The notes under the pieces: model-generated | Database searches by the model: none | Seen by the model: the letters and a program-made list of their open reading frames with translations, nothing else | What the model was told of the DNA's origin: nothing | Program-made: the position numbers and the translations under genes | Part shown: piece after piece, positions 1 to 64,000 of the stretch | How positions within the stretch are numbered: the stretch's first letter is position 1 | Layout: every line of letters begins with the position of its first letter | Assembly: GCA_020851415.1 (NCBI GenBank) | Contig: JADZCU010000004.1 | Span: 1 to 64,000, forward strand | Direction of reading: 5' to 3' | Source of the DNA: Candidatus Peregrinibacteria bacterium | GTDB taxonomy: Bacteria; Patescibacteriota; Gracilibacteria; UBA1369 | Length of the DNA stretch: 64,000 nucleotides

Positions 1-621
1 CATGCGGGTTTGCTTCGTGCGGAAGAGGGAATGTATCACCAATCACTTGAGGATATTGCGTTGATGCGTTCACTTCCGGATATGAAAGTGGTGTGTCCTG
101 CGGATGCGACTGAGACGAAAAAAGTTTTGGAAACGGTAATGATGGATTATGGACCAACGTATATTCGTTTGGTGAATGTGCCGTTGCCGGACTTGTATGA
201 TTCGCAGCACCAGTTTGTTTTTGGCCGCGGACATATTTATAAGCAGGGGACGGATGTGTGTATTTTTTCGTATGGGACGGCGCTGCATATGGCTCTTGAG
301 GCTGCGAGTGTTTTGGATCGTGACGGGATTTCGACTATGGTTGTGAATATGGCTTCGATTGCTCCAATTGATAAGGATTTGATCGAGGAATGTGCACGTC
401 AAATTTCACGGTTAGTGACGGTAGAAGATCATCAAACGGTTGGTGGACTTGGTTCTGCGGTTGCGGAAGTTTTGTCTGAGAGATACCCTGCAAAGCTTTT
501 ACGTCTGGGAATGGAAGGCTACGGTGAATCGGGCAAAGTAGACGACCTGTTTAAGAAATACCAGATGGACGGAGCGGGGATTGCGGAACGAGTACGAGTT
601 TGGGCGGCGGAGAAGGTGTAG
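1..621 (+). CDS. transketolase C-terminal part/subunit (5' truncated by window edge)
   Basis: ORF 10-621; RAEEGMYHQSLEDIALMRSLPDMKVVCPAD and C-terminal VEDHQTVGGLGSAVAEVL typical of transketolase C-terminal domain; open to the left edge. Confidence 0.9.
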   Translation, partial: HAGLLRAEEGMYHQSLEDIALMRSLPDMKVVCPADATETKKVLETVMMDYGPTYIRLVNVPLPDLYDSQHQFVFGRGHIYKQGTDVCIFSYGTALHMALEAASVLDRDGISTMVVNMASIAPIDKDLIEECARQISRLVTVEDHQTVGGLGSAVAEVLSERYPAKLLRLGMEGYGESGKVDDLFKKYQMDGAGIAERVRVWAAEKV

Positions 622-634
622 GGGGAAGTAAGGA

Positions 635-1480
635 CTAGAATATGATATTACCTGTTTCAGGGCTGTTGTTCTTTGGTAGTCTGTTTTTATTTACCTCAAA
701 ATTTTCTTTTTTGTTTAGCTGTTGAATAATAGGTTTCAAAGTTATGCTTTGAATTTCAGATCGTTTTTTTGGTGTTTTTGAAACTTTTAACTCCCCATTT
801 TTAAGCAAATCTTTATTTAATACTTTGTTTAAACCATCAGACACATCTTTAATATCTAGGCGTGCCTTGTATTTTTTGTTTAGTTCACGACGGATATATT
901 TTAAAACGGATGTGCTAGCTAGGATGCTAATTAAGTTGCTTTTGGAGGTGGCTTTTTTCTTTTTTGCACAATCTTCGAGTTTGCCACTTTTTAGGCTTTC
1001 TTTTGAGAGTAAACTGAGCGATTCCCATAATTTTTTTGGGTTGAATGTGGTTTCATCATCTACAAATTTAATAGAGAATATTTCTTCATGGGTTACGCCA
1101 TTGCTATTACTGAAGGTCAAATTATATAATTTCCATTCGATTCCATTGGTGAGCAAAACCCAATGGATACCTTTTGATTGAGCTGCGTAGCCTTCAGCTT
1201 GTTCAATATCTTTTTCGTTTAGTATTTTGTGGTTTGCCCGCTTAGCCTCAATGAGGTATTTAATTTTTTCACCTTGTTTAATAGCAAAATCGCAAAATCC
1301 ATATTTCATTAACACTTCTCTGGAGATTTCTCCCTTAAGTGGGTCGAAATTAAAGACTTCTTCGAAAAACTTCATAAGATACATAACTGTATCTGCTTCA
1401 TTTGCGTCGCTATCCCGCGCATCTTTAAAGATTTGAAAATATTTTTTGAGTTTTTTTGTGGTTGATCTGTCGAGCTTCAT
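635..1480 (-). CDS. stand-alone protein with type I restriction HsdR N-terminal-like (PD-(D/E)xK) nuclease domain
   Basis: GEISREVLMKYGFCDFAIKQGEKIKYLIEAKRANHKI...EQAEGYAAQSKGIHWVLLTNGIEWKLY matches HSDR_N style motif order; no helicase domain follows. Confidence 0.7.
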   Translation of the reverse strand: MKLDRSTTKKLKKYFQIFKDARDSDANEADTVMYLMKFFEEVFNFDPLKGEISREVLMKYGFCDFAIKQGEKIKYLIEAKRANHKILNEKDIEQAEGYAAQSKGIHWVLLTNGIEWKLYNLTFSNSNGVTHEEIFSIKFVDDETTFNPKKLWESLSLLSKESLKSGKLEDCAKKKKATSKSNLISILASTSVLKYIRRELNKKYKARLDIKDVSDGLNKVLNKDLLKNGELKVSKTPKKRSEIQSITLKPIIQQLNKKENFEVNKNRLPKNNSPETGNIIF

Positions 1481-1600
1481 AGGAAGATGTTTTACAGATG
1501 TTTTTTTGATAATCTATATATTATAAGTCATTTTCCCGTATTGGTCAATTTTAGCCTTATGACATGTGTGTGAGTATTCTGATAGGTCTCGTAACTGGTA

Positions 1601-1620
1601 AAGTCTGCCCGGGCAGACTT
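1601..1620. repeat. perfect 20-bp palindrome AAGTCTGCCCGGGCAGACTT
   Basis: read directly; core 18 bp recurs at 2450-2467. Confidence 0.95.
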
Positions 1621-1765
1621 CGGGGGGGTGTTATGGGTGTCGTTTTTCGATGGGTATTTTGACATATCTGTTTATTAAATACGAATGGTGATTGCTGATT
1701 TTGCCTTCTGTAAGCTGTAAAACTGTGTTTGTTTTGGCACATTTGACAGTGTTTTTCAATATGGA

Positions 1766-2983
1766 GTGCTGGATTTTTGGCTTTTAAATGCTAGAATTCT
1801 TATATTCTATATTTTTATTTCTTTGATGATTATGGAGGTTAAAGTTGAACAAATTGGTGAAATTGGTGAGCAGAAAATTTTGCTGAATGGGGTCGGAGTT
1901 TTAAATAAAATGCGTTCATTCAACAAAAAATTGTCTGTTGAAGATCAAAAACTTTATGAGCTTTGTAAAAAATTTGGGTCGCAGGCTTTGTCAGCCCGTA
2001 GAAAGTTCGCGGGGCTTTTGCCGGAAGTGTTTAGGCGACGTCTCTATCAGAAAAAAGGATTCAAATCTATTTTTGAGTTTGCTGCTAAATTGGCAGGAAT
2101 GAGTCAGGATCAGGTTCGGGTTGTTTTGAATCTGGAGAAACGGTTTGAGGATAAGCCGGTGCTGAAAAGTTTGTTGGTGAATGGGGAGGCGAGTGTGAAT
2201 AAATTGGCGAGGGTGGTTTCGATTGCTACGGTGGAAAATCAGGAGGTGGTTGCGGATAAAATTTTGGTTTTGCCGAAGAGTGCGCTGGAGACTTGGGTGC
2301 GGGATGAGAGGGTTGCGCAATGCGCGGATGGCGCGGCTGTGAGTCAGAGTGATGGAAAATATGTGTCTGATGGTGTTGTGGATACTTGCCAGAAGGGGGG
2401 CGATTTTGAAAATCAAAACGGCTTGCAGGAGAGTATTTTTGGAGGGGTGAGTCTGCCCGGGCAGACTTTGCAAATGGAAGTTTTGCAACAGCCAAAATTA
2501 GAAATGAATTTGGATTCTGATGTTGTGAGGGAACTTAACGAGCTTCATTCAAAAGGGATCGATGTGAACGAACTTTTGCGAAAAATGTTGGATCAGCGAA
2601 AGGTGAATATTGCTCAAGAAAAAGAGAAAATATCGAAAGAAATACATGAGAAAATGAGCGTAAATGACAAAAATATTCCCAAGAATCTTTCTCAAAAAAA
2701 GCGGGAGACGAATCACGCCGCATCAGTCCATGCCCAAAATCCAAAAAGTACCAGCCGCTATATTCCTGTGCGGATTCAGAAGATTTTGAAAGCTGAATAT
2801 GGCGCAAAATGCTCAATCCATACCTGCAAGAAACCATCAAAACAGATTCACCACACCCAGAGATTTAGTCTTTCTCAAAATCATGATGCGAAATATTTGG
2901 CTCCGCTTTGTGCCGAGCACCACATTATTGCTCATAGTATTGATGTGAAGTTTTATAGAGCACGGCAAAAATTTACGGAGTAA
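1766..2983 (+). CDS. HNH endonuclease family protein
   Basis: C-terminal CSIHTCKKPSKQIHHTQRFSLSQNHDAKYLAPLCAEHHIIAH (HNH-like Cys/His motif); likely start at an internal ATG (MEVKVEQIG). Confidence 0.7.
   Translation: MLDFWLLNARILIFYIFISLMIMEVKVEQIGEIGEQKILLNGVGVLNKMRSFNKKLSVEDQKLYELCKKFGSQALSARRKFAGLLPEVFRRRLYQKKGFKSIFEFAAKLAGMSQDQVRVVLNLEKRFEDKPVLKSLLVNGEASVNKLARVVSIATVENQEVVADKILVLPKSALETWVRDERVAQCADGAAVSQSDGKYVSDGVVDTCQKGGDFENQNGLQESIFGGVSLPGQTLQMEVLQQPKLEMNLDSDVVRELNELHSKGIDVNELLRKMLDQRKVNIAQEKEKISKEIHEKMSVNDKNIPKNLSQKKRETNHAASVHAQNPKSTSRYIPVRIQKILKAEYGAKCSIHTCKKPSKQIHHTQRFSLSQNHDAKYLAPLCAEHHIIAHSIDVKFYRARQKFTE
2450..2467. repeat. perfect 18-bp palindrome AGTCTGCCCGGGCAGACT inside HNH ORF (encodes SLPGQT)
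   Basis: read directly; in frame with the 1766-2983 ORF. Confidence 0.95.
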
Positions 2984-3010
2984 GAGGCAAGTGTTCCTTA
3001 GTTCCTCTGG

Positions 3011-3052
3011 GTTGTGGAACGAGCGATTGTTTGGGCTGTGGAGAAGGTGTAG
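3011..3052 (+). repeat. diverged copy of the transketolase 3' coding tail (VVERAIVWAVEKV-stop versus IAERVRVWAAEKV-stop)
   Basis: 33/41 nt identical to 581-621 by hand alignment, same stop codon. Confidence 0.75.
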
Positions 3053-3128
3053 GTTGCCAGCTTTACATAAATAAACAAGAGATAACGCTATTTTCGTTAG
3101 ATATTCTAGAGTTAAACATTGATTATCT

Positions 3129-3746
3129 CTATTTTGGCCGTGGAAGAGACCAGTTGTAGTGGATGCCCAGCATGCGGACTACGAAAACTGTGAGGGCGGT
3201 GGCGATGATGAGTATTTCTTGATTTACCTGGTAGTAGGAGAGTGCGAGGTAGAAAAGGCCGCCAATTAAACAGGCGGATGCGTAGAACTCTTTGCGGAAG
3301 ATGAGGGGGATTTCTGCACTGAGGACGTCGCGGATGACGCCGCCGAAGCTGGCTGTGATTATGCCGAGGAGTAAGCTTGCCCATATTGGCAGGCCTTTTC
3401 CCAGTGCGATGGTCATGCCAAGGCTCATGAAAAGTCCAAGACCCACCGCATCAAAAATGATGATTGGTTTGTTGAGTTTTTTGAGTAAACGATGGAAGAA
3501 GAAAACTATAAGTGTTGCTGCGATGCAGGCGATTAGATAGTTTGGGTTTCGGAGAAAGGGGATTGGGGTGTCTCCGATTAGGATTGAACGAAGTGTGCCT
3601 CCGCCTACGGCTGTAACAACGGCTAATACTAGCATACCCAAGATGTCCATTTTCTTTTGAATTGCGACCAGGGCTCCGGAAATTGCGAATACGAAAACAC
3701 CGAGGATGTCGACGAGTTGTATGAGGTCTTGGAGGGACATGTGCAA
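3129..3746 (-). CDS. trimeric intracellular cation channel (TRIC/UPF0126) family membrane protein
   Basis: FAISGALVAIQKKMDILGMLVLAVVTAVGGGTLRSILIGDTPIPFLRNPNYL and second repeat GGVIRDVL typical of UPF0126. Confidence 0.9.
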   Translation of the reverse strand: MHMSLQDLIQLVDILGVFVFAISGALVAIQKKMDILGMLVLAVVTAVGGGTLRSILIGDTPIPFLRNPNYLIACIAATLIVFFFHRLLKKLNKPIIIFDAVGLGLFMSLGMTIALGKGLPIWASLLLGIITASFGGVIRDVLSAEIPLIFRKEFYASACLIGGLFYLALSYYQVNQEILIIATALTVFVVRMLGIHYNWSLPRPK

Positions 3747-3750
3747 ATAT

Positions 3751-6129
3751 TTATTTCCATTGCCAATTATCTACTTCCGGGTTGTCTTTGCCGAATTTGT
3801 GGATGTAGATTTCGTGGTCGGCGATGATTTTTTCGAAATGTTTGATGAGGGCCGGTGCTTTTTTGGCGATGGCTGAGTTTGTTTTTGCGGCTTTTTCGAT
3901 GGCTTCCATGGCCAAGTGATAGCGGCTGGCTTTGTTTAAGACCATCATTTCGAAAGGTGTTGTTGTGGTGCCTTCTTCGTTGTAACCGTGAATAGAGAAT
4001 CTTTCGGCGTGCTTGTGGCCGAAGATGAGTTTTTTGATAACTCCGGTGTAGCCGTGGAAGTTGTAGATAATTGGTTTATCCGTGGTGAAGATTTCTTCGA
4101 ACTTTTCGTTGCCAATTCCCAGTGGGTGGCGTTCGTCACCGATGCCAAGTGCCGTGAGTTCTGAAACATTTACAAAGCGGGTTTTGAGCTCAGGGATTAC
4201 TTCTTTTAAGAGTTGGATGGCTGCCATGCTTTCTTGTACCAAGGCGTCGCCCGTTGCAGCCATAACAATATCTGGATCTTTGGTTCCTGCGGGGTCAACC
4301 CATTTCCAAACTCCAATACCGGTTTTGAGTTCTTCACGGGCTTCTTCTAAGGTGAGCCATTGTGGCAGTGGATTTTTTCCTGCGACGATGACGTTAATTC
4401 CGTTAGTGCGTTTGAGACAGTCTTCCATAATTACCAGCATGCTGTTGGCATCGGCAGGGAAGTAGACACTGCAGAAATTGCCGTGTTTTTCCAAGACATT
4501 GCTGACAAAGCTTGGGTTCTGGTGCGAGAAACCGTTGTGTTCCTGACGCCAGCCAACGCTGGTGAGTAAGTAATTGAGTGAGGCAACCGGTTTTCTCCAT
4601 TTTACTTTTCCGGACTGTTTTAAGAATTTTGCATATTGGTCTACCATGCTGGCAACGATGGTTGCGAACGCTTCGTAGGTTACGAAAATTCCATGGCGGC
4701 CGGTGAGGAGGTATCCTTGTAACCAGCCTTGAAGGTTGTGTTCGGAAAGGACTTCCATCACACGTCCGTTTGGTCCGACGTTTTCGTCATATGGGTGAAC
4801 CGGCCACATGTAGGCGCGATCTGTTACCTGGAAAAGATCCATGAATTTGTTGGATTCTGTTTCGTCCGGACACATGAAACGGAAATTTTTTGGATTGAGT
4901 TTGATAACGTCGCGGAGCATTTTTGCGCTGACTGCTGTGTTGCTGCCCATGGTTGCCGGGCCGCGTTTTTTGAGAGCCACTGCATAGTTTTTGAGCGGTG
5001 GAAGTTTGAGTGCTTTGAGCATTTCTCCTCCGTTGGCGTGTTTATTTTTGCCCATGCGGAGTGAGCCTTTTGGAACGTACTTGAGTACTTCGGGGAGTGG
5101 TTGGCCTTTGGCGTCGACCAATTCGTTGAAGCGGTAACTTTCCAGCCAGTGTTTGATGAGTTGGAAGTGTCCTGGATTTGTACGAGGATCGTTGATAGGG
5201 ATGCCGTGGGAATGGTACAGGCCTGCGACTTTGTGGCCGTCGGCTTTTTCAATGCCGGTGTCACCTTTTGGTGAACGAAGGACGATCATTGGCCAACGAG
5301 CTTTGAGATATGGTTTTTTTGATGAGCGTGCTTTCTTTTGGATAGCGCGGATGCGTTTGTAGGCGGCTTCGAGTGCTGAATTCATATCGGCATGAGCTTT
5401 TGCAGATGTGATGTGTTCACAACTGACGATCATTGGTTCGTAGCCGTAGCCTTTGAAGAGGTGCGTGAGTTCTTCATCACTCATGGTGGCGAAGATAGTT
5501 GGGCCGGTGATTTTGTAACCGTTGGCGTGAAGAATCGGGAGCACCGCACCGCTGGTTTTTGGGTTTAAGAATTTGTTGCCGTGCCATGCTGTGGCGAGCG
5601 GACCTGTTTCTGCTTCGCCGTCACCAACGACGCAAGTGACTATCAGCTCTGGATTATCCATCACGGCACCGAATGATGTTGCGAGGGAGTAACCGAGTTC
5701 GCCGCCTTCCAGGATTGCTCCTGGGGTTCCAGGGTTGGTGTGGCTTGGGAAGCCGCCCGGCCAACTGAACATGCGAATGAGTTCTGCTGTTCCTTTTTTA
5801 TCGCGCTTGAGCTGTGGATAGTATTCGGCGAGAGTGTTTTCTGCGAAGAGGTTGGCGATAACAGCAGGTGCGCCATGGCCTGGACCAGCGATGTACATCA
5901 TGCTGGGTTTATGTTTGCTGATGAGATAGTTTACGTGTGCGTAAATGAAACTGAGCCCGGGCACGGTTCCCCAATGTCCCAGGATTCTTTCTTTGATATG
6001 TTCCGGCTTGAGTTCATCTGTGAGCAGGCAGTTTTCTTTGAGATATAACTGCGCGGCGCCAATGTAGTTTACGTAACGGAGATATTTATCGAACCACGTG
6101 AGAACTGGTTTGGGTAATTTTTTTGCCAT
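3751..6129 (-). CDS. xfp: xylulose-5-phosphate/fructose-6-phosphate phosphoketolase
   Basis: YIGAAQLYLKEN...GHWGTVPGLSFIYAHVN...GPGHGAPA...SYPGGIPSH-like SWPGGFPSHTNPGTPGAILEGGELGYSLATSFGA; full length 792 aa. Confidence 0.97.
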   Translation of the reverse strand: MAKKLPKPVLTWFDKYLRYVNYIGAAQLYLKENCLLTDELKPEHIKERILGHWGTVPGLSFIYAHVNYLISKHKPSMMYIAGPGHGAPAVIANLFAENTLAEYYPQLKRDKKGTAELIRMFSWPGGFPSHTNPGTPGAILEGGELGYSLATSFGAVMDNPELIVTCVVGDGEAETGPLATAWHGNKFLNPKTSGAVLPILHANGYKITGPTIFATMSDEELTHLFKGYGYEPMIVSCEHITSAKAHADMNSALEAAYKRIRAIQKKARSSKKPYLKARWPMIVLRSPKGDTGIEKADGHKVAGLYHSHGIPINDPRTNPGHFQLIKHWLESYRFNELVDAKGQPLPEVLKYVPKGSLRMGKNKHANGGEMLKALKLPPLKNYAVALKKRGPATMGSNTAVSAKMLRDVIKLNPKNFRFMCPDETESNKFMDLFQVTDRAYMWPVHPYDENVGPNGRVMEVLSEHNLQGWLQGYLLTGRHGIFVTYEAFATIVASMVDQYAKFLKQSGKVKWRKPVASLNYLLTSVGWRQEHNGFSHQNPSFVSNVLEKHGNFCSVYFPADANSMLVIMEDCLKRTNGINVIVAGKNPLPQWLTLEEAREELKTGIGVWKWVDPAGTKDPDIVMAATGDALVQESMAAIQLLKEVIPELKTRFVNVSELTALGIGDERHPLGIGNEKFEEIFTTDKPIIYNFHGYTGVIKKLIFGHKHAERFSIHGYNEEGTTTTPFEMMVLNKASRYHLAMEAIEKAAKTNSAIAKKAPALIKHFEKIIADHEIYIHKFGKDNPEVDNWQWK

Positions 6130-6158
6130 AGGAATGGGTTTTAGAGTTTGTAATTTAT

Positions 6159-6812
6159 TTATGAAAGGAGGGTTGGAAATTTTTCCAATAACTCATGATA
6201 ATCTTGCACCACAATATCTGCTCCTGCTTGTTGTAACGCCTCTTTTGACTCTCCGGTTGTGACGGCAACGCAAAACATGTTTGCGGCTTTTGCGGCTTTT
6301 ACTCCGTTTAATGCGTCCTCGAAAACGATACAATTTTGTGGTTCTACGCTGAGTTCTTTTGCGGCAAGGAGGAAAAGATCCGGTGCGGGTTTGGTGTTTT
6401 TAACTTGTTCTTGTGTGACGATTTTCTTGAACCAGTGATCGCCGATTTGGGATCTTTCTAAAAGTTTTTTTGCTGCATCTTGTTTGTTTCCGGATGCGAT
6501 TGCGATTGGGAGTTTTTTTGTTTCCGCTTTTTTTAGTAGTTCGATAATGCCTGGTACTTGAGGTATTTCGGCTTCAGCGATAATTTCATCGTAGTATTTT
6601 TTCTTTTGATTGGCGCAGGCTGTGACCTCTTCTTCGGTTGGATTTTTGCCGTTTTCTTTGAAGACGGCTTCACAGGTTACTTTTGAGCGTTTGCCGGAAT
6701 ATTTTTTTTGGTCTTCTTCACGTGAGTAGGTGATGCCGTACTCTTTGAACGTTTTGATTAAAGCATCCGCATGAAAATGCTGGCTGATGATGAGTGTGCC
6801 GTCCATGTCCAT
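6159..6812 (-). CDS. HAD-superfamily hydrolase (beta-phosphoglucomutase/phosphatase-like)
   Basis: IKALIMDMDGTLI motif; IAIASGNKQDAAKKLL; CIVFEDALNGVKAAKAANM. ORF is open to 7034 but upstream part crosses a long hairpin and ndh; true start uncertain. Confidence 0.85.
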   Translation of the reverse strand: MDMDGTLIISQHFHADALIKTFKEYGITYSREEDQKKYSGKRSKVTCEAVFKENGKNPTEEEVTACANQKKKYYDEIIAEAEIPQVPGIIELLKKAETKKLPIAIASGNKQDAAKKLLERSQIGDHWFKKIVTQEQVKNTKPAPDLFLLAAKELSVEPQNCIVFEDALNGVKAAKAANMFCVAVTTGESKEALQQAGADIVVQDYHELLEKFPTLLS

Positions 6813-6826
6813 GATGAGAGCCTTAA

Positions 6827-6945
6827 TTTTACTGAAAAAGTGCCTCTTACTTCGTTGAAAACCAAAAAGCAGTTCACCGTATTTCCGAATACGGCTCACT
6901 TTACTTTTTGATTTTCGCCTCGTAATAGTCACTTTTTGAGTAAAA
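6827..6945. repeat. long imperfect hairpin H1 (~119 bp), between ndh-like and HAD genes
   Basis: arms TTTTACTgAAAAAGTG..CTTAC...CCGTATT / AATACGG...GTAATAG.CACTTTTTgAGTAAAA pair across a short TCCG loop. Confidence 0.85.
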
Positions 6946-6964
6946 TTAGTTTTTATTTTAATCT

Positions 6965-8248
6965 TTAATCGTTCTGCAAAAAAATGTTTTCCGTGTGCAT
7001 CCATTTTTTGATGGCTGCGCCAAACGGCATCCAACTGGCGAAATAATGAAAATCGACGTAACGGCGCATCATGTATGGAATGATGCCTGCGAAAGTCACC
7101 ATGCCGCGGCTGTAAACAAAATAGGTTCCACCAAGCGGGACGATGTATCCTTTGAAAACGGGATGATACTCTTTTTGTTTTTTGCCGATGATGTCTGCGT
7201 AGATGTTTTCACCGATAAGTCTTCCTTGTTGAATGGCGAGTTGAGCAATTTTTGGAACCAGGTTATGTCTTTTTGGGTCAAAAATTGTGGCGTTGTCTCC
7301 ACCTGCGTAGACTTTTGGATAGTGAGGACTTTCAAGTGTTGAATAGGTTTCAAGCCCTCCCGATTCGTGCAAAACCGGAAATGATTTGAGGAGGGGATTT
7401 ACCATGATTCCACCTGTCCAGACGAGCATGTCGGTGTGTATGTCAGGATGAGGGACGCCTTTTTTGTCGATGGTTTTGAGAGTTTTTCCGTTGTAGCCAC
7501 TGATGCGCGTGTTGGTTATTGGTTTGATCCTCAGCTGTTTGAAGCGTTTGATGGTAATGTCCGATACTTTTTTGCCCAATCCTACAAATTCATCACTTCC
7601 CTGGATGATGCTAATTTCTACATCTTTTTCAGGATTGAAATGGTATTTGTGGCCGAGCTTTTTGATGCATCCAACCAGTTCACAGGCAAATTCTGCACCG
7701 GTGTATCCACCACCGCCTACTGCAATGTGTACTTTGTGTGTATCTTTTTTCTCATATCGTTCGCGGAACATTTGATCCAGATGGCAGTTGATAGCTAAAG
7801 CATTTTCCACTGTTTTGAGTGGGAAAGAGTTTTCAGCCAGGCCTGGAATGTTGTAGTAGTTGGTGACACTTCCAAGAGCCATAACCAGATATTCGTAGGG
7901 GATTTCGCCGTATTTTGAAAGTGTGACGGTTTTGTTTTTTGGGTCGATGGATTTGGCTGTTGATTGAGCATGAACAACAGGTAAACCTTTGAGGGCGCGC
8001 TTCATGGTGATGGTGACGGCGTCCTGCAATTTGGTCTGGCAGGCTTGCGTCATCTTTTCATTGTAGGCGGTACTGATTTCGTACAGGTCGCCGTTGTAGA
8101 CGTGAATATTGCGGCGATCGACCAGAATGATCTGGTACTCTTTGTTGAAACGTAAGCGGCTGGCTAATTGTTTGGCTGCCCTGAGCCCGGTGAAGCCGGC
8201 ACCTAAAATTACGATGTTCTTTTTATTGGTCTTAATCTTGCTAAGCAT
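6965..8248 (-). CDS. FAD-dependent NAD(P)/H oxidoreductase (type II NADH dehydrogenase-like)
   Basis: NIVILGAGFTGLRAAKQLASR (dinucleotide-binding), VAVGGGGYTGAEFACEL, VYAGGDNATI; NDH-2 family layout. Confidence 0.9.
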   Translation of the reverse strand: MLSKIKTNKKNIVILGAGFTGLRAAKQLASRLRFNKEYQIILVDRRNIHVYNGDLYEISTAYNEKMTQACQTKLQDAVTITMKRALKGLPVVHAQSTAKSIDPKNKTVTLSKYGEIPYEYLVMALGSVTNYYNIPGLAENSFPLKTVENALAINCHLDQMFRERYEKKDTHKVHIAVGGGGYTGAEFACELVGCIKKLGHKYHFNPEKDVEISIIQGSDEFVGLGKKVSDITIKRFKQLRIKPITNTRISGYNGKTLKTIDKKGVPHPDIHTDMLVWTGGIMVNPLLKSFPVLHESGGLETYSTLESPHYPKVYAGGDNATIFDPKRHNLVPKIAQLAIQQGRLIGENIYADIIGKKQKEYHPVFKGYIVPLGGTYFVYSRGMVTFAGIIPYMMRRYVDFHYFASWMPFGAAIKKWMHTENIFLQND

Positions 8249-8567
8249 TTGGTGTTTTTTTATTTCTATATATCTCTTTGATTATAACACAAAAAGCCCA
8301 AATTGGGTATGGATGGTTTTTCAAAAATGGTTTCCACAGGCTGTATCTGCCGTGGGGTTGGTGGGGGTTTTCTGAGAGCGTTGAGGCGACGTCTTCTGAA
8401 AAATAACACAAAAAAAGAAGGGCTTATCCCTTCCATCTGTTTGGTTTATTTTTGAACGCCTCATTGCGAGTACTTGTTTCATCGCCGAGCGACGTTCCAC
8501 AGGTATTGTAGCAGGTTCACAGAAAAAGGCAAGGTTTTACTTCAGCACTTGATGAAAAAGCTGTGAC

Positions 8568-9530
8568 GTGGTTGAATACTTGCCAGATATGCAGCAGATG
8601 CCCCTCAAAATTTTTACTGGTTCTTCACATCCTGAATTGGCTCATGAAATAGCCAAAAATTTGCATGTGAAGGTGGATGATATGACGCTTACACGTTTTG
8701 CGTGTAATGAAATTTATGTGCGTCCGGAACAGACAGTTCGTGGGAGTGATGCTTATGTTATTCAAACTGCCACATCACGGGTGAATGAGGATTTTATGGA
8801 ACTGTTTATTATTTTGGATTCTTTGAAGCGGTCTTTTGCCGGTCGTATTCATGTGGTGATGCCCCATTTTGGGTATGCACGACAGGATCGCGTGGCTACT
8901 CCGCGTGAACCTATTTCGGCGAAATTGATGGCAAAATTGATTGCTTCAGCTGGTGCTGATCATGTGATTACGATGAATTTGCATTCAGATCAGGAGCAGG
9001 GATTTTTTGATTTTCCGGTTGATAATTTGAGTGCGAAGAAACTTTTTGTTGAGTATTTTGCCAAGAAAAAAATGAATAATATTGTGGTTGTTGCTCCAGA
9101 TACCGGTGCGGCAAAAACGGCAAAACGTTTTGCGGATGCTGTTGGTGGAGAGTTGGCTATTATTCACAAGGTTCGTACAGCGCATAATGTTTCCGAGGTT
9201 TCTCATGTTATTGGTGATGTTGCAGATAAGACCTGTATTATTTATGACGATTTGATTGATACCGCCGGAACTGTGGTGAATGCGAAAGAGGCACTGCTTC
9301 GAAAGGGTGCGAATGACAATGTGTATTTAGTGGCTACGCATCCGGTGTTTTCTGATCCTGCAGTGAGCAGGTTGAAGGCGGCGAAGTTTCAGGAGGTTGT
9401 GGTTATCAATACGATTCCACTTCCAAAGGAAAAGCAGTTTGAGGGATTGAAAGTGTTGTCAGCTGCGCCATTACTTGCCAAGACTATTTCCAATATTCAC
9501 AACGCGAAATCTGTTTCTTCTGTTTTTTAA
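8568..9530 (+). CDS. prs: ribose-phosphate pyrophosphokinase
   Basis: KIFTGSSHPELAHEIAKNL, YARQDR, IIYDDLIDTAGTVVNAKEALL (PRPP-binding loop); start may be a downstream ATG (8589/8598). Confidence 0.95.
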   Translation: MVEYLPDMQQMPLKIFTGSSHPELAHEIAKNLHVKVDDMTLTRFACNEIYVRPEQTVRGSDAYVIQTATSRVNEDFMELFIILDSLKRSFAGRIHVVMPHFGYARQDRVATPREPISAKLMAKLIASAGADHVITMNLHSDQEQGFFDFPVDNLSAKKLFVEYFAKKKMNNIVVVAPDTGAAKTAKRFADAVGGELAIIHKVRTAHNVSEVSHVIGDVADKTCIIYDDLIDTAGTVVNAKEALLRKGANDNVYLVATHPVFSDPAVSRLKAAKFQEVVVINTIPLPKEKQFEGLKVLSAAPLLAKTISNIHNAKSVSSVF

Positions 9531-9539
9531 TTTTTTGAC

Positions 9540-10022
9540 ATGCAAGCTAAGCAAACAACAATTTACATTGGTTCCGACCATGCAGGGTATGAGATGAAAG
9601 AGGCACTAAAGAAATATATTGGTGAAAAGGCTGATTTTAAGGCGGTTGATTTGGGTGCTTTTAGCCAGGACTCTCTTGATTATCCTGATATTGCCCGTGA
9701 GGTTTGTGAGAAAATTGTTGATGAAAAGGGCTCTCTGGGAATTCTTATTTGCGGTACCGGTATTGGGATGATGATGTCCGCAAACAAGCGTGAAGGTATT
9801 CGTGCGGCGGTTTGTACGGTTGAGTTGATGGCGAAAATGGCACGTTTGCATAATGATGCGAACGTACTTTGTTTGGGCAGCCGTATTATTGGTATGGATC
9901 TGGCTAAAAATATCGTTGATACTTTTTTGACGACTCCGTTTGAAAATGAAGAGCGTCATGTTCGTAGAATTGCCAAGATGGAGCCGAATGCCAAGCCGGC
10001 GAATCCTGAGGAGAGCTGCTAA
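9540..10022 (+). CDS. rpiB: ribose 5-phosphate isomerase B
   Basis: IYIGSDHAGYEMKEALKKYI, GILICGTGIGMMMSANKREGIRAAVC, NDANVLCLGSRIIG. Confidence 0.96.
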   Translation: MQAKQTTIYIGSDHAGYEMKEALKKYIGEKADFKAVDLGAFSQDSLDYPDIAREVCEKIVDEKGSLGILICGTGIGMMMSANKREGIRAAVCTVELMAKMARLHNDANVLCLGSRIIGMDLAKNIVDTFLTTPFENEERHVRRIAKMEPNAKPANPEESC

Positions 10023-10025
10023 GCT

Positions 10026-10289
10026 TTAATAAATTGAATGTGGTCCGATGTCGATGAAGGCTGTTTCCTCGTTTGTTTCGAATGAGAAGAGTGTTCTGGT
10101 TGAGTGGTTTACTGAAAATGACCAGTATTCTGAAAGAGGGTCGTTGAGTTTGTGGGTTTTGAGTCTTGGGTCGAAGCAGTTTGCTCGAAAAAGTTTTTCT
10201 TTTTGAATCATTTGCTTTTTTATTGATTCGGGAAGTTTTTTTAGTGCTCGCTTGAAATGGCTTGTATATATGATTTTTTTAATCTTCAT
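10026..10289 (-). CDS. RelE/YafQ-type mRNA interferase toxin
   Basis: IIYTSHFKRALKKLPESIKK...LKTHKLNDPLSEYWSFSVNHSTRTLFSF; overlaps upstream antitoxin ORF. Confidence 0.8.
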   Translation of the reverse strand: MKIKKIIYTSHFKRALKKLPESIKKQMIQKEKLFRANCFDPRLKTHKLNDPLSEYWSFSVNHSTRTLFSFETNEETAFIDIGPHSIY

Positions 10290-10554
10290 CGATCAGATCT
10301 TTTATAGATTTTAGAACTTTGAGTTTTCCATCTTTTTTCTCTTTTTTGTATGTCATGATGGCTTTCATTGCCAATTCAAGTTCGTATTTTTCTGCTTTTG
10401 CCTGTATTTCTTCAAATTGGTGAATATCAATAATTACTACCTCGGGCTTATTGTTGTTGAGGACAACGAGTGGTTCTTGTGATTCGATGACTTCATCGAA
10501 GAGTTTACGATAATTTTTTTGGATTTGTTGCATAGATGCGGTTTTTGGAAACAT
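10279..10554 (-). CDS. Phd/YefM-type antitoxin
   Basis: MQQIQKNYRKLFDEVIESQEPLVVLNNNKPEVVIIDIHQFEEI; 4-codon-range overlap with toxin ORF. Confidence 0.8.
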   Translation of the reverse strand: MFPKTASMQQIQKNYRKLFDEVIESQEPLVVLNNNKPEVVIIDIHQFEEIQAKAEKYELELAMKAIMTYKKEKKDGKLKVLKSIKDLIDED

Positions 10555-10718
10555 ATGAAGCTAGATTATATATTATTATAAATAATATTCTATATATTCT
10601 AGTATGTCAATTTTGATACATATTTGTGAATGTTCGATTGCAGGATAATGGAGAGTCCTAAAATTTTTCTAACGGGATTCACATATTTCTGGTATAATGG
10701 TGAAAAGAACCTGTTTTT

Positions 10719-11369
10719 ATGAAGATACAAATCGCTCCATCTATTTTGTCGGCGGACTTTGGAAAATTGAATGCAGATATTGCTACGGTTGAGCCGTATG
10801 TGGATTTGTTGCATGTGGATATTATGGACGGACATTTTGTGCCGAATATTACTATGGGGCCGCCCGTGGTGAAGAACATTCAGACAAAATTACCGGTAGA
10901 TTTGCATTTGATGATTGAACATCCGGAGATGTATATCGAGGAGTTTGTGAAGGCGGCCACCGCCAACGGTTTGAGTAAGGACAAGGTGAGCGTTACTGTA
11001 CACCAGGAGGCTTGTAAGCATTTGCATCGCGTGATTCAACTGATTAAAAGTTTTGGGGTGAAGGCTGCTGTGTCTATTAACCCTGGAACTCCTGTAGAGA
11101 TGATAAAGGATGTTTTGGGGGATCTGGATATGGTTCTTATTATGAGTGTTAATCCAGGATTTGGCGGCCAAAAATTTATTCCGGTCGCGCTTGATAAAAT
11201 TCGTGAAATTCGAAAATTGAAACCTGATCTGGATATTGAAGTTGATGGTGGAATTAATGCAGAAACGGCGAAATTGTGTGTGGAAGCTGGTGCAAATATT
11301 TTAGTTGCGGGCTCTTATATTTTTGGAGCGGAGGATCGTCAAAAGGCGATTGAGAGTTTGAGGATGTAG
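10719..11369 (+). CDS. rpe: ribulose-phosphate 3-epimerase
   Basis: IAPSILSADFGKLNADIATVEPYVDLLHVDIMDGHFVPNITMGPPVV; MSVNPGFGGQKFIP; EVDGGINAETA. Confidence 0.97.
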   Translation: MKIQIAPSILSADFGKLNADIATVEPYVDLLHVDIMDGHFVPNITMGPPVVKNIQTKLPVDLHLMIEHPEMYIEEFVKAATANGLSKDKVSVTVHQEACKHLHRVIQLIKSFGVKAAVSINPGTPVEMIKDVLGDLDMVLIMSVNPGFGGQKFIPVALDKIREIRKLKPDLDIEVDGGINAETAKLCVEAGANILVAGSYIFGAEDRQKAIESLRM

Positions 11370-11375
11370 GGGGGA

Positions 11376-11427
11376 CTTAGCTATAAGCTTATACTTAATT
11401 ACACCTTTACGTACACCCGGAGGGCGG
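11376..11427 (+). repeat. dispersed repeat copy A (CTTAGCTA...CACCTTTACGTACACCCGGAGGGCGGG)
   Basis: shares blocks with copies B, C and D. Confidence 0.75.
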
Positions 11428-11502
11428 GAATTTTTGAAAGTTGGGGAAACTAAGCTATAGTGTTTAGGTTTTTCAAGGTTTTTATTTTTTAAACGCTTTG
11501 TT

Positions 11503-13965
11503 ATGTTTGATGGGAAGAAAACTTTCATAGCGCAGTTGAGTCTTGTCACCTTGCTTGTGAGTCAGGTGTCATCTTTGGCTTACGCGCAAACTACGGGTCC
11601 TTTTTCTGATGTGGGTAGTAATCATCCGAATGTCACGGCCATTCAGTTTATGAAGGATAGTGGTGTGTTTGAAGGATATCCTGATGGGACTTATCAACCA
11701 GACCGCGTTTTGAATCGTGCGGAGCAACTGAAAGTTTATATGTTGCTTCATGGTCTTGATCCGGCGGCGAGTGAATATAAGAACTGTTTTCCTGATGTGA
11801 AAGAAGAATGGTTTGCCCGTTTTGTTTGTTTTGCGAAAGAACAGAAATGGGTGCAGGGGTATCCTGACGATACATTTAAACCAGGTCAGGAGGTGAATAC
11901 GGTTGAAGCTCTCAAGATGCTTGGTGAGATCCAGGGATGGGACATGACTGAACCTGCGACTCCACCCTACCCTGATGTCCCAACCGGACAGTGGTACACC
12001 AAGTATGTTGCCTTTGCAAAAAATGCCGGCTTGCTTGGAACAACCGGAAACATTAAGCCTGCGGGTGGATTGACTCGTGCTGTAACAGCAGAGTTGTTGT
12101 TCCGTTCGCTGGCTGTGTATGCACTGGGTGAAACTGCATATAGTGCTGATCTTGTTGATGAAATTTTAGATGTTGATGTGGCGCAGTTACCTCCACCACC
12201 TTCTTTGGCGGGTGCTGCTCCTGTAGCAGAATTTGGTGATGCTCCGGAAAGTGGGGCAGCAGGGTATGCGGGAAGTTTCTCGACTGTTCAGGCAGCTTTC
12301 CCGACACTTTATAATACTTCAAACTCTTCCATGAAAGGTGCGCATGCACTGGATTCTAGTATGGAATGGTTGGGTGTTTCTGTTAGTGATGAAACGGATG
12401 CTGATGATTCGAGTGATCCGGACGGCACTATGAATTTGGATAATGCTGACGGGTTTGATGATGGAGTGAAGGGATTGAATATTTCACTTGTGAGTATTCC
12501 GCCACCGGCAACTTTAACTGTTGATGTGACGGTTGATGAAAGTGCTCCGGCTGGACCACGCTATTTGAATGCAGTTATTGATTTGAATATGGACGGTAAA
12601 TGGAAAGGTCACGCTGCGGGTGGTGAACAGGAATGGGTTGTGAAGAACTATGTGGTCAATGTTACGCCAGGTTCTACGAAGAGTGTTACTACGGATGAGT
12701 TTGCATATTCAAATGGTTGGCTCCTGACTCCTACCAGCTGGATGCGTGTGGTTTTGAGTCGTGAACCTTTGAGTGTTTCTTCGTTTGGTACGAATGGATG
12801 GGATGGGAGTGGAGAGTTTGAATATGGAGAGGTGGAGGATTATTATATTCAGCTTCCTAACTGGAACGATGGTGAAGGTGGACCCGGCGGACGCGCTGGT
12901 GGAGGTCGTGGTCTTGTGTGGGGAAAACCTGCTCCGGTTATGACTTGTCCAAGAAAAGTGGTCTTCCCAACAGGAATTGATACGGTGAGATTTATGTGTC
13001 AGGTATCTAACTTTGGTGGTCCTGGTGATGTTCAGTATGACCTCTGGCCAATTGTTGCCGGTGTCATGGTTGCACCGGTTACTGGTGTTTTGAATTTGGC
13101 TACGGCACCGCCTGGCTTCCCACCGTTTGGTGTTGTCGGGAATCCGAAATTTGTTTGGTTGACTGCCACAAAGGGTACAACTCCTTCAACTTGGGGTTAT
13201 ACGGTTGTTGGTATTGATCCATTATCTACTGTGAAAGATAGCGTTATTGATTTGGGACTTGTGCCAGGTGACAGTGACGAAGGCTATGAGGCTGGTGATA
13301 TTGAAGATATTGAGTCATGGGCTGCACAGCTTAATGACTATTATTTGTTTGGTGGCGGTTGGGATGGAGTATTGATCACCGATGCAACCTTTTTGGTGGT
13401 TGATGATGCTTCGCATGATTATCACTTCCGGGGTGTGCCGCATGTGCGTTTCCCTGAAGGACAGGTGACGGATGTAATGTATGATTGGAGTTCACCTTCT
13501 GCGTGCGGTCTTCTTGACTGGGATGAAACGACCGGCGTTGTTGATTGGACATTTGATTCTGCTGAAGCTGATGAGTGTATGGAAGGTGGTATTAAATTAA
13601 CAGTGGGTGACGGCGACAATATCGATGACATGGTGTTCGGTGCTGCTGTGTGGATGGATGAAGCAATATCGACACCTGTGAATGAGCCACCGGTGATTGA
13701 AGGGCTTGAGGCTGTGTGGACTAATAATGCAGAGGACGATCCTCACATGTATCAACTCTACCTCACGGCTTCTGATCCGGACGATGATTCACTTACTTAT
13801 AATTGGACTAATGTGAGTTGTGGTTCGTTCAATACGGGGACCAGTAGTTCCATGGTCGGTTGGCAGTATCCGCTCGCCAGTATGGCTGCTTGTTCTTCGG
13901 CTCAGGTGACGGTTCAGGTGAGTGATGGTACCGATACAACACAAAAGACTCTCTCGATTTTTTAA
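11503..13965 (+). CDS. secreted SLH-domain protein with GEVED-type domain
   Basis: signal peptide; SLH repeats (FSDVGSNHPNVTAIQFMKDSGVFEGYPDGTYQPDRVLNRAEQLKVYM etc.); GEFEYGEVEDYYIQLP. Confidence 0.92.
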   Translation: MFDGKKTFIAQLSLVTLLVSQVSSLAYAQTTGPFSDVGSNHPNVTAIQFMKDSGVFEGYPDGTYQPDRVLNRAEQLKVYMLLHGLDPAASEYKNCFPDVKEEWFARFVCFAKEQKWVQGYPDDTFKPGQEVNTVEALKMLGEIQGWDMTEPATPPYPDVPTGQWYTKYVAFAKNAGLLGTTGNIKPAGGLTRAVTAELLFRSLAVYALGETAYSADLVDEILDVDVAQLPPPPSLAGAAPVAEFGDAPESGAAGYAGSFSTVQAAFPTLYNTSNSSMKGAHALDSSMEWLGVSVSDETDADDSSDPDGTMNLDNADGFDDGVKGLNISLVSIPPPATLTVDVTVDESAPAGPRYLNAVIDLNMDGKWKGHAAGGEQEWVVKNYVVNVTPGSTKSVTTDEFAYSNGWLLTPTSWMRVVLSREPLSVSSFGTNGWDGSGEFEYGEVEDYYIQLPNWNDGEGGPGGRAGGGRGLVWGKPAPVMTCPRKVVFPTGIDTVRFMCQVSNFGGPGDVQYDLWPIVAGVMVAPVTGVLNLATAPPGFPPFGVVGNPKFVWLTATKGTTPSTWGYTVVGIDPLSTVKDSVIDLGLVPGDSDEGYEAGDIEDIESWAAQLNDYYLFGGGWDGVLITDATFLVVDDASHDYHFRGVPHVRFPEGQVTDVMYDWSSPSACGLLDWDETTGVVDWTFDSAEADECMEGGIKLTVGDGDNIDDMVFGAAVWMDEAISTPVNEPPVIEGLEAVWTNNAEDDPHMYQLYLTASDPDDDSLTYNWTNVSCGSFNTGTSSSMVGWQYPLASMAACSSAQVTVQVSDGTDTTQKTLSIF

Positions 13966-13989
13966 GCGATTGAGAGTTTGAAAGGGTAA
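13966..13989 (+). repeat. diverged copy of the rpe 3' coding tail (AIESLKG-stop versus AIESLRM-stop)
   Basis: GCGATTGAGAGTTTGA identical to 11346-11361; begins immediately after the SLH gene stop codon. Confidence 0.8.
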
Positions 13990-13990
13990 A

Positions 13991-14020
13991 GCTTAGCTAC
14001 GCCTTTACGTAGGGCGCGGG
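13991..14020 (+). repeat. dispersed repeat copy B (GCTTAGCTACGCCTTTACGTAGGGCGCGGG)
   Basis: matches copies A, C, D. Confidence 0.8.
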
Positions 14021-14073
14021 AACCGAATTTTTAGGGGGTGGCCTGGTCGCGGGGAATGCGCGCCAGGCCGACC

Positions 14074-14862
14074 CTATTCTTTGTGGTTGAAGGCGGAGGT
14101 GGCTTTGTCTGCTACCTCGTCGAGGGCGGCATGGGTCTTGAGCCGGGACAGGATGCTGATGATGGCCATCAGGTTGATGGTCACCAGGGTTGTAAGGGTG
14201 ATTTCCGAGTCTACCTCCACCCACTTTTGGTGGATGATCATGCCGAGAAAGAGGCAGACGTACTGGGCAATTACCTTGACCTTGCCGGCCCAGGACGCAC
14301 CTTCGCCGCGGACGTACGACTCGATCAGCCTGAAGGGCCAGAGCGGCAGGAACGGCTTACGGATAAGCGTTCCAATCACTTCGAGGCAGAGCATCGTGAC
14401 GACCGCGTACCACTGCATGTACCCCATGATGCTGAAGACGATCATCGGAATGGGTACCGTGATTTTGTCTCCCATGGGGTCGAGCCACTTTCCAGTGGGG
14501 GTGCTGCCGAGGTAGTTCAGATCTTCCCAGAACTTTCCGGTGGGGGTTGTGGGCGCATCGCTTTTTTTGTTTTCCTCGTCGTAGGCGGCGGCAACTTTGC
14601 CGTCGATACGATCCAGGATGAACGCCAAGACGACAACGCAAAACCCCTGGTAGGGGTATCCGTGGAAGTACATCGTGTAGCCGATCCAGGCGATTGGGGT
14701 GCGCCAGATGCTCAGCCAGTTGGGGCTGAGGTATTTGGTTTTCCCGATACGAACCAGGAATCGATGGGGGATGGCGAGGATCGGGAGTGCGATGAGCATT
14801 CCACTGATCAGGTAGATCATGATCTTGAACTGACCAGGCAACGATTCGTAGAAGTCTGACAT
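14074..14862 (-). CDS. CDP-alcohol phosphatidyltransferase family protein
   Basis: LSPNWLSIWRTPIAW...AFILDRIDGKVAAAYDEENKKSD...GKWLDPMGDKIT (DGxxAR...D-like CDP-alcohol signature); start MSDFYES preceded by purine-rich SD; local GC higher than neighbours. Confidence 0.85.
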   Translation of the reverse strand: MSDFYESLPGQFKIMIYLISGMLIALPILAIPHRFLVRIGKTKYLSPNWLSIWRTPIAWIGYTMYFHGYPYQGFCVVVLAFILDRIDGKVAAAYDEENKKSDAPTTPTGKFWEDLNYLGSTPTGKWLDPMGDKITVPIPMIVFSIMGYMQWYAVVTMLCLEVIGTLIRKPFLPLWPFRLIESYVRGEGASWAGKVKVIAQYVCLFLGMIIHQKWVEVDSEITLTTLVTINLMAIISILSRLKTHAALDEVADKATSAFNHKE

Positions 14863-15015
14863 TCGTGAGTTTTCCTCCTTCCTTTTTTCCAAAGAGCAGG
14901 GTTATCTCCGCTGCGATCCACCTTTGCGGGGTAACCAGCGGAAGGGGCTACACTATGCTTGTGGACACTTGAAAGCAAGCCGTGATTAGTTTTTTCACGT
15001 ACTATATGATTTTCA

Positions 15016-15092
15016 TGGTGAGCCCGGTGCGAGTCGAACGCACGACCTTTGGCTCCGCAAACCAACGCTCTATCCATCTGAGCTACGGGCTC
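15016..15092 (-). tRNA. tRNA-Arg, anticodon GCG, CCA encoded
   Basis: cloverleaf read by hand: GAGCCCG TA GCTC..GAGC G TTGGT TTGCGGA GCCAA AGGTC GTGCG TTCGACT CGCAC CGGGCTC A CCA. Confidence 0.95.
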
Positions 15093-15196
15093 GTATTGTA
15101 TGGGTCCATTTCCCCAAAGGCAGGGCCTAATTTAGCCTAGTTTTACCCTTTTGACAACAGATTTCCTTTTCATGGGGATGTGTTGTCTGGATTTCT

Positions 15197-16291
15197 TTAT
15201 TTTGTGCGCTTATACGGTACGATTTTTGCGTCAGCGGTAATCATGTAGACTGGTCCGAATTGGCCATAGAGACCGGCGATGTGATCTGCAAATTCTTCGC
15301 TTACTTCTCCGTTTTTTAATCCGTGGGGATAGAACACCTGGGCAGCTTTGACGAGAATATTGAGGCTGCTGATGTCGGATGTTTTCATGTTTGTGCGTAG
15401 TGTTTGGTGCAGTTTTGCCATGGATTCACGGTCGGTAATTTGGGTTTTTCTGAGTTGCCCGTCGGTCAGGAGATCAACGCTTTCTATTTGCGTGGCAAAG
15501 GCCATGGCTTCAGCCGATAGTATAGGTTTTGTTCCAGGGCTTTTTATGAATTGCATGTATTCACCAAGTTTTCCGTGATTTGCGAAGAGTGATCGATATT
15601 TCATGTCGTCCAGTGAGTGGCGTGCTTCATGATACAATATGGAGAGTTCGAGATCGTTTTCTGGATCGAAGTTTGGGTCGAGTGACATGGTGCGCATTTT
15701 GGGGTTGAATGCTGCGGCCGCGTTTTCGCTTTCATCCAGAAGCGGAGCATAGCCAAAAAACTCTATCGGTGCTTCCATTGATCTTTCTCCACTTTTCATC
15801 ATTTTCGCGACAAGTCGTGGGATATTTCTGTTGGGATTGTTTTTGTTTTTCCGAAGTGTGTCAAAAATTTTTAATAGGCTGTCTTTCAGATATTCATCTT
15901 TGAGTACAGCTGTTTTTGTTCGTAATCTTTCTTCGTAGGATGCTAATCCTTTTTCTGCTTTTTCGATCAGTATGTCTGTTGTTTCTTCATCAGATAGTTC
16001 TTTGGCGTTTCCTTCTGAAGGAGTTTTTTTACTCTGTGGTGTTTTTGAAATTTGGCCGCCTGATTTTTTTGCGGTTATTGCTGGCGTGGGGTCATTTGGG
16101 CTTTTATCTATATAAATGCTTCCCACTGTCGCTGCAGTTATGGCGACTGCTCCAAGTATGAGTCTTTGCGAAATACTTTGGATATTTCTTACCAAAGGAG
16201 ATCCTGGCTGACGAGCTGATACAGGAGGTGCTACTTCTTCTTTTGGTCTTTTCCTCTTCCTTGAATCTATATTTGTTGTTTTTTCCGGCAT
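15197..16291 (-). CDS. membrane-anchored protein with HExxH motif (putative metallopeptidase-like)
   Basis: N-terminal hydrophobic segment LILGAVAITAATVGSIYI; ELSILYHEARHSLDDMKYRSLF. Confidence 0.5.
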   Translation of the reverse strand: MPEKTTNIDSRKRKRPKEEVAPPVSARQPGSPLVRNIQSISQRLILGAVAITAATVGSIYIDKSPNDPTPAITAKKSGGQISKTPQSKKTPSEGNAKELSDEETTDILIEKAEKGLASYEERLRTKTAVLKDEYLKDSLLKIFDTLRKNKNNPNRNIPRLVAKMMKSGERSMEAPIEFFGYAPLLDESENAAAAFNPKMRTMSLDPNFDPENDLELSILYHEARHSLDDMKYRSLFANHGKLGEYMQFIKSPGTKPILSAEAMAFATQIESVDLLTDGQLRKTQITDRESMAKLHQTLRTNMKTSDISSLNILVKAAQVFYPHGLKNGEVSEEFADHIAGLYGQFGPVYMITADAKIVPYKRTK

Positions 16292-16352
16292 TTTTGATTA
16301 TGAGGGTTTGCTATTTTAATATATAAAAACAATCAAGTCAAATGACTTGATC

Positions 16353-17305
16353 GTTGATACGGCTAATATAAAGGAGAGCGTGGTGAGAAACGTATTCGAG
16401 TAGAATACAGAGCGCTAAAACTCACCCACCACACCCTATGCAAAAAATATCAAAGAAATTCACGATAATCAAAAATAATCTGGTAGCCGCTCGAATCCTT
16501 CGGAAACAGCGATGGAAAGGGCAAATAGCGTGTCCAAGGTGTGGATGTGTGAATGATATTTCACCACATTCGATCTTCAAAAATGGAATTAAACGGTATT
16601 TTTGTCACAATTGTATGAAAACTTTTACAGATATAACAGGCACTATCTACGAGAAAACCAAGGTTCCACTCTGGAAATGGGTCTATGGCCTGATCATACT
16701 TCTGGAATCCACGGGATCACTTTCTGCTGCAGAACTTTCCCGAAACATTGAAGTCTCATATCCGACGGCCCTCAAAATGATGCGAAAGATCAGATCCACA
16801 CTTCAAAATGACCGATTTGAAGGCACTCTCAAGGGTATTTGTGAATCAGATGAAGCCTGGATTTCTCACAAGAAAAATCAGCAAATTCTGCTGGGGACAG
16901 TTGAACGAAACGGGAGATTAAAGCTTTTTCCGATTATGGATCGATCTGACACTTCACTGTATTTCCCACATCGAAAATATGTTGAAAAAGGCAGTATGGT
17001 CTGCACCGACAGTCTCAGCACCTACAACAATCTGAACCATCGATATATTCATCACACGGTCAATCACTCAGCGAAACAGTTTGCCTGGAGACATGTTCAT
17101 ACCAACACTATTGAGGGTGTTTGGAGCATGCTCAAAGGTGTTCTTCGGACCATTCATCATGGTGTCTGGAAACGTTATCTCCAGGGCTACTGTGACCTCT
17201 TCTCCTTCATGTATTCGCACCGCTTTCTTTCTCTCTCTGATCGTTTCTCCCTCCTTATCTCTAAATCTTGTCAACCACGCTCTTGTTTATATTAGCCGTT
17301 GATAC
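16353..17305 (+). mobile_element. IS1595-family insertion sequence (16361-17297) with 8-bp target duplication GTTGATAC
   Basis: TIRs GGCTAATATAAAGGAGAGCGTGGT (left) and rc GGCTAATATAAACAAGAGCGTGGT (right); direct repeats GTTGATAC at 16353-16360 and 17298-17305. Confidence 0.95.
16438..17295 (+). CDS. IS1595 (ISXO2-like) family transposase
   Basis: zinc ribbon CPRCGCVNDISPHS..YFCHNC; CESDEAW; VCTDSLSTY; HTNTIEGVWSMLKGVLRTIHHGV. Confidence 0.95.
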   Translation: MQKISKKFTIIKNNLVAARILRKQRWKGQIACPRCGCVNDISPHSIFKNGIKRYFCHNCMKTFTDITGTIYEKTKVPLWKWVYGLIILLESTGSLSAAELSRNIEVSYPTALKMMRKIRSTLQNDRFEGTLKGICESDEAWISHKKNQQILLGTVERNGRLKLFPIMDRSDTSLYFPHRKYVEKGSMVCTDSLSTYNNLNHRYIHHTVNHSAKQFAWRHVHTNTIEGVWSMLKGVLRTIHHGVWKRYLQGYCDLFSFMYSHRFLSLSDRFSLLISKSCQPRSCLY

Positions 17306-17323
17306 CAGAAGAAAAGGCTTTTG

Positions 17324-18298
17324 TTAGAGAGTTTTAGCCTCTTCCAGTTCATGCGGGAGTTCTGGGGCTTCTTTGAAGAAACTGAGCATTTCTTTATGGA
17401 TTTTTCCGTTTGTGGCGAGAATATTTCGGCCATACAGATCAAGCTTTTGCCCAGCCATGCTCGTGATCCGGCCACCAGCTTCTTTGAGTATGCAAACTCC
17501 TGCGGTGATGTCCCAGGGTTTGAGTCCCAGCTCCCAATAGCCATCTATGCGGCCGGCGGCCACATAACAAAGATCTATACTGGCTGCACCACCACGTCTG
17601 ATTCCTTGGGTGTTGTAAAGGAAGTGTTCAAAATTGGGCAGATTTATGCCACGTCTTTTGTAGGTGAATCCTGTGGAAAGAAGGGAAAATTGCAGGGTTT
17701 TGGTTGTTGATACTTTGATTGGTTTGTTATTGAGGAATGCGCCCTGACCTTGTGCTGCTGTGTATATTTCATTGAGTAGGGGAGCGTAGATGACGCCAAC
17801 AATGGGTGTTCCCAGATAGGCCAGTCCTATGGAAACGGCAAAATATGGGTGAGAATGGGCGAAATTGGTTGTTCCGTCGATGGGGTCAATAATCCACTGA
17901 AAGCCCTGGCCTGCGTTTCTTTGAGAGCCTTCTTCCCCTAAAATGCCGTGATCGGGAAACATTTTGCTAAGCTCTTTTACTATTATGGTTTCACATTTTT
18001 TGTCGATTTCAGTTACGAGATCGTTGCTTCTTCCCGCTTTGAAATCGATTTTGAACTTTTTTCCGCAGGCACGTTTTTGTATTCCACCGGCTTTGAGAGC
18101 CAGTGTGCGGGCTGCAGTAAGAAATCTCTTCAGATCATTTTTGTTGAAAGCTGGCAATGGAGTGATTGGTGAAAAAGTAACCGGGAAATGTACCATTTCT
18201 ATTTTTTCCTTTTCAATGAGATTTTGCAAACAACTCTTGAAGCCAATGCGAAAATATTTTGTATAGTTCCATTTCGTATAACAAAAGATATGGTTCAA
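17324..18298 (-). CDS. inositol monophosphatase family protein
   Basis: DLVTEIDKKCETIIVKEL..GEEGSQ...WIIDPIDGTTNFAHSHPYFAVSIGL; WDITAGVCILKEAGG. Confidence 0.93.
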   Translation of the reverse strand: MNHIFCYTKWNYTKYFRIGFKSCLQNLIEKEKIEMVHFPVTFSPITPLPAFNKNDLKRFLTAARTLALKAGGIQKRACGKKFKIDFKAGRSNDLVTEIDKKCETIIVKELSKMFPDHGILGEEGSQRNAGQGFQWIIDPIDGTTNFAHSHPYFAVSIGLAYLGTPIVGVIYAPLLNEIYTAAQGQGAFLNNKPIKVSTTKTLQFSLLSTGFTYKRRGINLPNFEHFLYNTQGIRRGGAASIDLCYVAAGRIDGYWELGLKPWDITAGVCILKEAGGRITSMAGQKLDLYGRNILATNGKIHKEMLSFFKEAPELPHELEEAKTL

Positions 18299-18600
18299 AT
18301 TTTCTGCAACTACAATTCTGTAACGAACTCACCAAATTCTTGACGATGGGTGATCAAAAGTTTAACGTATGGCTTGTCCTATATTTAGTAGTTACTTTTT
18401 CTAGGAGCCACAATTGCTAGTGTGTCCGAGGGTTTCGGCTCATTTGGCAGGGCGTGGTTCATGGTCTAAAAAAAATCAGTGCAATCATGCTTTTTCGACC
18501 CCGGATTTCTGATCAAAATTTATAGGATTTTACCCACCCGTGTTTCAAAAAAATATCAAAACGAAACACCAATATACCCACCCTTTAACCTTGTTCCGTT

Positions 18601-21600
18601 ATGGTTCCTGCGCCATCCATCGCTACGAGCTCGCCGACAGCTCTCAAAGATCGTGTTAAGAAAGGTCTGAAAATCCAGCGTTTTTATACTGAAGCCGGAA
18701 AAGATCCTTTTTCTTATTTTGAATACGATTTTCGTACCTCACGCATTACAAACCCGGACGGTTCCGTGGTTTTTGAAATGAAGGATGTTGAGGTTCCAAA
18801 ATTTTGGTCTCAAGTTGCGACAGATATTTTGGCGCAAAAATATTGCCGCAAGAAGGGTGTGCCTCAAGTAGATAAAAATGGGAAACCAAAATTGGATAAG
18901 GAGGGAAATCAAGTTTTTGGTTCAGAGACTTCAGTGAAAATGGTTGCTACACGTTTGGCTTCTACCTGGAGACACTGGGGTGAAACTCATAACTATTTTG
19001 ACAACGCTGAAGATGCTCAGGCTTTTGAAGATGAATTGAAATATATGATTGTGGCACAAATGTGTGCTCCAAATAGTCCGCAATGGTTTAACACGGGTCT
19101 TGCTCATGCTTATAACATTACGGGTGATGCTCAGGGGCACTATTATATAGACCCTGAAACAGAGAAACTTTCGAAATCCAAGGATGCTTATACACGTCCG
19201 CAACCACATGCCTGCTTTATTCAATCTGTGAAAGATGATTTGGTAAATGAAGGTGGTATCTTTGATTTGATCATCCGTGAGGCACGTTTGTTTAAATATG
19301 GTTCTGGAACAGGTACAAACTTTTCTAAGGTTCGCGGTGGAAATGAAAATCTTTCTGGAGGTGGTGTTTCATCTGGTCTTATGAGCTTCCTGGCTGTGCT
19401 TGATCGCGCTGCCGGTGCTATTAAGTCCGGTGGCACTACACGCCGTGCGGCGAAGATGGTTTGCTTGGATATGGATCACCCGGAAATTGAAGGGTTTATT
19501 GATTGGAAAGTTATAGAGGAACAGAAAGTGGCTGCACTGCATGCCGGTTCCCATATGTGTTATGAAGAATTGAAGAAGATTGTGGATAGCGCAGCTGAAA
19601 ATGGTTTGGATGCTGAGAAGAATCCAAAATTGAAGAGACTTATTTACGAAGCTGATCAGAAACATATTCCTTTGAAGTACATTAAACGTGTTCTTCAACT
19701 GGTTGAGGAAGGCATGAAACCTGATGAGTTCAGTTTCCGTCGTTATGATACGGATTTCCGTTCTGAGGCTTATCTGACTGTTGGTGGCCAGAACTCAAAC
19801 AACTCTGTTCGTGTGCCAAATGAGTTTGTTCAGGCTGTTCGAAATAATACTGAATGGAACCTTATTAACCGCACGAACGGGAAAGTTTATAAATCTATTC
19901 CTGCACGAAAATTGTGGGACAAGATCGCAAATGCTGCATGGGCTTCCGCTGATCCTGGTATCCAATATGATTCGACTATCAATGAATGGCACACATGTCC
20001 TGAGGATGGCCGTATTAACGCTAGTAATCCGTGCTCTGAATATATGTTTTTGGATGATACAGCCTGCAATTTGGCTTCGATCAACTTGATCCGTTACTAC
20101 GACGACAAGACAAAGAAGTTTGATATTGAAGGGTATCGTCACACTGCACGTTTGTGGACCATCGTTTTGGAGGTTTCTGTTTTGATGGCGCAGTTTCCAT
20201 CCAAAGAGATTGCTGAACTTTCTTATGACTTCCGTACTCTTGGTCTTGGTTATGCCAACATTGGTACTGTTTTGATGCAGATGGGGATTCCTTATACATC
20301 TGAAGAAGGTTACGCAGTTTGTGGCGCTCTGACTGCTATTCTTTGTGGCGAGTCTTATGCCACTTCAGCTGAAATGGCAAAAGTGCTTGGTACTTTCCGC
20401 AAGTATGAGAAGAACAAAAAACATATGTTGAAGGTTATCCGCAATCACCGTCGTGCGGCTTACAATGTTTCTAAGAATGAATACGAAGGTTTAACTGTTA
20501 CTCCAAAGGGTATCAATCCTGCTTACTGCCCTGAAAACATGTTGGCTGCGGCCCGTGAGGCTTGGGATCGCGCTCTTGAGTGGGGTGAGCAGTTTGGTTA
20601 TCGTAATGCGCAGACAACTGTTATTGCTCCAACTGGAACAATCGGACTTGTTATGGATTGTGACACAACAGGTATTGAACCAGATTTTGCTTTGGTGAAA
20701 TTTAAGAAGCTGGTTGGTGGCGGTTATTTCAAGATCGTGAACCAATCTATTATTCCAGCTTTGGAAAATCTTGGTTATACCAATGAACAGATTGTTGCTA
20801 TTGAAAACTATGCGAAGGGACATGCAACTTTGAAGGGTTGTCCTCATATCAACGAAGAAACTCTTCGTGGGAAAGGTTTCACTGATAAAGAGTTGTTGGC
20901 CACCGAAACTCAGCTCACCGGTGTGTTTGAGTTGAAATTTGCCTTCAATAAATTCTCTTTGGGTGAAGAGTTCTGCCGCAATGTTCTTGGTATGGGTGAA
21001 AAGGAACTGAACGATATTAATTTTGATATGCTTTTGGCTCTTGGTTTCACAAAGGAACAGATTGAAGAGGCCAATGAATATGTTTGTGGAACTATGACTT
21101 TGGAAGGAGCTCCACACTTGAAAAAAGAACACTATGCTGTTTTTGACTGCGCGAATAAATGTGGAAAGAAAGGCAAACGCTTTATTCCATACAATGGTCA
21201 TCTTCGTATGATGGCTGCGGCTCAACCGTTTATCTCCGGTTCTATTTCCAAGACTGTGAACATGCCAGAGGAATGTACAGTTGAAGATATCCAAAAGGCT
21301 TATATGGAAAGCTGGGAATTGATGCTGAAATGTAATGCTATTTATCGTGATGGTTCTAAATTGAGCCAACCACTCAACACATCTTCTGCTGATGATGCGT
21401 ATGCTTCGCTCTTCAACTTTGAAGATATTGAAGATTCTGATGACACAGCCGGCCCTGAACGTGTTCAGCAGGTGATTGAGAAAGTTGTACAAAAGCCTTT
21501 CCGCCGAAAACTTCCTTCAGAACGTCACAGTCTTACCCACAAATTCTCTATTTCCGGACATGAAGGTTATTTGACCGTTGGTCTTTATGATGACGGCCAG

Positions 21601-22230
21601 CCTGGTGAAATCTTTATCAAGATGAGTAAGGAAGGTTCTACACTCTCAGGTATTATGGATGCTTTGGCTTTGTCTATCTCTATGAATCTTCAGTATGGTG
21701 TGCCAGTTGAGGTTTTGGTGAGCAAGTTCTGTCACACACGTTTTGAACCTGCTGGTATGACCGGCAACCGTGATATCCCAATGGTGAAATCTATTATGGA
21801 TTATATCGGCCGTTATCTTGCTTTGAAGTTCTTACCAAAAGAGTCTGCAAAGAAATATCACAATGCTGATTTGGTGGATCGCGCATATAGCGAAAGCACG
21901 AATCTTCTTTTGCCACGCGTTCCGGTTGAAACGGCGGTTATTGGTAAGTTTGAAGAGGTTACCGCTAACCTGGTGAATGATCGTGAACATCGTAATGCTA
22001 AAGGTGCTGTGGTTGAAGTAGAGCAGCGTGTGGCTGTTGAAGCCGGTAAGCCTGCGATGGAAATGAAAGCCAATATGAGTGCTGAGGAGTTTGCGAAGAT
22101 GCAAAAAGATATGGCTCTTCACCAAAATAATGAAGATGCGGCTATGTGTTCTGCTTGCGGTGCCGTGATGGTAAGAAATGGATCTTGCTATAAGTGTATC
22201 GATTGTGGCGAAACAAGTGGTTGCAGTTGA
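18601..22230 (+). CDS. nrdJ: adenosylcobalamin-dependent (class II) ribonucleoside-diphosphate reductase
   Basis: 1209 aa; NASNPCSEYMFLDDTACNLASINL; APTGTIGLVMDCDTTGIEPDFAL; C-terminal Cys-rich MCSACGAVMVRNGSCYKCIDCGETSGCS. Confidence 0.97.
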   Translation: MVPAPSIATSSPTALKDRVKKGLKIQRFYTEAGKDPFSYFEYDFRTSRITNPDGSVVFEMKDVEVPKFWSQVATDILAQKYCRKKGVPQVDKNGKPKLDKEGNQVFGSETSVKMVATRLASTWRHWGETHNYFDNAEDAQAFEDELKYMIVAQMCAPNSPQWFNTGLAHAYNITGDAQGHYYIDPETEKLSKSKDAYTRPQPHACFIQSVKDDLVNEGGIFDLIIREARLFKYGSGTGTNFSKVRGGNENLSGGGVSSGLMSFLAVLDRAAGAIKSGGTTRRAAKMVCLDMDHPEIEGFIDWKVIEEQKVAALHAGSHMCYEELKKIVDSAAENGLDAEKNPKLKRLIYEADQKHIPLKYIKRVLQLVEEGMKPDEFSFRRYDTDFRSEAYLTVGGQNSNNSVRVPNEFVQAVRNNTEWNLINRTNGKVYKSIPARKLWDKIANAAWASADPGIQYDSTINEWHTCPEDGRINASNPCSEYMFLDDTACNLASINLIRYYDDKTKKFDIEGYRHTARLWTIVLEVSVLMAQFPSKEIAELSYDFRTLGLGYANIGTVLMQMGIPYTSEEGYAVCGALTAILCGESYATSAEMAKVLGTFRKYEKNKKHMLKVIRNHRRAAYNVSKNEYEGLTVTPKGINPAYCPENMLAAAREAWDRALEWGEQFGYRNAQTTVIAPTGTIGLVMDCDTTGIEPDFALVKFKKLVGGGYFKIVNQSIIPALENLGYTNEQIVAIENYAKGHATLKGCPHINEETLRGKGFTDKELLATETQLTGVFELKFAFNKFSLGEEFCRNVLGMGEKELNDINFDMLLALGFTKEQIEEANEYVCGTMTLEGAPHLKKEHYAVFDCANKCGKKGKRFIPYNGHLRMMAAAQPFISGSISKTVNMPEECTVEDIQKAYMESWELMLKCNAIYRDGSKLSQPLNTSSADDAYASLFNFEDIEDSDDTAGPERVQQVIEKVVQKPFRRKLPSERHSLTHKFSISGHEGYLTVGLYDDGQPGEIFIKMSKEGSTLSGIMDALALSISMNLQYGVPVEVLVSKFCHTRFEPAGMTGNRDIPMVKSIMDYIGRYLALKFLPKESAKKYHNADLVDRAYSESTNLLLPRVPVETAVIGKFEEVTANLVNDREHRNAKGAVVEVEQRVAVEAGKPAMEMKANMSAEEFAKMQKDMALHQNNEDAAMCSACGAVMVRNGSCYKCIDCGETSGCS

Positions 22231-22340
22231 AAATAGGTTTTTACTTCGTCAGATTGAAAAAAATCTCCTCAACGTACTGACTCGTACGTATCGGAGATTT
22301 TTTTCAATCTTCCTCGTAAAAACGCAATTTTGAACTGCAA
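22221..22340. repeat. long imperfect hairpin H2 (~120 bp) starting in the last codons of nrdJ
   Basis: TTGCAGTTgAAAAT..GTTTTTAC..AGATTGAAAAAAATCTCC / GGAGATTTTTTTCAATCT..GTAAAAAC..ATTTTgAACTGCAA. Confidence 0.9.
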
Positions 22341-22446
22341 CAAATGGCATCTTTTTAAAATAATGAAGTACCAGCCATTTTTGTAATGTCTGCGTTGCAG
22401 TGGTATTATGCCTAGAGTAGGTAGATGTATAATTTAAAAATATTCT

Positions 22447-23571
22447 ATGAAAAAATATTTGTTGGTGGGGACCATGGCTTTTAGCTTGCTTGGCTCATCC
22501 CTGGCTTTTGCAGATGTGCTTCCGGAAGGTAAAGTGGTTGTTCCGGTGTGCGCTAAATTAATAGGTCTTTCGGAGCTGCCAAAGATTACGGTGTACGCCC
22601 GTGAAACTGGCCCAATGTTGGAGACTCCAAAAGTTTGGAAACCGGCAGAAGGTGAGTGTGTTGATGTTGGTTATAAGTTTAACTCAATTAATTTGTATGC
22701 TGTCGACTCTGAACGTGCAAAGAGTTTGGGTGTTGATTATGACCCTGCGGATGATGCAGCTGCTTATAGCACAACTACAGAGCTTGATGTTGATGATTTA
22801 TATGAAGATGAAGGGACTGACATTGAGTATAAACATAATGAATACATTGTCCCGGGAGTTGATAATACAAAAAAAGAGTTGATTGTCCTTTTTGCAGGTT
22901 CTCAAACTAATATGAGCATCGCAGATTCTTTCCCGCAGATTCCCGAGGGAGTTGAAGACTATATAACTGTGCAAGCTGGCGGTCCTGTGTTTACCGATGT
23001 TGTTGAAGGTGCCACTTATTATGACGCTCTTTTGTATTTGAAGAACGCCGGTGTTGTTTCCGGTTATGATGATGGAAGTTTTAAGCCAAATAATACTATT
23101 AACCGTGCGGAGTTTACTAAAATTATTGTTGGAGCTACGCTCGAATCAAATGGCTTATGTATGGAGGGTTATGCAAATGAAGGAGGTACATACATGAATC
23201 TTTTCACGGATGTTCTTTCTCCGGTTGGCTCTGCTGAACCTGTATGGTATTTGGATTATGTTTGCGAAGCGAAAACAAACGATTTGGTTGATGGTTATCC
23301 AGACGGCAGTTTTAAACCTGAGCAGCAAATTAACTTTGCCGAAGCTGCTAAGATTATTGTGAATGGTTTCAAGTTACCTATAGCAAGTGTTGCAACGGGT
23401 GAACCTTGGTATAAACCGTATGTAACCGTTTTGTCTGATAAAAAGGCAATCCCCATGACAATCCATCAGTTTAATCAGAAAATTACCCGTGGTGAAATGT
23501 CTGAAATGATGTTTCGTCTGAAGACGAATAACACTACTTTGACTTCGGGGGCCTACGCGGATTTACAATAA
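22447..23571 (+). CDS. secreted SLH-domain protein
   Basis: signal peptide; FTDVVEGATYYDALLYLKNAGVVSGYDDGSFKPNNTINRAEFTKIIV; second SLH repeat DLVDGYPDGSFKPEQQINFAEAAKIIV. Confidence 0.9.
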   Translation: MKKYLLVGTMAFSLLGSSLAFADVLPEGKVVVPVCAKLIGLSELPKITVYARETGPMLETPKVWKPAEGECVDVGYKFNSINLYAVDSERAKSLGVDYDPADDAAAYSTTTELDVDDLYEDEGTDIEYKHNEYIVPGVDNTKKELIVLFAGSQTNMSIADSFPQIPEGVEDYITVQAGGPVFTDVVEGATYYDALLYLKNAGVVSGYDDGSFKPNNTINRAEFTKIIVGATLESNGLCMEGYANEGGTYMNLFTDVLSPVGSAEPVWYLDYVCEAKTNDLVDGYPDGSFKPEQQINFAEAAKIIVNGFKLPIASVATGEPWYKPYVTVLSDKKAIPMTIHQFNQKITRGEMSEMMFRLKTNNTTLTSGAYADLQ

Positions 23572-23610
23572 AGTTTTGTGAGTTGGGGTAACTTCGTATG
23601 AAGTACAGCT

Positions 23611-23637
23611 CGCGGGGGCGGATTGGATGCCCCCGCG
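23611..23637. terminator. GC-rich hairpin CGCGGGGGC-n9-GCCCCCGCG after SLH gene
   Basis: 9-bp perfect inverted repeat; no clear T tract. Confidence 0.5.
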
Positions 23638-23643
23638 GGTTGT

Positions 23644-23670
23644 CTTAGCTACGCCTTTACGTACACCCGG
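23644..23670 (+). repeat. dispersed repeat copy C (CTTAGCTACGCCTTTACGTACACCCGG)
   Basis: matches copies A, B, D; supplies last codons and stop of the 23657-24829 minus-strand gene. Confidence 0.8.
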
Positions 23671-24829
23671 GGGTGCCCACCAACATGGGAATGTACGGAG
23701 CATGATTGTTGGTGGTGAAGATACTTCCGTATCGTTTTGGGGTGGCGATGAAACTGTTGTCATCGGCTATTTGGCAGAATTCGAATCCGATTGCCTTCCC
23801 GTCTTGGGTGAAATTGTTGGCGAAATGAGCTTCTCCGTTTATGGCAACGAATGCTTGAGCTGCTGCGGGATCTGTTTCCGATAAAAAGGCCAGAATGCGG
23901 TTTATGGTACCAATATCCATTCCGGTCCAACCAGGTTTCGTGAGTTTTGTACTGAAGTTTTGAATGTTGGGTTGCTCTCCTCCACCTACTGAAAATCCAA
24001 TCAGTTGGACTTTATTTGGTGATCTGCCCCTTTGCTTTCTTTCTTCATTGATTTGTCTGATAACGTATTGTTCGGTGTCTTTTTTGGCTTTGCGAAGGAA
24101 TTTTTTGTCACGTTTGGTTATGAGTGTTGCTTGGTGATGTGGTTCATTGATGAGGATGAGTTGTCTGAGTTTCGATGCGTCTGCGTTGGCGCTTTGATCA
24201 AGTTCTTTGATGAAATGAGGATTGTTCAGGTCGGTAAGGCGGTGGAGCGCTTGTCCGTCGCCGAGGCGCCTGTCGTTGAAGGCGACGGTATCGATAACGC
24301 GATTTTTGAGTGCATCCTCGAACTGCTGCATGGATGATTCTGAAATTGAGGGAATGTGAAGTGTTTTCTCTTCACCTGGATGCCAATATTTTGTGTGCAG
24401 GTAGTAGCTGCCCCATTCCAACCTTTTCCCAAAAAGATTGATTCCGAATTTTTTGAATCGCTCAGCCATCTCATTTGGATCGACCATTCGTTCCTGGAGT
24501 TTGGCAAGAGAGGTTATTGGTGCCGGTTTTTTTATAACCAGATCTGGGATTTCCGGAAGATTTGAAGCGGTTTTTTGCTGTACCGTTCTTCGGATGCTGT
24601 CGATTTTTTCTTTTAAATGTTTTTCTGAAAGTACGTCCAGGGCTTTTGCTTCCAGGAGCCAGTTGAGACCAATGAAATCTATATCGGAAAGAATGCCAAA
24701 TCGTTGGAGCGCATGGAGTATTTGGTATCTTTGATCCGTATTGAGTTTTCTCCATTCGTCCGTGCCGGATTCTTGAACAAACTTTTGTATTTCCGGCTTT
24801 AATACTGGTTGTTCGAGGAGGTGACTCAT
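23657..24829 (-). CDS. hypothetical protein
   Basis: long ORF 390 aa with bacterial codon pattern; no recognised domain. Confidence 0.7.
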   Translation of the reverse strand: MSHLLEQPVLKPEIQKFVQESGTDEWRKLNTDQRYQILHALQRFGILSDIDFIGLNWLLEAKALDVLSEKHLKEKIDSIRRTVQQKTASNLPEIPDLVIKKPAPITSLAKLQERMVDPNEMAERFKKFGINLFGKRLEWGSYYLHTKYWHPGEEKTLHIPSISESSMQQFEDALKNRVIDTVAFNDRRLGDGQALHRLTDLNNPHFIKELDQSANADASKLRQLILINEPHHQATLITKRDKKFLRKAKKDTEQYVIRQINEERKQRGRSPNKVQLIGFSVGGGEQPNIQNFSTKLTKPGWTGMDIGTINRILAFLSETDPAAAQAFVAINGEAHFANNFTQDGKAIGFEFCQIADDNSFIATPKRYGSIFTTNNHAPYIPMLVGTPGCT

Positions 24830-24836
24830 AAGAAGT

Positions 24837-26042
24837 TTAGGCTACTTTTCTAACGATTTGTACTTTTGAGTCGGGAATGGTGTAGATTTCAAGACGACCT
24901 TCTTCATCTTTTTCCAGATGAACCTGGTGAGGGAATCCGTCGGTAGAGTAGTTGAGTCCTCCTAAAAGTTTTGGATCAAATTTTTCCGTATAGTAGGATA
25001 TTTTTTTGGGATTAAATTTTCTTAAGATACCTTTTATGCCTGTTTCCGCAGGTGGTTTCCCCGCTTTTACTTCTTTCTCTGCTTGTTGCAGACAAGCTCT
25101 GAGCAGACTTCTGCTGGCTCCAATAATGTTCACTGCCGCAGCGATTTTCAGCATGCCGACCGGTCCGGCTTTTTCAGATTCCATTATAAATATCTCATCG
25201 CTATCCAGACTTTCCACTTCCGGTTCGAATCTGGCCATGCCCCAGCGAGGTAGTGTGGTGAAGGCACGTAGTTTGCTTTGAGGAATATTACGTTCAGGTC
25301 TTTGTTCATTGTCTGATTCTACAAATATTTCGCTGCCAAAGGCTTGGATTAAGCTCTCTAAAACTGCTTGCGCGTCGTTGCCAAAAACCTCTCTGAGGGC
25401 TTCATTTATTACTTTTAAACTGTTTTTTATGTATCCATCTTTGCGTCCCAGTTTTTCATTTTTGTCTAAAATATAGGCATCAAAAAACATTCCGGCGAAG
25501 GCAAAAAATGGATGGTTGGTTGTTTCGGTAATTTTATGAGGGTTGTTTACTTTGTTTTTTTGAACACGGGCATTGCGCATACGCACGGTTTGGTTTTTGT
25601 ATCCGCTATTGTCGTTACCAACAAAATCAGTGAGCTCTTTCATTTGGTCGGTGCCCATGGCTATTGGACCGTGGTTATATGTTCCTCCGGGAGCCAGATA
25701 GATGGCATTTTCTGTAATGTCTGAAAGTTCCGTCCCTGTTTCTTGTTTGTGTTGACGGGCTATTTGATCGAATGCTCCCAGTACTAAACCGTTACCACTA
25801 TCACCAAAACAGGTGGCTATTTTCCCGGACTTTAAATCAGGAAGAATGGCTCTGATTTGCTCTGCGACGTAATCATGAATGTTTCCTGTGGGACCCGATT
25901 GAAAACGTATGCCCTGCATGACGGCGTGTCCGTCGCCTTTTGATATGCGTTCCTTGATCTTTTCCAGGAGTTTTTTCTTTCCCGGAAAATCTTCGGGATG
26001 GTCGGCGTAGTCTTGATTGTACAGGACGTTTACTTTGTTCAT
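24837..26042 (-). CDS. hypothetical protein, possible divergent diacylglycerol-kinase/NAD-kinase-fold lipid kinase
   Basis: IATCFGDSGNGLVLGAFD and IYLAPGGTYNHGPIAMG resemble GGDGT and PGGTxND motifs; C-terminal PHQVHLEKDEEGRLEIYTIPDSKVQIV resembles DAGK C-terminal strand pattern. Confidence 0.5.
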   Translation of the reverse strand: MNKVNVLYNQDYADHPEDFPGKKKLLEKIKERISKGDGHAVMQGIRFQSGPTGNIHDYVAEQIRAILPDLKSGKIATCFGDSGNGLVLGAFDQIARQHKQETGTELSDITENAIYLAPGGTYNHGPIAMGTDQMKELTDFVGNDNSGYKNQTVRMRNARVQKNKVNNPHKITETTNHPFFAFAGMFFDAYILDKNEKLGRKDGYIKNSLKVINEALREVFGNDAQAVLESLIQAFGSEIFVESDNEQRPERNIPQSKLRAFTTLPRWGMARFEPEVESLDSDEIFIMESEKAGPVGMLKIAAAVNIIGASRSLLRACLQQAEKEVKAGKPPAETGIKGILRKFNPKKISYYTEKFDPKLLGGLNYSTDGFPHQVHLEKDEEGRLEIYTIPDSKVQIVRKVA

Positions 26043-26270
26043 ATTTTGCCTTATGGTCGCGCATTTTTGCATTGAATAGTTTCATTGTCAATTGGGGAGT
26101 ATTGCACATTTGCGAAACTATGAGATGAGGGGGTAATTTTTGCGCTTTATACAGGATTATTGCGTAACTCTCTTGAGGGAGGATTCTTTTGGCTTATTTG
26201 TCAATAGAACCATGTGGAGCTTTTGGCTTCTGGTATTTAAAAAACGGCATTTTTTTGCTATTATGTCCTG

Positions 26271-28217
26271 ATGGTTCAATTTTTAAAACAACACAAAAAC
26301 AAAATTATCTGGCTGCTTATTCTTGGGATTTTGATAGCTGGTGGAATTGCATATAGTCAGCAGGGGAATGGAAATGGAGTGAAATATGACCTTGTTGAGG
26401 TACAGCTTTCTACACTTGCCCAATCTGTTTCGGCTACAGGTACGCTTGAGCCCAAGGCGACCATTGATTTGAGCTTTCAGAGTTCAGGTTTGGTAAAAGA
26501 GATTTTGAAAGATACGGGAGATACAGTTCATAAGGGTGATATTTTGGCTATTTTGGAAAACTCCAATGAGGCTGCCGGCCTTAAGCAGGCGAAGGCATCA
26601 TTGAGTGAGGCCAATGCTTCTTTGAATCTTGCCGTTGCAAATGCCACAGACGAAGAGATTACCATTGCGAGAATTGAGGTTGAACAGGCTGATGCGAATC
26701 TGCAAAAAATCGGTGTCGATCTGGACAATGCCAGGACTACTTATGAGAATACGCAGAAGACTGTCGCTGAACAGAATCGAGTAGCTGATCTTCAGGTGAA
26801 AAATGCCGAGGTGGCTTTGAAGAAGGTTCAATCTAACAGCGGTACAACTTCCGATCAGAATGAATCGGTTTTGAATAATGCATCGTTTTCTTTAAAAAAC
26901 AGCGTAGGGCAGGTTTTGAATGCGGTGAGTTCCAGTGTGGTTACTGTGGATAAATTGTTTGGTAATTATGACTTAGATGCTTCTCATTTGTTGGGTGACC
27001 CAACCTCTTATCGTGGTGATGCGGCGCTTCTTTTTATAAGTATGGGAAATAATTTACGTGATGTTTACGCTGAACAAAATCGATTAAGTCAGATTTATTA
27101 TGCTTTATCTTCTACTGCTACAACCGATGAAATCGAGAGTTTGAGTGATGATATTGAGCTGTTAGTGAAAAATACCCATTCAATGTTGGTGCAGGTTACG
27201 GATATGAGCGAATTCTTGTATGTTGATAATTTATGGCTTACTCAAGCTGAATTGGATGCATTTAAGATTGAAATACGAACTACTTCAGGATTGTTTGATA
27301 CTGCAGCCGGTAGTTTTGATCAGGCAAAAGCTGCTTTTGATAAGGCTCGTTTAGCGGTGGATGGTTCTGATGAAACTTTACCGTTGGACAACGAAACTGC
27401 GGAAGTTTTGTTGGAACAGGCTGAATCTAACAGAGATAAAATTCAGGTGGATGGTGATGTTCAGATTGATACGGCTGAGAGTCAGGTAAAATCATTGGAG
27501 GCGCAGTATCAGGTGAATGAAGCTCTTGTTGGAAAGGCTCAGGCTCAGCTGGATAAAGTTTTGGCTTCACCCCGTGCCGTTGATTTGGCGCCGTTTAAGG
27601 CACGCGTAGCGCAGGCTGCCGCACAGGTTGATAAGGCACAGAGTGTTTTGGATAAAACTCTGCTGAAGGCGCCGGAAGACGGTGTGATTTTGAATAGAGA
27701 TATTGAAGTGGGAGAGCAAATTGTTTCAGGCGGGGTTGCTGCACAGAAAACAACATTCCAAATGATGGATAACAGTGATTATCACATTGATGTTGATGTT
27801 CCTGAAACGCAAATTGCCAAAATTTCTCCAGAGAGTGACGTTGATGTTACTTTTGACGGACTTGATAAGGATCAGCATTTTGAAGGAAGAATTGTTTCGG
27901 TTGAACCTGGCCCAACTATTATTCAGGATGTTGTGTATTATAAAGTGAAGGTTGCTTTGGTTACGAAGGATGAAAGGTTGAAGCCGGGCATGACGGCCGA
28001 CGTAACTATTGAAACTGAATCCAAGGAAAATGTTTTGGCTATTCCAGAGCGGGCCATTACCTCATTAGATGGCAAAAAGGGAGTCATGATACCTGATGCC
28101 AAAAATAATCCGGTTCAAAAAGAGATTCGTACCGGTGTTCGAGGTGACGAAGGGATGATCGAAGTAATTGAAGGTTTGAAAGTGGGAGATATGATTTTTG
28201 TCCCAGCTACTTTATGA
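26271..28217 (+). CDS. HlyD/RND-type efflux periplasmic adaptor subunit
   Basis: ATGTLEPKATIDLSFQSSGLVKEILKDTGDTVHKGDILAILEN, coiled coil, LKAPEDGVILNRDIEVGEQI, LKPGMTADVTIETESKENVLAIPERAI. Confidence 0.94.
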   Translation: MVQFLKQHKNKIIWLLILGILIAGGIAYSQQGNGNGVKYDLVEVQLSTLAQSVSATGTLEPKATIDLSFQSSGLVKEILKDTGDTVHKGDILAILENSNEAAGLKQAKASLSEANASLNLAVANATDEEITIARIEVEQADANLQKIGVDLDNARTTYENTQKTVAEQNRVADLQVKNAEVALKKVQSNSGTTSDQNESVLNNASFSLKNSVGQVLNAVSSSVVTVDKLFGNYDLDASHLLGDPTSYRGDAALLFISMGNNLRDVYAEQNRLSQIYYALSSTATTDEIESLSDDIELLVKNTHSMLVQVTDMSEFLYVDNLWLTQAELDAFKIEIRTTSGLFDTAAGSFDQAKAAFDKARLAVDGSDETLPLDNETAEVLLEQAESNRDKIQVDGDVQIDTAESQVKSLEAQYQVNEALVGKAQAQLDKVLASPRAVDLAPFKARVAQAAAQVDKAQSVLDKTLLKAPEDGVILNRDIEVGEQIVSGGVAAQKTTFQMMDNSDYHIDVDVPETQIAKISPESDVDVTFDGLDKDQHFEGRIVSVEPGPTIIQDVVYYKVKVALVTKDERLKPGMTADVTIETESKENVLAIPERAITSLDGKKGVMIPDAKNNPVQKEIRTGVRGDEGMIEVIEGLKVGDMIFVPATL

Positions 28218-29461
28218 AGTATTGGCATTCATTACGTGTCGGCATATTTTTAGCTTACCGCGGTATTCTGCGTTCTAATCGCTATGTGGCAGTTCTTATT
28301 GTTACTATTTTGACGCTGATTTTTTTGAATCTGGTGGCTGTGGGAGGTTTACTTCTGGGTTTGATTAAGGGTTCTGAGACCGGTTATATTAAAACGTATT
28401 CTGGCACGCTTTTGGCTCAACCTTTGCGAACCGAGAAGTTTTTACAGGATGCGGATAAACTGATTGATTTTGCAAAAACTTTGCCGGGATTTTTGTCTTA
28501 TGCGCCACGTCTTCAGACCGGTGGAAAATTGGAAAAGGATTTTCGCAGTCGACAAAAGGGGAGTGAAGGAAACAGTATTTCCGCGACAATTCTTGGTATT
28601 GATCCAGTTCTTGAAGGGCAAACTACGAATATGGCCAATAAAGTTCTGGAGGGGAGATTTCTCTACCCGGGTGAACGTGATGCGATTGTGCTTGGCTCTA
28701 TTTTGGCCGGACGTGGTGCGACTATAGCAATCGGGGAATCATTGCAGGAGGTGTATGTAGGCGATAAGTTGCTTTTGACTTTGGGTAGTGGTGCCCGTAA
28801 GGAGTACACGTTGGTTGGTATTGTGAAATCGAAGAATAACTTAAGAAATTTGCAGGCGATTATTTCTCTTGATGAGATGCGCGATATTATGAATATTCGC
28901 GATTATCGTTTGAGTGAAATTGCTTTTAAAACGGATGATCCATTGAATCCGATGAAATTTAAGGATTATTTTGTGAACGCCGGATATGATCGAATAAATC
29001 TTTTGAAGACCTGGGATGAGGGTATTGGAACTGCCGTAAAGGATATTAACGATTCCTTTGGCTTGATCGGTAATATTGTGGGCGGTATTGGTTTGATGGT
29101 TGGCGGTATCACGATTTTTATTTTGATTTTTGTGAATGCGGTAAGTAAACGCAGGTTTATCGGTGTCTTGAAGGCGAGTGGAATTAGCGGCGGCTCGGTG
29201 ATTGTCTCCTATATGATTCAGGGTGTTTTTTATACCGCTGTGGCGGTGGTTATAGGTATGACCACTTTGTATGGTTTTCTTGTTCCGTTTGTTGATCAAA
29301 ATCCGATAGATTTTCCTTTTGCAGACGGCATTTTGTATGTGAGCGCGGAGTACGCGATTGTTCGTATTGTTATTTTGTTTGCGGTCTCGATTGTGAGCGG
29401 TTTTGTTCCAGCTTATTTAATTGTGAAAGAAAATACCCTTAACGCAATTCTTGGACGATGA
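28214..29461 (+). CDS. ABC transporter permease (FtsX/MacB-like)
   Basis: MacB-PCD layout and C-terminal FtsX-like TM segments; overlaps adaptor gene. Confidence 0.9.
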   Translation: MKYWHSLRVGIFLAYRGILRSNRYVAVLIVTILTLIFLNLVAVGGLLLGLIKGSETGYIKTYSGTLLAQPLRTEKFLQDADKLIDFAKTLPGFLSYAPRLQTGGKLEKDFRSRQKGSEGNSISATILGIDPVLEGQTTNMANKVLEGRFLYPGERDAIVLGSILAGRGATIAIGESLQEVYVGDKLLLTLGSGARKEYTLVGIVKSKNNLRNLQAIISLDEMRDIMNIRDYRLSEIAFKTDDPLNPMKFKDYFVNAGYDRINLLKTWDEGIGTAVKDINDSFGLIGNIVGGIGLMVGGITIFILIFVNAVSKRRFIGVLKASGISGGSVIVSYMIQGVFYTAVAVVIGMTTLYGFLVPFVDQNPIDFPFADGILYVSAEYAIVRIVILFAVSIVSGFVPAYLIVKENTLNAILGR

Positions 29462-30141
29462 ATATTCTCTCCACTGAAAATTTGTTTAAGGATTATATTA
29501 ACGGTCCGGTAGTGAGTAAGGTTTTGAAGGGCATTGATTTTAACGTGAAGAAGGGAGAATTTTTAGCAGTTATGGGGCCGTCAGGTTCCGGAAAGTCGAC
29601 TTTACTATATCAATTGGGTCTTATTGATAACGCAACTTCCGGGAAAATTATTCTTGATGGCCAATCTGTTTCTGATCTTACGGATGAAGAAAAACAGAAT
29701 ATACGTTTGAATTCTCTGGGCTTTGTTTTTCAGGATTACGCACTTATTCCCGAACTTACGGCCTCGGAAAATGTGATGATTGCTTTGATGATGAAGGGGT
29801 ATTCAAAGCAGAAAGCATATGACATTTCTGCTCACTATTTGGAGATGATGGGTTTGAAAGATCGATTGCGAAATTTACCAAGTCAGCTTTCCGGCGGAGA
29901 ACAGCAGCGCGTGAGTGTGGCTCGTGCCGTGGCGCACAAACCAAAAATTCTCTTTGCCGATGAGCCTACTGCGAGCCTGGATTCAACCATGTCCGAGCAG
30001 GTGATGAGTGTATTTAAGGAGCTTCATAAAAATGGCCAAACGATTGTGATGGTTACCCATGAGCCTGAATATGGAAAATTGACTCAAAGGATTGTGTATC
30101 TGCGTGACGGTAAGATTGAGAACCACAATCATAAATTTTAG
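29458..30141 (+). CDS. ABC transporter ATP-binding protein (MacB/LolD-like)
   Basis: GPSGSGKSTLLYQLG, LSGGEQQRVSVARAVAHKPKILFADEPTASLD. Confidence 0.97.
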   Translation: MNILSTENLFKDYINGPVVSKVLKGIDFNVKKGEFLAVMGPSGSGKSTLLYQLGLIDNATSGKIILDGQSVSDLTDEEKQNIRLNSLGFVFQDYALIPELTASENVMIALMMKGYSKQKAYDISAHYLEMMGLKDRLRNLPSQLSGGEQQRVSVARAVAHKPKILFADEPTASLDSTMSEQVMSVFKELHKNGQTIVMVTHEPEYGKLTQRIVYLRDGKIENHNHKF

Positions 30142-30174
30142 CCTTCCGGTACGGGGTAATTTTGTAGTGAGGTT

Positions 30175-30218
30175 TAAAAAAAGGCCCTCCGCTTTTTTTG
30201 GCGAAGGACCCCTTTTTG
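30175..30218 (+). terminator. intrinsic terminator-like hairpin after ABC operon
   Basis: AAAAAAAGGCCCTCCGC tttttt GGCGAAGGACCCCTTTTT. Confidence 0.55.
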
Positions 30219-30245
30219 TTTGGGTTTTCTTATAAATTCAGGAAA

Positions 30246-30494
30246 CTATTTTTTTTCGCACCCACATTCTTTCATTGAGAAGAACATACCACCGAAAGCG
30301 AGACCAGCTACACCAACAAGCAGGTAAATTACTGATTCAACTGCCATAGGGAGCTTGAGGGTCTGTGTTAAGAGAAGGTTTACAACATTAAGGTTTGAGC
30401 CGATGAGCATGCCAAGACCTGAGAGGCCCCAGTTTACAGCACCGATGATTACTAAAAGTGTCACCACTAGACAAAGAGGTTTATGTTTAGCCAT
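30246..30494 (-). CDS. DUF378 family small membrane protein
   Basis: LVIIGAVNWGLSGL..NVVNLLL..ESVIYLLVGVAGL. Confidence 0.88.
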   Translation of the reverse strand: MAKHKPLCLVVTLLVIIGAVNWGLSGLGMLIGSNLNVVNLLLTQTLKLPMAVESVIYLLVGVAGLAFGGMFFSMKECGCEKK

Positions 30495-30678
30495 ATAAAA
30501 AAGGGGGTTAAGGGGAGATAAGTAAGGATGCTTACTTTATGTTGATTATACAATGTGCCTTTGTAAAAGGGAATATTTAAGTTTCATGCAAGTTTTATAA
30601 CCTTACTATAGCTTCAGGGCTGGATTTTTCTGAAAAATCCTTGTACAATACCAGTCTTGTATAAAGCTATGTTTTTGC

Positions 30679-32658
30679 ATGAATGAATTTAAACTTGCTT
30701 CACCGTTTCAACCAACTGGTGATCAGCCTGCAGCCATTAAACAATTAGTCAGCGGTTTGAATGCCGGTAAAAAAAGTCAGACACTTCTTGGTGTGACCGG
30801 GTCGGGTAAGACTTTTACTATGGCGAATATTGTCCAGCAGGTGCAAAAACCAACGCTTGTTATTGCCCATAATAAAACTCTCGCTGCGCAGCTTTGTAGT
30901 GAGTTTCAGGAGTTTTTTCCGCAGAATGCAGTAAGCTATTTTGTTTCGTATTATGATTATTATCAGCCGGAAGCGTATCTGCCATCCAGTGATACGTATA
31001 TTGAAAAAGATGCTTCCATAAATGAAGAGATCAGTAAATATCGTCACGCGGCTACGGTGAACCTGCTCACGCGACGTGATGTGTTAATTGTGGCATCGGT
31101 TTCATGTATTTATGGTTTGGGTGACGTTGAGGACTATAATGCGTTTTCGATGGAGCTGAAGGTGGGTGAAGAACGTAAACGTGATAAGCTGCTTCGTCAG
31201 CTTACGGACATTCAGTATGTCCGTTCCAGTATTGAGTTTAAACAGGGTATGTTTCATGTGCTTGGCGATACATTGGAAATTTTTCCTCCGGATCGTGATA
31301 CGGTTTTTCGTTTGGAATTTTTTGGTGATGAGATTGAGAAAATTACTGAAGCTGACTCTTTTACCGGTGAAATGATTCGTGAACTTGATCGCGTGGTGAT
31401 ATTTCCGGCGAAACATGATGTGACCAGTCGTGAGAAGATTGAACAGGCTGTGGGAACGATTCGAGCTGATATGGAACTTCGTTATGCTGAACTTAAAGCG
31501 CAGGGCAAAATTCTTGAGGCGGAGCGCATTAAGACTCGCACGGAATATGATTTAGAAATTCTTCAGGAAACGGGTTATGTGACAGGTATCGAGAACTATA
31601 CCCGCTATTTCCAGAGACGTGATGTTGGTTCACCGCCAGCAACATTGCTTGATTATTTTCCGGATGATTTTTTGATGATTGTGGATGAGTCGCATATGAC
31701 TATTCCGCAGATCGGCGGTATGCATAACGGCAATTTTTCCCGTAAACAGACGTTGGTTGATTATGGCTTTCGTTTGCCGTCTGCTCATGACAACAGACCT
31801 CTTAAATTTGATGAGTTTGAAAAGGCGATCAATCAGGTGATTTATGTTTCTGCGACTCCGTCGAAGTATGAATTGGAAAAAAGTAAGGACAGTATTGCCC
31901 AGCAAATTATTCGTCCGACAGGTTTGATTGATCCGGAAGTTGTGGTTCGTCCGAGTGATCATCAGATTGATGATCTGCTGAAAGAGATTCAAGCCCGCAT
32001 TAAGGTAAAAGATCGCGTACTTGTGACAACTTTAACAAAACGTTCAGCGGAAGATCTGACGGATTATTTAACCGATGCCGGTATTAAAGTCCGTTATTTG
32101 CATTCGGATATTGATACTATGGAACGCATCGAAATTTTGCGTGATTTGCGTATTGGTAAATTTGATGTACTGGTTGGTATTAACCTGCTTCGTGAGGGTT
32201 TGGATCTCCCCGAAGTTTCATTGATCGGTATTTTGGATGCCGATAAAGAAGGTTTCTTGCGCTCTGAGGGGGCACTTATTCAGACGATTGGTCGTGCGGC
32301 GCGTAATGTGAATGGTTTTGTAATTATGTATGCAAATCGTATCACTGCCGCTATGGAGAAGGCTCTTGCCGAGACTGAGCGTCGTCGTACCATTCAGATC
32401 GCGTACAATAAGAAACATGGAATTACACCTCAAACCATCATAAAGGCGGTGAAGGATATCGCTATGAATCGCCAGAAAAAGGAAGGACAAGCCGGAGAAA
32501 AACACATTGATCCTTCAAAGATTCCCCGTGAAGAACTTGGAAGATTTATTGAGGAGTTGGAAAATCAGATGGATATGGCCTCTTTGAATATGGAGTTTGA
32601 AAAGGCGGCTGAACTTCGCGATGAGATTGAGGATATTAAGATTAAGTTTAAATTGTAG
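30679..32658 (+). CDS. uvrB: excinuclease ABC subunit B
   Basis: LLGVTGSGKTFTMANIV, SYYDYYQPEAYLPSSDTYIEKD, full length with C-terminal UVR motif. Confidence 0.99.
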   Translation: MNEFKLASPFQPTGDQPAAIKQLVSGLNAGKKSQTLLGVTGSGKTFTMANIVQQVQKPTLVIAHNKTLAAQLCSEFQEFFPQNAVSYFVSYYDYYQPEAYLPSSDTYIEKDASINEEISKYRHAATVNLLTRRDVLIVASVSCIYGLGDVEDYNAFSMELKVGEERKRDKLLRQLTDIQYVRSSIEFKQGMFHVLGDTLEIFPPDRDTVFRLEFFGDEIEKITEADSFTGEMIRELDRVVIFPAKHDVTSREKIEQAVGTIRADMELRYAELKAQGKILEAERIKTRTEYDLEILQETGYVTGIENYTRYFQRRDVGSPPATLLDYFPDDFLMIVDESHMTIPQIGGMHNGNFSRKQTLVDYGFRLPSAHDNRPLKFDEFEKAINQVIYVSATPSKYELEKSKDSIAQQIIRPTGLIDPEVVVRPSDHQIDDLLKEIQARIKVKDRVLVTTLTKRSAEDLTDYLTDAGIKVRYLHSDIDTMERIEILRDLRIGKFDVLVGINLLREGLDLPEVSLIGILDADKEGFLRSEGALIQTIGRAARNVNGFVIMYANRITAAMEKALAETERRRTIQIAYNKKHGITPQTIIKAVKDIAMNRQKKEGQAGEKHIDPSKIPREELGRFIEELENQMDMASLNMEFEKAAELRDEIEDIKIKFKL

Positions 32659-32729
32659 CTTTATTTAAGCCACTTTTTGAACACACCCGGAAATTTGCTA
32701 TAATCATGGCAGAATTTAATTTTTTTGTT

Positions 32730-33947
32730 ATGTTTCGCCGTTCTTCTGGATATTTTCTTTTGGTATTTGCGCTTTTGAGTTTTGCCGGTTGCAGTGATGC
32801 TTCAAGCAATCTTTCGAGATCGAATCAACAGGTGACGCAGAACTTTATGGAGAATTTTTCAGATGTTCCTTTGGAATCTGCCCAGACAACTGTTGAGGAT
32901 TCTGGCGGCGGGCAGAGAGTTGATGCTTTTGGTAAGACGATTGATAATGCGGGAAAAATTCCTTCTGCGGATGAATTGAAAAACAGCTCCGCCGGTATTT
33001 GTTTAAATGAGACGGTGGGGGATAAAGCTTTTGAATGTTTTGATAAATATCTGACCGATAAGACTCTTGCAACCGACCCTGTAACTGCTTTCAAGGATTT
33101 ACGCGGTTTGTATGAAATGTCGTCGATGGTGCAGACTTACTGTCATCCTTTGTCACATAGCATTGGCCATGCGGCTGTAGAGAAATATCCAAAAGTGGCT
33201 GATGCCTATACTCATGGTGAGGACTTTTGCTGGTCCGGTTATTATCATGGGGTGATAGAGAGATATATTGGTAAAATTGGTTATGAAAATCTTCCGGGTG
33301 AAATCAACAATATATGCATGGATATTCCGGGAAAGGAAAGTTATTCGTTCGATTACTACAACTGTGTTCATGGTGTAGGCCATGGACTTATGAGTTTAAC
33401 CGGGGACGAACTTTTTGATTCTTTGGAGCTTTGTGATGGGTTGACTGGCCAGTGGGAAAAAAGCTCATGTTATAGCGGTGTTTTTATGGAGAATGTTATT
33501 GCTGACGGGCGAAATCATAAGACTGACTATTTAAAACCGGAAGATCCGGTGTACCCATGTAATGCTGTGGGTGAGGGATATAAGGAGACCTGCTATTTGA
33601 TGCAGACTTCTTATATGTTGAAGGTGACAAACTATGATTTTAAGAAAGTTTTTGATTTATGTAAGGGTGTGGATAAAGGTTATGTGAATACTTGTTATCG
33701 CAGTCTTGGGCGTGATGCCAGTGGTACTTCCGTGAGTGATGTTGAACAAACGAAGACCAAGTGTTTTATTGGTGAGAATTTTGAACAGAAGTCGGAATGT
33801 ATAGTTGGTGCTGTGAAAGATTTTATTTCTTATTATTATTCCGATACCAAGGCAAAACAGCTTTGCCAGTCTTTGGGTGACGCCCAAATGGAAAAAATTT
33901 GTTTGGAAACCGCGGATGAGTACTATTCTTACTTTGCCAAGAAATAA
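32730..33947 (+). CDS. lipoprotein of unknown function with repeated Cys/His motifs
   Basis: lipobox FAGCSDASS; CHPLSHSIGHAA, CWSGYYHGVIERY, CVHGVGHGLM, CYSGVFMEN. Confidence 0.75.
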   Translation: MFRRSSGYFLLVFALLSFAGCSDASSNLSRSNQQVTQNFMENFSDVPLESAQTTVEDSGGGQRVDAFGKTIDNAGKIPSADELKNSSAGICLNETVGDKAFECFDKYLTDKTLATDPVTAFKDLRGLYEMSSMVQTYCHPLSHSIGHAAVEKYPKVADAYTHGEDFCWSGYYHGVIERYIGKIGYENLPGEINNICMDIPGKESYSFDYYNCVHGVGHGLMSLTGDELFDSLELCDGLTGQWEKSSCYSGVFMENVIADGRNHKTDYLKPEDPVYPCNAVGEGYKETCYLMQTSYMLKVTNYDFKKVFDLCKGVDKGYVNTCYRSLGRDASGTSVSDVEQTKTKCFIGENFEQKSECIVGAVKDFISYYYSDTKAKQLCQSLGDAQMEKICLETADEYYSYFAKK

Positions 33948-34499
33948 ATGAATAATGTAGATTTATCAAAGGAGCCAAGAAAGCTTGTTAGTGTTTGGCT
34001 GGACGACTACGACAATATTTTTTCTGACTTTGATCCTCGTTCTTTTTCACAAAGAGAACTCTCTGATGATTTTTTGAATGAGACTCGAAAAGTTTTACAT
34101 GCGGAAAAGAACAGGCTTATTCAGTTGATGATTTTGGTTCCCGTGGGGAAGAGAAATAAGAGTGATGAACATGTAATTAAAAATCGGCTTCATACGCATT
34201 TTCGTCATACTTTTGATCATTTACGCCATGAACGTAAGATCTTTCTGAGAAACGGTGTTTTTCTTACAATAGTGGGGTTTGTTTTAATGCTTTTGGCCAG
34301 TGCTACATCGGCTTTTGAATCTGCGCATTATTTTATGAGCATACTGCGTGTTTTTCTTGAACCGTCCGGTTGGTTTGCCGTTTGGTATGGTATGGATAAA
34401 ATTTTTTATTTATCGGGACTGAAGAACGAGCAATCCAGTTTTAATCAGACTATGGCTAAGGCTGAGATTATCTTTGACAGCTATCAGCCGAGAACGTAA
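33948..34499 (+). CDS. hypothetical membrane protein
   Basis: ORF 183 aa with two hydrophobic segments; starts at the stop of the upstream gene. Confidence 0.7.
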   Translation: MNNVDLSKEPRKLVSVWLDDYDNIFSDFDPRSFSQRELSDDFLNETRKVLHAEKNRLIQLMILVPVGKRNKSDEHVIKNRLHTHFRHTFDHLRHERKIFLRNGVFLTIVGFVLMLLASATSAFESAHYFMSILRVFLEPSGWFAVWYGMDKIFYLSGLKNEQSSFNQTMAKAEIIFDSYQPRT

Positions 34500-34521
34500 T
34501 GCTGAAATGTATTTAGTGATT

Positions 34522-34558
34522 AAAAAAAAGCCTGAGAATTTATGCCCAGGCTTTTTTT
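34522..34558. terminator. bidirectional intrinsic terminator
   Basis: AAAAAAAAGCCTG ... CAGGCTTTTTTT. Confidence 0.85.
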
Positions 34559-34580
34559 AGTATTTGGATTTCATTTGATA

Positions 34581-36359
34581 TTACCAGGAGCTTCCACCGC
34601 CGCCGCCAAAACCACCACCTGATGAACCTCCGCTGAAACCACTGCCTCCGCCCGATGCTGATCTAGGTGATGATGCGAATGTTGTTTGCATTTCAGAGGC
34701 AACTGAATCCAGGGTGTTGCTGAATGCCATTACGTTGAAATTGTTGTGCCAGTGAGGATTTGATGAGACGTACCAACTTGGTGCGGTCTTATAGATCCCT
34801 TCAAAGGCTGATGCCCATTTGGAGGCTAACCCGAGAGTCATAGCGAAAGGGAGAATTTTTTCAAAGATATTTTCCTGTTCCTGGAACTTGATGCGATCAC
34901 GCTCCGCGGTTTTGATAAACATTTCCAGACCCCTAGCCTGATAGTACATATCTACGCCTTTTTTTGTTTTGGCCGGCATGTATTTAGCAAAAGCCAGAAC
35001 AACTCCACCCGAACTCAGTATGCCCAAAATGGCCGAGAGTGGGAAAAATGCTATGAACGCTCCCAGGCCAAAGAGTACTCCGAAGCATAAAATAGAGCCT
35101 ACTGTGTAATAAATGTTGCGGACTTTTTCCGGATTGGTAGGGAAGTAACCGTCTTTTACCATGTTGTTATAAACGGACTCTCTGATGCCTGGTAAGGAAC
35201 TGTAGAACTCGTTTTTGAGTGACGAAAGTTTTTTGCTTTCGCTCCCGTCGAAAAGTGCATTCAAAATTTTCTTTTCGTGATCTTTCAGCGTGTTGTCGGA
35301 GTTGTATTCTTTGAGTTTTATGAACTCGTAGTCGGTGCCGTCGAAGAGCAATCTTTTTTCTTTTAACTCCTTGATTTGTAAGTAGCCGCGTACCGCCATA
35401 TCCACAATAGTGGATGTGATGTCACGCATATCCAGGTTTTCATCTATGATGGTACCAATTTCCGTGGGGGTCATGCCCGGAGGAGCTTTATAAATTGGCA
35501 TGACGGCGTCACGTGTTTTTGGATCACGACCGCGGGTTGACCAGAGATAATAGAGTATGCCGAAAGTGATAAACGGCAGAGCGTATCCCCAATTGTCTAC
35601 AAAGAACCACCAGGCTTGCTGGGCAAAGCTTGGTTCGGCAACTATTCCTTTTGGAAAGCCAACAACGACTGTTAATCCGCTTAATGGGTTTAAATCCGGT
35701 GCTGTTGGAAGTTTATTGTCGTTTACCGAATATGTGACACTGTGATTCTGGATTTCCGGTGTACAGTTCTGTTCGGAGCTGCCGTATGATCCGGTGTAGC
35801 AGGTAGCTTTAATATCAGTGGTTTGAACTTTATCTGGCAGTGTAATTGTCGTGGTTACTTCATCCATCAATACATCCCATTGTGTACCAGTTGAGTTCCA
35901 GTAGAGTTCATCATAGGTGTCAAAACGATTGATGGCTCTTCCTACATCATAACTGATGCGGAAAGTGGATGGTTTATCCAATAGTATGTCGGCGTCACCA
36001 ATTTTAATGTTGAGAATATTGCCTTCTTTATATTGTTCATAGTTCCAGTTTTTCCCATTTTCATCGGTAACCGACGTTACCTGGAAATATAATGAAAGGT
36101 TGTTTCCGTAACGATCTCTATAGTCCACAGGGATAGAGCGAATTAATCCGTGGTGTGCTTCGTTCGTATAGTCGGCGACGATGGTTTCTGTGACGTTTAT
36201 GATGCCGTCTTCATTGATTTTGATGGCTGTATCGAATTTGTCTATGTCCCAGCCATAGCCGTAGGAAAAAGCCGTTGGTGCAAATGCAGCCACAGCCAAA
36301 AGGCTTACCAGAGTGTTTCTGGTAAACCTTGAGAATTGAGTCGAGAGGGAAGTTTTCAT
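34581..36359 (-). CDS. DUF2207 domain membrane protein
   Basis: signal peptide, WDIDKFDTAIKINEDGIINVTETIVADYTNEAHHGLIRSIPV; C-terminal GGGSGFSGGSSGGGFGGGGGSSW. Confidence 0.92.
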   Translation of the reverse strand: MKTSLSTQFSRFTRNTLVSLLAVAAFAPTAFSYGYGWDIDKFDTAIKINEDGIINVTETIVADYTNEAHHGLIRSIPVDYRDRYGNNLSLYFQVTSVTDENGKNWNYEQYKEGNILNIKIGDADILLDKPSTFRISYDVGRAINRFDTYDELYWNSTGTQWDVLMDEVTTTITLPDKVQTTDIKATCYTGSYGSSEQNCTPEIQNHSVTYSVNDNKLPTAPDLNPLSGLTVVVGFPKGIVAEPSFAQQAWWFFVDNWGYALPFITFGILYYLWSTRGRDPKTRDAVMPIYKAPPGMTPTEIGTIIDENLDMRDITSTIVDMAVRGYLQIKELKEKRLLFDGTDYEFIKLKEYNSDNTLKDHEKKILNALFDGSESKKLSSLKNEFYSSLPGIRESVYNNMVKDGYFPTNPEKVRNIYYTVGSILCFGVLFGLGAFIAFFPLSAILGILSSGGVVLAFAKYMPAKTKKGVDMYYQARGLEMFIKTAERDRIKFQEQENIFEKILPFAMTLGLASKWASAFEGIYKTAPSWYVSSNPHWHNNFNVMAFSNTLDSVASEMQTTFASSPRSASGGGSGFSGGSSGGGFGGGGGSSW

Positions 36360-36435
36360 AAATGCGGAATAAGTTTTGGGAAGGGACTTGCCTTGCTCAT
36401 TACAGAAGTTGATACTTTCTGTGTGTGCCAAGGGT

Positions 36436-37011
36436 TTATTTTTCTGCCTTATCTTCAAAACTTACTTTTACGTTTTCACGTTCTTCAGGACTTGATACTT
36501 CAAAGAACTGACGTTTTACGAAGCCAAGAATTCCAGCAAAAATGTTGTTTGGGAATACCATAACTTTTGTATTGAAATCACGCACTGTCGCATTGTAGTA
36601 ACGGCGTGAAAGTTGGAGATGTTCTTCGATCTCTTTGAGTGTAGCCTGCAGATCCATGAAGTTCTGGTTTGCTTTCAAATCAGGATAGTTTTCCGCAACG
36701 GCGAAGAGTGTTTTCAATGCTCCGGCAAGCATACCTTCAGCCTGTGCTTTTTGTTCTGGTGTGTTTGCGCCCATAGCCATGTTACGTGCTTTTGTAACTT
36801 GTTCCAGTGTTCCTTTTTCATGTTTAGCATAACCCTTTACTGTTTCCACCATATTTGGGATCAGGTCGTAACGGCGTTTGAGTTGGGTTTCAATATCTGC
36901 CCAGCCTTCGTCTACTTTTACGCTTAACTGTACTAATCCGTTATAAATACCAATTGCAGCAAAAGCGATTACCGCAACAACGCCGAGAATTATGAGAAGT
37001 GTTGGATCCAT
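36436..37011 (-). CDS. LemA family protein
   Basis: GIYNGLVQLSVKVDEGWADIETQLKRRYDLIPNMVETVKGYAKHEKGTLEQVTKAR. Confidence 0.96.
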   Translation of the reverse strand: MDPTLLIILGVVAVIAFAAIGIYNGLVQLSVKVDEGWADIETQLKRRYDLIPNMVETVKGYAKHEKGTLEQVTKARNMAMGANTPEQKAQAEGMLAGALKTLFAVAENYPDLKANQNFMDLQATLKEIEEHLQLSRRYYNATVRDFNTKVMVFPNNIFAGILGFVKRQFFEVSSPEERENVKVSFEDKAEK

Positions 37012-37138
37012 ATTTATATAATTAAGAATGAACTCAGGGCTTATTGTAGGCTTTATTTTGAGGAAATGCAAAGTATCTTGAAGCCAACTTTACATACTGA
37101 AATGTAAAGTATTTTTGACAGGTTTTTGTGGGGTGAAA

Positions 37139-39856
37139 CTAGAGTATGGACGTTAACTCTTCGCGGCTGGTATAGGCTACTTTTATACCCTCCGGTAATG
37201 ACTGGATGAATTTAGGGCCGTAAGATTTTTGTACTATGCGTGTATCCAGGATGACAATACTGCCGGTATCTTTGCTGGTACGAATAAGGCGGCCGAAACC
37301 CTGTTTGAATTTAAGAATAGCCCGGGGGAGTTGAAACTCTTTAAAGCTGTCCGTGTATTTTTGGCTGCGTGCTACGATCAGCGGGTCGTCTGGCGGGTCG
37401 AAGGGGAGTTTCAGCATGACGACGCAAGTGAGATCTTTCCCGGGAATATCTACGCCTTCCCAAAAACTTGCAGTACCAAAAATGGCTGAAGTTGCCGGTT
37501 CGTCTTTAAAGTGTTCGAGGATTTTGCCGCGTCCGCCTGTTACGTTTTGAGCAAGAACGGTAAATCCTTTTTCTTTTAGACGAGGAGCGATTTCAAAATA
37601 CGTAGCAGAGAGAGCTTTTTTTGATGTGAATAACACCAGTGTGCGTCCACCGTTTTTTTGAATAATTTTTTCAATTATTTGTGAACATTGAATGAAGTAG
37701 CCTTCGGTCATTGGCTCGGCCAAGTCCTGCGGGATAAGGATTTTTACTTGATCAGGGTAGGAGAAGTGTGAGGGGAGTGCGTATTCCTCAAACTCCTGGC
37801 CCAAACTTAACTGCTCACGGAAGAAGTTGAAGCTTGGGTCTGTTCGAAGTGTGGCGGATGTCAGTATGCAACTTCGTTTTTTGTCGAAGAGCAGATTTTT
37901 GAGTTTTTCACCTATATTGTATGGAGCGCTTTTTACGCTGATGTTGCCTTCAAGAGTTTTATAGATCCAGCTGATGCGTTGACCTAATGTTTCTTTATTC
38001 ATGATGGTGTTGAGATCCATGAACTTTTGTTCGATTTCCAAGAGCATGGATTTGAACTCTTTGCGGAGTTTATCATTGTTAATGTAGTTGTTTTCTTCTA
38101 TGGCGCGCAGTTGATGAATGAGGTGTGTGCCGTGTTCTTTTACTGAAACGGAGGCCTGGGTTATTTTTTCCCATTCTGCGGTTTGATAAAGAGACGGACG
38201 CAAATTGATCTGAGCCTGGTATTGATTTGGCTGTAGATATCTTTCGAAGAAAATGCCGATCAATCCAAAGAAAATTTCGATGCGACTGATGAGCTGATTG
38301 TTTAAGGCTCTGCTGATTTTCATGGTTTCAGACCCTTCTGTTACCGCTGCGCGCAACATGCCAACTTGGTCGATAGTGGCCAACATTCTTTCGAAGGGTT
38401 TCAAAAAGTTGTGCATGGAAAGAGCCAGTGTGAGACTGTCCGTTGCGACGTTTTCCAGATGATGGGCCTCGTCGATGATGAGATGATTGTAGTCGGGGAG
38501 GAGGGGAGTTTCGGCAATGGCATCTTGTAAAAGCAGGGCGTGATTTACAACTATAATGTCGGCGTGTTCCGCTCTTTTGCGGGCTTTTACCAGGAAGCAG
38601 CCACTCTTAAATTCATTGTCATCGTGAGGACAAAGGTGTTCGCTGCAACATATATCATCAAGCATGGTGAACTCTTTGCCTTGGACAGTGAGTTCATTCA
38701 GATCACCGGTTTTAGTTTTTGGTAGCCATAATACTATTTTGAGGAGCATGCAGACTTCATGATCCAGAAAAGCGTTTTTGTTGAGAAAGTTTTGCAGGCG
38801 TCGCAGGGAAAGATAGTTTTTCCTGCCCTTGAGCAATGCAAAACGTCTTGATTGGATGCCGATTTTTTCCAGTGCTTTGTTGAGTAAAGGAAGATCTTTT
38901 AGCAGTAATTGATCCTGGAGATTATGGGTAAATGTGGAGGCGACAATTTTCTGATTCGTTTTTAAGTTGTATTCAGAAGCGGCTGCAAGATAAGCCAGGG
39001 TTTTGCCTGTACCTGTTCCGGCCTCGATGATTACCTGTTTATTTTTTGCGAAAGCGTCGCCGATGATTTCCGCCATCTTTTTTTGTGACGGGCGTTCTTC
39101 GTAGTCTTTTATTACTTTGGACAATGCTCCGTTTGACTCAAAGATGTTGAGCATCTCAATGTCTTCAACCTTATAACTAAAATCTTTTTCTTCCTGATCG
39201 GTACCGAAATCGGTTTCAGGAAGTGTAATTTCTTCTGAGGTTATCTGAGTCTTTTGTCTGTTTTCAAATAACGGCTTTAGCGACCAGGTGCTCTTATTTA
39301 AAATTTGGGTAATGGCTGTGAGAGATTTTTCATCTATTTCGTTTAACTTTTGTTCGAGTAAATTAAAGAGGTCGAAGCTGGCAATAGTGTCGGACATCGC
39401 GCGATGTTTGTTTTTGTGCTGGATGTTCAAAATGCGGGTGAGAGCCTCTAGGCTGTAGGAAGCCAACCCTGGTAGTAAAATTGTGGAAAGCTGAAGGGTA
39501 TCGTAGAGCTCATTTGTTAATAGAAGCCCTTTTTGGTTCAAAAAGTTTACATCGAAGCTGATGTTGTGACCTACGATAGGGTGTTTTCCGATAAACTCTA
39601 CAATTTTAGCTCCTACATCCTTAAAGAAAGGTGCGTCAGTAACATCTTCCTCTTTGATACCCGTGATATGGGTGATCATTGGAGGAATTGTAACTTGTGG
39701 GTTTATGAGTGTTTCGTATTGATCAATGATCTTGCCGTCTTGAAATTTGATGATGGCGATTTCAATAAGCTGATCAGCTATGGGGTCAAAACCGGTGGTT
39801 TCAATATCGAGTGCTATGTAGATTGAATCTGATTGTTTCTTGGTTCTTTGGCTCAT
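37139..39856 (-). CDS. DnaQ-family exonuclease/DinG-type helicase
   Basis: N-terminal ALDIETTGFDPIADQLIEIAIIKF exonuclease; EAGTGTGKTLAYLAAA; DEAHHLENVA; C-terminal FGRLIRTSKDTGSIVILDTRI. Confidence 0.93.
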   Translation of the reverse strand: MSQRTKKQSDSIYIALDIETTGFDPIADQLIEIAIIKFQDGKIIDQYETLINPQVTIPPMITHITGIKEEDVTDAPFFKDVGAKIVEFIGKHPIVGHNISFDVNFLNQKGLLLTNELYDTLQLSTILLPGLASYSLEALTRILNIQHKNKHRAMSDTIASFDLFNLLEQKLNEIDEKSLTAITQILNKSTWSLKPLFENRQKTQITSEEITLPETDFGTDQEEKDFSYKVEDIEMLNIFESNGALSKVIKDYEERPSQKKMAEIIGDAFAKNKQVIIEAGTGTGKTLAYLAAASEYNLKTNQKIVASTFTHNLQDQLLLKDLPLLNKALEKIGIQSRRFALLKGRKNYLSLRRLQNFLNKNAFLDHEVCMLLKIVLWLPKTKTGDLNELTVQGKEFTMLDDICCSEHLCPHDDNEFKSGCFLVKARKRAEHADIIVVNHALLLQDAIAETPLLPDYNHLIIDEAHHLENVATDSLTLALSMHNFLKPFERMLATIDQVGMLRAAVTEGSETMKISRALNNQLISRIEIFFGLIGIFFERYLQPNQYQAQINLRPSLYQTAEWEKITQASVSVKEHGTHLIHQLRAIEENNYINNDKLRKEFKSMLLEIEQKFMDLNTIMNKETLGQRISWIYKTLEGNISVKSAPYNIGEKLKNLLFDKKRSCILTSATLRTDPSFNFFREQLSLGQEFEEYALPSHFSYPDQVKILIPQDLAEPMTEGYFIQCSQIIEKIIQKNGGRTLVLFTSKKALSATYFEIAPRLKEKGFTVLAQNVTGGRGKILEHFKDEPATSAIFGTASFWEGVDIPGKDLTCVVMLKLPFDPPDDPLIVARSQKYTDSFKEFQLPRAILKFKQGFGRLIRTSKDTGSIVILDTRIVQKSYGPKFIQSLPEGIKVAYTSREELTSIL

Positions 39857-39906
39857 CTTAGACCTCGTGTTTAAATTAAAAAATATCCTCTACTTATGTA
39901 CACAGC

Positions 39907-39912
39907 TATAAT
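39907..39912 (+). promoter_or_regulatory. putative -10 box TATAAT ahead of ncRNA candidate
   Basis: exact consensus hexamer; no convincing -35. Confidence 0.45.
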
Positions 39913-39917
39913 TTGCA

Positions 39918-40536
39918 AAAATCTGTGGGCGAGTTACAATGGCGTGAAATTCAGATGCAGGAACGAGTCAGCCGATAGGCGCCTTAATCCAGAAAGCTGG
40001 AAGCCCTACGACTCTATCACTTCCCACCGAGAATTTCACTCTAAAACAAAAATACACATAGGGCGGACGCCCCAAACAAAAACAAAGGGAGCGCAAGTTC
40101 CCAATCAAACAAAAATACACAGGGGGAAAAACAAAGAAAGATGGTGAGATCATTTACAATCAGGCTCATATAAACAACCTCTGTAAAGATCGATAGGAGA
40201 GCTAAGTCGCAATTCTGGAACCCTCATCTGGTATTGCACCCTAGAAGGCTTGGCTCTCCCTCAATCTCTGCTCGGTGGTGGCTCCACTTTGACCAAGTGA
40301 TGGCCGATTACAGCTTCCTGGTGTTTCTTGTTATCCTTCGGGGTCCTGAAGCACACCAACAGGTGGTCCGTGGCTGGACTGGAAATAATAAGCCAAAACT
40401 CTGCAAAGATTTCGGTCGGTCAACCGTTAAAACAAAATTCCCAAAACAAAAACCTTGAGTCCTCATTTATTTTTTATCTTGAGGTACCCATAAGGATCGG
40501 AATTTAAGTCAGCCCCGCGAAAGCGGGGCTTTTCTT
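39918..40536 (+). ncRNA. large structured noncoding RNA candidate of unknown class
   Basis: no credible ORF; helices GTGAAATTC/GAATTTCAC (39944/40031), GAGTC/GACTC, CCAG-AAAG-CTGG, GGGAGC-GCAA-GTTCCC, TTTACA/TGTAAA, GGAGAGCTAAG/CTTGGCTCTCC (40196/40249), CACTT-AAGTG, CC-UUCG-GG; ends in intrinsic terminator. Confidence 0.75.
40511..40536 (+). terminator. intrinsic terminator AGCCCCGC-GAAA-GCGGGGCT-TTTCTT
   Basis: 8-bp GC stem, GAAA loop, T tract on + strand only. Confidence 0.92.
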
Positions 40537-40657
40537 ATATATGGCTTTTGTCAGAGTGCTTTTAAACAAATATTTACAGCAGTTGGGGCGTAAAAGTCGT
40601 TGATTTTTGTCATTTTAATTCATATAATCGGGCGGCATTTTTAATATTTTTTCTGTT

Positions 40658-41170
40658 ATGAGTGGAATTGATAATCGTGAACCTGAGGTGGCAATTCGTC
40701 AGACCGAAGGTGAAAAATGGTTTTCAGGTACAGTAGAATCGGCCATTTCTAACGCTCTTTTGGTTCGTTTGCATGATACACAAAAGGATATTTGGATTGT
40801 TGTAAACGGTCTTACCGAACTTCCCACAAAACCAAATCCGTTAAAGAAAATCAACCCCGCTGAAGTTCCGACTGTTCGTGTTATGCCACGAACTTTGGAT
40901 GAAGATGGTCAAAAAAAGACTGTTGAGTTTGCGGTTAGTGATAGATATTTAAGTGTGATTGCCGCAGCGGAGAAGGAAACTATTCATAGGTTTTATGCCG
41001 CTTTGGAAAAAGGACAAGATCCGGCAATGATTGAACCTGCCGTACCGGTGGTTCATGCGGCAAAGTATGCCAATAATCGTGCTGAGCTTGAAATATCTCT
41101 TACAGATACAGATTTATCCGACGCCGGTCCTTCGTCAGGTGTTCGTGAACACATGGCAAAGACAGCTTAA
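40658..41170 (+). CDS. hypothetical protein
   Basis: ORF 170 aa followed by terminator. Confidence 0.7.
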   Translation: MSGIDNREPEVAIRQTEGEKWFSGTVESAISNALLVRLHDTQKDIWIVVNGLTELPTKPNPLKKINPAEVPTVRVMPRTLDEDGQKKTVEFAVSDRYLSVIAAAEKETIHRFYAALEKGQDPAMIEPAVPVVHAAKYANNRAELEISLTDTDLSDAGPSSGVREHMAKTA

Positions 41171-41187
41171 TAATAATTTTGAATAAT

Positions 41188-41222
41188 TAAAAAGGGTGGA
41201 AGTCAGCTTCCACCCTTTTTTT
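41188..41222. terminator. bidirectional intrinsic terminator
   Basis: AAAAAGGGTGGAAG-TCAG-CTTCCACCCTTTTT. Confidence 0.93.
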
Positions 41223-41242
41223 GTTACTTTATGTTAGCGAGT

Positions 41243-43576
41243 TTATTCAGCATCGCTTTCCAGGTGATAGAAGCCGCTGATGATTTTTGTGGCTTCAGCA
41301 CGTGTGAGGTTGCGTGTAGGTTCAAATGTGATTGGGGTTACACCGCTTACCAGGTTGTAGTAGCGAGCTGCTCTTACCGCTCCGAAGAACCAGTCTGATG
41401 GTTTTACATCTAAGAATGAGTATTCTGAATATGTTGCATCTACGCTCTTCATTTTTGAACTCATGTTGAAGAGGATTTGTACTGCTTCAGCGCGGGCTAT
41501 AGAAGCATTTGGACGGAAGGTTTTGTCGTCGAAGCCTTTTACCAGATTGTTGGCGGCAGCCTGGTCTACGATTGGTGCAAACCAGTCGTTGGAATAATCT
41601 ATATCCGTGAAGCGATCTTCAAACTGCTGAGAATCGTAAGCGTAGTAGTTGCCGGCGAGTTCAGAGGCTTTGAGTGCCATCTTGGTGAACTCTGCTCGTG
41701 TCACATCTCTTTCAGGATGGAAGCAACCGTCTTCATAACCCTTTACGACTTCCATACCACTTAAATCAGAAACGTAAATCCAGAACCAGTCTGTATAATA
41801 AACATCACAGAAGTTTGCGGTTGGAGCGAAAGGAGATTCAGGTATTTCGTAGTCATAATACTGACCCTGTTCTTTGAACCACTCTGCAGCGGTTTCGAAA
41901 GTTTTTGCCAATCCTTCAACATCAACATTCATGTTCATTGTTGCCCAGACGGTATCACTGTCCGCAAATGACATCCATGAAATGTCTTTAAATGGAGCCA
42001 TGAAATCGTTGTAACCAGTTACTGCGTCTTCAGGTGCACCCAGGTCTTGCATAGCCATAGTTACGTAGTCGTTGAGTGTTTTGACATCGAAGTAACCAAT
42101 TTCTGCTACTGGCTGATTCAGTATTGGGAATGCTGCTTCGAAAGTGCTGTTATCTTTTAAGCTGTGATTTAACATGTTGCCCAAACTTGGGAGTGTAGAG
42201 ATAACCATTGTTCCATCAATAGTTGTCGTCATGTAGAGAGTGATAGTAACCTGGTCGTCACCTACAAGATCCATTATGGAATCACCTTCCGCACGGAGAA
42301 CTGTGCCGAAGTTAAAGGTGTTTTTGTAGAATTTTGAGCCATTCATGTCCACGATTTCGCTGTTGAAAAAGTCTACACCGGCCTCTGTTTCCACTGGTGC
42401 CATGATCTTTTTTAAGTATTCATTTAATTTTTCTACCGTAGCCGCGTTGGCATATTTATTACTGGCAACATCCACCATCCATGTTACTGCCGGTATCAGG
42501 CGATCTGTTTTGTGGACAGTGAACATTTGCTGATTTTTCATGAGACTTAAGATTTCTTTGTCGAAGTCGATGTTTGAATCTGCCTTGAACTCATTTTTCC
42601 AGGCAATGTAATCTTCGTCGGCAAACATGTCGCCATAGAGAAGAACTGCATCTGTCATCCATGAATCGGTGAGGTTCACTTCTCCATACATCATCAATCC
42701 TGTACCGGAGATTTTTTCCCAGAGTTTTGGTACGAAATTATGTTTGTCGAAACTCATGTTGAGCTCTTTGAGTTGAGCATCATCACCTTCAATGGCTATG
42801 TTCATGGTGAAGCCGGTGCTGTTTTGACTTACCCAAACTCCTTCGCCTTCCATACTGCTGATGACGTCTTTGTTGAAGTTGGCAAACTGAGGGAATACAT
42901 CGCCCAACTCTGCAAGCGCATCACCGATTTGATCACCCATTTCCGCAGGATTTACATACATTGAAAAGAATGCTGCATCGTTGGCATGCGTCATAATATC
43001 CATATAGTTGCTGTAGTTGGCGAGGGCATCATTTTTGGTGCCTTTATAACGATCAACGACTTCCATAGCGTTTTCTTTGTTGCTGGTCATGATGAATAGT
43101 CCACCAATATGGACTACGACTGTATCGTTATCTCCTACATAAAGAGTTACACCATTATATGTTTCTTCGGTGATAGTCATTTCTGATTTTGCTTTTTCGT
43201 AGAGGGAAAGAAAGCCTTCTTCGGTTACGCGAACTCCCATGTACATTTCTGGGTCTTTTAAAATGCCTTCTTCGCTTTCAATTTCATTTGGCATATCCAT
43301 ACCGTAGACCAGACGGTTGTTATCTAAAATGACATCAATCAGCGCCATGTCGCTTTCGCTGCTGGTGTTTTCGGCGGTCATGGACTGTTTAATCAGGTCT
43401 TTGAGTTGAACTTCAAAGGGATTCTTAACGGTTGTGTCGAGTGTGTATACTGCGTCAATGTTGGCCGGAAGCAGTTGTTCCATGGCAATGTTTTCTGATG
43501 CTGCCATTGAAATTGAAGATGCGCCAAGCACTCCAATACCTGTGGCAACCCCCAGAATTTTTCGTGAGAGCTTCAT
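41243..43576 (-). CDS. secreted DUF3352-like protein with C-terminal SLH domains
   Basis: start MKLSRKILGVATGIGVLGASSISMAA; three SLH repeats at C-terminus (GCFHPERDVTRAEFTKMAL; KTFRPNASIARAEAVQILF; ITFEPTRNLTRAEATKIIS). Confidence 0.85.
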   Translation of the reverse strand: MKLSRKILGVATGIGVLGASSISMAASENIAMEQLLPANIDAVYTLDTTVKNPFEVQLKDLIKQSMTAENTSSESDMALIDVILDNNRLVYGMDMPNEIESEEGILKDPEMYMGVRVTEEGFLSLYEKAKSEMTITEETYNGVTLYVGDNDTVVVHIGGLFIMTSNKENAMEVVDRYKGTKNDALANYSNYMDIMTHANDAAFFSMYVNPAEMGDQIGDALAELGDVFPQFANFNKDVISSMEGEGVWVSQNSTGFTMNIAIEGDDAQLKELNMSFDKHNFVPKLWEKISGTGLMMYGEVNLTDSWMTDAVLLYGDMFADEDYIAWKNEFKADSNIDFDKEILSLMKNQQMFTVHKTDRLIPAVTWMVDVASNKYANAATVEKLNEYLKKIMAPVETEAGVDFFNSEIVDMNGSKFYKNTFNFGTVLRAEGDSIMDLVGDDQVTITLYMTTTIDGTMVISTLPSLGNMLNHSLKDNSTFEAAFPILNQPVAEIGYFDVKTLNDYVTMAMQDLGAPEDAVTGYNDFMAPFKDISWMSFADSDTVWATMNMNVDVEGLAKTFETAAEWFKEQGQYYDYEIPESPFAPTANFCDVYYTDWFWIYVSDLSGMEVVKGYEDGCFHPERDVTRAEFTKMALKASELAGNYYAYDSQQFEDRFTDIDYSNDWFAPIVDQAAANNLVKGFDDKTFRPNASIARAEAVQILFNMSSKMKSVDATYSEYSFLDVKPSDWFFGAVRAARYYNLVSGVTPITFEPTRNLTRAEATKIISGFYHLESDAE

Positions 43577-43590
43577 AGAAATGGTTATGA

Positions 43591-44679
43591 TTAAAGAAGT
43601 TTGATGAATTGATCGAAGAGATTTTCTGTGTCCACCGGCCCGGGGCATGCTTCCGGGTGGAACTGCACAGCCATAAATGGAAGTTTTTTGTGTTTGATGC
43701 CTTCTACCGTTCCGTCGTTGGCATGCTCGAACCATACTTCCCAGTCTTTTGGCAGAGTTTTGCGGTCTATGGCGAATCCATGATTTTGCGAAGTCATGGA
43801 GCAATTTTCGTTTTCAGTGTTGATGCAGGGTTGATTTTGGGAGCGGTGGCCGTATTTTAGTTTGAACGTTTTTGCTCCGGCAGCCAGACCCATTAACTGG
43901 TTTCCCAAACAGATACCAAATGTCGGGATTTTGAGAGCCAGACATTTTTTGATGATATTTACCGTTTCGGTTAAAAGTGCCGGGTTACCCGGTCCGTTGG
44001 AAAGAAATACGCCGTCAAATTTTTCGCCTCCCGCGATGAAATCGTAGTTCCATGGTACGCGTATGAGTGTTATCCCGCGATCCAGGAAATGTCTGAGTGT
44101 GTTGTTTTTTACTCCGCAATCCACCACTACTATTGTTTTTTTTGCGTTTCCTTTGGTTGTTTTTGCCGGTTTGTAGATTTTTACTTCTTTGGGACTGACT
44201 TCGGGAATAATATTTTGGGCGTTTGGATCGAAGTATGGAACATCTTTACTATCGACAATTATTTTACCCGGTTGCGAACCTTTTTCACGAAGATGTTTTG
44301 TGAGCGCACGAGTGTCTATGCCCGTAATTCCCGGTACATCCCATTCTTTCAAGAAATCACCAAGGCTTTGTTTGGCGTGCCAGTGACTGAAGTTTTCTGA
44401 ATATTCATTGACGATAATTCCTTTTACATGGACTCTTTCGCTTTCAAAAAAATCGTTGAAGTCATGTTCTTTTTTAGTTTGTGGCGGAACGCCATAGTTG
44501 CCGACAAGAGGAACGGTGAAAGTCAGTAATTGACCATGAAAAGAAGGATCGGTGAGACTTTGTGGGTACCCAACCATTCCTGTTGAAAAGACAACTTCAC
44601 CAGCGCTGGATTTTTCTGCCCCGAAAATATATCCATCAAAGCTTGTGCCGTCTTTTAAAACCAACTTGCCTTTTTTCAT
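43591..44679 (-). CDS. carA: carbamoyl-phosphate synthase small subunit
   Basis: LVLKDGTSFDGYIFGAEKSSAGEVVFSTGMVGYPQSLTDPSFHGQLLTFTVPLVGNYG; FGICLGNQLMGLAAGAKTFKLKYGHRSQNQP. Confidence 0.97.
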   Translation of the reverse strand: MKKGKLVLKDGTSFDGYIFGAEKSSAGEVVFSTGMVGYPQSLTDPSFHGQLLTFTVPLVGNYGVPPQTKKEHDFNDFFESERVHVKGIIVNEYSENFSHWHAKQSLGDFLKEWDVPGITGIDTRALTKHLREKGSQPGKIIVDSKDVPYFDPNAQNIIPEVSPKEVKIYKPAKTTKGNAKKTIVVVDCGVKNNTLRHFLDRGITLIRVPWNYDFIAGGEKFDGVFLSNGPGNPALLTETVNIIKKCLALKIPTFGICLGNQLMGLAAGAKTFKLKYGHRSQNQPCINTENENCSMTSQNHGFAIDRKTLPKDWEVWFEHANDGTVEGIKHKKLPFMAVQFHPEACPGPVDTENLFDQFIKLL

Positions 44680-44744
44680 TCAATTTGGGGTGATTTCCTG
44701 CTTACTATAGCGGCGGATTTTCCCATAAGCAAGGGAAAACCTCA

Positions 44745-45641
44745 TTAAAAATTATCTATATCGATAACGCCTTCCTGAAAGCGGAAAAGACGTTCGGTGA
44801 AACATTCAGACCCCTTAACGAAATTATAGAAACTGTAAAATTTACGGTTTTTTTCCTGAGTGGTTTCGGCGTGTTTGGCGTAGATGGCAGCTCTTTTTTT
44901 GTCAGCCGCATCCGGGTTGGCCTGGTTCATTATCGCCATGATGCTGTCCTGAACCTGTCTGGAATTGAAGAGCGCTGAGGCCGGTAAAGCTCCTTCTTTA
45001 ATGTGGTTACCTAATCGATCTGCCTCCATGATCTCTTCGTGGACTGCTGTTTGGTGTTTCACTTCCTGTTGTTTCCATAATCTTATTATTTGGTTCATTG
45101 CCTGAGTATCGATGTTTTTGAGTATTTCCGTTGGAGTTGCTATGCGGTTTGTTGCGCAGTATCTGGCTGTTTCTTCGAGGACAAACTTTTTGATATCCGT
45201 TTCCGGAGCGTGATTTTCATATTGTTGATAGAGGAGTGCCATTGTTCTTGCGAAGGCGACCATATTTCTTAAACTTACCTGTGCGTCTGCTTCTCGGATG
45301 ATGCTTTGGTAGTCTGGTGGTATGCCGTCGTGGCTTCCGATATCTCCCAGGTCCATAGTTGCGGCAAAAAGTTCAGGGCCGGAGGATTCGCTTGCACCAA
45401 AAGTCGGATCTTCCAGCACGCCGGTTAAAATACTTTCTATAATTGGATAGAAACTTGGCGGAATGTCTTCAAACTTGTCCGCCTGGAGATATTCAAGAAT
45501 TTGTTGAGCTTCAGCACCCAAGTGCAGTGCCAGAACTTCCGCACGACGTTGATTTACTTTGTTGAGGATTGTCTGAGCCTCCTCCCGTAGTGTTTCCGGC
45601 GTGGCTGTGAACTCAATTAAACCGGGCTCTTTTTGTGCCAT
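44745..45641 (-). CDS. hypothetical protein
   Basis: ORF 298 aa; no recognised domain. Confidence 0.65.
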   Translation of the reverse strand: MAQKEPGLIEFTATPETLREEAQTILNKVNQRRAEVLALHLGAEAQQILEYLQADKFEDIPPSFYPIIESILTGVLEDPTFGASESSGPELFAATMDLGDIGSHDGIPPDYQSIIREADAQVSLRNMVAFARTMALLYQQYENHAPETDIKKFVLEETARYCATNRIATPTEILKNIDTQAMNQIIRLWKQQEVKHQTAVHEEIMEADRLGNHIKEGALPASALFNSRQVQDSIMAIMNQANPDAADKKRAAIYAKHAETTQEKNRKFYSFYNFVKGSECFTERLFRFQEGVIDIDNF

Positions 45642-45764
45642 TTTGCTTTAATTTAAGGTGTGCAATTCTATTTTTTTTGAGACTTTTGTCAATGAAATCA
45701 AATTTACGCTTTTTTTCAGTGAGCGAATTAGTATAAAGTGCTGTAGAACTAACTCATAAACTCT

Positions 45765-46700
45765 ATGTCGAATTTTCCTACCAAAGACCTTTTGAGCGCA
45801 TCAGTGCTTTCAAAAGGCGATATTGAACGAATTTTGAAAATTGCGGAGACCATGGCTCCTTATGCCAATAAGGAAAAGCAGTCAGATTTGTTGGCTGGTA
45901 AGGTGTTGGCGACGCTTTTTTATGAACCATCCACCAGAACCCGTCTTTCTTTTGAAACGGCTATGAACCGTTTGGGGGGGCGTGTGATTACGGTTACCGG
46001 CATGGAATCTTCCTCTTTGATAAAAGGTGAAACACTTTATGATACGGGAAAAGTGGTGGAGAATTTTGCGGATATTGTGGCTATGCGACATCCGACTCCG
46101 GGATCGGTGGCGGAGCTTGCCGGTGCGGTCAAAATACCGGTTTTAAATGCAGGTGACGGCGCGGGTGAACATCCAACCCAGGCGCTTCTTGATATGCTGA
46201 CTATACAAAAAGAAAGAGGAACGATCGACGGTTTGACTATTGCCATGGTTGGTGACCTGAAATTTGGACGGACGGTTCATTCACTGACGTATTTGCTTTC
46301 ACATTTTAAGGTGAATTTGATTCTGGTTTCTCCAGACAGGCTTCGTATGCCGGCTGAACAGGTGCAGCATTTTAAGGATCAAAAGATTCAGTGTACTGAA
46401 ACTGAAAGTTTGGAAGAGGGATTGAAACATGCGCAGGTTGTTTATATGACACGTGTTCAGAAAGAGCGTTTTGATGATCCGGCTGAGTATGAAAAATATA
46501 AGCACTTCTATATTCTCACCCGTGAAATGGTGGAACGTCATAATGCACAAATGACGATTATGCATCCATTGCCACGTGTGGGGGAAATTTCATTGGACAT
46601 AGATGATCTTGCCGGAGCAGCGTATTTTAGACAGGTAAAAAATGGTGTTGCCTTGCGTATGGCGCTCCTTGCGATCATGCTGGGGAAGGTAGAATTTTAA
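45765..46700 (+). CDS. pyrB: aspartate carbamoyltransferase catalytic subunit
   Basis: LFYEPSTRTRLSFETAMNRLGG; NAGDGAGEHPTQALLDMLTI; MHPLPRVGEI. Confidence 0.98.
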   Translation: MSNFPTKDLLSASVLSKGDIERILKIAETMAPYANKEKQSDLLAGKVLATLFYEPSTRTRLSFETAMNRLGGRVITVTGMESSSLIKGETLYDTGKVVENFADIVAMRHPTPGSVAELAGAVKIPVLNAGDGAGEHPTQALLDMLTIQKERGTIDGLTIAMVGDLKFGRTVHSLTYLLSHFKVNLILVSPDRLRMPAEQVQHFKDQKIQCTETESLEEGLKHAQVVYMTRVQKERFDDPAEYEKYKHFYILTREMVERHNAQMTIMHPLPRVGEISLDIDDLAGAAYFRQVKNGVALRMALLAIMLGKVEF

Positions 46701-46732
46701 TGCGGGGTCACCCCCCAGAAAAAAAATAATTT

Positions 46733-48049
46733 ATGAATAAGACTGCGTTTATCAATGCACAGATTGTGTCCCGTACAGAAATTTTTACGGGGAGCGTTTT
46801 AGTGGAAGATGGGAAGATTGTTCAGGTTACGAAGGATAAAGCGAATTTTGGTGTTGATGTTGAGACATTTAATTTGAAAGGTAAATATTTGTTGCCGGGA
46901 TTGGTTGATCCTCATGTTCATTTTCGAACACCGGGTAATCCGGAAAAGGAGAACTGGGTGACGGGTTCAAGAGCCGCTCTTGCGGGCGGCGTGACAACAG
47001 TTCTTGATATGCCAAACACGAAACCGCCAACCATAAATGCAGCCACTTTGTCTGCGAAACGATTGATGGTTGAAAAAAACGCCATGGTGAATTACGGATT
47101 TTTTGCCGGGGCGACCAATGAGAATGTTGAAGAAATAAAGGCGATGAAAGGAATTGCCGGTGTGAAAATTTTTATGGGAAGTTCAACCGGATCTTTGCTG
47201 GTTGATGACAAAAAAGCTTTGGAGAAATTTATGCAGGCGGGGATTATTTGCGCTTTGCACGCTGAGGATGAGCAGTGCATTCGTGATGCCCAGGCGAAAT
47301 ATGCTGATCGCGCAGATGCGGCAGTTCATTCTTTAACGCGACCACCGGAGTGTGCAGCGTTGGCTGTAAAAAATGCTTTGCAACTGGCGAAAAAATATGG
47401 GACGCAGGTTCATATTTGCCATGTGTCTACCCGGGCTGAACTTGATGTTATTCGTGAATTTAAGAGTGATAAGGTGAGTGTTGAGGTGACTCCGCACCAT
47501 TTATTTTTGAACACAGGGGATTATGAGGAACATGGAAATGTTATTAAGGTGAATCCGCCTATACGTGATGCAAGTGATCAAAATGCGCTTTGGGAAGGCA
47601 TTCAAGACGGTACGGTTACCATGATCGGTACGGATCATGCGCCCCATTTGATGCAGGAAAAACAGTTGCCTTATGCGGAAGCTCCATCGGGTATTCCGGG
47701 AGTGCAAACTTCGTTACCACTTTTGCTTTCTGCGGTGAACCAGGGGAAACTTACTTTGCAAAAAGTGGTTGAATTGACTTCATATAATCCGGCGCGACGG
47801 TTTGGTATAAAAGGCAAAGGTGTCATTGAGGTAGGTGCCGATGCGGATTTGGTGGTGGTTGATTTGGAACTTGAGGAAAAAGTTTGCCACAACTTTTTGT
47901 GGACCAAGGTTGATTGGTCACCATTCCATGGTTGGAGGTTAAAAGGTTGGCCTGTGATGACTTTTTTGAATGGTGAACTTGCTTATGAATGGCGTGACAC
48001 ATTTCATAATGTTCATGGGAGGGAAGTTACTTTTAAGCGTGGGGTTTAA
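46733..48049 (+). CDS. pyrC: dihydroorotase
   Basis: LLPGLVDPHVHFRTPGNPEKENWVTGSRAALAGGVTTVLDMPNTKPPT; TDHAPHL. Confidence 0.96.
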   Translation: MNKTAFINAQIVSRTEIFTGSVLVEDGKIVQVTKDKANFGVDVETFNLKGKYLLPGLVDPHVHFRTPGNPEKENWVTGSRAALAGGVTTVLDMPNTKPPTINAATLSAKRLMVEKNAMVNYGFFAGATNENVEEIKAMKGIAGVKIFMGSSTGSLLVDDKKALEKFMQAGIICALHAEDEQCIRDAQAKYADRADAAVHSLTRPPECAALAVKNALQLAKKYGTQVHICHVSTRAELDVIREFKSDKVSVEVTPHHLFLNTGDYEEHGNVIKVNPPIRDASDQNALWEGIQDGTVTMIGTDHAPHLMQEKQLPYAEAPSGIPGVQTSLPLLLSAVNQGKLTLQKVVELTSYNPARRFGIKGKGVIEVGADADLVVVDLELEEKVCHNFLWTKVDWSPFHGWRLKGWPVMTFLNGELAYEWRDTFHNVHGREVTFKRGV

Positions 48050-48094
48050 TCCTGGGGTAAGTAGACTCTGAGCGGATCTGTTTACCGCTAGGAT

Positions 48095-48826
48095 TTGTCT
48101 ATTGAGATTGAAAATGCTTTAATGGATGCGTTCTTAATCTCTTTTATGGCAGATGCGGCAGGAAATTATAAGCAGGCGTTCGTGGAATTCTTGGTTCGAA
48201 CGGATGCTTTGAAGTTTGGTGATTTTACTTTGAAGAGCGGGAGAAAATGTCCGTATTTTTTGAATGCGGGACAGTTTTATATGGGAAGTTCCTTTGATGA
48301 ATTGACACGTTATTATGCACAAGCTTTGCACAATTCAGTGGAGGATTTTGATGTAATTTTCGGGCCGGCGTACAAGGGTATACCTTTGTGTGCTGGTACT
48401 GCTACGGCTTTGTATAGGGATTTTAAGGTGGATGTCGGATATAGTTACAACAGGAAAGAGGCAAAGGATCATGGCGAGGGAGGGATGTTGGTTGGCGCGC
48501 CAATTACCTCTGAATCAAAAGTGGTGATTGTTGATGATGTTATGACAGCCGGAACGGCTCTACGTGAGAGTTTGGATTTTTTGAAAAAGGCAGGTTCACC
48601 TACAATTGCGGGAGTTTTGATTGCTGTGGATCGTATGGAAAAGGGGATGGGTGAAAAGAGTGCTGTGCAGGAGGTGCAGGATGAGTTTGGAATTGAGGTC
48701 CATTCCGTTGTCACTTTGGATGATATTATCGATGTACTTTATGGTAAGCCGGTTGGTGGAAAAGTTTATATTGATGATGAACAAATGAGGGTGATCAAGG
48801 ATTATAGAGATCAGTACGGTGTTTAA
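48095..48826 (+). CDS. pyrE: orotate phosphoribosyltransferase
   Basis: LKFGDFTLKSGRKCPYFLNAGQF; FGPAYKGIPLC; VVIVDDVMTAGTALRES; ORF begins at a TTG, exact start uncertain. Confidence 0.96.
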   Translation: MSIEIENALMDAFLISFMADAAGNYKQAFVEFLVRTDALKFGDFTLKSGRKCPYFLNAGQFYMGSSFDELTRYYAQALHNSVEDFDVIFGPAYKGIPLCAGTATALYRDFKVDVGYSYNRKEAKDHGEGGMLVGAPITSESKVVIVDDVMTAGTALRESLDFLKKAGSPTIAGVLIAVDRMEKGMGEKSAVQEVQDEFGIEVHSVVTLDDIIDVLYGKPVGGKVYIDDEQMRVIKDYRDQYGV

Positions 48827-48837
48827 GATACGACTTT

Positions 48838-49497
48838 ATGTTAAAGGCTGTTATTTTTGATATGGATGGGACGTTGGTGGATACGGAGCCGGTATATTTT
48901 TTGGCAGCCGGAGATGTGTTTGAGGAGCTGGGTTTTACTCTGACACCTGAAGAGTATGCTCAATTTACCGGGACGAGCCTGGCTTCGATGTGGTCTTTTT
49001 TGAGACAGAAATTTCAGATCACTTTGGATTTGGATTTGATGATTGATGAAACCAAAAAAGGGTATTTGAAAAAAATCCGCGAGGAAAAGGGCCTATTGCC
49101 TATGCCTGGCGTTGTGCCTTTAATTCAATCGCTCAAGGAAAAAGGCTTACCGCTTGCGGTTGGGACATCCACCAATAGGGATTTGATGCAGGTGACTTTG
49201 GACTTATTTGGCTTGAGTCAGTATTTCCCGGTGAAGGTTTCTGCGGATGATGTGGGTCGCGGAAAGCCGAGTCCGGATATTTTTTTGAGGGCCGCGGAAT
49301 TGGCTGGGGTGACGCCACAGGACTGTCTGGTTTTTGAGGATTCGTTTCATGGGAGTTTGGCGGCCAAGAGAGCAGAGATGAAATGTGTTGGTTATACTCA
49401 AAACGGTAAAAATCCACAGGATCTTTTACATGTGGATATGAAAATTACTGATTATAGTGGCGTTACTTTTGAACAACTCACGGGACTTTTTCGCTAA
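48838..49497 (+). CDS. HAD-superfamily hydrolase (beta-phosphoglucomutase-like)
   Basis: MLKAVIFDMDGTLVDTEPVYF; DCLVFEDSFHGSLAAKRA. Confidence 0.93.
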   Translation: MLKAVIFDMDGTLVDTEPVYFLAAGDVFEELGFTLTPEEYAQFTGTSLASMWSFLRQKFQITLDLDLMIDETKKGYLKKIREEKGLLPMPGVVPLIQSLKEKGLPLAVGTSTNRDLMQVTLDLFGLSQYFPVKVSADDVGRGKPSPDIFLRAAELAGVTPQDCLVFEDSFHGSLAAKRAEMKCVGYTQNGKNPQDLLHVDMKITDYSGVTFEQLTGLFR

Positions 49498-49524
49498 AGA
49501 TATTTGTCCGAGTAAGTAGTCAGT

Positions 49525-50109
49525 TTATTCTTCACTCCAATCGAATGGGGCAGGCAGGGGGTCTGGACCGTCTTTGAGTGCGTAGTAGCTAATGAAAATA
49601 TCTTGATGGTCAGTCATAACTAAATTTTCCGGATCAGTTATTTCTTTTCCGTCGGCGTATATTTTTAAGCCATGAGTGTCATCGGTTTTGAGAGTGAGAA
49701 CTTGAGTTCTGGATAGCGGCATGTTCCATTTATAGAAGAAGTCGCCAAGAGTAAAATCTTTTTGTACTGGTGCTTCAATGTGAATGATTCCGTTTGCGTC
49801 GTGGGTATGAACTGAGCTCATACAATTTTTTTGGAGATCAATACCAACATTCTTGGGTATGACGATAGTTTTTTTGTCAGCCATAATGGTGAGGTGGCTG
49901 TGAATATGAAATTGAGTTGCCATGTCTGTTGTACAAACGTCGACCAACTCTCTTGAGGTCATGTCTGCCGGGGATTTTTGTTGTTGAGTGGTGTTTTTTT
50001 CGATTGTGGTGTTGCCTGTTGAAGTGTTGGGAGTTTTTTCTGAACTGCAACCGAGAAAACTGAAGATAAGTGTGGATGAAATGATGATAGATGCGATGTT
50101 TTTTGACAT
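49525..50109 (-). CDS. lipoprotein of unknown function with HIHSHLTI / SSVHTHDANGIIHIEAP motifs
   Basis: lipobox SFLGCSSEK; His-rich conserved-looking motifs. Confidence 0.7.
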   Translation of the reverse strand: MSKNIASIIISSTLIFSFLGCSSEKTPNTSTGNTTIEKNTTQQQKSPADMTSRELVDVCTTDMATQFHIHSHLTIMADKKTIVIPKNVGIDLQKNCMSSVHTHDANGIIHIEAPVQKDFTLGDFFYKWNMPLSRTQVLTLKTDDTHGLKIYADGKEITDPENLVMTDHQDIFISYYALKDGPDPLPAPFDWSEE

Positions 50110-50137
50110 AGATGATTTTGGGAAAATGAATTCGTTT

Positions 50138-50488
50138 TTATAATATACTTATTTCGTAGGCGCCGTCACCTCCGCGGGTTCTGGGTGCCCATGAAAAAGT
50201 TTTTACATACTCACTGTTGTGGAGGATTTTTTCTACGATAGGTTTTATGACAGATTGCCCGTTCTCCGAGTGATGGCCTTTGCCGGTTATAATGGCAACT
50301 TTCTGAAGTTTTTTTTGTGAACAGATTTCCAAAAATCTTTCTGTGAGAACAATAATGTCCGCCCTGGTTAAAATACCGGCTTTGTGAAAATCCAGCTGGA
50401 GTTGGGGGCCCGCCATGTGTGCGTATTTGTTGCCGTTGTTTGTGGGTTTGGTGGACATGGAAGTAGAGCGTAGCAAGAGACTTGCCAT
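50138..50488 (-). CDS. Smr-domain protein
   Basis: LQLDFHKAGILTRADIIVLTERFLEIC...VAIITGKGHHSENGQSVIKPIVEKIL. Confidence 0.82.
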   Translation of the reverse strand: MASLLLRSTSMSTKPTNNGNKYAHMAGPQLQLDFHKAGILTRADIIVLTERFLEICSQKKLQKVAIITGKGHHSENGQSVIKPIVEKILHNSEYVKTFSWAPRTRGGDGAYEISIL

Positions 50489-50539
50489 TTGGCAAATTTT
50501 CGCTATAATCCTACTCTTGAATTTTTTTATCCGGAATGT

Positions 50540-51022
50540 ATGTCGATGTTATTTAAAGATGCTGGTAGAAATGATGCGCCTGAATTGGTTCTTGCAGATA
50601 TATTATTGTTTGTGCAATATTTACCGGATACTTTGAGAACCAGACTTCAAATGACACCCAACGGGGTGGCTGGTGACTATGTGAACACTTTTACTGCACC
50701 GCTTTTTGCCTGTTCCCTTATGGAAAGGAGTCCTGCTTTTGTGGAAAAACATTTACCGAAAAATATTGCGGCCATGACGAATTACCGTGATTATTTGATT
50801 CAACGTGTTCGTGAACATAATGAAAAGTGTGAGGATCCACGTGCTCAGGTTGAAGAAGCGTTGTTTGTAGAAACAATGATGGATGCTCCAGGGGTAAGTG
50901 AATCTGATGCGATAGTAGAAGCTGTTCGATCTTTGTGGGCAAAGACCGATATGAGTTTTGATCAGAAAATTACGCCTATAACAGCGCTTCTGCAACAGGG
51001 TGTTGATATAATTCGCAGGTAG
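50540..51022 (+). CDS. hypothetical protein
   Basis: in-frame ATG (MSMLFKDAGRNDAPELVLADILLF). Confidence 0.65.
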   Translation: MSMLFKDAGRNDAPELVLADILLFVQYLPDTLRTRLQMTPNGVAGDYVNTFTAPLFACSLMERSPAFVEKHLPKNIAAMTNYRDYLIQRVREHNEKCEDPRAQVEEALFVETMMDAPGVSESDAIVEAVRSLWAKTDMSFDQKITPITALLQQGVDIIRR

Positions 51023-51075
51023 ACTTTTGGTAGTGCCGGGCAAGGCGACACGTGTTTGCTGTGGGGTGTACGCTA

Positions 51076-51111
51076 CTTAGCCGCTTATGTACGCACGGTT
51101 GAAGGGCGCGG
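51076..51111 (+). repeat. dispersed repeat copy D (CTTAGCCGCTTATGTACGCACGGTTGAAGGGCGCGG)
   Basis: diverged match to copies A-C; supplies stop of trhO on minus strand. Confidence 0.6.
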
Positions 51112-52011
51112 CTTTTTTGAACAATCTTCACTGCAACCATCATTCCATTTGATTCGGCAATCCGGACAGATAGTGATCTGTTTATTGCACTGTACGTTGG
51201 TGCAGTTGATATAGTCATCGCACGGTGTTTGGCAATGTACACAGTTGGAAAGGATTTTGCGGTTTTCCGGTGTGTTGATGGGGACGGCGATGCGTTCGTC
51301 GAAAACATAGAGTTTGCCTTCCCAATAGTCGTCGGGAAACTCTTGACCATAGACGTGTACTCCACCGTGGAGTTGATAGACGTCTTTGAATCCTTTGTCT
51401 TTCAGAAGAGCTGTGGCTGTTTCGCAGCGAATGCCTCCAGTGCAATAGGTGACCACTTTTTTGTCTTTGTACTTCATGAGCTCTTTTTCAACTATTTCCG
51501 GGAGCTGTTTGAAGTTTTGCATGGGTAATGTGATGGCGTTTTTGAAGCGCCCGATGGCTGCTTCGTAGTCGTTGCGCATGTCGATGATCACAAAGTCTTC
51601 GTTGCTTTCGTAGAGGCTGTTGAGCTCTTTTGGTTCTATATATGTGCCGGCTTCTTTGTTTGGGTCTAACTGTTTTTTGTACTTCATGGTTACCAATTCT
51701 TCACGGTAACGGACGAAGATTTTTTTGAAACTTGTGGTAGGCCCCAAGCTTTGTTTTATTTCCATGTCGGCAAAAAGAGAGTTTGATTTCATATGCTGAA
51801 CATACTGGTCGGTAATCTCTTTTGGTCCGCCAACTGTTCCGTTTATGCCGTTATTTGCTATTAAAATTCGGCCTTTGATGCCGATGGATTTACAAAATTT
51901 CAGATGTTCGTAGGCGAACTGTTCAGGATTTGGAATACTCACATACTTGTAGTAGAGGAGTATGGTCCAGGGGGTGGTTTGTTCTTGGCTTTCTTGTACG
52001 GGATTGTTCAT
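51085..52011 (-). CDS. trhO: rhodanese-domain tRNA uridine(34) hydroxylase (TrhO/YceA family)
   Basis: GRILIANNGINGTVGG; VIDMRNDYEAAIGRFKNAI; VTYCTGGIRCETATALLKDKGFKDVYQLHGGV. Confidence 0.94.
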   Translation of the reverse strand: MNNPVQESQEQTTPWTILLYYKYVSIPNPEQFAYEHLKFCKSIGIKGRILIANNGINGTVGGPKEITDQYVQHMKSNSLFADMEIKQSLGPTTSFKKIFVRYREELVTMKYKKQLDPNKEAGTYIEPKELNSLYESNEDFVIIDMRNDYEAAIGRFKNAITLPMQNFKQLPEIVEKELMKYKDKKVVTYCTGGIRCETATALLKDKGFKDVYQLHGGVHVYGQEFPDDYWEGKLYVFDERIAVPINTPENRKILSNCVHCQTPCDDYINCTNVQCNKQITICPDCRIKWNDGCSEDCSKKPRPSTVRT

Positions 52012-52182
52012 GTTTTAGGTATTTATGCAGGCTTATTGTACTGAAAGTTTGTGATTTGGCAACGGGTTAGGTTTAGATTTTAGAGAGGCTTTAAAAATCT
52101 ATTATTTGGGTTTGGTATTTTTGGCTGTGGTGATCTTTACTTTTGTGTATATACTTTGTATAATTACTAATGACTATGTTTT

Positions 52183-52428
52183 ATGTATGAGGTTATGAAA
52201 ACTAACGTTCGGCAATGGGGGAATAGTATTGGGGTGAGGATTCCGCACATTTTTGCTAAAGAGGCGGGTATTGTTGAGGGAACTGAATTGGAGATGAATC
52301 TTATTGATAATAAGATTGTTTTGTCTAAGCCGCGCTTAAACTTGAATGAACTTTTAAGTCAGGTTACTGCTGATAATCTTCACGCAGAAACAGATACGGG
52401 TTTTGTTAACGGAAATGAAGAATGGTAA
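52183..52428 (+). CDS. MazE/AbrB-type antitoxin
   Basis: VRQWGNSIGVRIPHIFAKEAGIVEGTELEMNLIDNKIVL. Confidence 0.92.
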   Translation: MYEVMKTNVRQWGNSIGVRIPHIFAKEAGIVEGTELEMNLIDNKIVLSKPRLNLNELLSQVTADNLHAETDTGFVNGNEEW

Positions 52429-52763
52429 AAAGTTATGTTCCCCAGAAAGGCGATATAGTTTTGTTGGATTTTAATCCGCAATCTGGAAAAGAGCAGAGTG
52501 GTAAGCGGCCGGCTGTGGTACTTTCACCCGGGGCGTATAATGCAAAAGTTGGTTTGGCAATTTTTTGTCCCATTACCTCAAAAATTAAGGGATATCCATT
52601 TGAGGTTGTTCTTGATGGTAATTTAAAAACGAAAGGTGTTGCGCTTTCTGATCATGTGAAAAACTTAGATTGGCGAGCACGAAACGTACGTTTTCAAGAA
52701 AAATTGACGCGAAGAAATTTACATCAGATTTTGGAGAAGCTGGAACTGCTTTTGTTTGAGTGA
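52422..52763 (+). CDS. MazF-type endoribonuclease toxin
   Basis: YVPQKGDIVLLDFNPQSGKEQSGKRPAVVLSPGAYN; overlaps antitoxin. Confidence 0.95.
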   Translation: MVKSYVPQKGDIVLLDFNPQSGKEQSGKRPAVVLSPGAYNAKVGLAIFCPITSKIKGYPFEVVLDGNLKTKGVALSDHVKNLDWRARNVRFQEKLTRRNLHQILEKLELLLFE

Positions 52764-52917
52764 GTTTCTGCTGTTGCTGAGCTTATTGTAGGTAAAAAAG
52801 TTTTTTTGACCTGTCTTTTTGCATAGGGAAGCCGAGGGCGCCATGGTGGACCATGGTACCCCCGAGTGTGTGGGCACTCTGCTCCCATTTTTAAGCTAAG
52901 GAAGTTCCGTCTCACAC

Positions 52918-53907
52918 TCACGCGGCGGTGGTGGGCTCGGGCGGCGTCGGCGTCGTGCCCGAAGCGGGCGCGGGCGGGTCGTCGCTGGGCTTGTCCTCCA
53001 CGGCGGTGTTCTCGTTGCCCGTGGTCGACGGCGCGGCCGGATCATCACTGGTCTTGCTGTCATCCGCGGGCTTCTCGGCCGGGGGCGCATCGCTCTTGTC
53101 GGTGTCGGCGGCGGGCGGAGCGTCGCCGGTGTCGGTCACGGTTCCCTCGGCCGGACCGTTGTTGGTCTGGTCGAGGGGCGTGGCGTCGTCGTTCTTGTTC
53201 TCCTCCACGGTGGGCGAGGGGGCGGTCTCCTCGACGGGCGGCGGCACGGGCGTGGGCTCTTCGACCGGATCGTTGTTGGGCTGATCGGCGGGGGCTTCGG
53301 CGGGCGTGGCGTCGGTGTTGGTGGCCTTGATCTCTTCCACGGCGGGGGTGGACTCGGGCGCGGTCACGGTCTCCTCGGCGGGCGGCGGGTCCTGGGTGGG
53401 AACCAGGCGCTGGTCGGCGGGGGCGGCCGTGGTGTCGTCGGCGGAAGCGGGTGCGGGCGACGGCTCGGTCTGAGCGGTCTCCTTGCTTCCCGATTCGTCG
53501 GCGGGCGGGGGGGTGCTGGTTGCGGTTGCGGCGGGGGGCGTGGGCGAGCTGGTGGGGGCGGGTTCGGTCATGGGCTTTTCCTGGTTCTCCGGCTGGCTGC
53601 CGGCGGGCGGGGGTTGCGAGTTCGTCGCGGCGGCTTCCTGATTCTGGGGCGGCGGGTCCTGGGGGCCCGACACGACCAGATCCACCTCCTTGAGGACAGT
53701 GGCCTGAGCGGTGACGTTGACGAGCAGCTCATCGCCGGCCGTCTTCATCTCCTCGATGGTGTTGAGCAGGCGCTGCCGCTCTTCGTCGTTGGTCACCTTC
53801 TCGGCTTCGTCCCTGAGAACGGCAATGTCGCTCACGAACTGGACGAAGGCCTTCTGGATCTGCTCGGCGGATTCCGCCGAGCGGCCGATTTTCTGGGCGA
53901 GACTCAT
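52918..53907 (-). CDS. low-complexity Pro/Ala/Thr/Glu/Asp-rich protein with short coiled-coil-like N-terminus
   Basis: MSLAQKIGRSAESAEQIQKAFVQFVSDIAVLRDEAEKVTNDEERQRLLNTIEEMKTAGDELL followed by ~240 aa P/A/T/E/D repeats; very GC-rich. Confidence 0.7.
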   Translation of the reverse strand: MSLAQKIGRSAESAEQIQKAFVQFVSDIAVLRDEAEKVTNDEERQRLLNTIEEMKTAGDELLVNVTAQATVLKEVDLVVSGPQDPPPQNQEAAATNSQPPPAGSQPENQEKPMTEPAPTSSPTPPAATATSTPPPADESGSKETAQTEPSPAPASADDTTAAPADQRLVPTQDPPPAEETVTAPESTPAVEEIKATNTDATPAEAPADQPNNDPVEEPTPVPPPVEETAPSPTVEENKNDDATPLDQTNNGPAEGTVTDTGDAPPAADTDKSDAPPAEKPADDSKTSDDPAAPSTTGNENTAVEDKPSDDPPAPASGTTPTPPEPTTAA

Positions 53908-54008
53908 GATGTGCTCCGATCTGCGTGCGCGTGTTGTACCTACTGCGACCTGGTTTCGTGATGTGCAACTGCTCTTCAGCGACCTTTTCTCCTTTGTTTA
54001 AAAACGGT

Positions 54009-54070
54009 CCTTTGAGCATGATTTTTCGCGTAGAAATTTTTTTCACTATGCGCAAAATTATGCTCAAAGG
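54009..54070. other. strong imperfect hairpin CCTTTGAGCATgATTTTtCGCgTAG / CTAtGCGcAAAATtATGCTCAAAGG
   Basis: ~25-bp stem read directly. Confidence 0.85.
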
Positions 54071-54080
54071 TTTTGAAGCA

Positions 54081-54149
54081 GAGAGCTCATTTGTCTGTAA
54101 AGTTTACTGAACTTTGTGTTAGCAAATTTTAACCAGACAAATGGCTCTC
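54081..54149. other. three-way-junction-like structure: stem GAGAGC(T)CATTTGTCTG / CAGACAAATGGCTCTC enclosing two small hairpins
   Basis: inner hairpins AAAGTTtactgAACTTT and GTTAgcaaattTTAAC. Confidence 0.7.
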
Positions 54150-54266
54150 AACTCTTTATTTTGATGTAAAGGATCGGCTGTCTGTAATATAGGTTTATCA
54201 TGAAAATGTCAATTTTGACATTTTGTACATGCTGCAGTAATTTTGTCGTAATCTAACACACAATGT

Positions 54267-55283
54267 ATGGCTTCCGGTAAAGATAAGGAATCGAATAAAC
54301 AAAAAGAACATTTAGAAGAGTTAATGAAGCGTCAAACTCGGGACGAAAGTCTTCAGAAGCCTTTTCATTTTGCCGACCGACTCAATGCGCAGATTCAGGC
54401 AAAAAAATCGGTGGTTTGTGTGGGGCTTGATCCGCGTTTGGAGCAGGTTCCTGCGTTTATCCGTGAGAAATGTTTTGCCGAGTATGCCAATCCGATAACT
54501 GCTGCCGCTGAATCTATCTTGGAGTTTTGTAAAATGATTATTGATTCGACACATGATCTGGTGCCGGTGGTGAAACCGCAGATCGCTTTTTTTGAACAGT
54601 ATGGTTCTGAGGGGATTCGAGTTTTTGAAGAGGTTTTGTGGTATGCCCGTGATAAGCAGTTACTTACTATTTCGGATATTAAGCGTGGTGATATTGGGAC
54701 AACGGCGGAGGCTTATGCTAAAGCTTTTTTGGGGAAGGTGAATGTGCAGGGGGGGGAAGTTTTTGGGTTTGATACTGACGCTGTGACGGTGAATCCGTAT
54801 ATGGGTTTTGACTCTATTAAGCCGTTTGCAGCAGAGTGCAGAAAGCATGGTAAAGGAATGTTCGTGCTGGCCAAAACTTCAAATGTTTCATCGAGTGATA
54901 TTCAGGATTTGGAAATGAAAGACAACAATACGGTCTACGAAATTTTATCTCAATACTTGGAATCCTGGGGTGCGGATGATTTGGGTGATAGTGGGTACTC
55001 TTTTATAGGCGCAGTGGTTGGGGCGACTTTTCCGGCTCAGTCCAAAAAGCTGCGCGCATTGATGCCGAATACAATTTTTCTGGTTCCGGGTTATGGGGCA
55101 CAGGGTGGGACAGCGAAGGATGTGAAAAACTGCTTTAACAGGGATGGACTTGGTGCGGTGATTAACGCTTCTCGAAGTATTCTGTTTGCCTGGGAAAACT
55201 CTGATGTTTATACGGAGAAGGATTTTGCTGATGCGGCTCGTGATGCTGTTGTGAAGATGAATAAGGATATAGCTGAGGCATAA
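54267..55283 (+). CDS. pyrF: orotidine 5'-phosphate decarboxylase (type 2)
   Basis: VVCVGLDPRLEQVPAFI; SDIKRGDIGTTAEAYAKAFLG; FLVPGYGAQGGTAKDVKNCF. Confidence 0.96.
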   Translation: MASGKDKESNKQKEHLEELMKRQTRDESLQKPFHFADRLNAQIQAKKSVVCVGLDPRLEQVPAFIREKCFAEYANPITAAAESILEFCKMIIDSTHDLVPVVKPQIAFFEQYGSEGIRVFEEVLWYARDKQLLTISDIKRGDIGTTAEAYAKAFLGKVNVQGGEVFGFDTDAVTVNPYMGFDSIKPFAAECRKHGKGMFVLAKTSNVSSSDIQDLEMKDNNTVYEILSQYLESWGADDLGDSGYSFIGAVVGATFPAQSKKLRALMPNTIFLVPGYGAQGGTAKDVKNCFNRDGLGAVINASRSILFAWENSDVYTEKDFADAARDAVVKMNKDIAEA

Positions 55284-55324
55284 TTATTTTTGAGGCAGGG
55301 TTTCTTATTAAGGGTATTTTTGGA

Positions 55325-55350
55325 GGCTAATATAAACAAGAGCGTGGTTG
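55325..55350 (+). mobile_element. solitary IS1595-element terminal inverted repeat (26 bp)
   Basis: GGCTAATATAAACAAGAGCGTGGTTG, identical to rc of IS right end 17272-17297. Confidence 0.9.
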
Positions 55351-55403
55351 GTACTTGCCAAAATGCCATCATTGTTCTATATTGCATTCTCTTATATTGC
55401 GAT

Positions 55404-56222
55404 ATGACGGAATCAATAGATGATGGTTTGGGTGGTCTGCGAGCCGAGGTGGAACCTTATGTTCAGCGGTTTGCACATGTTTGTGCCGATGCTAAACAAA
55501 AAGAGGAGATGGAACAGCTGGTTTTTACTTTGTATGTGAGCGTGGATCATCCACAGCAGTTTCTTGCTTTTGTGGATAGTTTTCATGTTGCTTGCACGTC
55601 TTTGGGAGATTTTCGAAGATTGTGCAGTGCGGCTGTTGATTTTACGAATGTGTGGAGGGATACAACGATTGCTCGTTTAATGACAACTATGGTTCGGGGA
55701 CGAATTTTGCTTCGGGATGAAAGTGGAGCCATGAGGGCGCACGGTGCTGGAATTGCCCGATTAGAACTGTTGGTGAGTTATTTATGTGAAGACAGATTTA
55801 TTGATTGGTTTAACAGGGGACTGGATGAAGGGTCAGATGCTGTTGCTGCTATGAGATTTTTTGAGGGAAGTTCGGGTTTTGTTGATTTGTTGGATTGGGT
55901 ACATAATTCTGTAACGGTGAATCCGCACGTTCTTCATCTTTTTGTTGAGTTATGGAAGGCCAACGGGGTTGATGATTGTAAGAAGTTTGCACGTTTGTAT
56001 AAACGTTATGTGGATGATCCGGTAGGGTATGGCTCGTTGAATTACGCCATGAATATTATGAAAGATGGCTATGCTCTGGTTGCCGAGAGATTTTTAATCT
56101 ATCTCACAAAAAAGCGAAATGTTCGCGTTGAGGATCTGTATCGTGGCGTGTGTGATTTCCTGGAAGCAAATAACGAAAGGGGAGCTTTGGAGCTTTTGAA
56201 TTTAGAGGCTAGTGGTCAGTGA
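55404..56222 (+). CDS. hypothetical protein
   Basis: likely start MTESIDDGLGGL; 3' end overlaps rsmA tail. Confidence 0.65.
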   Translation: MTESIDDGLGGLRAEVEPYVQRFAHVCADAKQKEEMEQLVFTLYVSVDHPQQFLAFVDSFHVACTSLGDFRRLCSAAVDFTNVWRDTTIARLMTTMVRGRILLRDESGAMRAHGAGIARLELLVSYLCEDRFIDWFNRGLDEGSDAVAAMRFFEGSSGFVDLLDWVHNSVTVNPHVLHLFVELWKANGVDDCKKFARLYKRYVDDPVGYGSLNYAMNIMKDGYALVAERFLIYLTKKRNVRVEDLYRGVCDFLEANNERGALELLNLEASGQ

Positions 56223-57044
56223 TTTGAGGTTTTGAATGAGTCGGTTCCAATCTTGAATACTGAGTTCTTGAGGTCGGATTGTTGGTTCGATGTTGGATTT
56301 TTTGAGGAGTTCGGTCAGACCTTCTTTGGTAATATTGATTCCTGATCGGAGTGAATTGGAAAGCGTTTTCCGGCGTTGTGCGAAACAAACCTTAATTAAC
56401 CGGAAGAAGAGTTTGATATCTTCCACTGCCGGTGCCGGGTATACATCAATTTTTAAAATGGCTGAGTCTACTTTTGGTGCGGGGAAGAAATTATTTTTAC
56501 TGACATAGTCCACGATAGATGGCTTGCCGAATATTTGAACCTGCAGGCTGAGGACTGAATGGTCGCCGTCTTTGGCACAGATTTTTTGCGCCACCTCTTT
56601 TTGGATGAGAAGCACAATGGTTTGTGGTCTGAGTTCTCCAGGATTTTTTGGCTGGAGGTAATGGCTTATTAGCGGCGAGGTGATGTAGTAGGGGATATTG
56701 GCTACAAGTTTGTATGGTTCCGGAGGGAGGTCGGTTTTGAGGGCGTCAGCGTGGATGACATTTAAATGAGGGTATGTTTTTTGAAATTCTTTTAGGTGGG
56801 GGATGAGCCGGTCATCAAGTTCTATGGCAATAACTTTGGCTTCAGCTTCAAGTAGTGCCATTGTGAGTATTCCCGGTCCCGGTCCGACTTCTACAACGTT
56901 GTCACCGGGTTTGATACCTGATGCTTCAATGATTTTTTTGATTATTTCCGGATTGATCAGAAAATTTTGACCGAGACTTTTGTTGGTCCAGAAGTTGTTT
57001 TTTTTGAGCCAATCGATAAGTTCTGTCGTGTTTTTATAGGCCAT
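56202..57044 (-). CDS. rsmA: 16S rRNA dimethyladenosine transferase
   Basis: KSLGQNFLINPEIIKKIIEASGIKPGDNVVEVGPGPGILT; VANIPYYITSPLISHYL. Confidence 0.97.
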   Translation of the reverse strand: MAYKNTTELIDWLKKNNFWTNKSLGQNFLINPEIIKKIIEASGIKPGDNVVEVGPGPGILTMALLEAEAKVIAIELDDRLIPHLKEFQKTYPHLNVIHADALKTDLPPEPYKLVANIPYYITSPLISHYLQPKNPGELRPQTIVLLIQKEVAQKICAKDGDHSVLSLQVQIFGKPSIVDYVSKNNFFPAPKVDSAILKIDVYPAPAVEDIKLFFRLIKVCFAQRRKTLSNSLRSGINITKEGLTELLKKSNIEPTIRPQELSIQDWNRLIQNLKSLTTSL

Positions 57045-57330
57045 TTTTTGTTGTTGTGATGTGGAATTTTTTGCGCGGGGATGTTGTTCCTTGGGTGATT
57101 TGTATGCAAGAGCGGGGAACTTTGAATGTATCTGCCAATACTTGAATTATTTCGTCATTGGCTTTGCCTTTTTCCGGCGGGGCAACCACTTTTATTTTGA
57201 GTGCAGTGCCTAAGAATCCGCTGATGCCGGTGTAACTGCTTCCAGGAACAGCTTTTACTTCCAGGGTTATTTCTCCATGTGTGCTCAGGATTTTTTTGAT
57301 TTGTTCCAGTTGTTTTGCGGGATCATCCAT
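57034..57330 (-). CDS. DUF167 (YggU-type) protein
   Basis: LEVKAVPGSSYTGISGF...LKIKVVAPPEKGKANDEIIQVLADTFKVPRSCIQITQGTTSPRKKFHI. Confidence 0.92.
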   Translation of the reverse strand: MDDPAKQLEQIKKILSTHGEITLEVKAVPGSSYTGISGFLGTALKIKVVAPPEKGKANDEIIQVLADTFKVPRSCIQITQGTTSPRKKFHITTTKNGL

Positions 57331-60172
57331 ATTTTTTTCGAACAAAGATTTTACGCATTTCTTCAACAACTAAAACTATCAGTGACGCGCCCAGGATGAT
57401 ACTCCAATCGCTGAAGTTCAAACTGGTTGTGTGGAGGTATGTTTGCATAAATGGAATTTCCACAATGGCGATTGTTGTTAGAATTGAAATACAAATTGCG
57501 CCCAAAAGGAACGGATTGGTGAAAAATCCCAGTTTAAAGATAGAGTTTTTTTCGCTGCGCGAATTGAATGCGTTTACCATTTGGATAATAACAAGCAGGG
57601 CGAAAGCGACACTGGAGCCCTTGAGATGTACTTGACCGTCATCGGTTATTGCTTGTCCCCAACTCCACCCGTATCGGTAGAGTGTCCAAATGTAGGTTCC
57701 CATTACCAGAGCTCCCATGATAAGACCCAAATAGAGGTATCTTTCTACAAACGGTTTGGTCATGATTTTTTCTTTTGGATTTCGTGGTTTTCTCTCCATG
57801 ATGCCAGGTTCTGATGGGTCAATGCCCAGCGCTACTGCTGGCAGTACGTCTGTTCCAATGTCTATACAGAGAATTAAAATTGCCGTGAGGGGCGATGGTA
57901 ATCCCAGGATGATTGCTACAAAAATGGTGAGCAGTTCCGCTATATTGCAGGAGAACACATAGAATACAAATTTTTTCAGGTTATCGTAAATGGTGCGACC
58001 TTCTTTAATGGCTGTGACGATTGTGGAGTAGCTATCGTCAGCTAAAACCATGTTGGAGGCTTCTTTGCTTACATCGGTTCCGCTGATGCCCATTGCTACG
58101 CCAATATCTGCACGTTTTAATGCGGGGGCGTCATTGACTCCATCACCGGTTACCGCCACTACTTCACCGGATGCTTTGAGCAGGGTTACGATGCGGAGTT
58201 TGTGTTCGGGACTTACACGGGCAAAGATTATATCCAGATTTTTTTCGTTCAGTTTGGCACTGAGTTCTTTGTCATTGATGTTGTTTACGTCTTCACCGGT
58301 CATAATGATATGTTTGCGCTGGTTTTGGCCGATGATATTTAATTGTTTGGCAATTGCTTCCGCGGTTAGGCCGTGGTCGCCTGTAATGATATATGTGCGG
58401 ATGCCGGCTTTATGAGCCATATCAACGGCAGCTTTTACTTCAGGGCGTGGCGGGTCGATCATGCCGATCATTCCAACGAACGTCATGTTTTTTTCTATAT
58501 CATCTTTTAGGAATAACCAGGAACCTTCTTTTTTTCCTTTATTTATTTCTGTTTCGGAAACTGTTCGGTAGGCGAAGCCAAGGCCACGGAGCGCCCGGCG
58601 TGCCATGCCTTCATTTAAACTGATCAATGAGTTTTTCCCGTCTTTATCAAGTTTTACCTCGCGTCCGTTGAAATTGAGATGTTGTGAGACGCTAATGACG
58701 CTGTCCGGAGCGCCTTTTGTAACTGCCCAGTACTCGCCGGTTTCTCTATTTTTGAGGATTACCGTCATACGTTTTCTGGTGGAATCAAAAGAGAGTTCGT
58801 AAATTTTTTCGTATTGGTCACGTAATTTTTGCAGATCAAATCCGGCTTTTTCTCCGAGGGTTAATAAAGCACCTTCTGTTGGGTCGCCAGTTATTTTCCA
58901 TTGTCCGTCTTGTATGTGCAGATCTGCGTTGTTGCAGAGTCCTGCAGCGATGATGAGGATTTCCAATGAGTTGAAAACATTTGGTTGTTTTTGTTGCATA
59001 GCCAAAAGATCTTCTCTTTGATGTTCATAATCTTCGTACATGCCGTTTTCTTCACCAATGGTGACGCAGTGTTTGTTGTTCTGCTCAATGTGTATTGAGC
59101 CCTGAGGGTTGTACCCTACACCGCGTACGGATGCTTCATATTGGTCAAAATACAGCTCTTTGACGGTCATTTCGTTTTTGGTCAGTGTGCCGGTTTTATC
59201 ACTGCAAATAACGGTTGTTGAACCGAGTGTTTCAACGGCTGAGAGCTGTTTCATGATGGCATTCTTTTTGGCCAGCCTTTGAACACCAATGGCAAGAGCG
59301 ATGGTTACTGTGGCAGGAAGTCCTTCAGGTACGGCGGCGACAGCAACGGAAGATGCAAACAACAGTGCATCTACAAAATATTTTCCTTGAAGCGTAACTC
59401 CTACAATAAATAAAATTGCTGAAATCACTAACGCAATTTTCCCCACGAAGACACCTATTCTTTGGAGTTCTTTTTCCAGTGGGCTGAGATCTTTTTTTGT
59501 TTCGGTTGTAAGTTTTGCCACCTGACCCATTTGCGTATTCATGCCTGTTCCAATGACAATAGCTTTACCACTGCCATGTGTGACATTTGTTCCCATGAAT
59601 ATTACATTTTCTTTTTCCGACTCGGTGGCATTGGTTTCAGGTAAATCCCGGGTGAGCTTTTGTACGGGAACTGATTCACCAGTTAACGCGCTTTCAAGTG
59701 TTTGGAGTTCATTTGCTTCAAATAAAACCGCATCAGCTGTTATGTTGTCACCTTCCAGGATAACTAAAATGTCTCCCGGTACTACTTCCCGGGCATCAAT
59801 CTCGTTTTGGACTCCGTTTCGTATTACTTTTGCCTTTGGTGCTACCAACTTTCTCAGTGCCTCAATGGCTTTTTCGGCGCGATATTTTTGAACAAAACCG
59901 ATTGTGGCGTTGAGTACGACGATGAAAAAAATAACCGCAGCGTCGCGACCTTCACCACCAATCAGCGCTATGAATGCAGCAAAAATCAGCAACAGAACCA
60001 TTAGATCTTTAAACTCCTCCAGAAAAGTAATAATTAGAGGTTTTTTCTTTTTGGCTTGGAGAACGTTGAATCCGTGGAATTTTTGTCTTTTTATGACTTC
60101 GTCGTCGGTAAGTCCATTCAGGCAGGTTTGGTGTTTTTCCAATAAGGGTATGAGTTCTTTTTGGTTGAGCAT
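57323..60172 (-). CDS. cation-transporting P-type ATPase (calcium ATPase-like)
   Basis: VICSDKTGTLTKNEMTV, TGDGVNDAPALKRADIGVAMG, 949 aa. Confidence 0.97.
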   Translation of the reverse strand: MLNQKELIPLLEKHQTCLNGLTDDEVIKRQKFHGFNVLQAKKKKPLIITFLEEFKDLMVLLLIFAAFIALIGGEGRDAAVIFFIVVLNATIGFVQKYRAEKAIEALRKLVAPKAKVIRNGVQNEIDAREVVPGDILVILEGDNITADAVLFEANELQTLESALTGESVPVQKLTRDLPETNATESEKENVIFMGTNVTHGSGKAIVIGTGMNTQMGQVAKLTTETKKDLSPLEKELQRIGVFVGKIALVISAILFIVGVTLQGKYFVDALLFASSVAVAAVPEGLPATVTIALAIGVQRLAKKNAIMKQLSAVETLGSTTVICSDKTGTLTKNEMTVKELYFDQYEASVRGVGYNPQGSIHIEQNNKHCVTIGEENGMYEDYEHQREDLLAMQQKQPNVFNSLEILIIAAGLCNNADLHIQDGQWKITGDPTEGALLTLGEKAGFDLQKLRDQYEKIYELSFDSTRKRMTVILKNRETGEYWAVTKGAPDSVISVSQHLNFNGREVKLDKDGKNSLISLNEGMARRALRGLGFAYRTVSETEINKGKKEGSWLFLKDDIEKNMTFVGMIGMIDPPRPEVKAAVDMAHKAGIRTYIITGDHGLTAEAIAKQLNIIGQNQRKHIIMTGEDVNNINDKELSAKLNEKNLDIIFARVSPEHKLRIVTLLKASGEVVAVTGDGVNDAPALKRADIGVAMGISGTDVSKEASNMVLADDSYSTIVTAIKEGRTIYDNLKKFVFYVFSCNIAELLTIFVAIILGLPSPLTAILILCIDIGTDVLPAVALGIDPSEPGIMERKPRNPKEKIMTKPFVERYLYLGLIMGALVMGTYIWTLYRYGWSWGQAITDDGQVHLKGSSVAFALLVIIQMVNAFNSRSEKNSIFKLGFFTNPFLLGAICISILTTIAIVEIPFMQTYLHTTSLNFSDWSIILGASLIVLVVEEMRKIFVRKKYG

Positions 60173-60176
60173 GATA

Positions 60177-60830
60177 TTATTTTAATTGATCTTTACGCCA
60201 TTTTTTTATATTTGCATGATGTCCGCTTATTAATACTTCCGGTACTTTCAATCCCATAAATTCTTCCGGACGCGTGTAATGCGGGTACTCCTTTTTGCCA
60301 TCCAATACTTTGGAAAAAGTTTCTTCTTCACTTGAATAATCGTCACCGAGAATACCTGGGATGAGTCTACTTATGGTGTCCAGCAGAACCATAGCTGGCA
60401 ATTCACCACCAGTTAAAACATATTTCCCAATAGATATTTCAAAATCCACGCAGAGATCTATTGCTCGTTGATCTATACCCTCATAGCGTCCGCAGAGTAG
60501 AATGAGGCCTGATTTTTGATATTTTTTTGCCAGTGTTTGTCCATAATTTTGCGTGAGCATTTTTCCCTTTGGACTCATATAAATTACCGGACCTTTATTG
60601 AGTTTTTTTACTGCTTGAACACAATCATATATTGGTTGTGCCATCATCAGCATTCCTGCGCCGCCTCCATAAGGTGGAGCATCCACTTTTTGGTGTTTGT
60701 CCTTGGTGTATTTACGAATATCGTGAACAACAATTTCCAGTTTATGATCTTTAATGGCTCTTTTTATAATGCTTTCGCCAATATAGGAGTCAAAAATTTC
60801 CGGAAAAATGGTTAAAAGGTCAAAGCGCAT
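60177..60830 (-). CDS. trmD: tRNA (guanine-N1)-methyltransferase
   Basis: MRFDLLTIFPEIFDSYIGESIIKRAI; LLCGRYEGIDQR; IGKYVLTGGELPAMVLLD. Confidence 0.98.
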   Translation of the reverse strand: MRFDLLTIFPEIFDSYIGESIIKRAIKDHKLEIVVHDIRKYTKDKHQKVDAPPYGGGAGMLMMAQPIYDCVQAVKKLNKGPVIYMSPKGKMLTQNYGQTLAKKYQKSGLILLCGRYEGIDQRAIDLCVDFEISIGKYVLTGGELPAMVLLDTISRLIPGILGDDYSSEEETFSKVLDGKKEYPHYTRPEEFMGLKVPEVLISGHHANIKKWRKDQLK

Positions 60831-60888
60831 GCGAGAAAAATCAGATCTTAGCGTGATGAATACTACTGACTTAGGTATTGTAACATAC

Positions 60889-60917
60889 TTGCTATAACAT
60901 TTCTAATGTTGTATAAT
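60889..60917 (+). promoter_or_regulatory. sigma70-like promoter TTGCTA-N17-TATAAT with inverted repeat AACATT-TCT-AATGTT in the spacer
   Basis: read directly upstream of the 60945 CDS. Confidence 0.7.
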
Positions 60918-60944
60918 TTTATGTAATGTATGTAATGGGTACTT

Positions 60945-62192
60945 ATGGCTATGCGTGGCTCTTTATCGACAATTCCAGACCCGGATCCAATACCAGAGCT
61001 TGGTAAATGGAACGAGGTTGAAGCAGGTGAATCTGTGACCATATCATCACTGCATTTAACGAATGGTGTTGTTTTGGAAATGTCTAGTAGTAAAGAACTT
61101 GGAGGCTTGGTGACAAGGGCTGTTCGAATTCCTCGAAATAATACTCCCAATGACAAAGTTATTGATGGCTATGAAGTGCGTTATTCAAATGGTCTTCAAA
61201 GATATTTTACCGCTCCTTCACAGTTTGTGACGGGAAACGCAGTTGAGCCATTAACAGGTGTTCCATTTACCTTTTCGGTAGAAAGTGATTCAGGTTTTGT
61301 TCTTCACAATGAACAGGGAAAAGTGCCGGCTTACTATCGCTTACAAAAGCTGCATGATTCCATTCGTTATGGTTCCGGGGTTCAAATTCCACCGGCCGGC
61401 GAAGATGCGACTCTTGACGGTCACCTGGATGTGACTAAGAAAATTGTGGCTTTTACTACACGGGGTTTGGGCAGAACTAAATATCTGCATTCTAATGAAG
61501 ATTGCGTGGGGTTTGGTAATAGGCGGGTGGTGGTGGCGGATGGTGTTGGAAGTCGCTACCATAGTGAATTGGCTTCACATTTAATAGTGGAAAGTATCAT
61601 TACGGATCCTGCCGATTTTGATCAGTCGATTGGTGATGCCAGTGTGCATTTGAACTCTTATAATACAAATTTTAATACTCTGGTTACAGAAAATATTGCT
61701 CCTGATGTTGTTTTTGCTGCCGCTGAGGTACATGGGAATAAGATACGGATTGTTCATTGTGGAGATGTTCGATGGCGTTTGTTTCATAATGGAAAAGTTA
61801 TAGCCGCCAGTAAGGACTTTTCCAAAGTTCAGGAATTATTAGATGCAGGGGCAATTACTGAAAAAGAGGCTATTACTCACAGTGAAAGAAATATTATCAC
61901 CAGTACGGCGTTGCTGGGCTTGAAGTCTTTTAGGGATTTAAAGGCACTTCCAGGATCGATACTTATGCTTTGCACGGATGGTTTGGATGGTGTTACTGAT
62001 GAAGAGATTATGAATCTACATAAGGATCACATGAATCGATACACTGTGATGGATGAGATTCAGAAACTTGTGGCTCTTAGAAATAACTCAGGTATGATTC
62101 CGGGTCTCTATAATGAAGGCGGTAAAGTGAAACTGGATTATTTCCCGGCTGCTCCTTGCGACAATGTAGGTGTGGCTTTTGTTTACTTTTAG
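60945..62192 (+). CDS. PP2C-like phosphatase domain protein with extra N-terminal region
   Basis: KYLHSNEDCVGFGNRRVVVADGVGSRYHSELASHLIVE; IRIVHCGDVRWRLFHNGKVI; GSILMLCTDGLDGVTDEEIM. Confidence 0.8.
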   Translation: MAMRGSLSTIPDPDPIPELGKWNEVEAGESVTISSLHLTNGVVLEMSSSKELGGLVTRAVRIPRNNTPNDKVIDGYEVRYSNGLQRYFTAPSQFVTGNAVEPLTGVPFTFSVESDSGFVLHNEQGKVPAYYRLQKLHDSIRYGSGVQIPPAGEDATLDGHLDVTKKIVAFTTRGLGRTKYLHSNEDCVGFGNRRVVVADGVGSRYHSELASHLIVESIITDPADFDQSIGDASVHLNSYNTNFNTLVTENIAPDVVFAAAEVHGNKIRIVHCGDVRWRLFHNGKVIAASKDFSKVQELLDAGAITEKEAITHSERNIITSTALLGLKSFRDLKALPGSILMLCTDGLDGVTDEEIMNLHKDHMNRYTVMDEIQKLVALRNNSGMIPGLYNEGGKVKLDYFPAAPCDNVGVAFVYF

Positions 62193-62205
62193 ATTTGATC
62201 TAAAA

Positions 62206-62236
62206 AAAACACCCCGCCATATCGGGGTGTTTTTCG
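62206..62236. terminator. bidirectional intrinsic terminator AAACACCCCG-CCATAT-CGGGGTGTTTTT
   Basis: 9-bp stem with A/T tracts. Confidence 0.93.
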
Positions 62237-62266
62237 GGTTGGTATAGTAAGTTCGTACTCTTTCTT

Positions 62267-62719
62267 TTAGCGTTTGCTGAACTGTGGAGCGCGACGAGCA
62301 CGTTTGAGACCTGGCTTTTTGCGTTCTTTTACACGTGCATCACGTGTAAGGAAGCCTGCTTTTTTGAGTGTACCGCGAAGTGTTTCATCAAATACGATCA
62401 GGGCGCGAGCTATACCATGGCGAATTGCTTCAGCCTGAGCGCTCATGCCGCCGCCGGCTACTTTTACGGAAACATCAAAATTCTTTGAGTGACCAGTAAG
62501 TTTTAACGCAGATTGAATTACTCCATGTGCGCTTGGAACTGTGAAGTATTCATTTTCAGGTTTATCATTTACTGTAACTACACCTTTGCCTTTAGCATAT
62601 AAACGAACACGTGCTACCGCTGTTTTTCGTTTGCCTGCAGAGTAGTAATATTCTTGAGCAACTGTTTTTTTTGCAACAACCGGTTTAGTTGTACCTGATT
62701 CTTCAGTCTTTTTCACCAT
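62267..62719 (-). CDS. rpsI: 30S ribosomal protein S9
   Basis: YYSAGKRKTAVARVRLYAKGKG...GLKRARRAPQFSKR. Confidence 0.99.
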   Translation of the reverse strand: MVKKTEESGTTKPVVAKKTVAQEYYYSAGKRKTAVARVRLYAKGKGVVTVNDKPENEYFTVPSAHGVIQSALKLTGHSKNFDVSVKVAGGGMSAQAEAIRHGIARALIVFDETLRGTLKKAGFLTRDARVKERKKPGLKRARRAPQFSKR

Positions 62720-62747
62720 AGGATAGGGGAGTTGAGATGTTTAAATA

Positions 62748-63176
62748 TTAGAGTTCAATAGGTTTTGGCTGTTGAGCTTCGTGGTCATGCTCAGCACCAC
62801 TGTATACTTTGAGTTTTCTCAAAATATCTTTTTTCAATTTGTTGTGTGGAATCATGCCTGCAACTGCCATTTCGATCAGTTTTTCAGGTTTTACTTCACG
62901 TTGTTTTGCAGCTGTAATAGCTTTTAAACCGTTTGGGAAACGGGAATGTTTGTAATAAACTTTCTGTTCAGCTTTGTTACCTGTTAATCGTACTTCTTTG
63001 GCATTGATAACTACAACGTAGTTTCCGCTGATAACATAAGGTGCAAATGTAGGGCTGTTTTTGCCACGGAGTAATGCAGCAATTTTACTTGCAACACGGC
63101 CTAGGCTTTTACCTTTTACATCTACCAGGTTCCATTCCTGTTTGATTTCAGATTGTTTTGGGGCGAATGTTTTCAT
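62748..63176 (-). CDS. rplM: 50S ribosomal protein L13
   Basis: WNLVDVKGKSLGRVASKIAALLRGKNSPTFAPYVISGNYVVVINA. Confidence 0.99.
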   Translation of the reverse strand: MKTFAPKQSEIKQEWNLVDVKGKSLGRVASKIAALLRGKNSPTFAPYVISGNYVVVINAKEVRLTGNKAEQKVYYKHSRFPNGLKAITAAKQREVKPEKLIEMAVAGMIPHNKLKKDILRKLKVYSGAEHDHEAQQPKPIEL

Positions 63177-63210
63177 GATTATTTGGGATTAACCCGGATT
63201 ATAGACAAGA

Positions 63211-63564
63211 TTATACAAGTTCAATTTGAACGATTGGAGCTGCGTCACCTGCGCGGAAACCCATATCGCTGATGCGTGTATAGCCGCTGTTGCGATCCTG
63301 GTATCGTTTTGTGATTTCGTCGACGAGCTTTTTGGAGCAGATCTCACTTTGGACAAGAGAGCTTACTTTACGAATGGCAGTTTTCTTATCAGCATGTTTT
63401 GCATCGTTGATAAGTTTATCCATAATTCCCTGAAGAGCTTTAGCTTTTGCTTTGGTAGTCTTGATTTTCTCTTCAAGAATCAGAGATGTAGCCAGGTTAT
63501 ACATGAGGAGTTTTCTCTGTCCTTTTGGCAGTCCGAGGTAGAGCTTTTTTACATTATGTCGCAT
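63211..63564 (-). CDS. rplQ: 50S ribosomal protein L17
   Basis: KLYLGLPKGQRKLLMYNLATSLILEEKIKTTKAKAK. Confidence 0.98.
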   Translation of the reverse strand: MRHNVKKLYLGLPKGQRKLLMYNLATSLILEEKIKTTKAKAKALQGIMDKLINDAKHADKKTAIRKVSSLVQSEICSKKLVDEITKRYQDRNSGYTRISDMGFRAGDAAPIVQIELV

Positions 63565-63591
63565 GGTCGTGAGTGAGATGAAATGACAAAT

Positions 63592-64000
63592 TTATTCTTT
63601 AGCCAGGCTCTTGTCGCGGGTTGCGAGAGCTGCAGCAACTTCTGTGAGTGCCTTTTTACCAAATCCGCGGAGGTTTGACAACTTACTTTCTGTACATTTT
63701 TCGAGCTGTTCAACTGAACCGATTCCGCCGTTGATCAAAGCATTCAATGTACGAGGGGAGAAACCAAGGATTTCAATAGGAGTATAGGACTCTTGTGCTG
63801 GTTTATTCTTTTCTTCAGCTTGTTCTTTTTCAGCGATCTTTTTGAAATCGCTCATGTATGCTTCCTCAACCATTGCGTTTTCCTGATTGAAGAGGCTGAA
63901 GTAAGACTGGAGAATGTTAGAAGCGAATTTAACTGCGTCTTCCGGAGTGATTGAACCATCTGTCATAACTTCCAGAGTGAGCTTATCAAGGTTGGTCATT
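63592..64000 (-). CDS. rpoA: DNA-directed RNA polymerase alpha subunit, C-terminal part (truncated by window edge)
   Basis: DKLTLEVMTDGSITPEDAVKFASNIL..PIEILGFSPRTLNALINGGIGSVEQL..LSNLRGFGKKALTEV. Confidence 0.97.
   Translation of the reverse strand, partial: MTNLDKLTLEVMTDGSITPEDAVKFASNILQSYFSLFNQENAMVEEAYMSDFKKIAEKEQAEEKNKPAQESYTPIEILGFSPRTLNALINGGIGSVEQLEKCTESKLSNLRGFGKKALTEVAAALATRDKSLAKE

Follow-up and report, generated by a model that had tools for sequence, protein, structure and literature searches.

The 3' end of the transketolase gene (tkt) at the start of this contig probably carries an inserted cassette, consisting of a substitute tkt tail, an HsdR_N-like gene and an HNH gene, and the event that placed it there was very probably an exchange of gene tails rather than a local duplication. 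The anatomy of tail exchange is shown, by sequence comparison, at both tkt and queG of this genome, and a third example, at rnhA in a related bacterium, can be aligned with empty sites.

The duplicated transketolase tail

The window (the whole stretch of DNA analyzed) comprises the opening 64 kb of contig C4, in a draft genome of 1.42 Mb, with window position 1 at base 1 of the contig. The coding sequence with which it opens was predicted to be transketolase, and Pfam matches identify it as the C-terminal half of that protein; the N-terminal part lies on contig C52, which overlaps C4 by 127 bp. Direct comparison within the 64-kb window confirmed that 581-621 recurs at 3012-3052 with 33 of 41 positions identical, the runner-up among ungapped matches to this 41-mer on either strand being 23/41. 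A blastn search of the whole genome with the tkt tail found it in two places only (578-622 and 3009-3053, 83%, E = 6e-6), and a direct repeat of E < 1e-6 was found in 0 of 378 control windows of equal geometry in this window. The longest block common to both tails is only about 14 nt, and the tkt sequence 5' of the 41-45 nt tail is absent at the second site (3009). The features of the locus are as follows.

1..621, plus strand: tkt, C-terminal half, the target gene, truncated by the contig start (PF02780 2.4e-29, PF02779 8e-11)
578..622, plus strand: tail copy 1, joined to tkt; putative substitute from the cassette (83% to 3009-3053; analogy with rnhA)
635..1480, minus strand: cargo gene for an HsdR_N-like nuclease-type protein of 281 aa (HSDR_N_2 3.8e-5, just below the Pfam cut-off)
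1601..1620: additional copy of the HNH gene palindrome, AAGTCTGCCCGGGCAGACTT, in the interval between the cargo and HNH genes
1697..1834, plus strand: conserved leader 5' of the HNH genes (homologous to C15 215-340 and to C63 1360-1439)
1832..2983, plus strand: HNH gene, open from 1766, with a predicted ParB/Noc-like DNA-binding domain, a disordered linker and a C-terminal HNH domain
2450..2467: in-frame palindrome AGTCTGCCCGGGCAGACT within the HNH gene's linker, where it encodes SLPGQT; putative binding site of the HNH protein itself
3009..3053, plus strand: tail copy 2, the putative displaced original tkt 3' end (sequence match; analogy with rnhA copy 2)
3129-3746, minus strand: flanking gene of the glycine-transporter family (PF03458)
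3751-6129, minus strand: flanking phosphoketolase gene, xfp

The minus-strand cargo gene had been called HsdR_N-like from its translation, and a match of that kind was indeed found, although it is a weak one. The protein also matches a phage family of unknown function (phrog_17239, 2e-40), while PADLOC returned weak matches only, all to this cargo. The gene is rare in the order, being present in 4 of the 89 genomes (about 0.7-1.5 Mb each) that make up the order-wide comparison set. As originally noted, no integrase is visible: none was seen by eye among the ORFs of the first 8 kb (1-8 kb), four of which were scanned against Pfam, and neither a tRNA gene near the insertion site nor an RNA hairpin at the tkt stop codon was found. 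The inserted segment had been placed at 622-3010. An inserted cassette is still the favored description, but by analogy with rnhA (see below) it would include tail copy 1 and extend over about 578-3008; on the same analogy, copy 1 would be the substitute and copy 2 the displaced original.

In each of five relatives from the same family, a convergent xfp gene follows tkt, and the intervening content differs, from 0 to 1.75 kb. In G076, a member of another genus, tkt adjoins xfp with almost nothing between, while in G074, G075, G078 and G080 the two genes are separated by 0.9-1.75 kb of unrelated genes, the congeners G074 and G075 differing by one gene. Since the content varies among the five, accessory DNA evidently comes and goes at this locus. 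The empty site envisaged by the original prediction is thus approached at tkt only by G076, where the gene abuts xfp. A tkt search of further genome contigs yielded distant relatives only (24-40% identity), several of which are named Patescibacteria (Magasanikbacteria, Daviesbacteria, Levybacteria), so that this genome is probably that of a patescibacterium; plasmids returned xfp fragments only. As a separate observation, the differing genes between tkt and xfp in G074 and G075 (L052 6400-8400, L053 2000-3920) are neighbors of a peptidase-E-like gene common to both and of an inverted repeat of 128 bp.

Tail duplications at queG and rnhA, with empty sites at rnhA

The search for other genes with the same tail duplication, which the original prediction had proposed, found queG in this genome and rnhA in G045, which belongs to the same order but to a different family. 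All three loci share one layout: a core gene ending in tail copy 1, a cargo gene, an HNH gene and tail copy 2. The HNH gene is on the strand of the target gene in each case, and copy 2, on that strand too, starts 0-30 bp past the HNH stop codon; the ORFs of the three cassettes showed no integrase. The anatomy first proposed for tkt, a putative substitute tail with a displaced tail at the far junction, recurs at both loci, and at rnhA the site is empty in two congeners.

The HNH gene has two more copies in this genome, on contigs C63 and C15. On C63, the queG tail at 238-300 is repeated at 2369-2431, directly 3' of the HNH gene (63 bp, 81%), with a 258-aa cargo gene between the tails. The two queG copies have a 22-bp identical block in common; copy 1, the tail of the intact gene, is family-like (LQRNARI) and copy 2 is deviant, and the comparison does not distinguish the native copy. 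Contigs C15 and C63 are strain alleles within one bin (97.8% over 770 bp), and on C15 an HNH unit sits exactly at the 3' end of a cobalamin adenosyltransferase gene, where the C63 allele is empty. In these alleles (L059 1-1400, L058 3813-4682) the C15 HNH gene has an internal stop, and for that reason may be decaying.

The rnhA locus allows the two tails to be told apart. Downstream of rnhA in G045 lie a 327-aa cargo gene, the HNH gene and a second rnhA tail (74 bp, 72%), which starts right at the stop codon of the HNH gene. In G046 and G047, of the same genus, rnhA is uninterrupted and a thioredoxin gene follows within about 17-100 bp. In G047 the gene runs straight into the sequence found after copy 2, the outcome looked for at an empty site. 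Copy 2 of G045 and its downstream flank are collinear with G047 (265 bp, 84.5%), while similarity to copy 1 ends at the stop codon, which identifies copy 2 as the original and copy 1 as the substitute. The exchange is also seen against G044: over the first 360 bp the rnhA genes of G045 and G044 share 94% identity, but over the final 78 bp 69%. Of the codon changes between the G045 tails, 13 are synonymous and 5 non-synonymous (neutral expectation 16% synonymous, P < 0.001), and because the differences are mostly synonymous, duplication followed by drift is excluded at rnhA. The exchange point lies about 78 bp before the stop codon and the right junction adjoins the HNH stop codon with few shared bases, the identical core at the junctions being about 8 bp. 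At the level of sequence comparison it is proven for rnhA that an imported 3' end completes the gene and that the original tail was displaced.

Frequency and proposed route of tail exchange

Among the 95 HNH loci with enough flanking sequence, a repeat of E <= 1e-5 was found at five, compared with 1 of 300 control ORFs (Fisher P = 0.004, or 0.013 for 4/95). The five comprise the three duplicated coding tails, L260 (near dnaJ) and L242 (another dispersed repeat), and about 90 of the 95 show no detectable tail duplication. At L260 (G050:C1), 57 bp upstream of dnaJ (4478-4534) are repeated at 6105-6161, 28 bp after the HNH gene (86%), which is possibly the same exchange at a promoter. The sole control repeat is itself a tail exchange, at purH of G035:C4 (L229 4498-6010), where a cassette carries an AAA+ ATPase gene and no HNH gene is adjacent; purH and the ATPase were identified by eye. 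Copy 1 of the purH tail begins at 4506 and copy 2 at 5953, and they differ by 5 synonymous changes and 1 non-synonymous change. HNH loci are enriched for such repeats, yet HNH is not required for tail exchange.

Other candidates were set aside. L086 consists of tandem pilin genes, L078/L242 represent another dispersed repeat, and a 30-bp duplication at L136 in g46 is AT-rich and unconvincing. Comparison of occupied and empty sites at nusG and at a second locus in g46 shows intergenic insertion with no clear duplication.

In the mechanism proposed here, the donor would be DNA of a relative in which the corresponding gene's 3' end is linked to the cassette. Homologous recombination would join the two on that side, while the opposite end would join inside the recipient gene tail with little or no homology, i.e., illegitimately. 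The incoming cassette would supply its own last tkt codons and push the original codons to the far junction, directly past the HNH gene, and the tkt reading frame would stay complete because the cassette brought its own last codons. Such homology-anchored illegitimate recombination is the route towards which we lean, if only slightly. A cut by the HNH protein could assist and would not be strictly needed; an HNH-induced break would raise the rate, and would account both for where the HNH gene sits and for the enrichment. Natural transformation has been shown in Saccharibacteria, and com genes are conserved across the CPR (PMC10633639). Displaced 3' pieces in Vibrio T6SS arrays and Rhs loci have been attributed to homology-facilitated illegitimate recombination (PMC5361080). 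Those loci resemble the cassettes in having one homology-anchored end, a newly inserted module and the old 3' part downstream; however, they are toxin loci that change their product, whereas here the genes are core metabolic ones, the protein is kept and an HNH gene is a recurrent passenger.

A more active role for the HNH protein, as a free-standing homing-type or mobile nuclease that cuts the recipient 3' end so that donor-templated repair copies tail, cargo and HNH gene, is a less probable account, if a serious one. HNH is the sole gene that all three coding cases have in common, with its end invariably 0-30 bp from the displaced tail, the repeat adjacent to dnaJ in G050 has the same geometry, the family is multicopy and dispersed (71 of the 89 genomes, up to 41 matches), and the occupied C15 and empty C63 alleles document HNH insertion at the strain level. 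The purH exchange proceeded without an adjacent HNH gene, however, most HNH loci lack tail repeats, the cognate palindrome is absent from the insertion sites, and no common target motif was recognized by eye. Free-standing HNH homing endonucleases are similar in that the gene lies beside a conserved gene and spreads with its adjacent sequence, but they differ from this family, which is multicopy on bacterial chromosomes, has a predicted ParB/Noc-like domain and carries a palindrome inside the gene itself.

The e14 prophage in icd of E. coli is an integrative element whose imported tail completes the gene, the original tail lying at the other junction. The cassettes are like it in that outcome, and in the largely synonymous divergence seen at rnhA, but they lack an integrase, are about 2.4 kb in length and are found at several unrelated targets with tails of 9-78 bp. 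The parallel with e14 drawn in the original prediction thus stands for the tail swap and is doubtful for the means. An integrase acting in trans from a larger element, placing a satellite at a tkt 3' attachment site, would give the observed arrangement and would suit the 22-bp identical block at queG; it is nevertheless improbable, as an integrase gene was seen in 0 of 3 cassettes, closely related HNH units sit at different target genes, and the longest block shared at tkt is only about 14 nt. With no integrase in the cassettes, and the same layout at purH around a cassette that lacks HNH, general one-sided recombination is at least as likely as site-specific targeting.

About as improbable is that the tkt tail was duplicated locally and then drifted, or that copy 2 is the remnant of a second, degraded transketolase; the remnant was named at the outset as a reading that would refute the prediction. 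The tkt tails, taken by themselves, fit neutral drift: 1 of the 7 changed codons is synonymous, there is no synonymous bias, and they are too short for a test alone. Against this, the 41-45 nt tail at 3009 is preceded by no further tkt sequence, and queG and rnhA show the same anatomy, with rnhA tails that differ mainly at synonymous positions and a copy 2 collinear with the empty site. An artefact of assembly or binning that merged strain variants is the least probable explanation. It is true that C4 starts within the 127-bp stretch common to C52, and that one bin holds C63 and C15 as strain alleles, but the two tkt tails are on a single contig and about 17% different, and an independent genome shows the same layout with both copies on one contig.

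Exchange of tails would be a recurring way to insert DNA at core genes of this and a related tiny bacterium without breaking them: small, gene-poor genomes could take in DNA beside core genes when the incoming piece brings the gene ending with it. Displaced tails would be scars that record both donor and recipient, so a genome-wide search for tail exchange becomes possible.

The HNH protein family and its palindrome

The HNH assignment of the plus-strand gene was borne out by a C..C..HH..C..HH motif, with C319, C324, H332, H333, C352, H355 and H356 invariant among 48 sequences, and by a PHROG HNH match of 1.7e-4; a Pfam HNH match was obtained in only 3 of the 48 relatives. The family as such is absent from Pfam and NCBIfam. 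The Pfam families listed for these 48 sequences include neither a ParB-type match (CTPase domain) nor DUF222, and the family was not assigned to 13E12/DUF222. It occurs in 71 of the 89 genomes of the order, with up to 41 matches per genome, where one gene may yield more than one match. A pattern scan of viral contigs gave 41 matches and 0 confirmed HNH relatives.

A link to ParB/Noc had been proposed from the sequence and the palindromes ahead of the structure search. The AlphaFold model of the HNH protein (pLDDT 82) has only helices before the HNH domain, and Foldseek ranked ParB best (probability 0.96, E 0.37), along with Noc, EcoKMcrA and IscB, all at E > 0.3. A sequence-profile search of a PDB set with the family gave no match. 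As no Foldseek match reached E <= 0.001, the ParB/Noc-like fold rests on this ranking and on the palindromes.

A perfect palindrome of at least 12 bp is found in the linker of 52 of the 95 HNH genes, with its axis on a codon boundary in 51 of the 52. Its sequence differs from gene to gene, with centers CCCGGG, CACGTG and CGCGCG. In 75 genes, base -2 tracks residue 141 (K with C in 30/34; C, N, S or T with A in 22/22; Q with G in 8/11), base -4 tracks residue 119 (R with G in 56/62; K with T in 11/12) and base -6 tracks residue 89 (R with G in 16/18). When proteins of >70% or >60% identity are dropped, columns 141, 119 and 89 still rank highest or close to it among 224-247 columns, only 8-12 groups being left at the strictest cuts, and since they survive these filters, shared ancestry alone is an unlikely cause. 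Judging from this covariation, each HNH protein probably binds the palindrome inside its own gene; such binding might serve autoregulation or place the nuclease.

The family would resemble ParB and Noc in its putative fold, and is like them in the centers CACGTG and CCCGGG, which are those of parS and the Noc site, and in base -2 (half-site position 6), a specificity base in both (PMC7383237). It differs from them in having no recognized CTPase domain and in being fused to an HNH nuclease, and the Foldseek matches are at E > 0.3. The equation of residues 119 and 141 with the ParB specificity residues 179 and 201, suggested by their equal spacing, was dropped, as alignment by eye of the GE[LV][ST] motif places ParB 201 at about 115. 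Short dispersed palindromes, some in frame inside proteins, are known as the Rickettsia palindromic elements and REP. The HNH palindromes differ from these in being 14-24 bp long and few per genome, with a sequence that tracks the DNA-binding residues of each gene.

It may tentatively be suggested that the HNH genes represent a new mobile nuclease unit, in which a ParB/Noc-type domain joined to HNH would read its own in-frame palindrome by a residue-to-base code (141/-2, 119/-4, 89/-6), the unit moving between genomes by exchange of core-gene 3' tails without an integrase. The covarying palindromes of this nuclease family would be a natural data set on how DNA-binding specificity evolves in a ParB/Noc-like domain, and the residue-base covariation yields predicted single-residue specificity switches, namely K141N (C to A at -2) and R119K (G to T at -4).

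Copies of the palindrome are also seen away from the HNH genes. In this genome one lies in frame (KSLPGQTQ) in an apparent extra stretch of the lipoyl synthase gene lipA (G000:C15:8936, L098 1501), and another a few bases past the stop codon of a grpE-like gene (G000:C4:125853, L096 1501). Across the order, the palindrome TCTGCCCGGGCAGA is present in 18 of 89 genomes, compared with 0 for the reversed control, and all 18 of these genomes carry HNH genes.

Follow-up and report, generated by a model that had tools for sequence, protein, structure and literature searches.

Does the long interval between dinG (- strand) and the + strand gene starting at position 40658 contain a gene of its own and, if so, of what kind? 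The interval lies in a 64,000-nt stretch of the draft genome of an uncultured, ultra-small Candidatus Peregrinibacteria bacterium (henceforth referred to as the window), and the original prediction held that it encodes a free-standing, structured noncoding RNA (ncRNA) of an undescribed class. The region had been described as devoid of a credible open reading frame (ORF), and this was borne out: the longest + strand ORF across it is 83 aa, and the sense ORFs of 70 full-length relatives have a mean length of 49.7 aa compared to 47.3 aa in shuffled sequences. A coding signal is therefore absent, and a hidden ORF was rejected since the sense ORFs are no longer than expected by chance. The predicted promoter (39912-39940, + strand), by its sequence of the sigma-70 type, comprises a -35 element TTTGCA (39912-39917), a 17-nt spacer and a -10 element TACAAT (39935-39940), with 9 of 12 positions matching. 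In the relatives the promoter occupies the identical position relative to the 5' hairpin, and a best promoter score of at least 10/12 was found in 60 of 98 relatives compared to about 8 expected. Transcription in the family is expected to start at the G of a conserved TGAW motif a few nucleotides past the -10 element, which in the window is position 39946, and the 5' hairpin begins near this point. A TATAAT box at 39907-39912 had been proposed as the start; it was rejected in favour of the conserved -10 element at 39935 and, because alignment with the relatives places the start near 39946, the predicted transcript is about 590 nt and not the ~640 nt first suggested. The strong + strand terminator was, as predicted, located by a terminator scan as AGCCCCGCGAAAGCGGGGCU plus a T-run at 40511-40536 (hairpin part, 40511-40530), and a terminator within 260 nt downstream is present in 76 of 100 relatives (5-13 in shuffled and 12-24 in random sequences). 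Overall, positions 39946-40536 (+ strand, ~590 nt, its ends set by the conserved promoter with TGAW and by the terminator) are predicted to form an RNA gene that stands alone, with a promoter and terminator of its own, here copy A of two paralogs; the related RNAs measure 315-615 nt.

Comparison with Rfam and a covariation test on relatives had been proposed as checks of the class assignment. In a cmscan of the window with 4227 families, which included OLE, GOLLD, ROOL, raiA and introns, no family reached its gathering threshold over the RNA, and the sole match at this threshold in the window was a tRNA. At E<=10 no match near a family cut-off was obtained over the region, the lax matches being terminator or eukaryotic-family noise, and no Rfam family recurred over the core in 13 relatives. 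The SRP RNA model (RF00169) was unmatched in the window, the models of RNase P RNA (RF00010) and tmRNA (RF00023) were unmatched at the RNA locus, and ARAGORN found only a tRNA-Arg in the window. The original prediction had seen neither an RNase P nor a tmRNA signature. An rnpB gene lies on another contig of the source genome (G000:C50:78382-78747, 185.7 bits), and most relatives that carry the RNA have a separate tmRNA. We considered whether the RNA could nevertheless have diverged from one of the universal RNAs (RNase P RNA, tmRNA or 6S RNA): the source assembly (95% complete) contains no tmRNA over the cut-off even though smpB, which was found in 23 of 26 genomes, is present, and the core pseudoknot described below resembles that of tmRNA, being likewise compact, of the H type and provided with an A-rich loop. 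However, at least seven relatives (G001, G003, G005, G006, G007, G009 and G011) carry the new RNA together with a normal tmRNA elsewhere, RNase P RNA and a 6S candidate lie elsewhere in the source genome, and the RNA has neither tRNA-like ends nor a tRNA-like domain, and this origin is therefore highly improbable. 6S RNA is likewise a stand-alone ncRNA gene, which in some bacteria exists as a pair of paralogs (6S-1 and 6S-2), but it is one long hairpin of ~185 nt, whereas the fold at the RNA locus is multi-domain and pseudoknotted, and the best place for RF00013 was on another contig. RNase P RNA, tmRNA and 6S RNA as the identity of the RNA were thus rejected on the basis of the Rfam scans and of the separate copies elsewhere in the genome or in relatives. 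The 6S-like RNA of the source genome (G000:C62:5324-5481) scores 45.5 bits, just under the Rfam cut-off of 46.4, and is probably a divergent 6S RNA of the lineage. Such an RNA is undescribed in the open-licence papers that were searched. Together with the strong covariation described below, the empty Rfam scans uphold the assignment to an undescribed class, and the locus almost certainly represents a real, new and free-standing class of ncRNA.

The distribution of the RNA was assessed in draft metagenome-assembled genomes of the order (Candidatus Peregrinibacteria/Peribacteria/Gracilibacteria) and beyond. A search at the level of blastn returned family matches, mostly over the 3' half. A first covariance model, built from 11 aligned sequences over a 163-nt core, matched 45 of the 89 genomes of the order, and retrained models raised this number to 71 (50 of 62 in the good-quality subset) and matched 80 of the 353 genomes of the class, a few sister families included. 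The known copies number ~105, often two per genome, and the second copy of the source genome lies at G000:C44:62399-62556. Genome-wide search found nothing in family f13, yet two of its 8 genomes carry divergent copies exactly at dinG, with E-values of 3e-7 and 1e-3 that are, owing to a shortened calibration, rough. Among 380 genomes drawn from the phylum, one marginal match lay outside the class (G418, a similarly rough E of 4.5e-4); since this is about the number expected by chance, spread across the whole phylum was rejected. Pattern matches outside Patescibacteria (Geothrix, Alistipes and others) were dismissed as chance, as the core model scored the pattern-selected loci at no more than 18.8 bits. 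A 90-bit copy is present on a contig titled Bacteroidetes bacterium (L142, JAJRSV010000182.1); because dinG and carA flank it, as they do the A copies of Peregrinibacteria, this contig is probably mis-binned.

The genes adjoining the RNA fall into two sets. The labelled loci comprise 32 in context A, which adjoins dinG and carA, and 36 in context B, which adjoins purN, serine dehydratase (sdaA/B) or the F420-ligase-like cofE, mscS and aroE, and none belongs to both. A tree of the core sequences requires a single switch between A and B, compared to at least 16 with shuffled labels, which indicates that A and B are ancient paralogs; as context was unused in model building, its agreement with the tree also confirms the weak matches. 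The copies from beyond the order cluster with B, among them L190, which adjoins purN and cofE; we infer that B is ancestral and that an early duplication within the order gave rise to A. In two genomes (L098, G025:C2; L099, G036:C1) two copies lie ~2.7 kb apart beside dinG and carA, a local duplication of A. In G001 (L008, G001:C4) and G006 (L007), a stretch ~300-400 nt upstream of the RNA begins with a promoter-like sequence, carries a 5' hairpin (GAAGCTC...) and linkers of the AAACAAAAACAAA type and ends in a terminator-like sequence; it may be another RNA gene in tandem, one that escapes the core models. No copies were found in phage, plasmid or viral collections, and this, together with the two fixed syntenic sites, speaks against an RNA of phages or mobile elements.

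Gene order also bears on whether the RNA could be a 5' leader, namely a riboswitch or attenuator of a neighbouring gene. A long structured RNA that ends in a terminator, followed by a + strand gene at 40658, would suit such a role. However, in nearly all labelled loci dinG, carA, cofE, sdaA/B, purN and mscS, the nearest conserved genes to either side, are encoded on the other strand; the RNA is divergent from one and convergent with the other and hence does not serve them as a leader in cis. The gene at 40658, in turn, has a promoter-like site of its own (40600-40628) and is outside the 25 most recurrent neighbour clusters. The leader or riboswitch reading, which gene order contradicts, was therefore set aside as having a very small probability.

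A single-sequence fold of the window RNA is better than that of shuffled sequences (z = -4.1), although the above-chance signal comes from homologues and covariation rather than from the fold score. Helices that had been found by hand were recovered at their places, namely GTGAAATTC/GAATTTCAC (39944-40039), GGAGAGCUAAG/CUUGGCUCUCC (40196/40249), CACUU/AAGUG (40285/40295) and a UUCG loop near 40336. In an alignment of 50 sequences, compensatory changes occur in 33 of 38 core pairs, 89% of cells are paired (68% when shuffled, 32-41% when slid) and the covariation score is 0.53 compared to 0.20 when shuffled; these pair counts lean toward the structure, because the alignment was fitted to it and models R2 and R3 were trained in this way. 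Alignment A1, by contrast, was made with MAFFT only from 10 distinct sequences and used no structure; here 88% of cells are paired (77% shuffled, 27-41% slid) and the covariation score is 0.43 compared to 0.22, with none of 500 shuffles reaching the observed value. Relatedness alone can beat shuffles, but the slid controls retain relatedness and yet fail. The long helix P2, the arms of the core and the first stem of the pseudoknot are shared by the consensus folds of two separate sets of complete RNAs. Overall, the comparison of sequences supports selection on base pairing.

The conserved core (40269-40426, + strand; models R1-R3, 100.5 bits with R3) is a junction that is closed by UGCU/GGCA and encloses a hairpin, a long arm and a pseudoknot. 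In the closing helix (40269-40405, + strand) the UGCU strand from 40269 pairs with the AACUCUGCA strand that runs to 40405; compensatory changes are present, and this downstream partner of UGCU scores 11.9 compared to 9.3 (sd 0.4) for permuted partners. The core hairpin (40280-40305, + strand), whose loop is UGACC at 40290-40294, covaries at all 9 pairs. The long arm (40316-40364, + strand), CCUGGUG.../...CACACCAACAGG with a UUCG-type tip, has compensatory changes in 9 of the 11 pairs of its two helices. It is followed by an H-type pseudoknot with an A-rich connecting loop (40365-40395, + strand), in which stem S1 (GGUCC/GGACU, 40365-40380) shows compensatory changes and stem S2 (UGGC at 40371-40374 with GCCA at 40392-40395) varies across the class as UGGC/GCCA, GGUG/CACC, UUGG/CCAA, UGGA/UCCA, CGGA/UCCG and GGUU/AACC. 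The pseudoknot is detectable in 88 of 101 cores compared to 20-36 in shuffled sequences. An architecture of this kind raises the question of catalysis: the large size of the RNA, its multi-helix junction, the invariant nucleotides of the pseudoknot and A-rich loop and the probable kissing contact would all be usual in a catalytic RNA. However, the flanks imply no cleavage or splicing product, and the intron and RNase P models are unmatched, which makes an unrecognised ribozyme quite improbable.

The UGACC loop of the core hairpin may kiss GGUCA at 40418-40422. In family f1 this contact is 94% paired with covariation, whereas class-wide the signal is modest (21 of 58 compared to 13 permuted), and the covariation fits a contact in cis or in trans alike, so that it does not separate an oligomer from a monomer contact. 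We considered whether the RNA could be a conformational switch or a homo-oligomer, in which the UGCU strand of the core would alternate between GGCA downstream and an AGCA-type upstream strand that lengthens P2, and the loops would kiss in cis or in trans. In ten copies of family f14 both of these mutually exclusive helices are ~91% paired, well above slid controls, and the upstream partner scores weakly above permuted ones (12.5 compared to 11.6, sd 0.45); homo-oligomers are formed by GOLLD, ROOL and OLE, according to PMC12286853. Yet across all of context A the upstream pairing scores no better than permuted partners (10.8 compared to 10.5), and in some B copies it is broken. A switch or oligomer of this kind is accordingly doubtful, and strand exchange by UGCU is a lead only, with the downstream partner firm and the upstream one possible.

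Outside the core, the 5' domain (39944-40045, + strand) is recognised from sequence and fold as the GTGAAATTC/GAATTTCAC hairpin with nested helices, whereas in most relatives its place is taken by a short 5' hairpin alone, such as GATTTC/GAAATC. Single-stranded A-rich linkers of the AAACAAAAACAAA type lie between small hairpins at 40044-40139 (+ strand), and AAAYAAAAAYAAA is present in 60 of 70 full-length relatives compared to 0-1 in shuffled sequences. In the long helix P2 (40196-40259, + strand), GGAGAGCUAAG at 40196-40206 pairs with CUUGGCUCUCC at 40249-40259, and in two sets of relatives the helix that corresponds to it covaries. The element CCCUAGAA (40239-40246), which precedes the 3' strand of P2, is conserved in family f1; in the context-A copies of family f14 (e.g. 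L087, L091 and L098) a near-invariant GCCCUAGAAAAGC directly follows the 5' hairpin, and CCCUAGAA is similar to it. The predicted 3' domain (40436-40505, + strand) consists of an AAAUUCC/GGAAUUU helix that closes around a hairpin ending in AUAAGG; it is kept in the A copies of family f1, and in B copies the equivalent 3' hairpin, with UGAUAG, covaries.

The linkers are relevant to a further alternative, that of a trans-acting regulatory RNA, either a 6S-like mimic or a base-pairing small RNA, and not a particle scaffold. The A-rich AAACAAAAACAAA linkers resemble motifs bound by the distal face of Hfq, the gene is free-standing with a strong promoter and terminator, and the two paralogs recall 6S-1 and 6S-2. 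However, Hfq (PF17209) is absent from all 31 of the 31 genomes searched, which rules out an Hfq role for the linkers, a separate 6S-like RNA just under the Rfam cut-off lies elsewhere in the genome, and the conserved positions are paired and pseudoknotted and provide no exposed seed. We consider a regulator rather unlikely.

On balance, it is probable that the locus belongs to a new class of trans-acting ncRNA of the Peregrinibacteria/Gracilibacteria lineage, often present as two paralogs, that serves as a scaffold of a ribonucleoprotein or RNA-only particle and would in this be comparable to OLE RNA, to which it is unrelated. The promoter would produce an RNA of 320-615 nt, in which the core (the UGCU/GGCA junction, hairpin, long arm and compact A-rich pseudoknot) would be the functional module and the 5' and 3' domains would be tethered to it by unpaired A-rich linkers, and paralogs A and B would serve parallel roles. 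The scaffold role is proposed from architecture and by analogy with known RNAs, and, set against a ribozyme or regulator, a particle scaffold appears about as likely as not; no partner protein was found for the RNA. A bolder proposal, which we regard as unlikely, is a two-state or self-assembling RNA machine whose closing strand swaps two conserved partners and whose loops kiss, with an early duplication in one order having produced two non-redundant RNAs at fixed loci and the RNA being ancestral to part of a Patescibacteria class; if true, reduced-genome bacteria would hold an important RNA particle unlike any known.

Large ornate bacterial RNAs have precedents as a general idea, although as an RNA class the present one is new. 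GOLLD and ROOL share the large ornate character but are often borne by phages or plasmids, whereas the new RNA, which matches neither in Rfam, is chromosomal with fixed synteny and absent from the viral, phage and plasmid collections. Both form homo-oligomers according to PMC12286853. OLE, as portrayed in PMC9723947 and PMC11332333, is an ornate, stand-alone bacterial RNA of ~600 nt that is lineage-restricted and whose biochemical role is unproven, and the new RNA resembles it in size, ornate fold, stand-alone gene and restriction to certain lineages. In contrast to OLE, which is found in Bacillota and whose Rfam model is unmatched, the new RNA occurs in Patescibacteria and has two paralogs, other gene neighbours and a pseudoknot core of its own. 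The raiA-motif RNA (ModT), a conserved structured bacterial RNA according to PMC11706538, belongs to different phyla, and the new RNA again has no Rfam match.

Large structured RNAs that are kept across an order are rare, and the roles of RNase P RNA, tmRNA and SRP RNA, once found, proved central to the cell. That bacteria with reduced genomes keep this RNA, often as two diverged copies, suggests that it probably does something hard to lose. It may have escaped notice, as the lineage is uncultured and lacks representation in libraries of RNA families. With the covariance models and the ~105 copies, the RNA can now be tested directly.

Two protein-coding genes follow the RNA in the window. The + strand gene at 40658-41170, which the promoter-like site mentioned above (40600-40628) precedes, encodes a 170-aa protein that has no Pfam match. 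The - strand gene at 41243-43804 encodes a protein of 853 aa that contains a DUF3352 region as well as three SLH domains and is likely to be at the cell surface; in some relatives (L002 and L005), related genes likewise follow the RNA on its downstream side.
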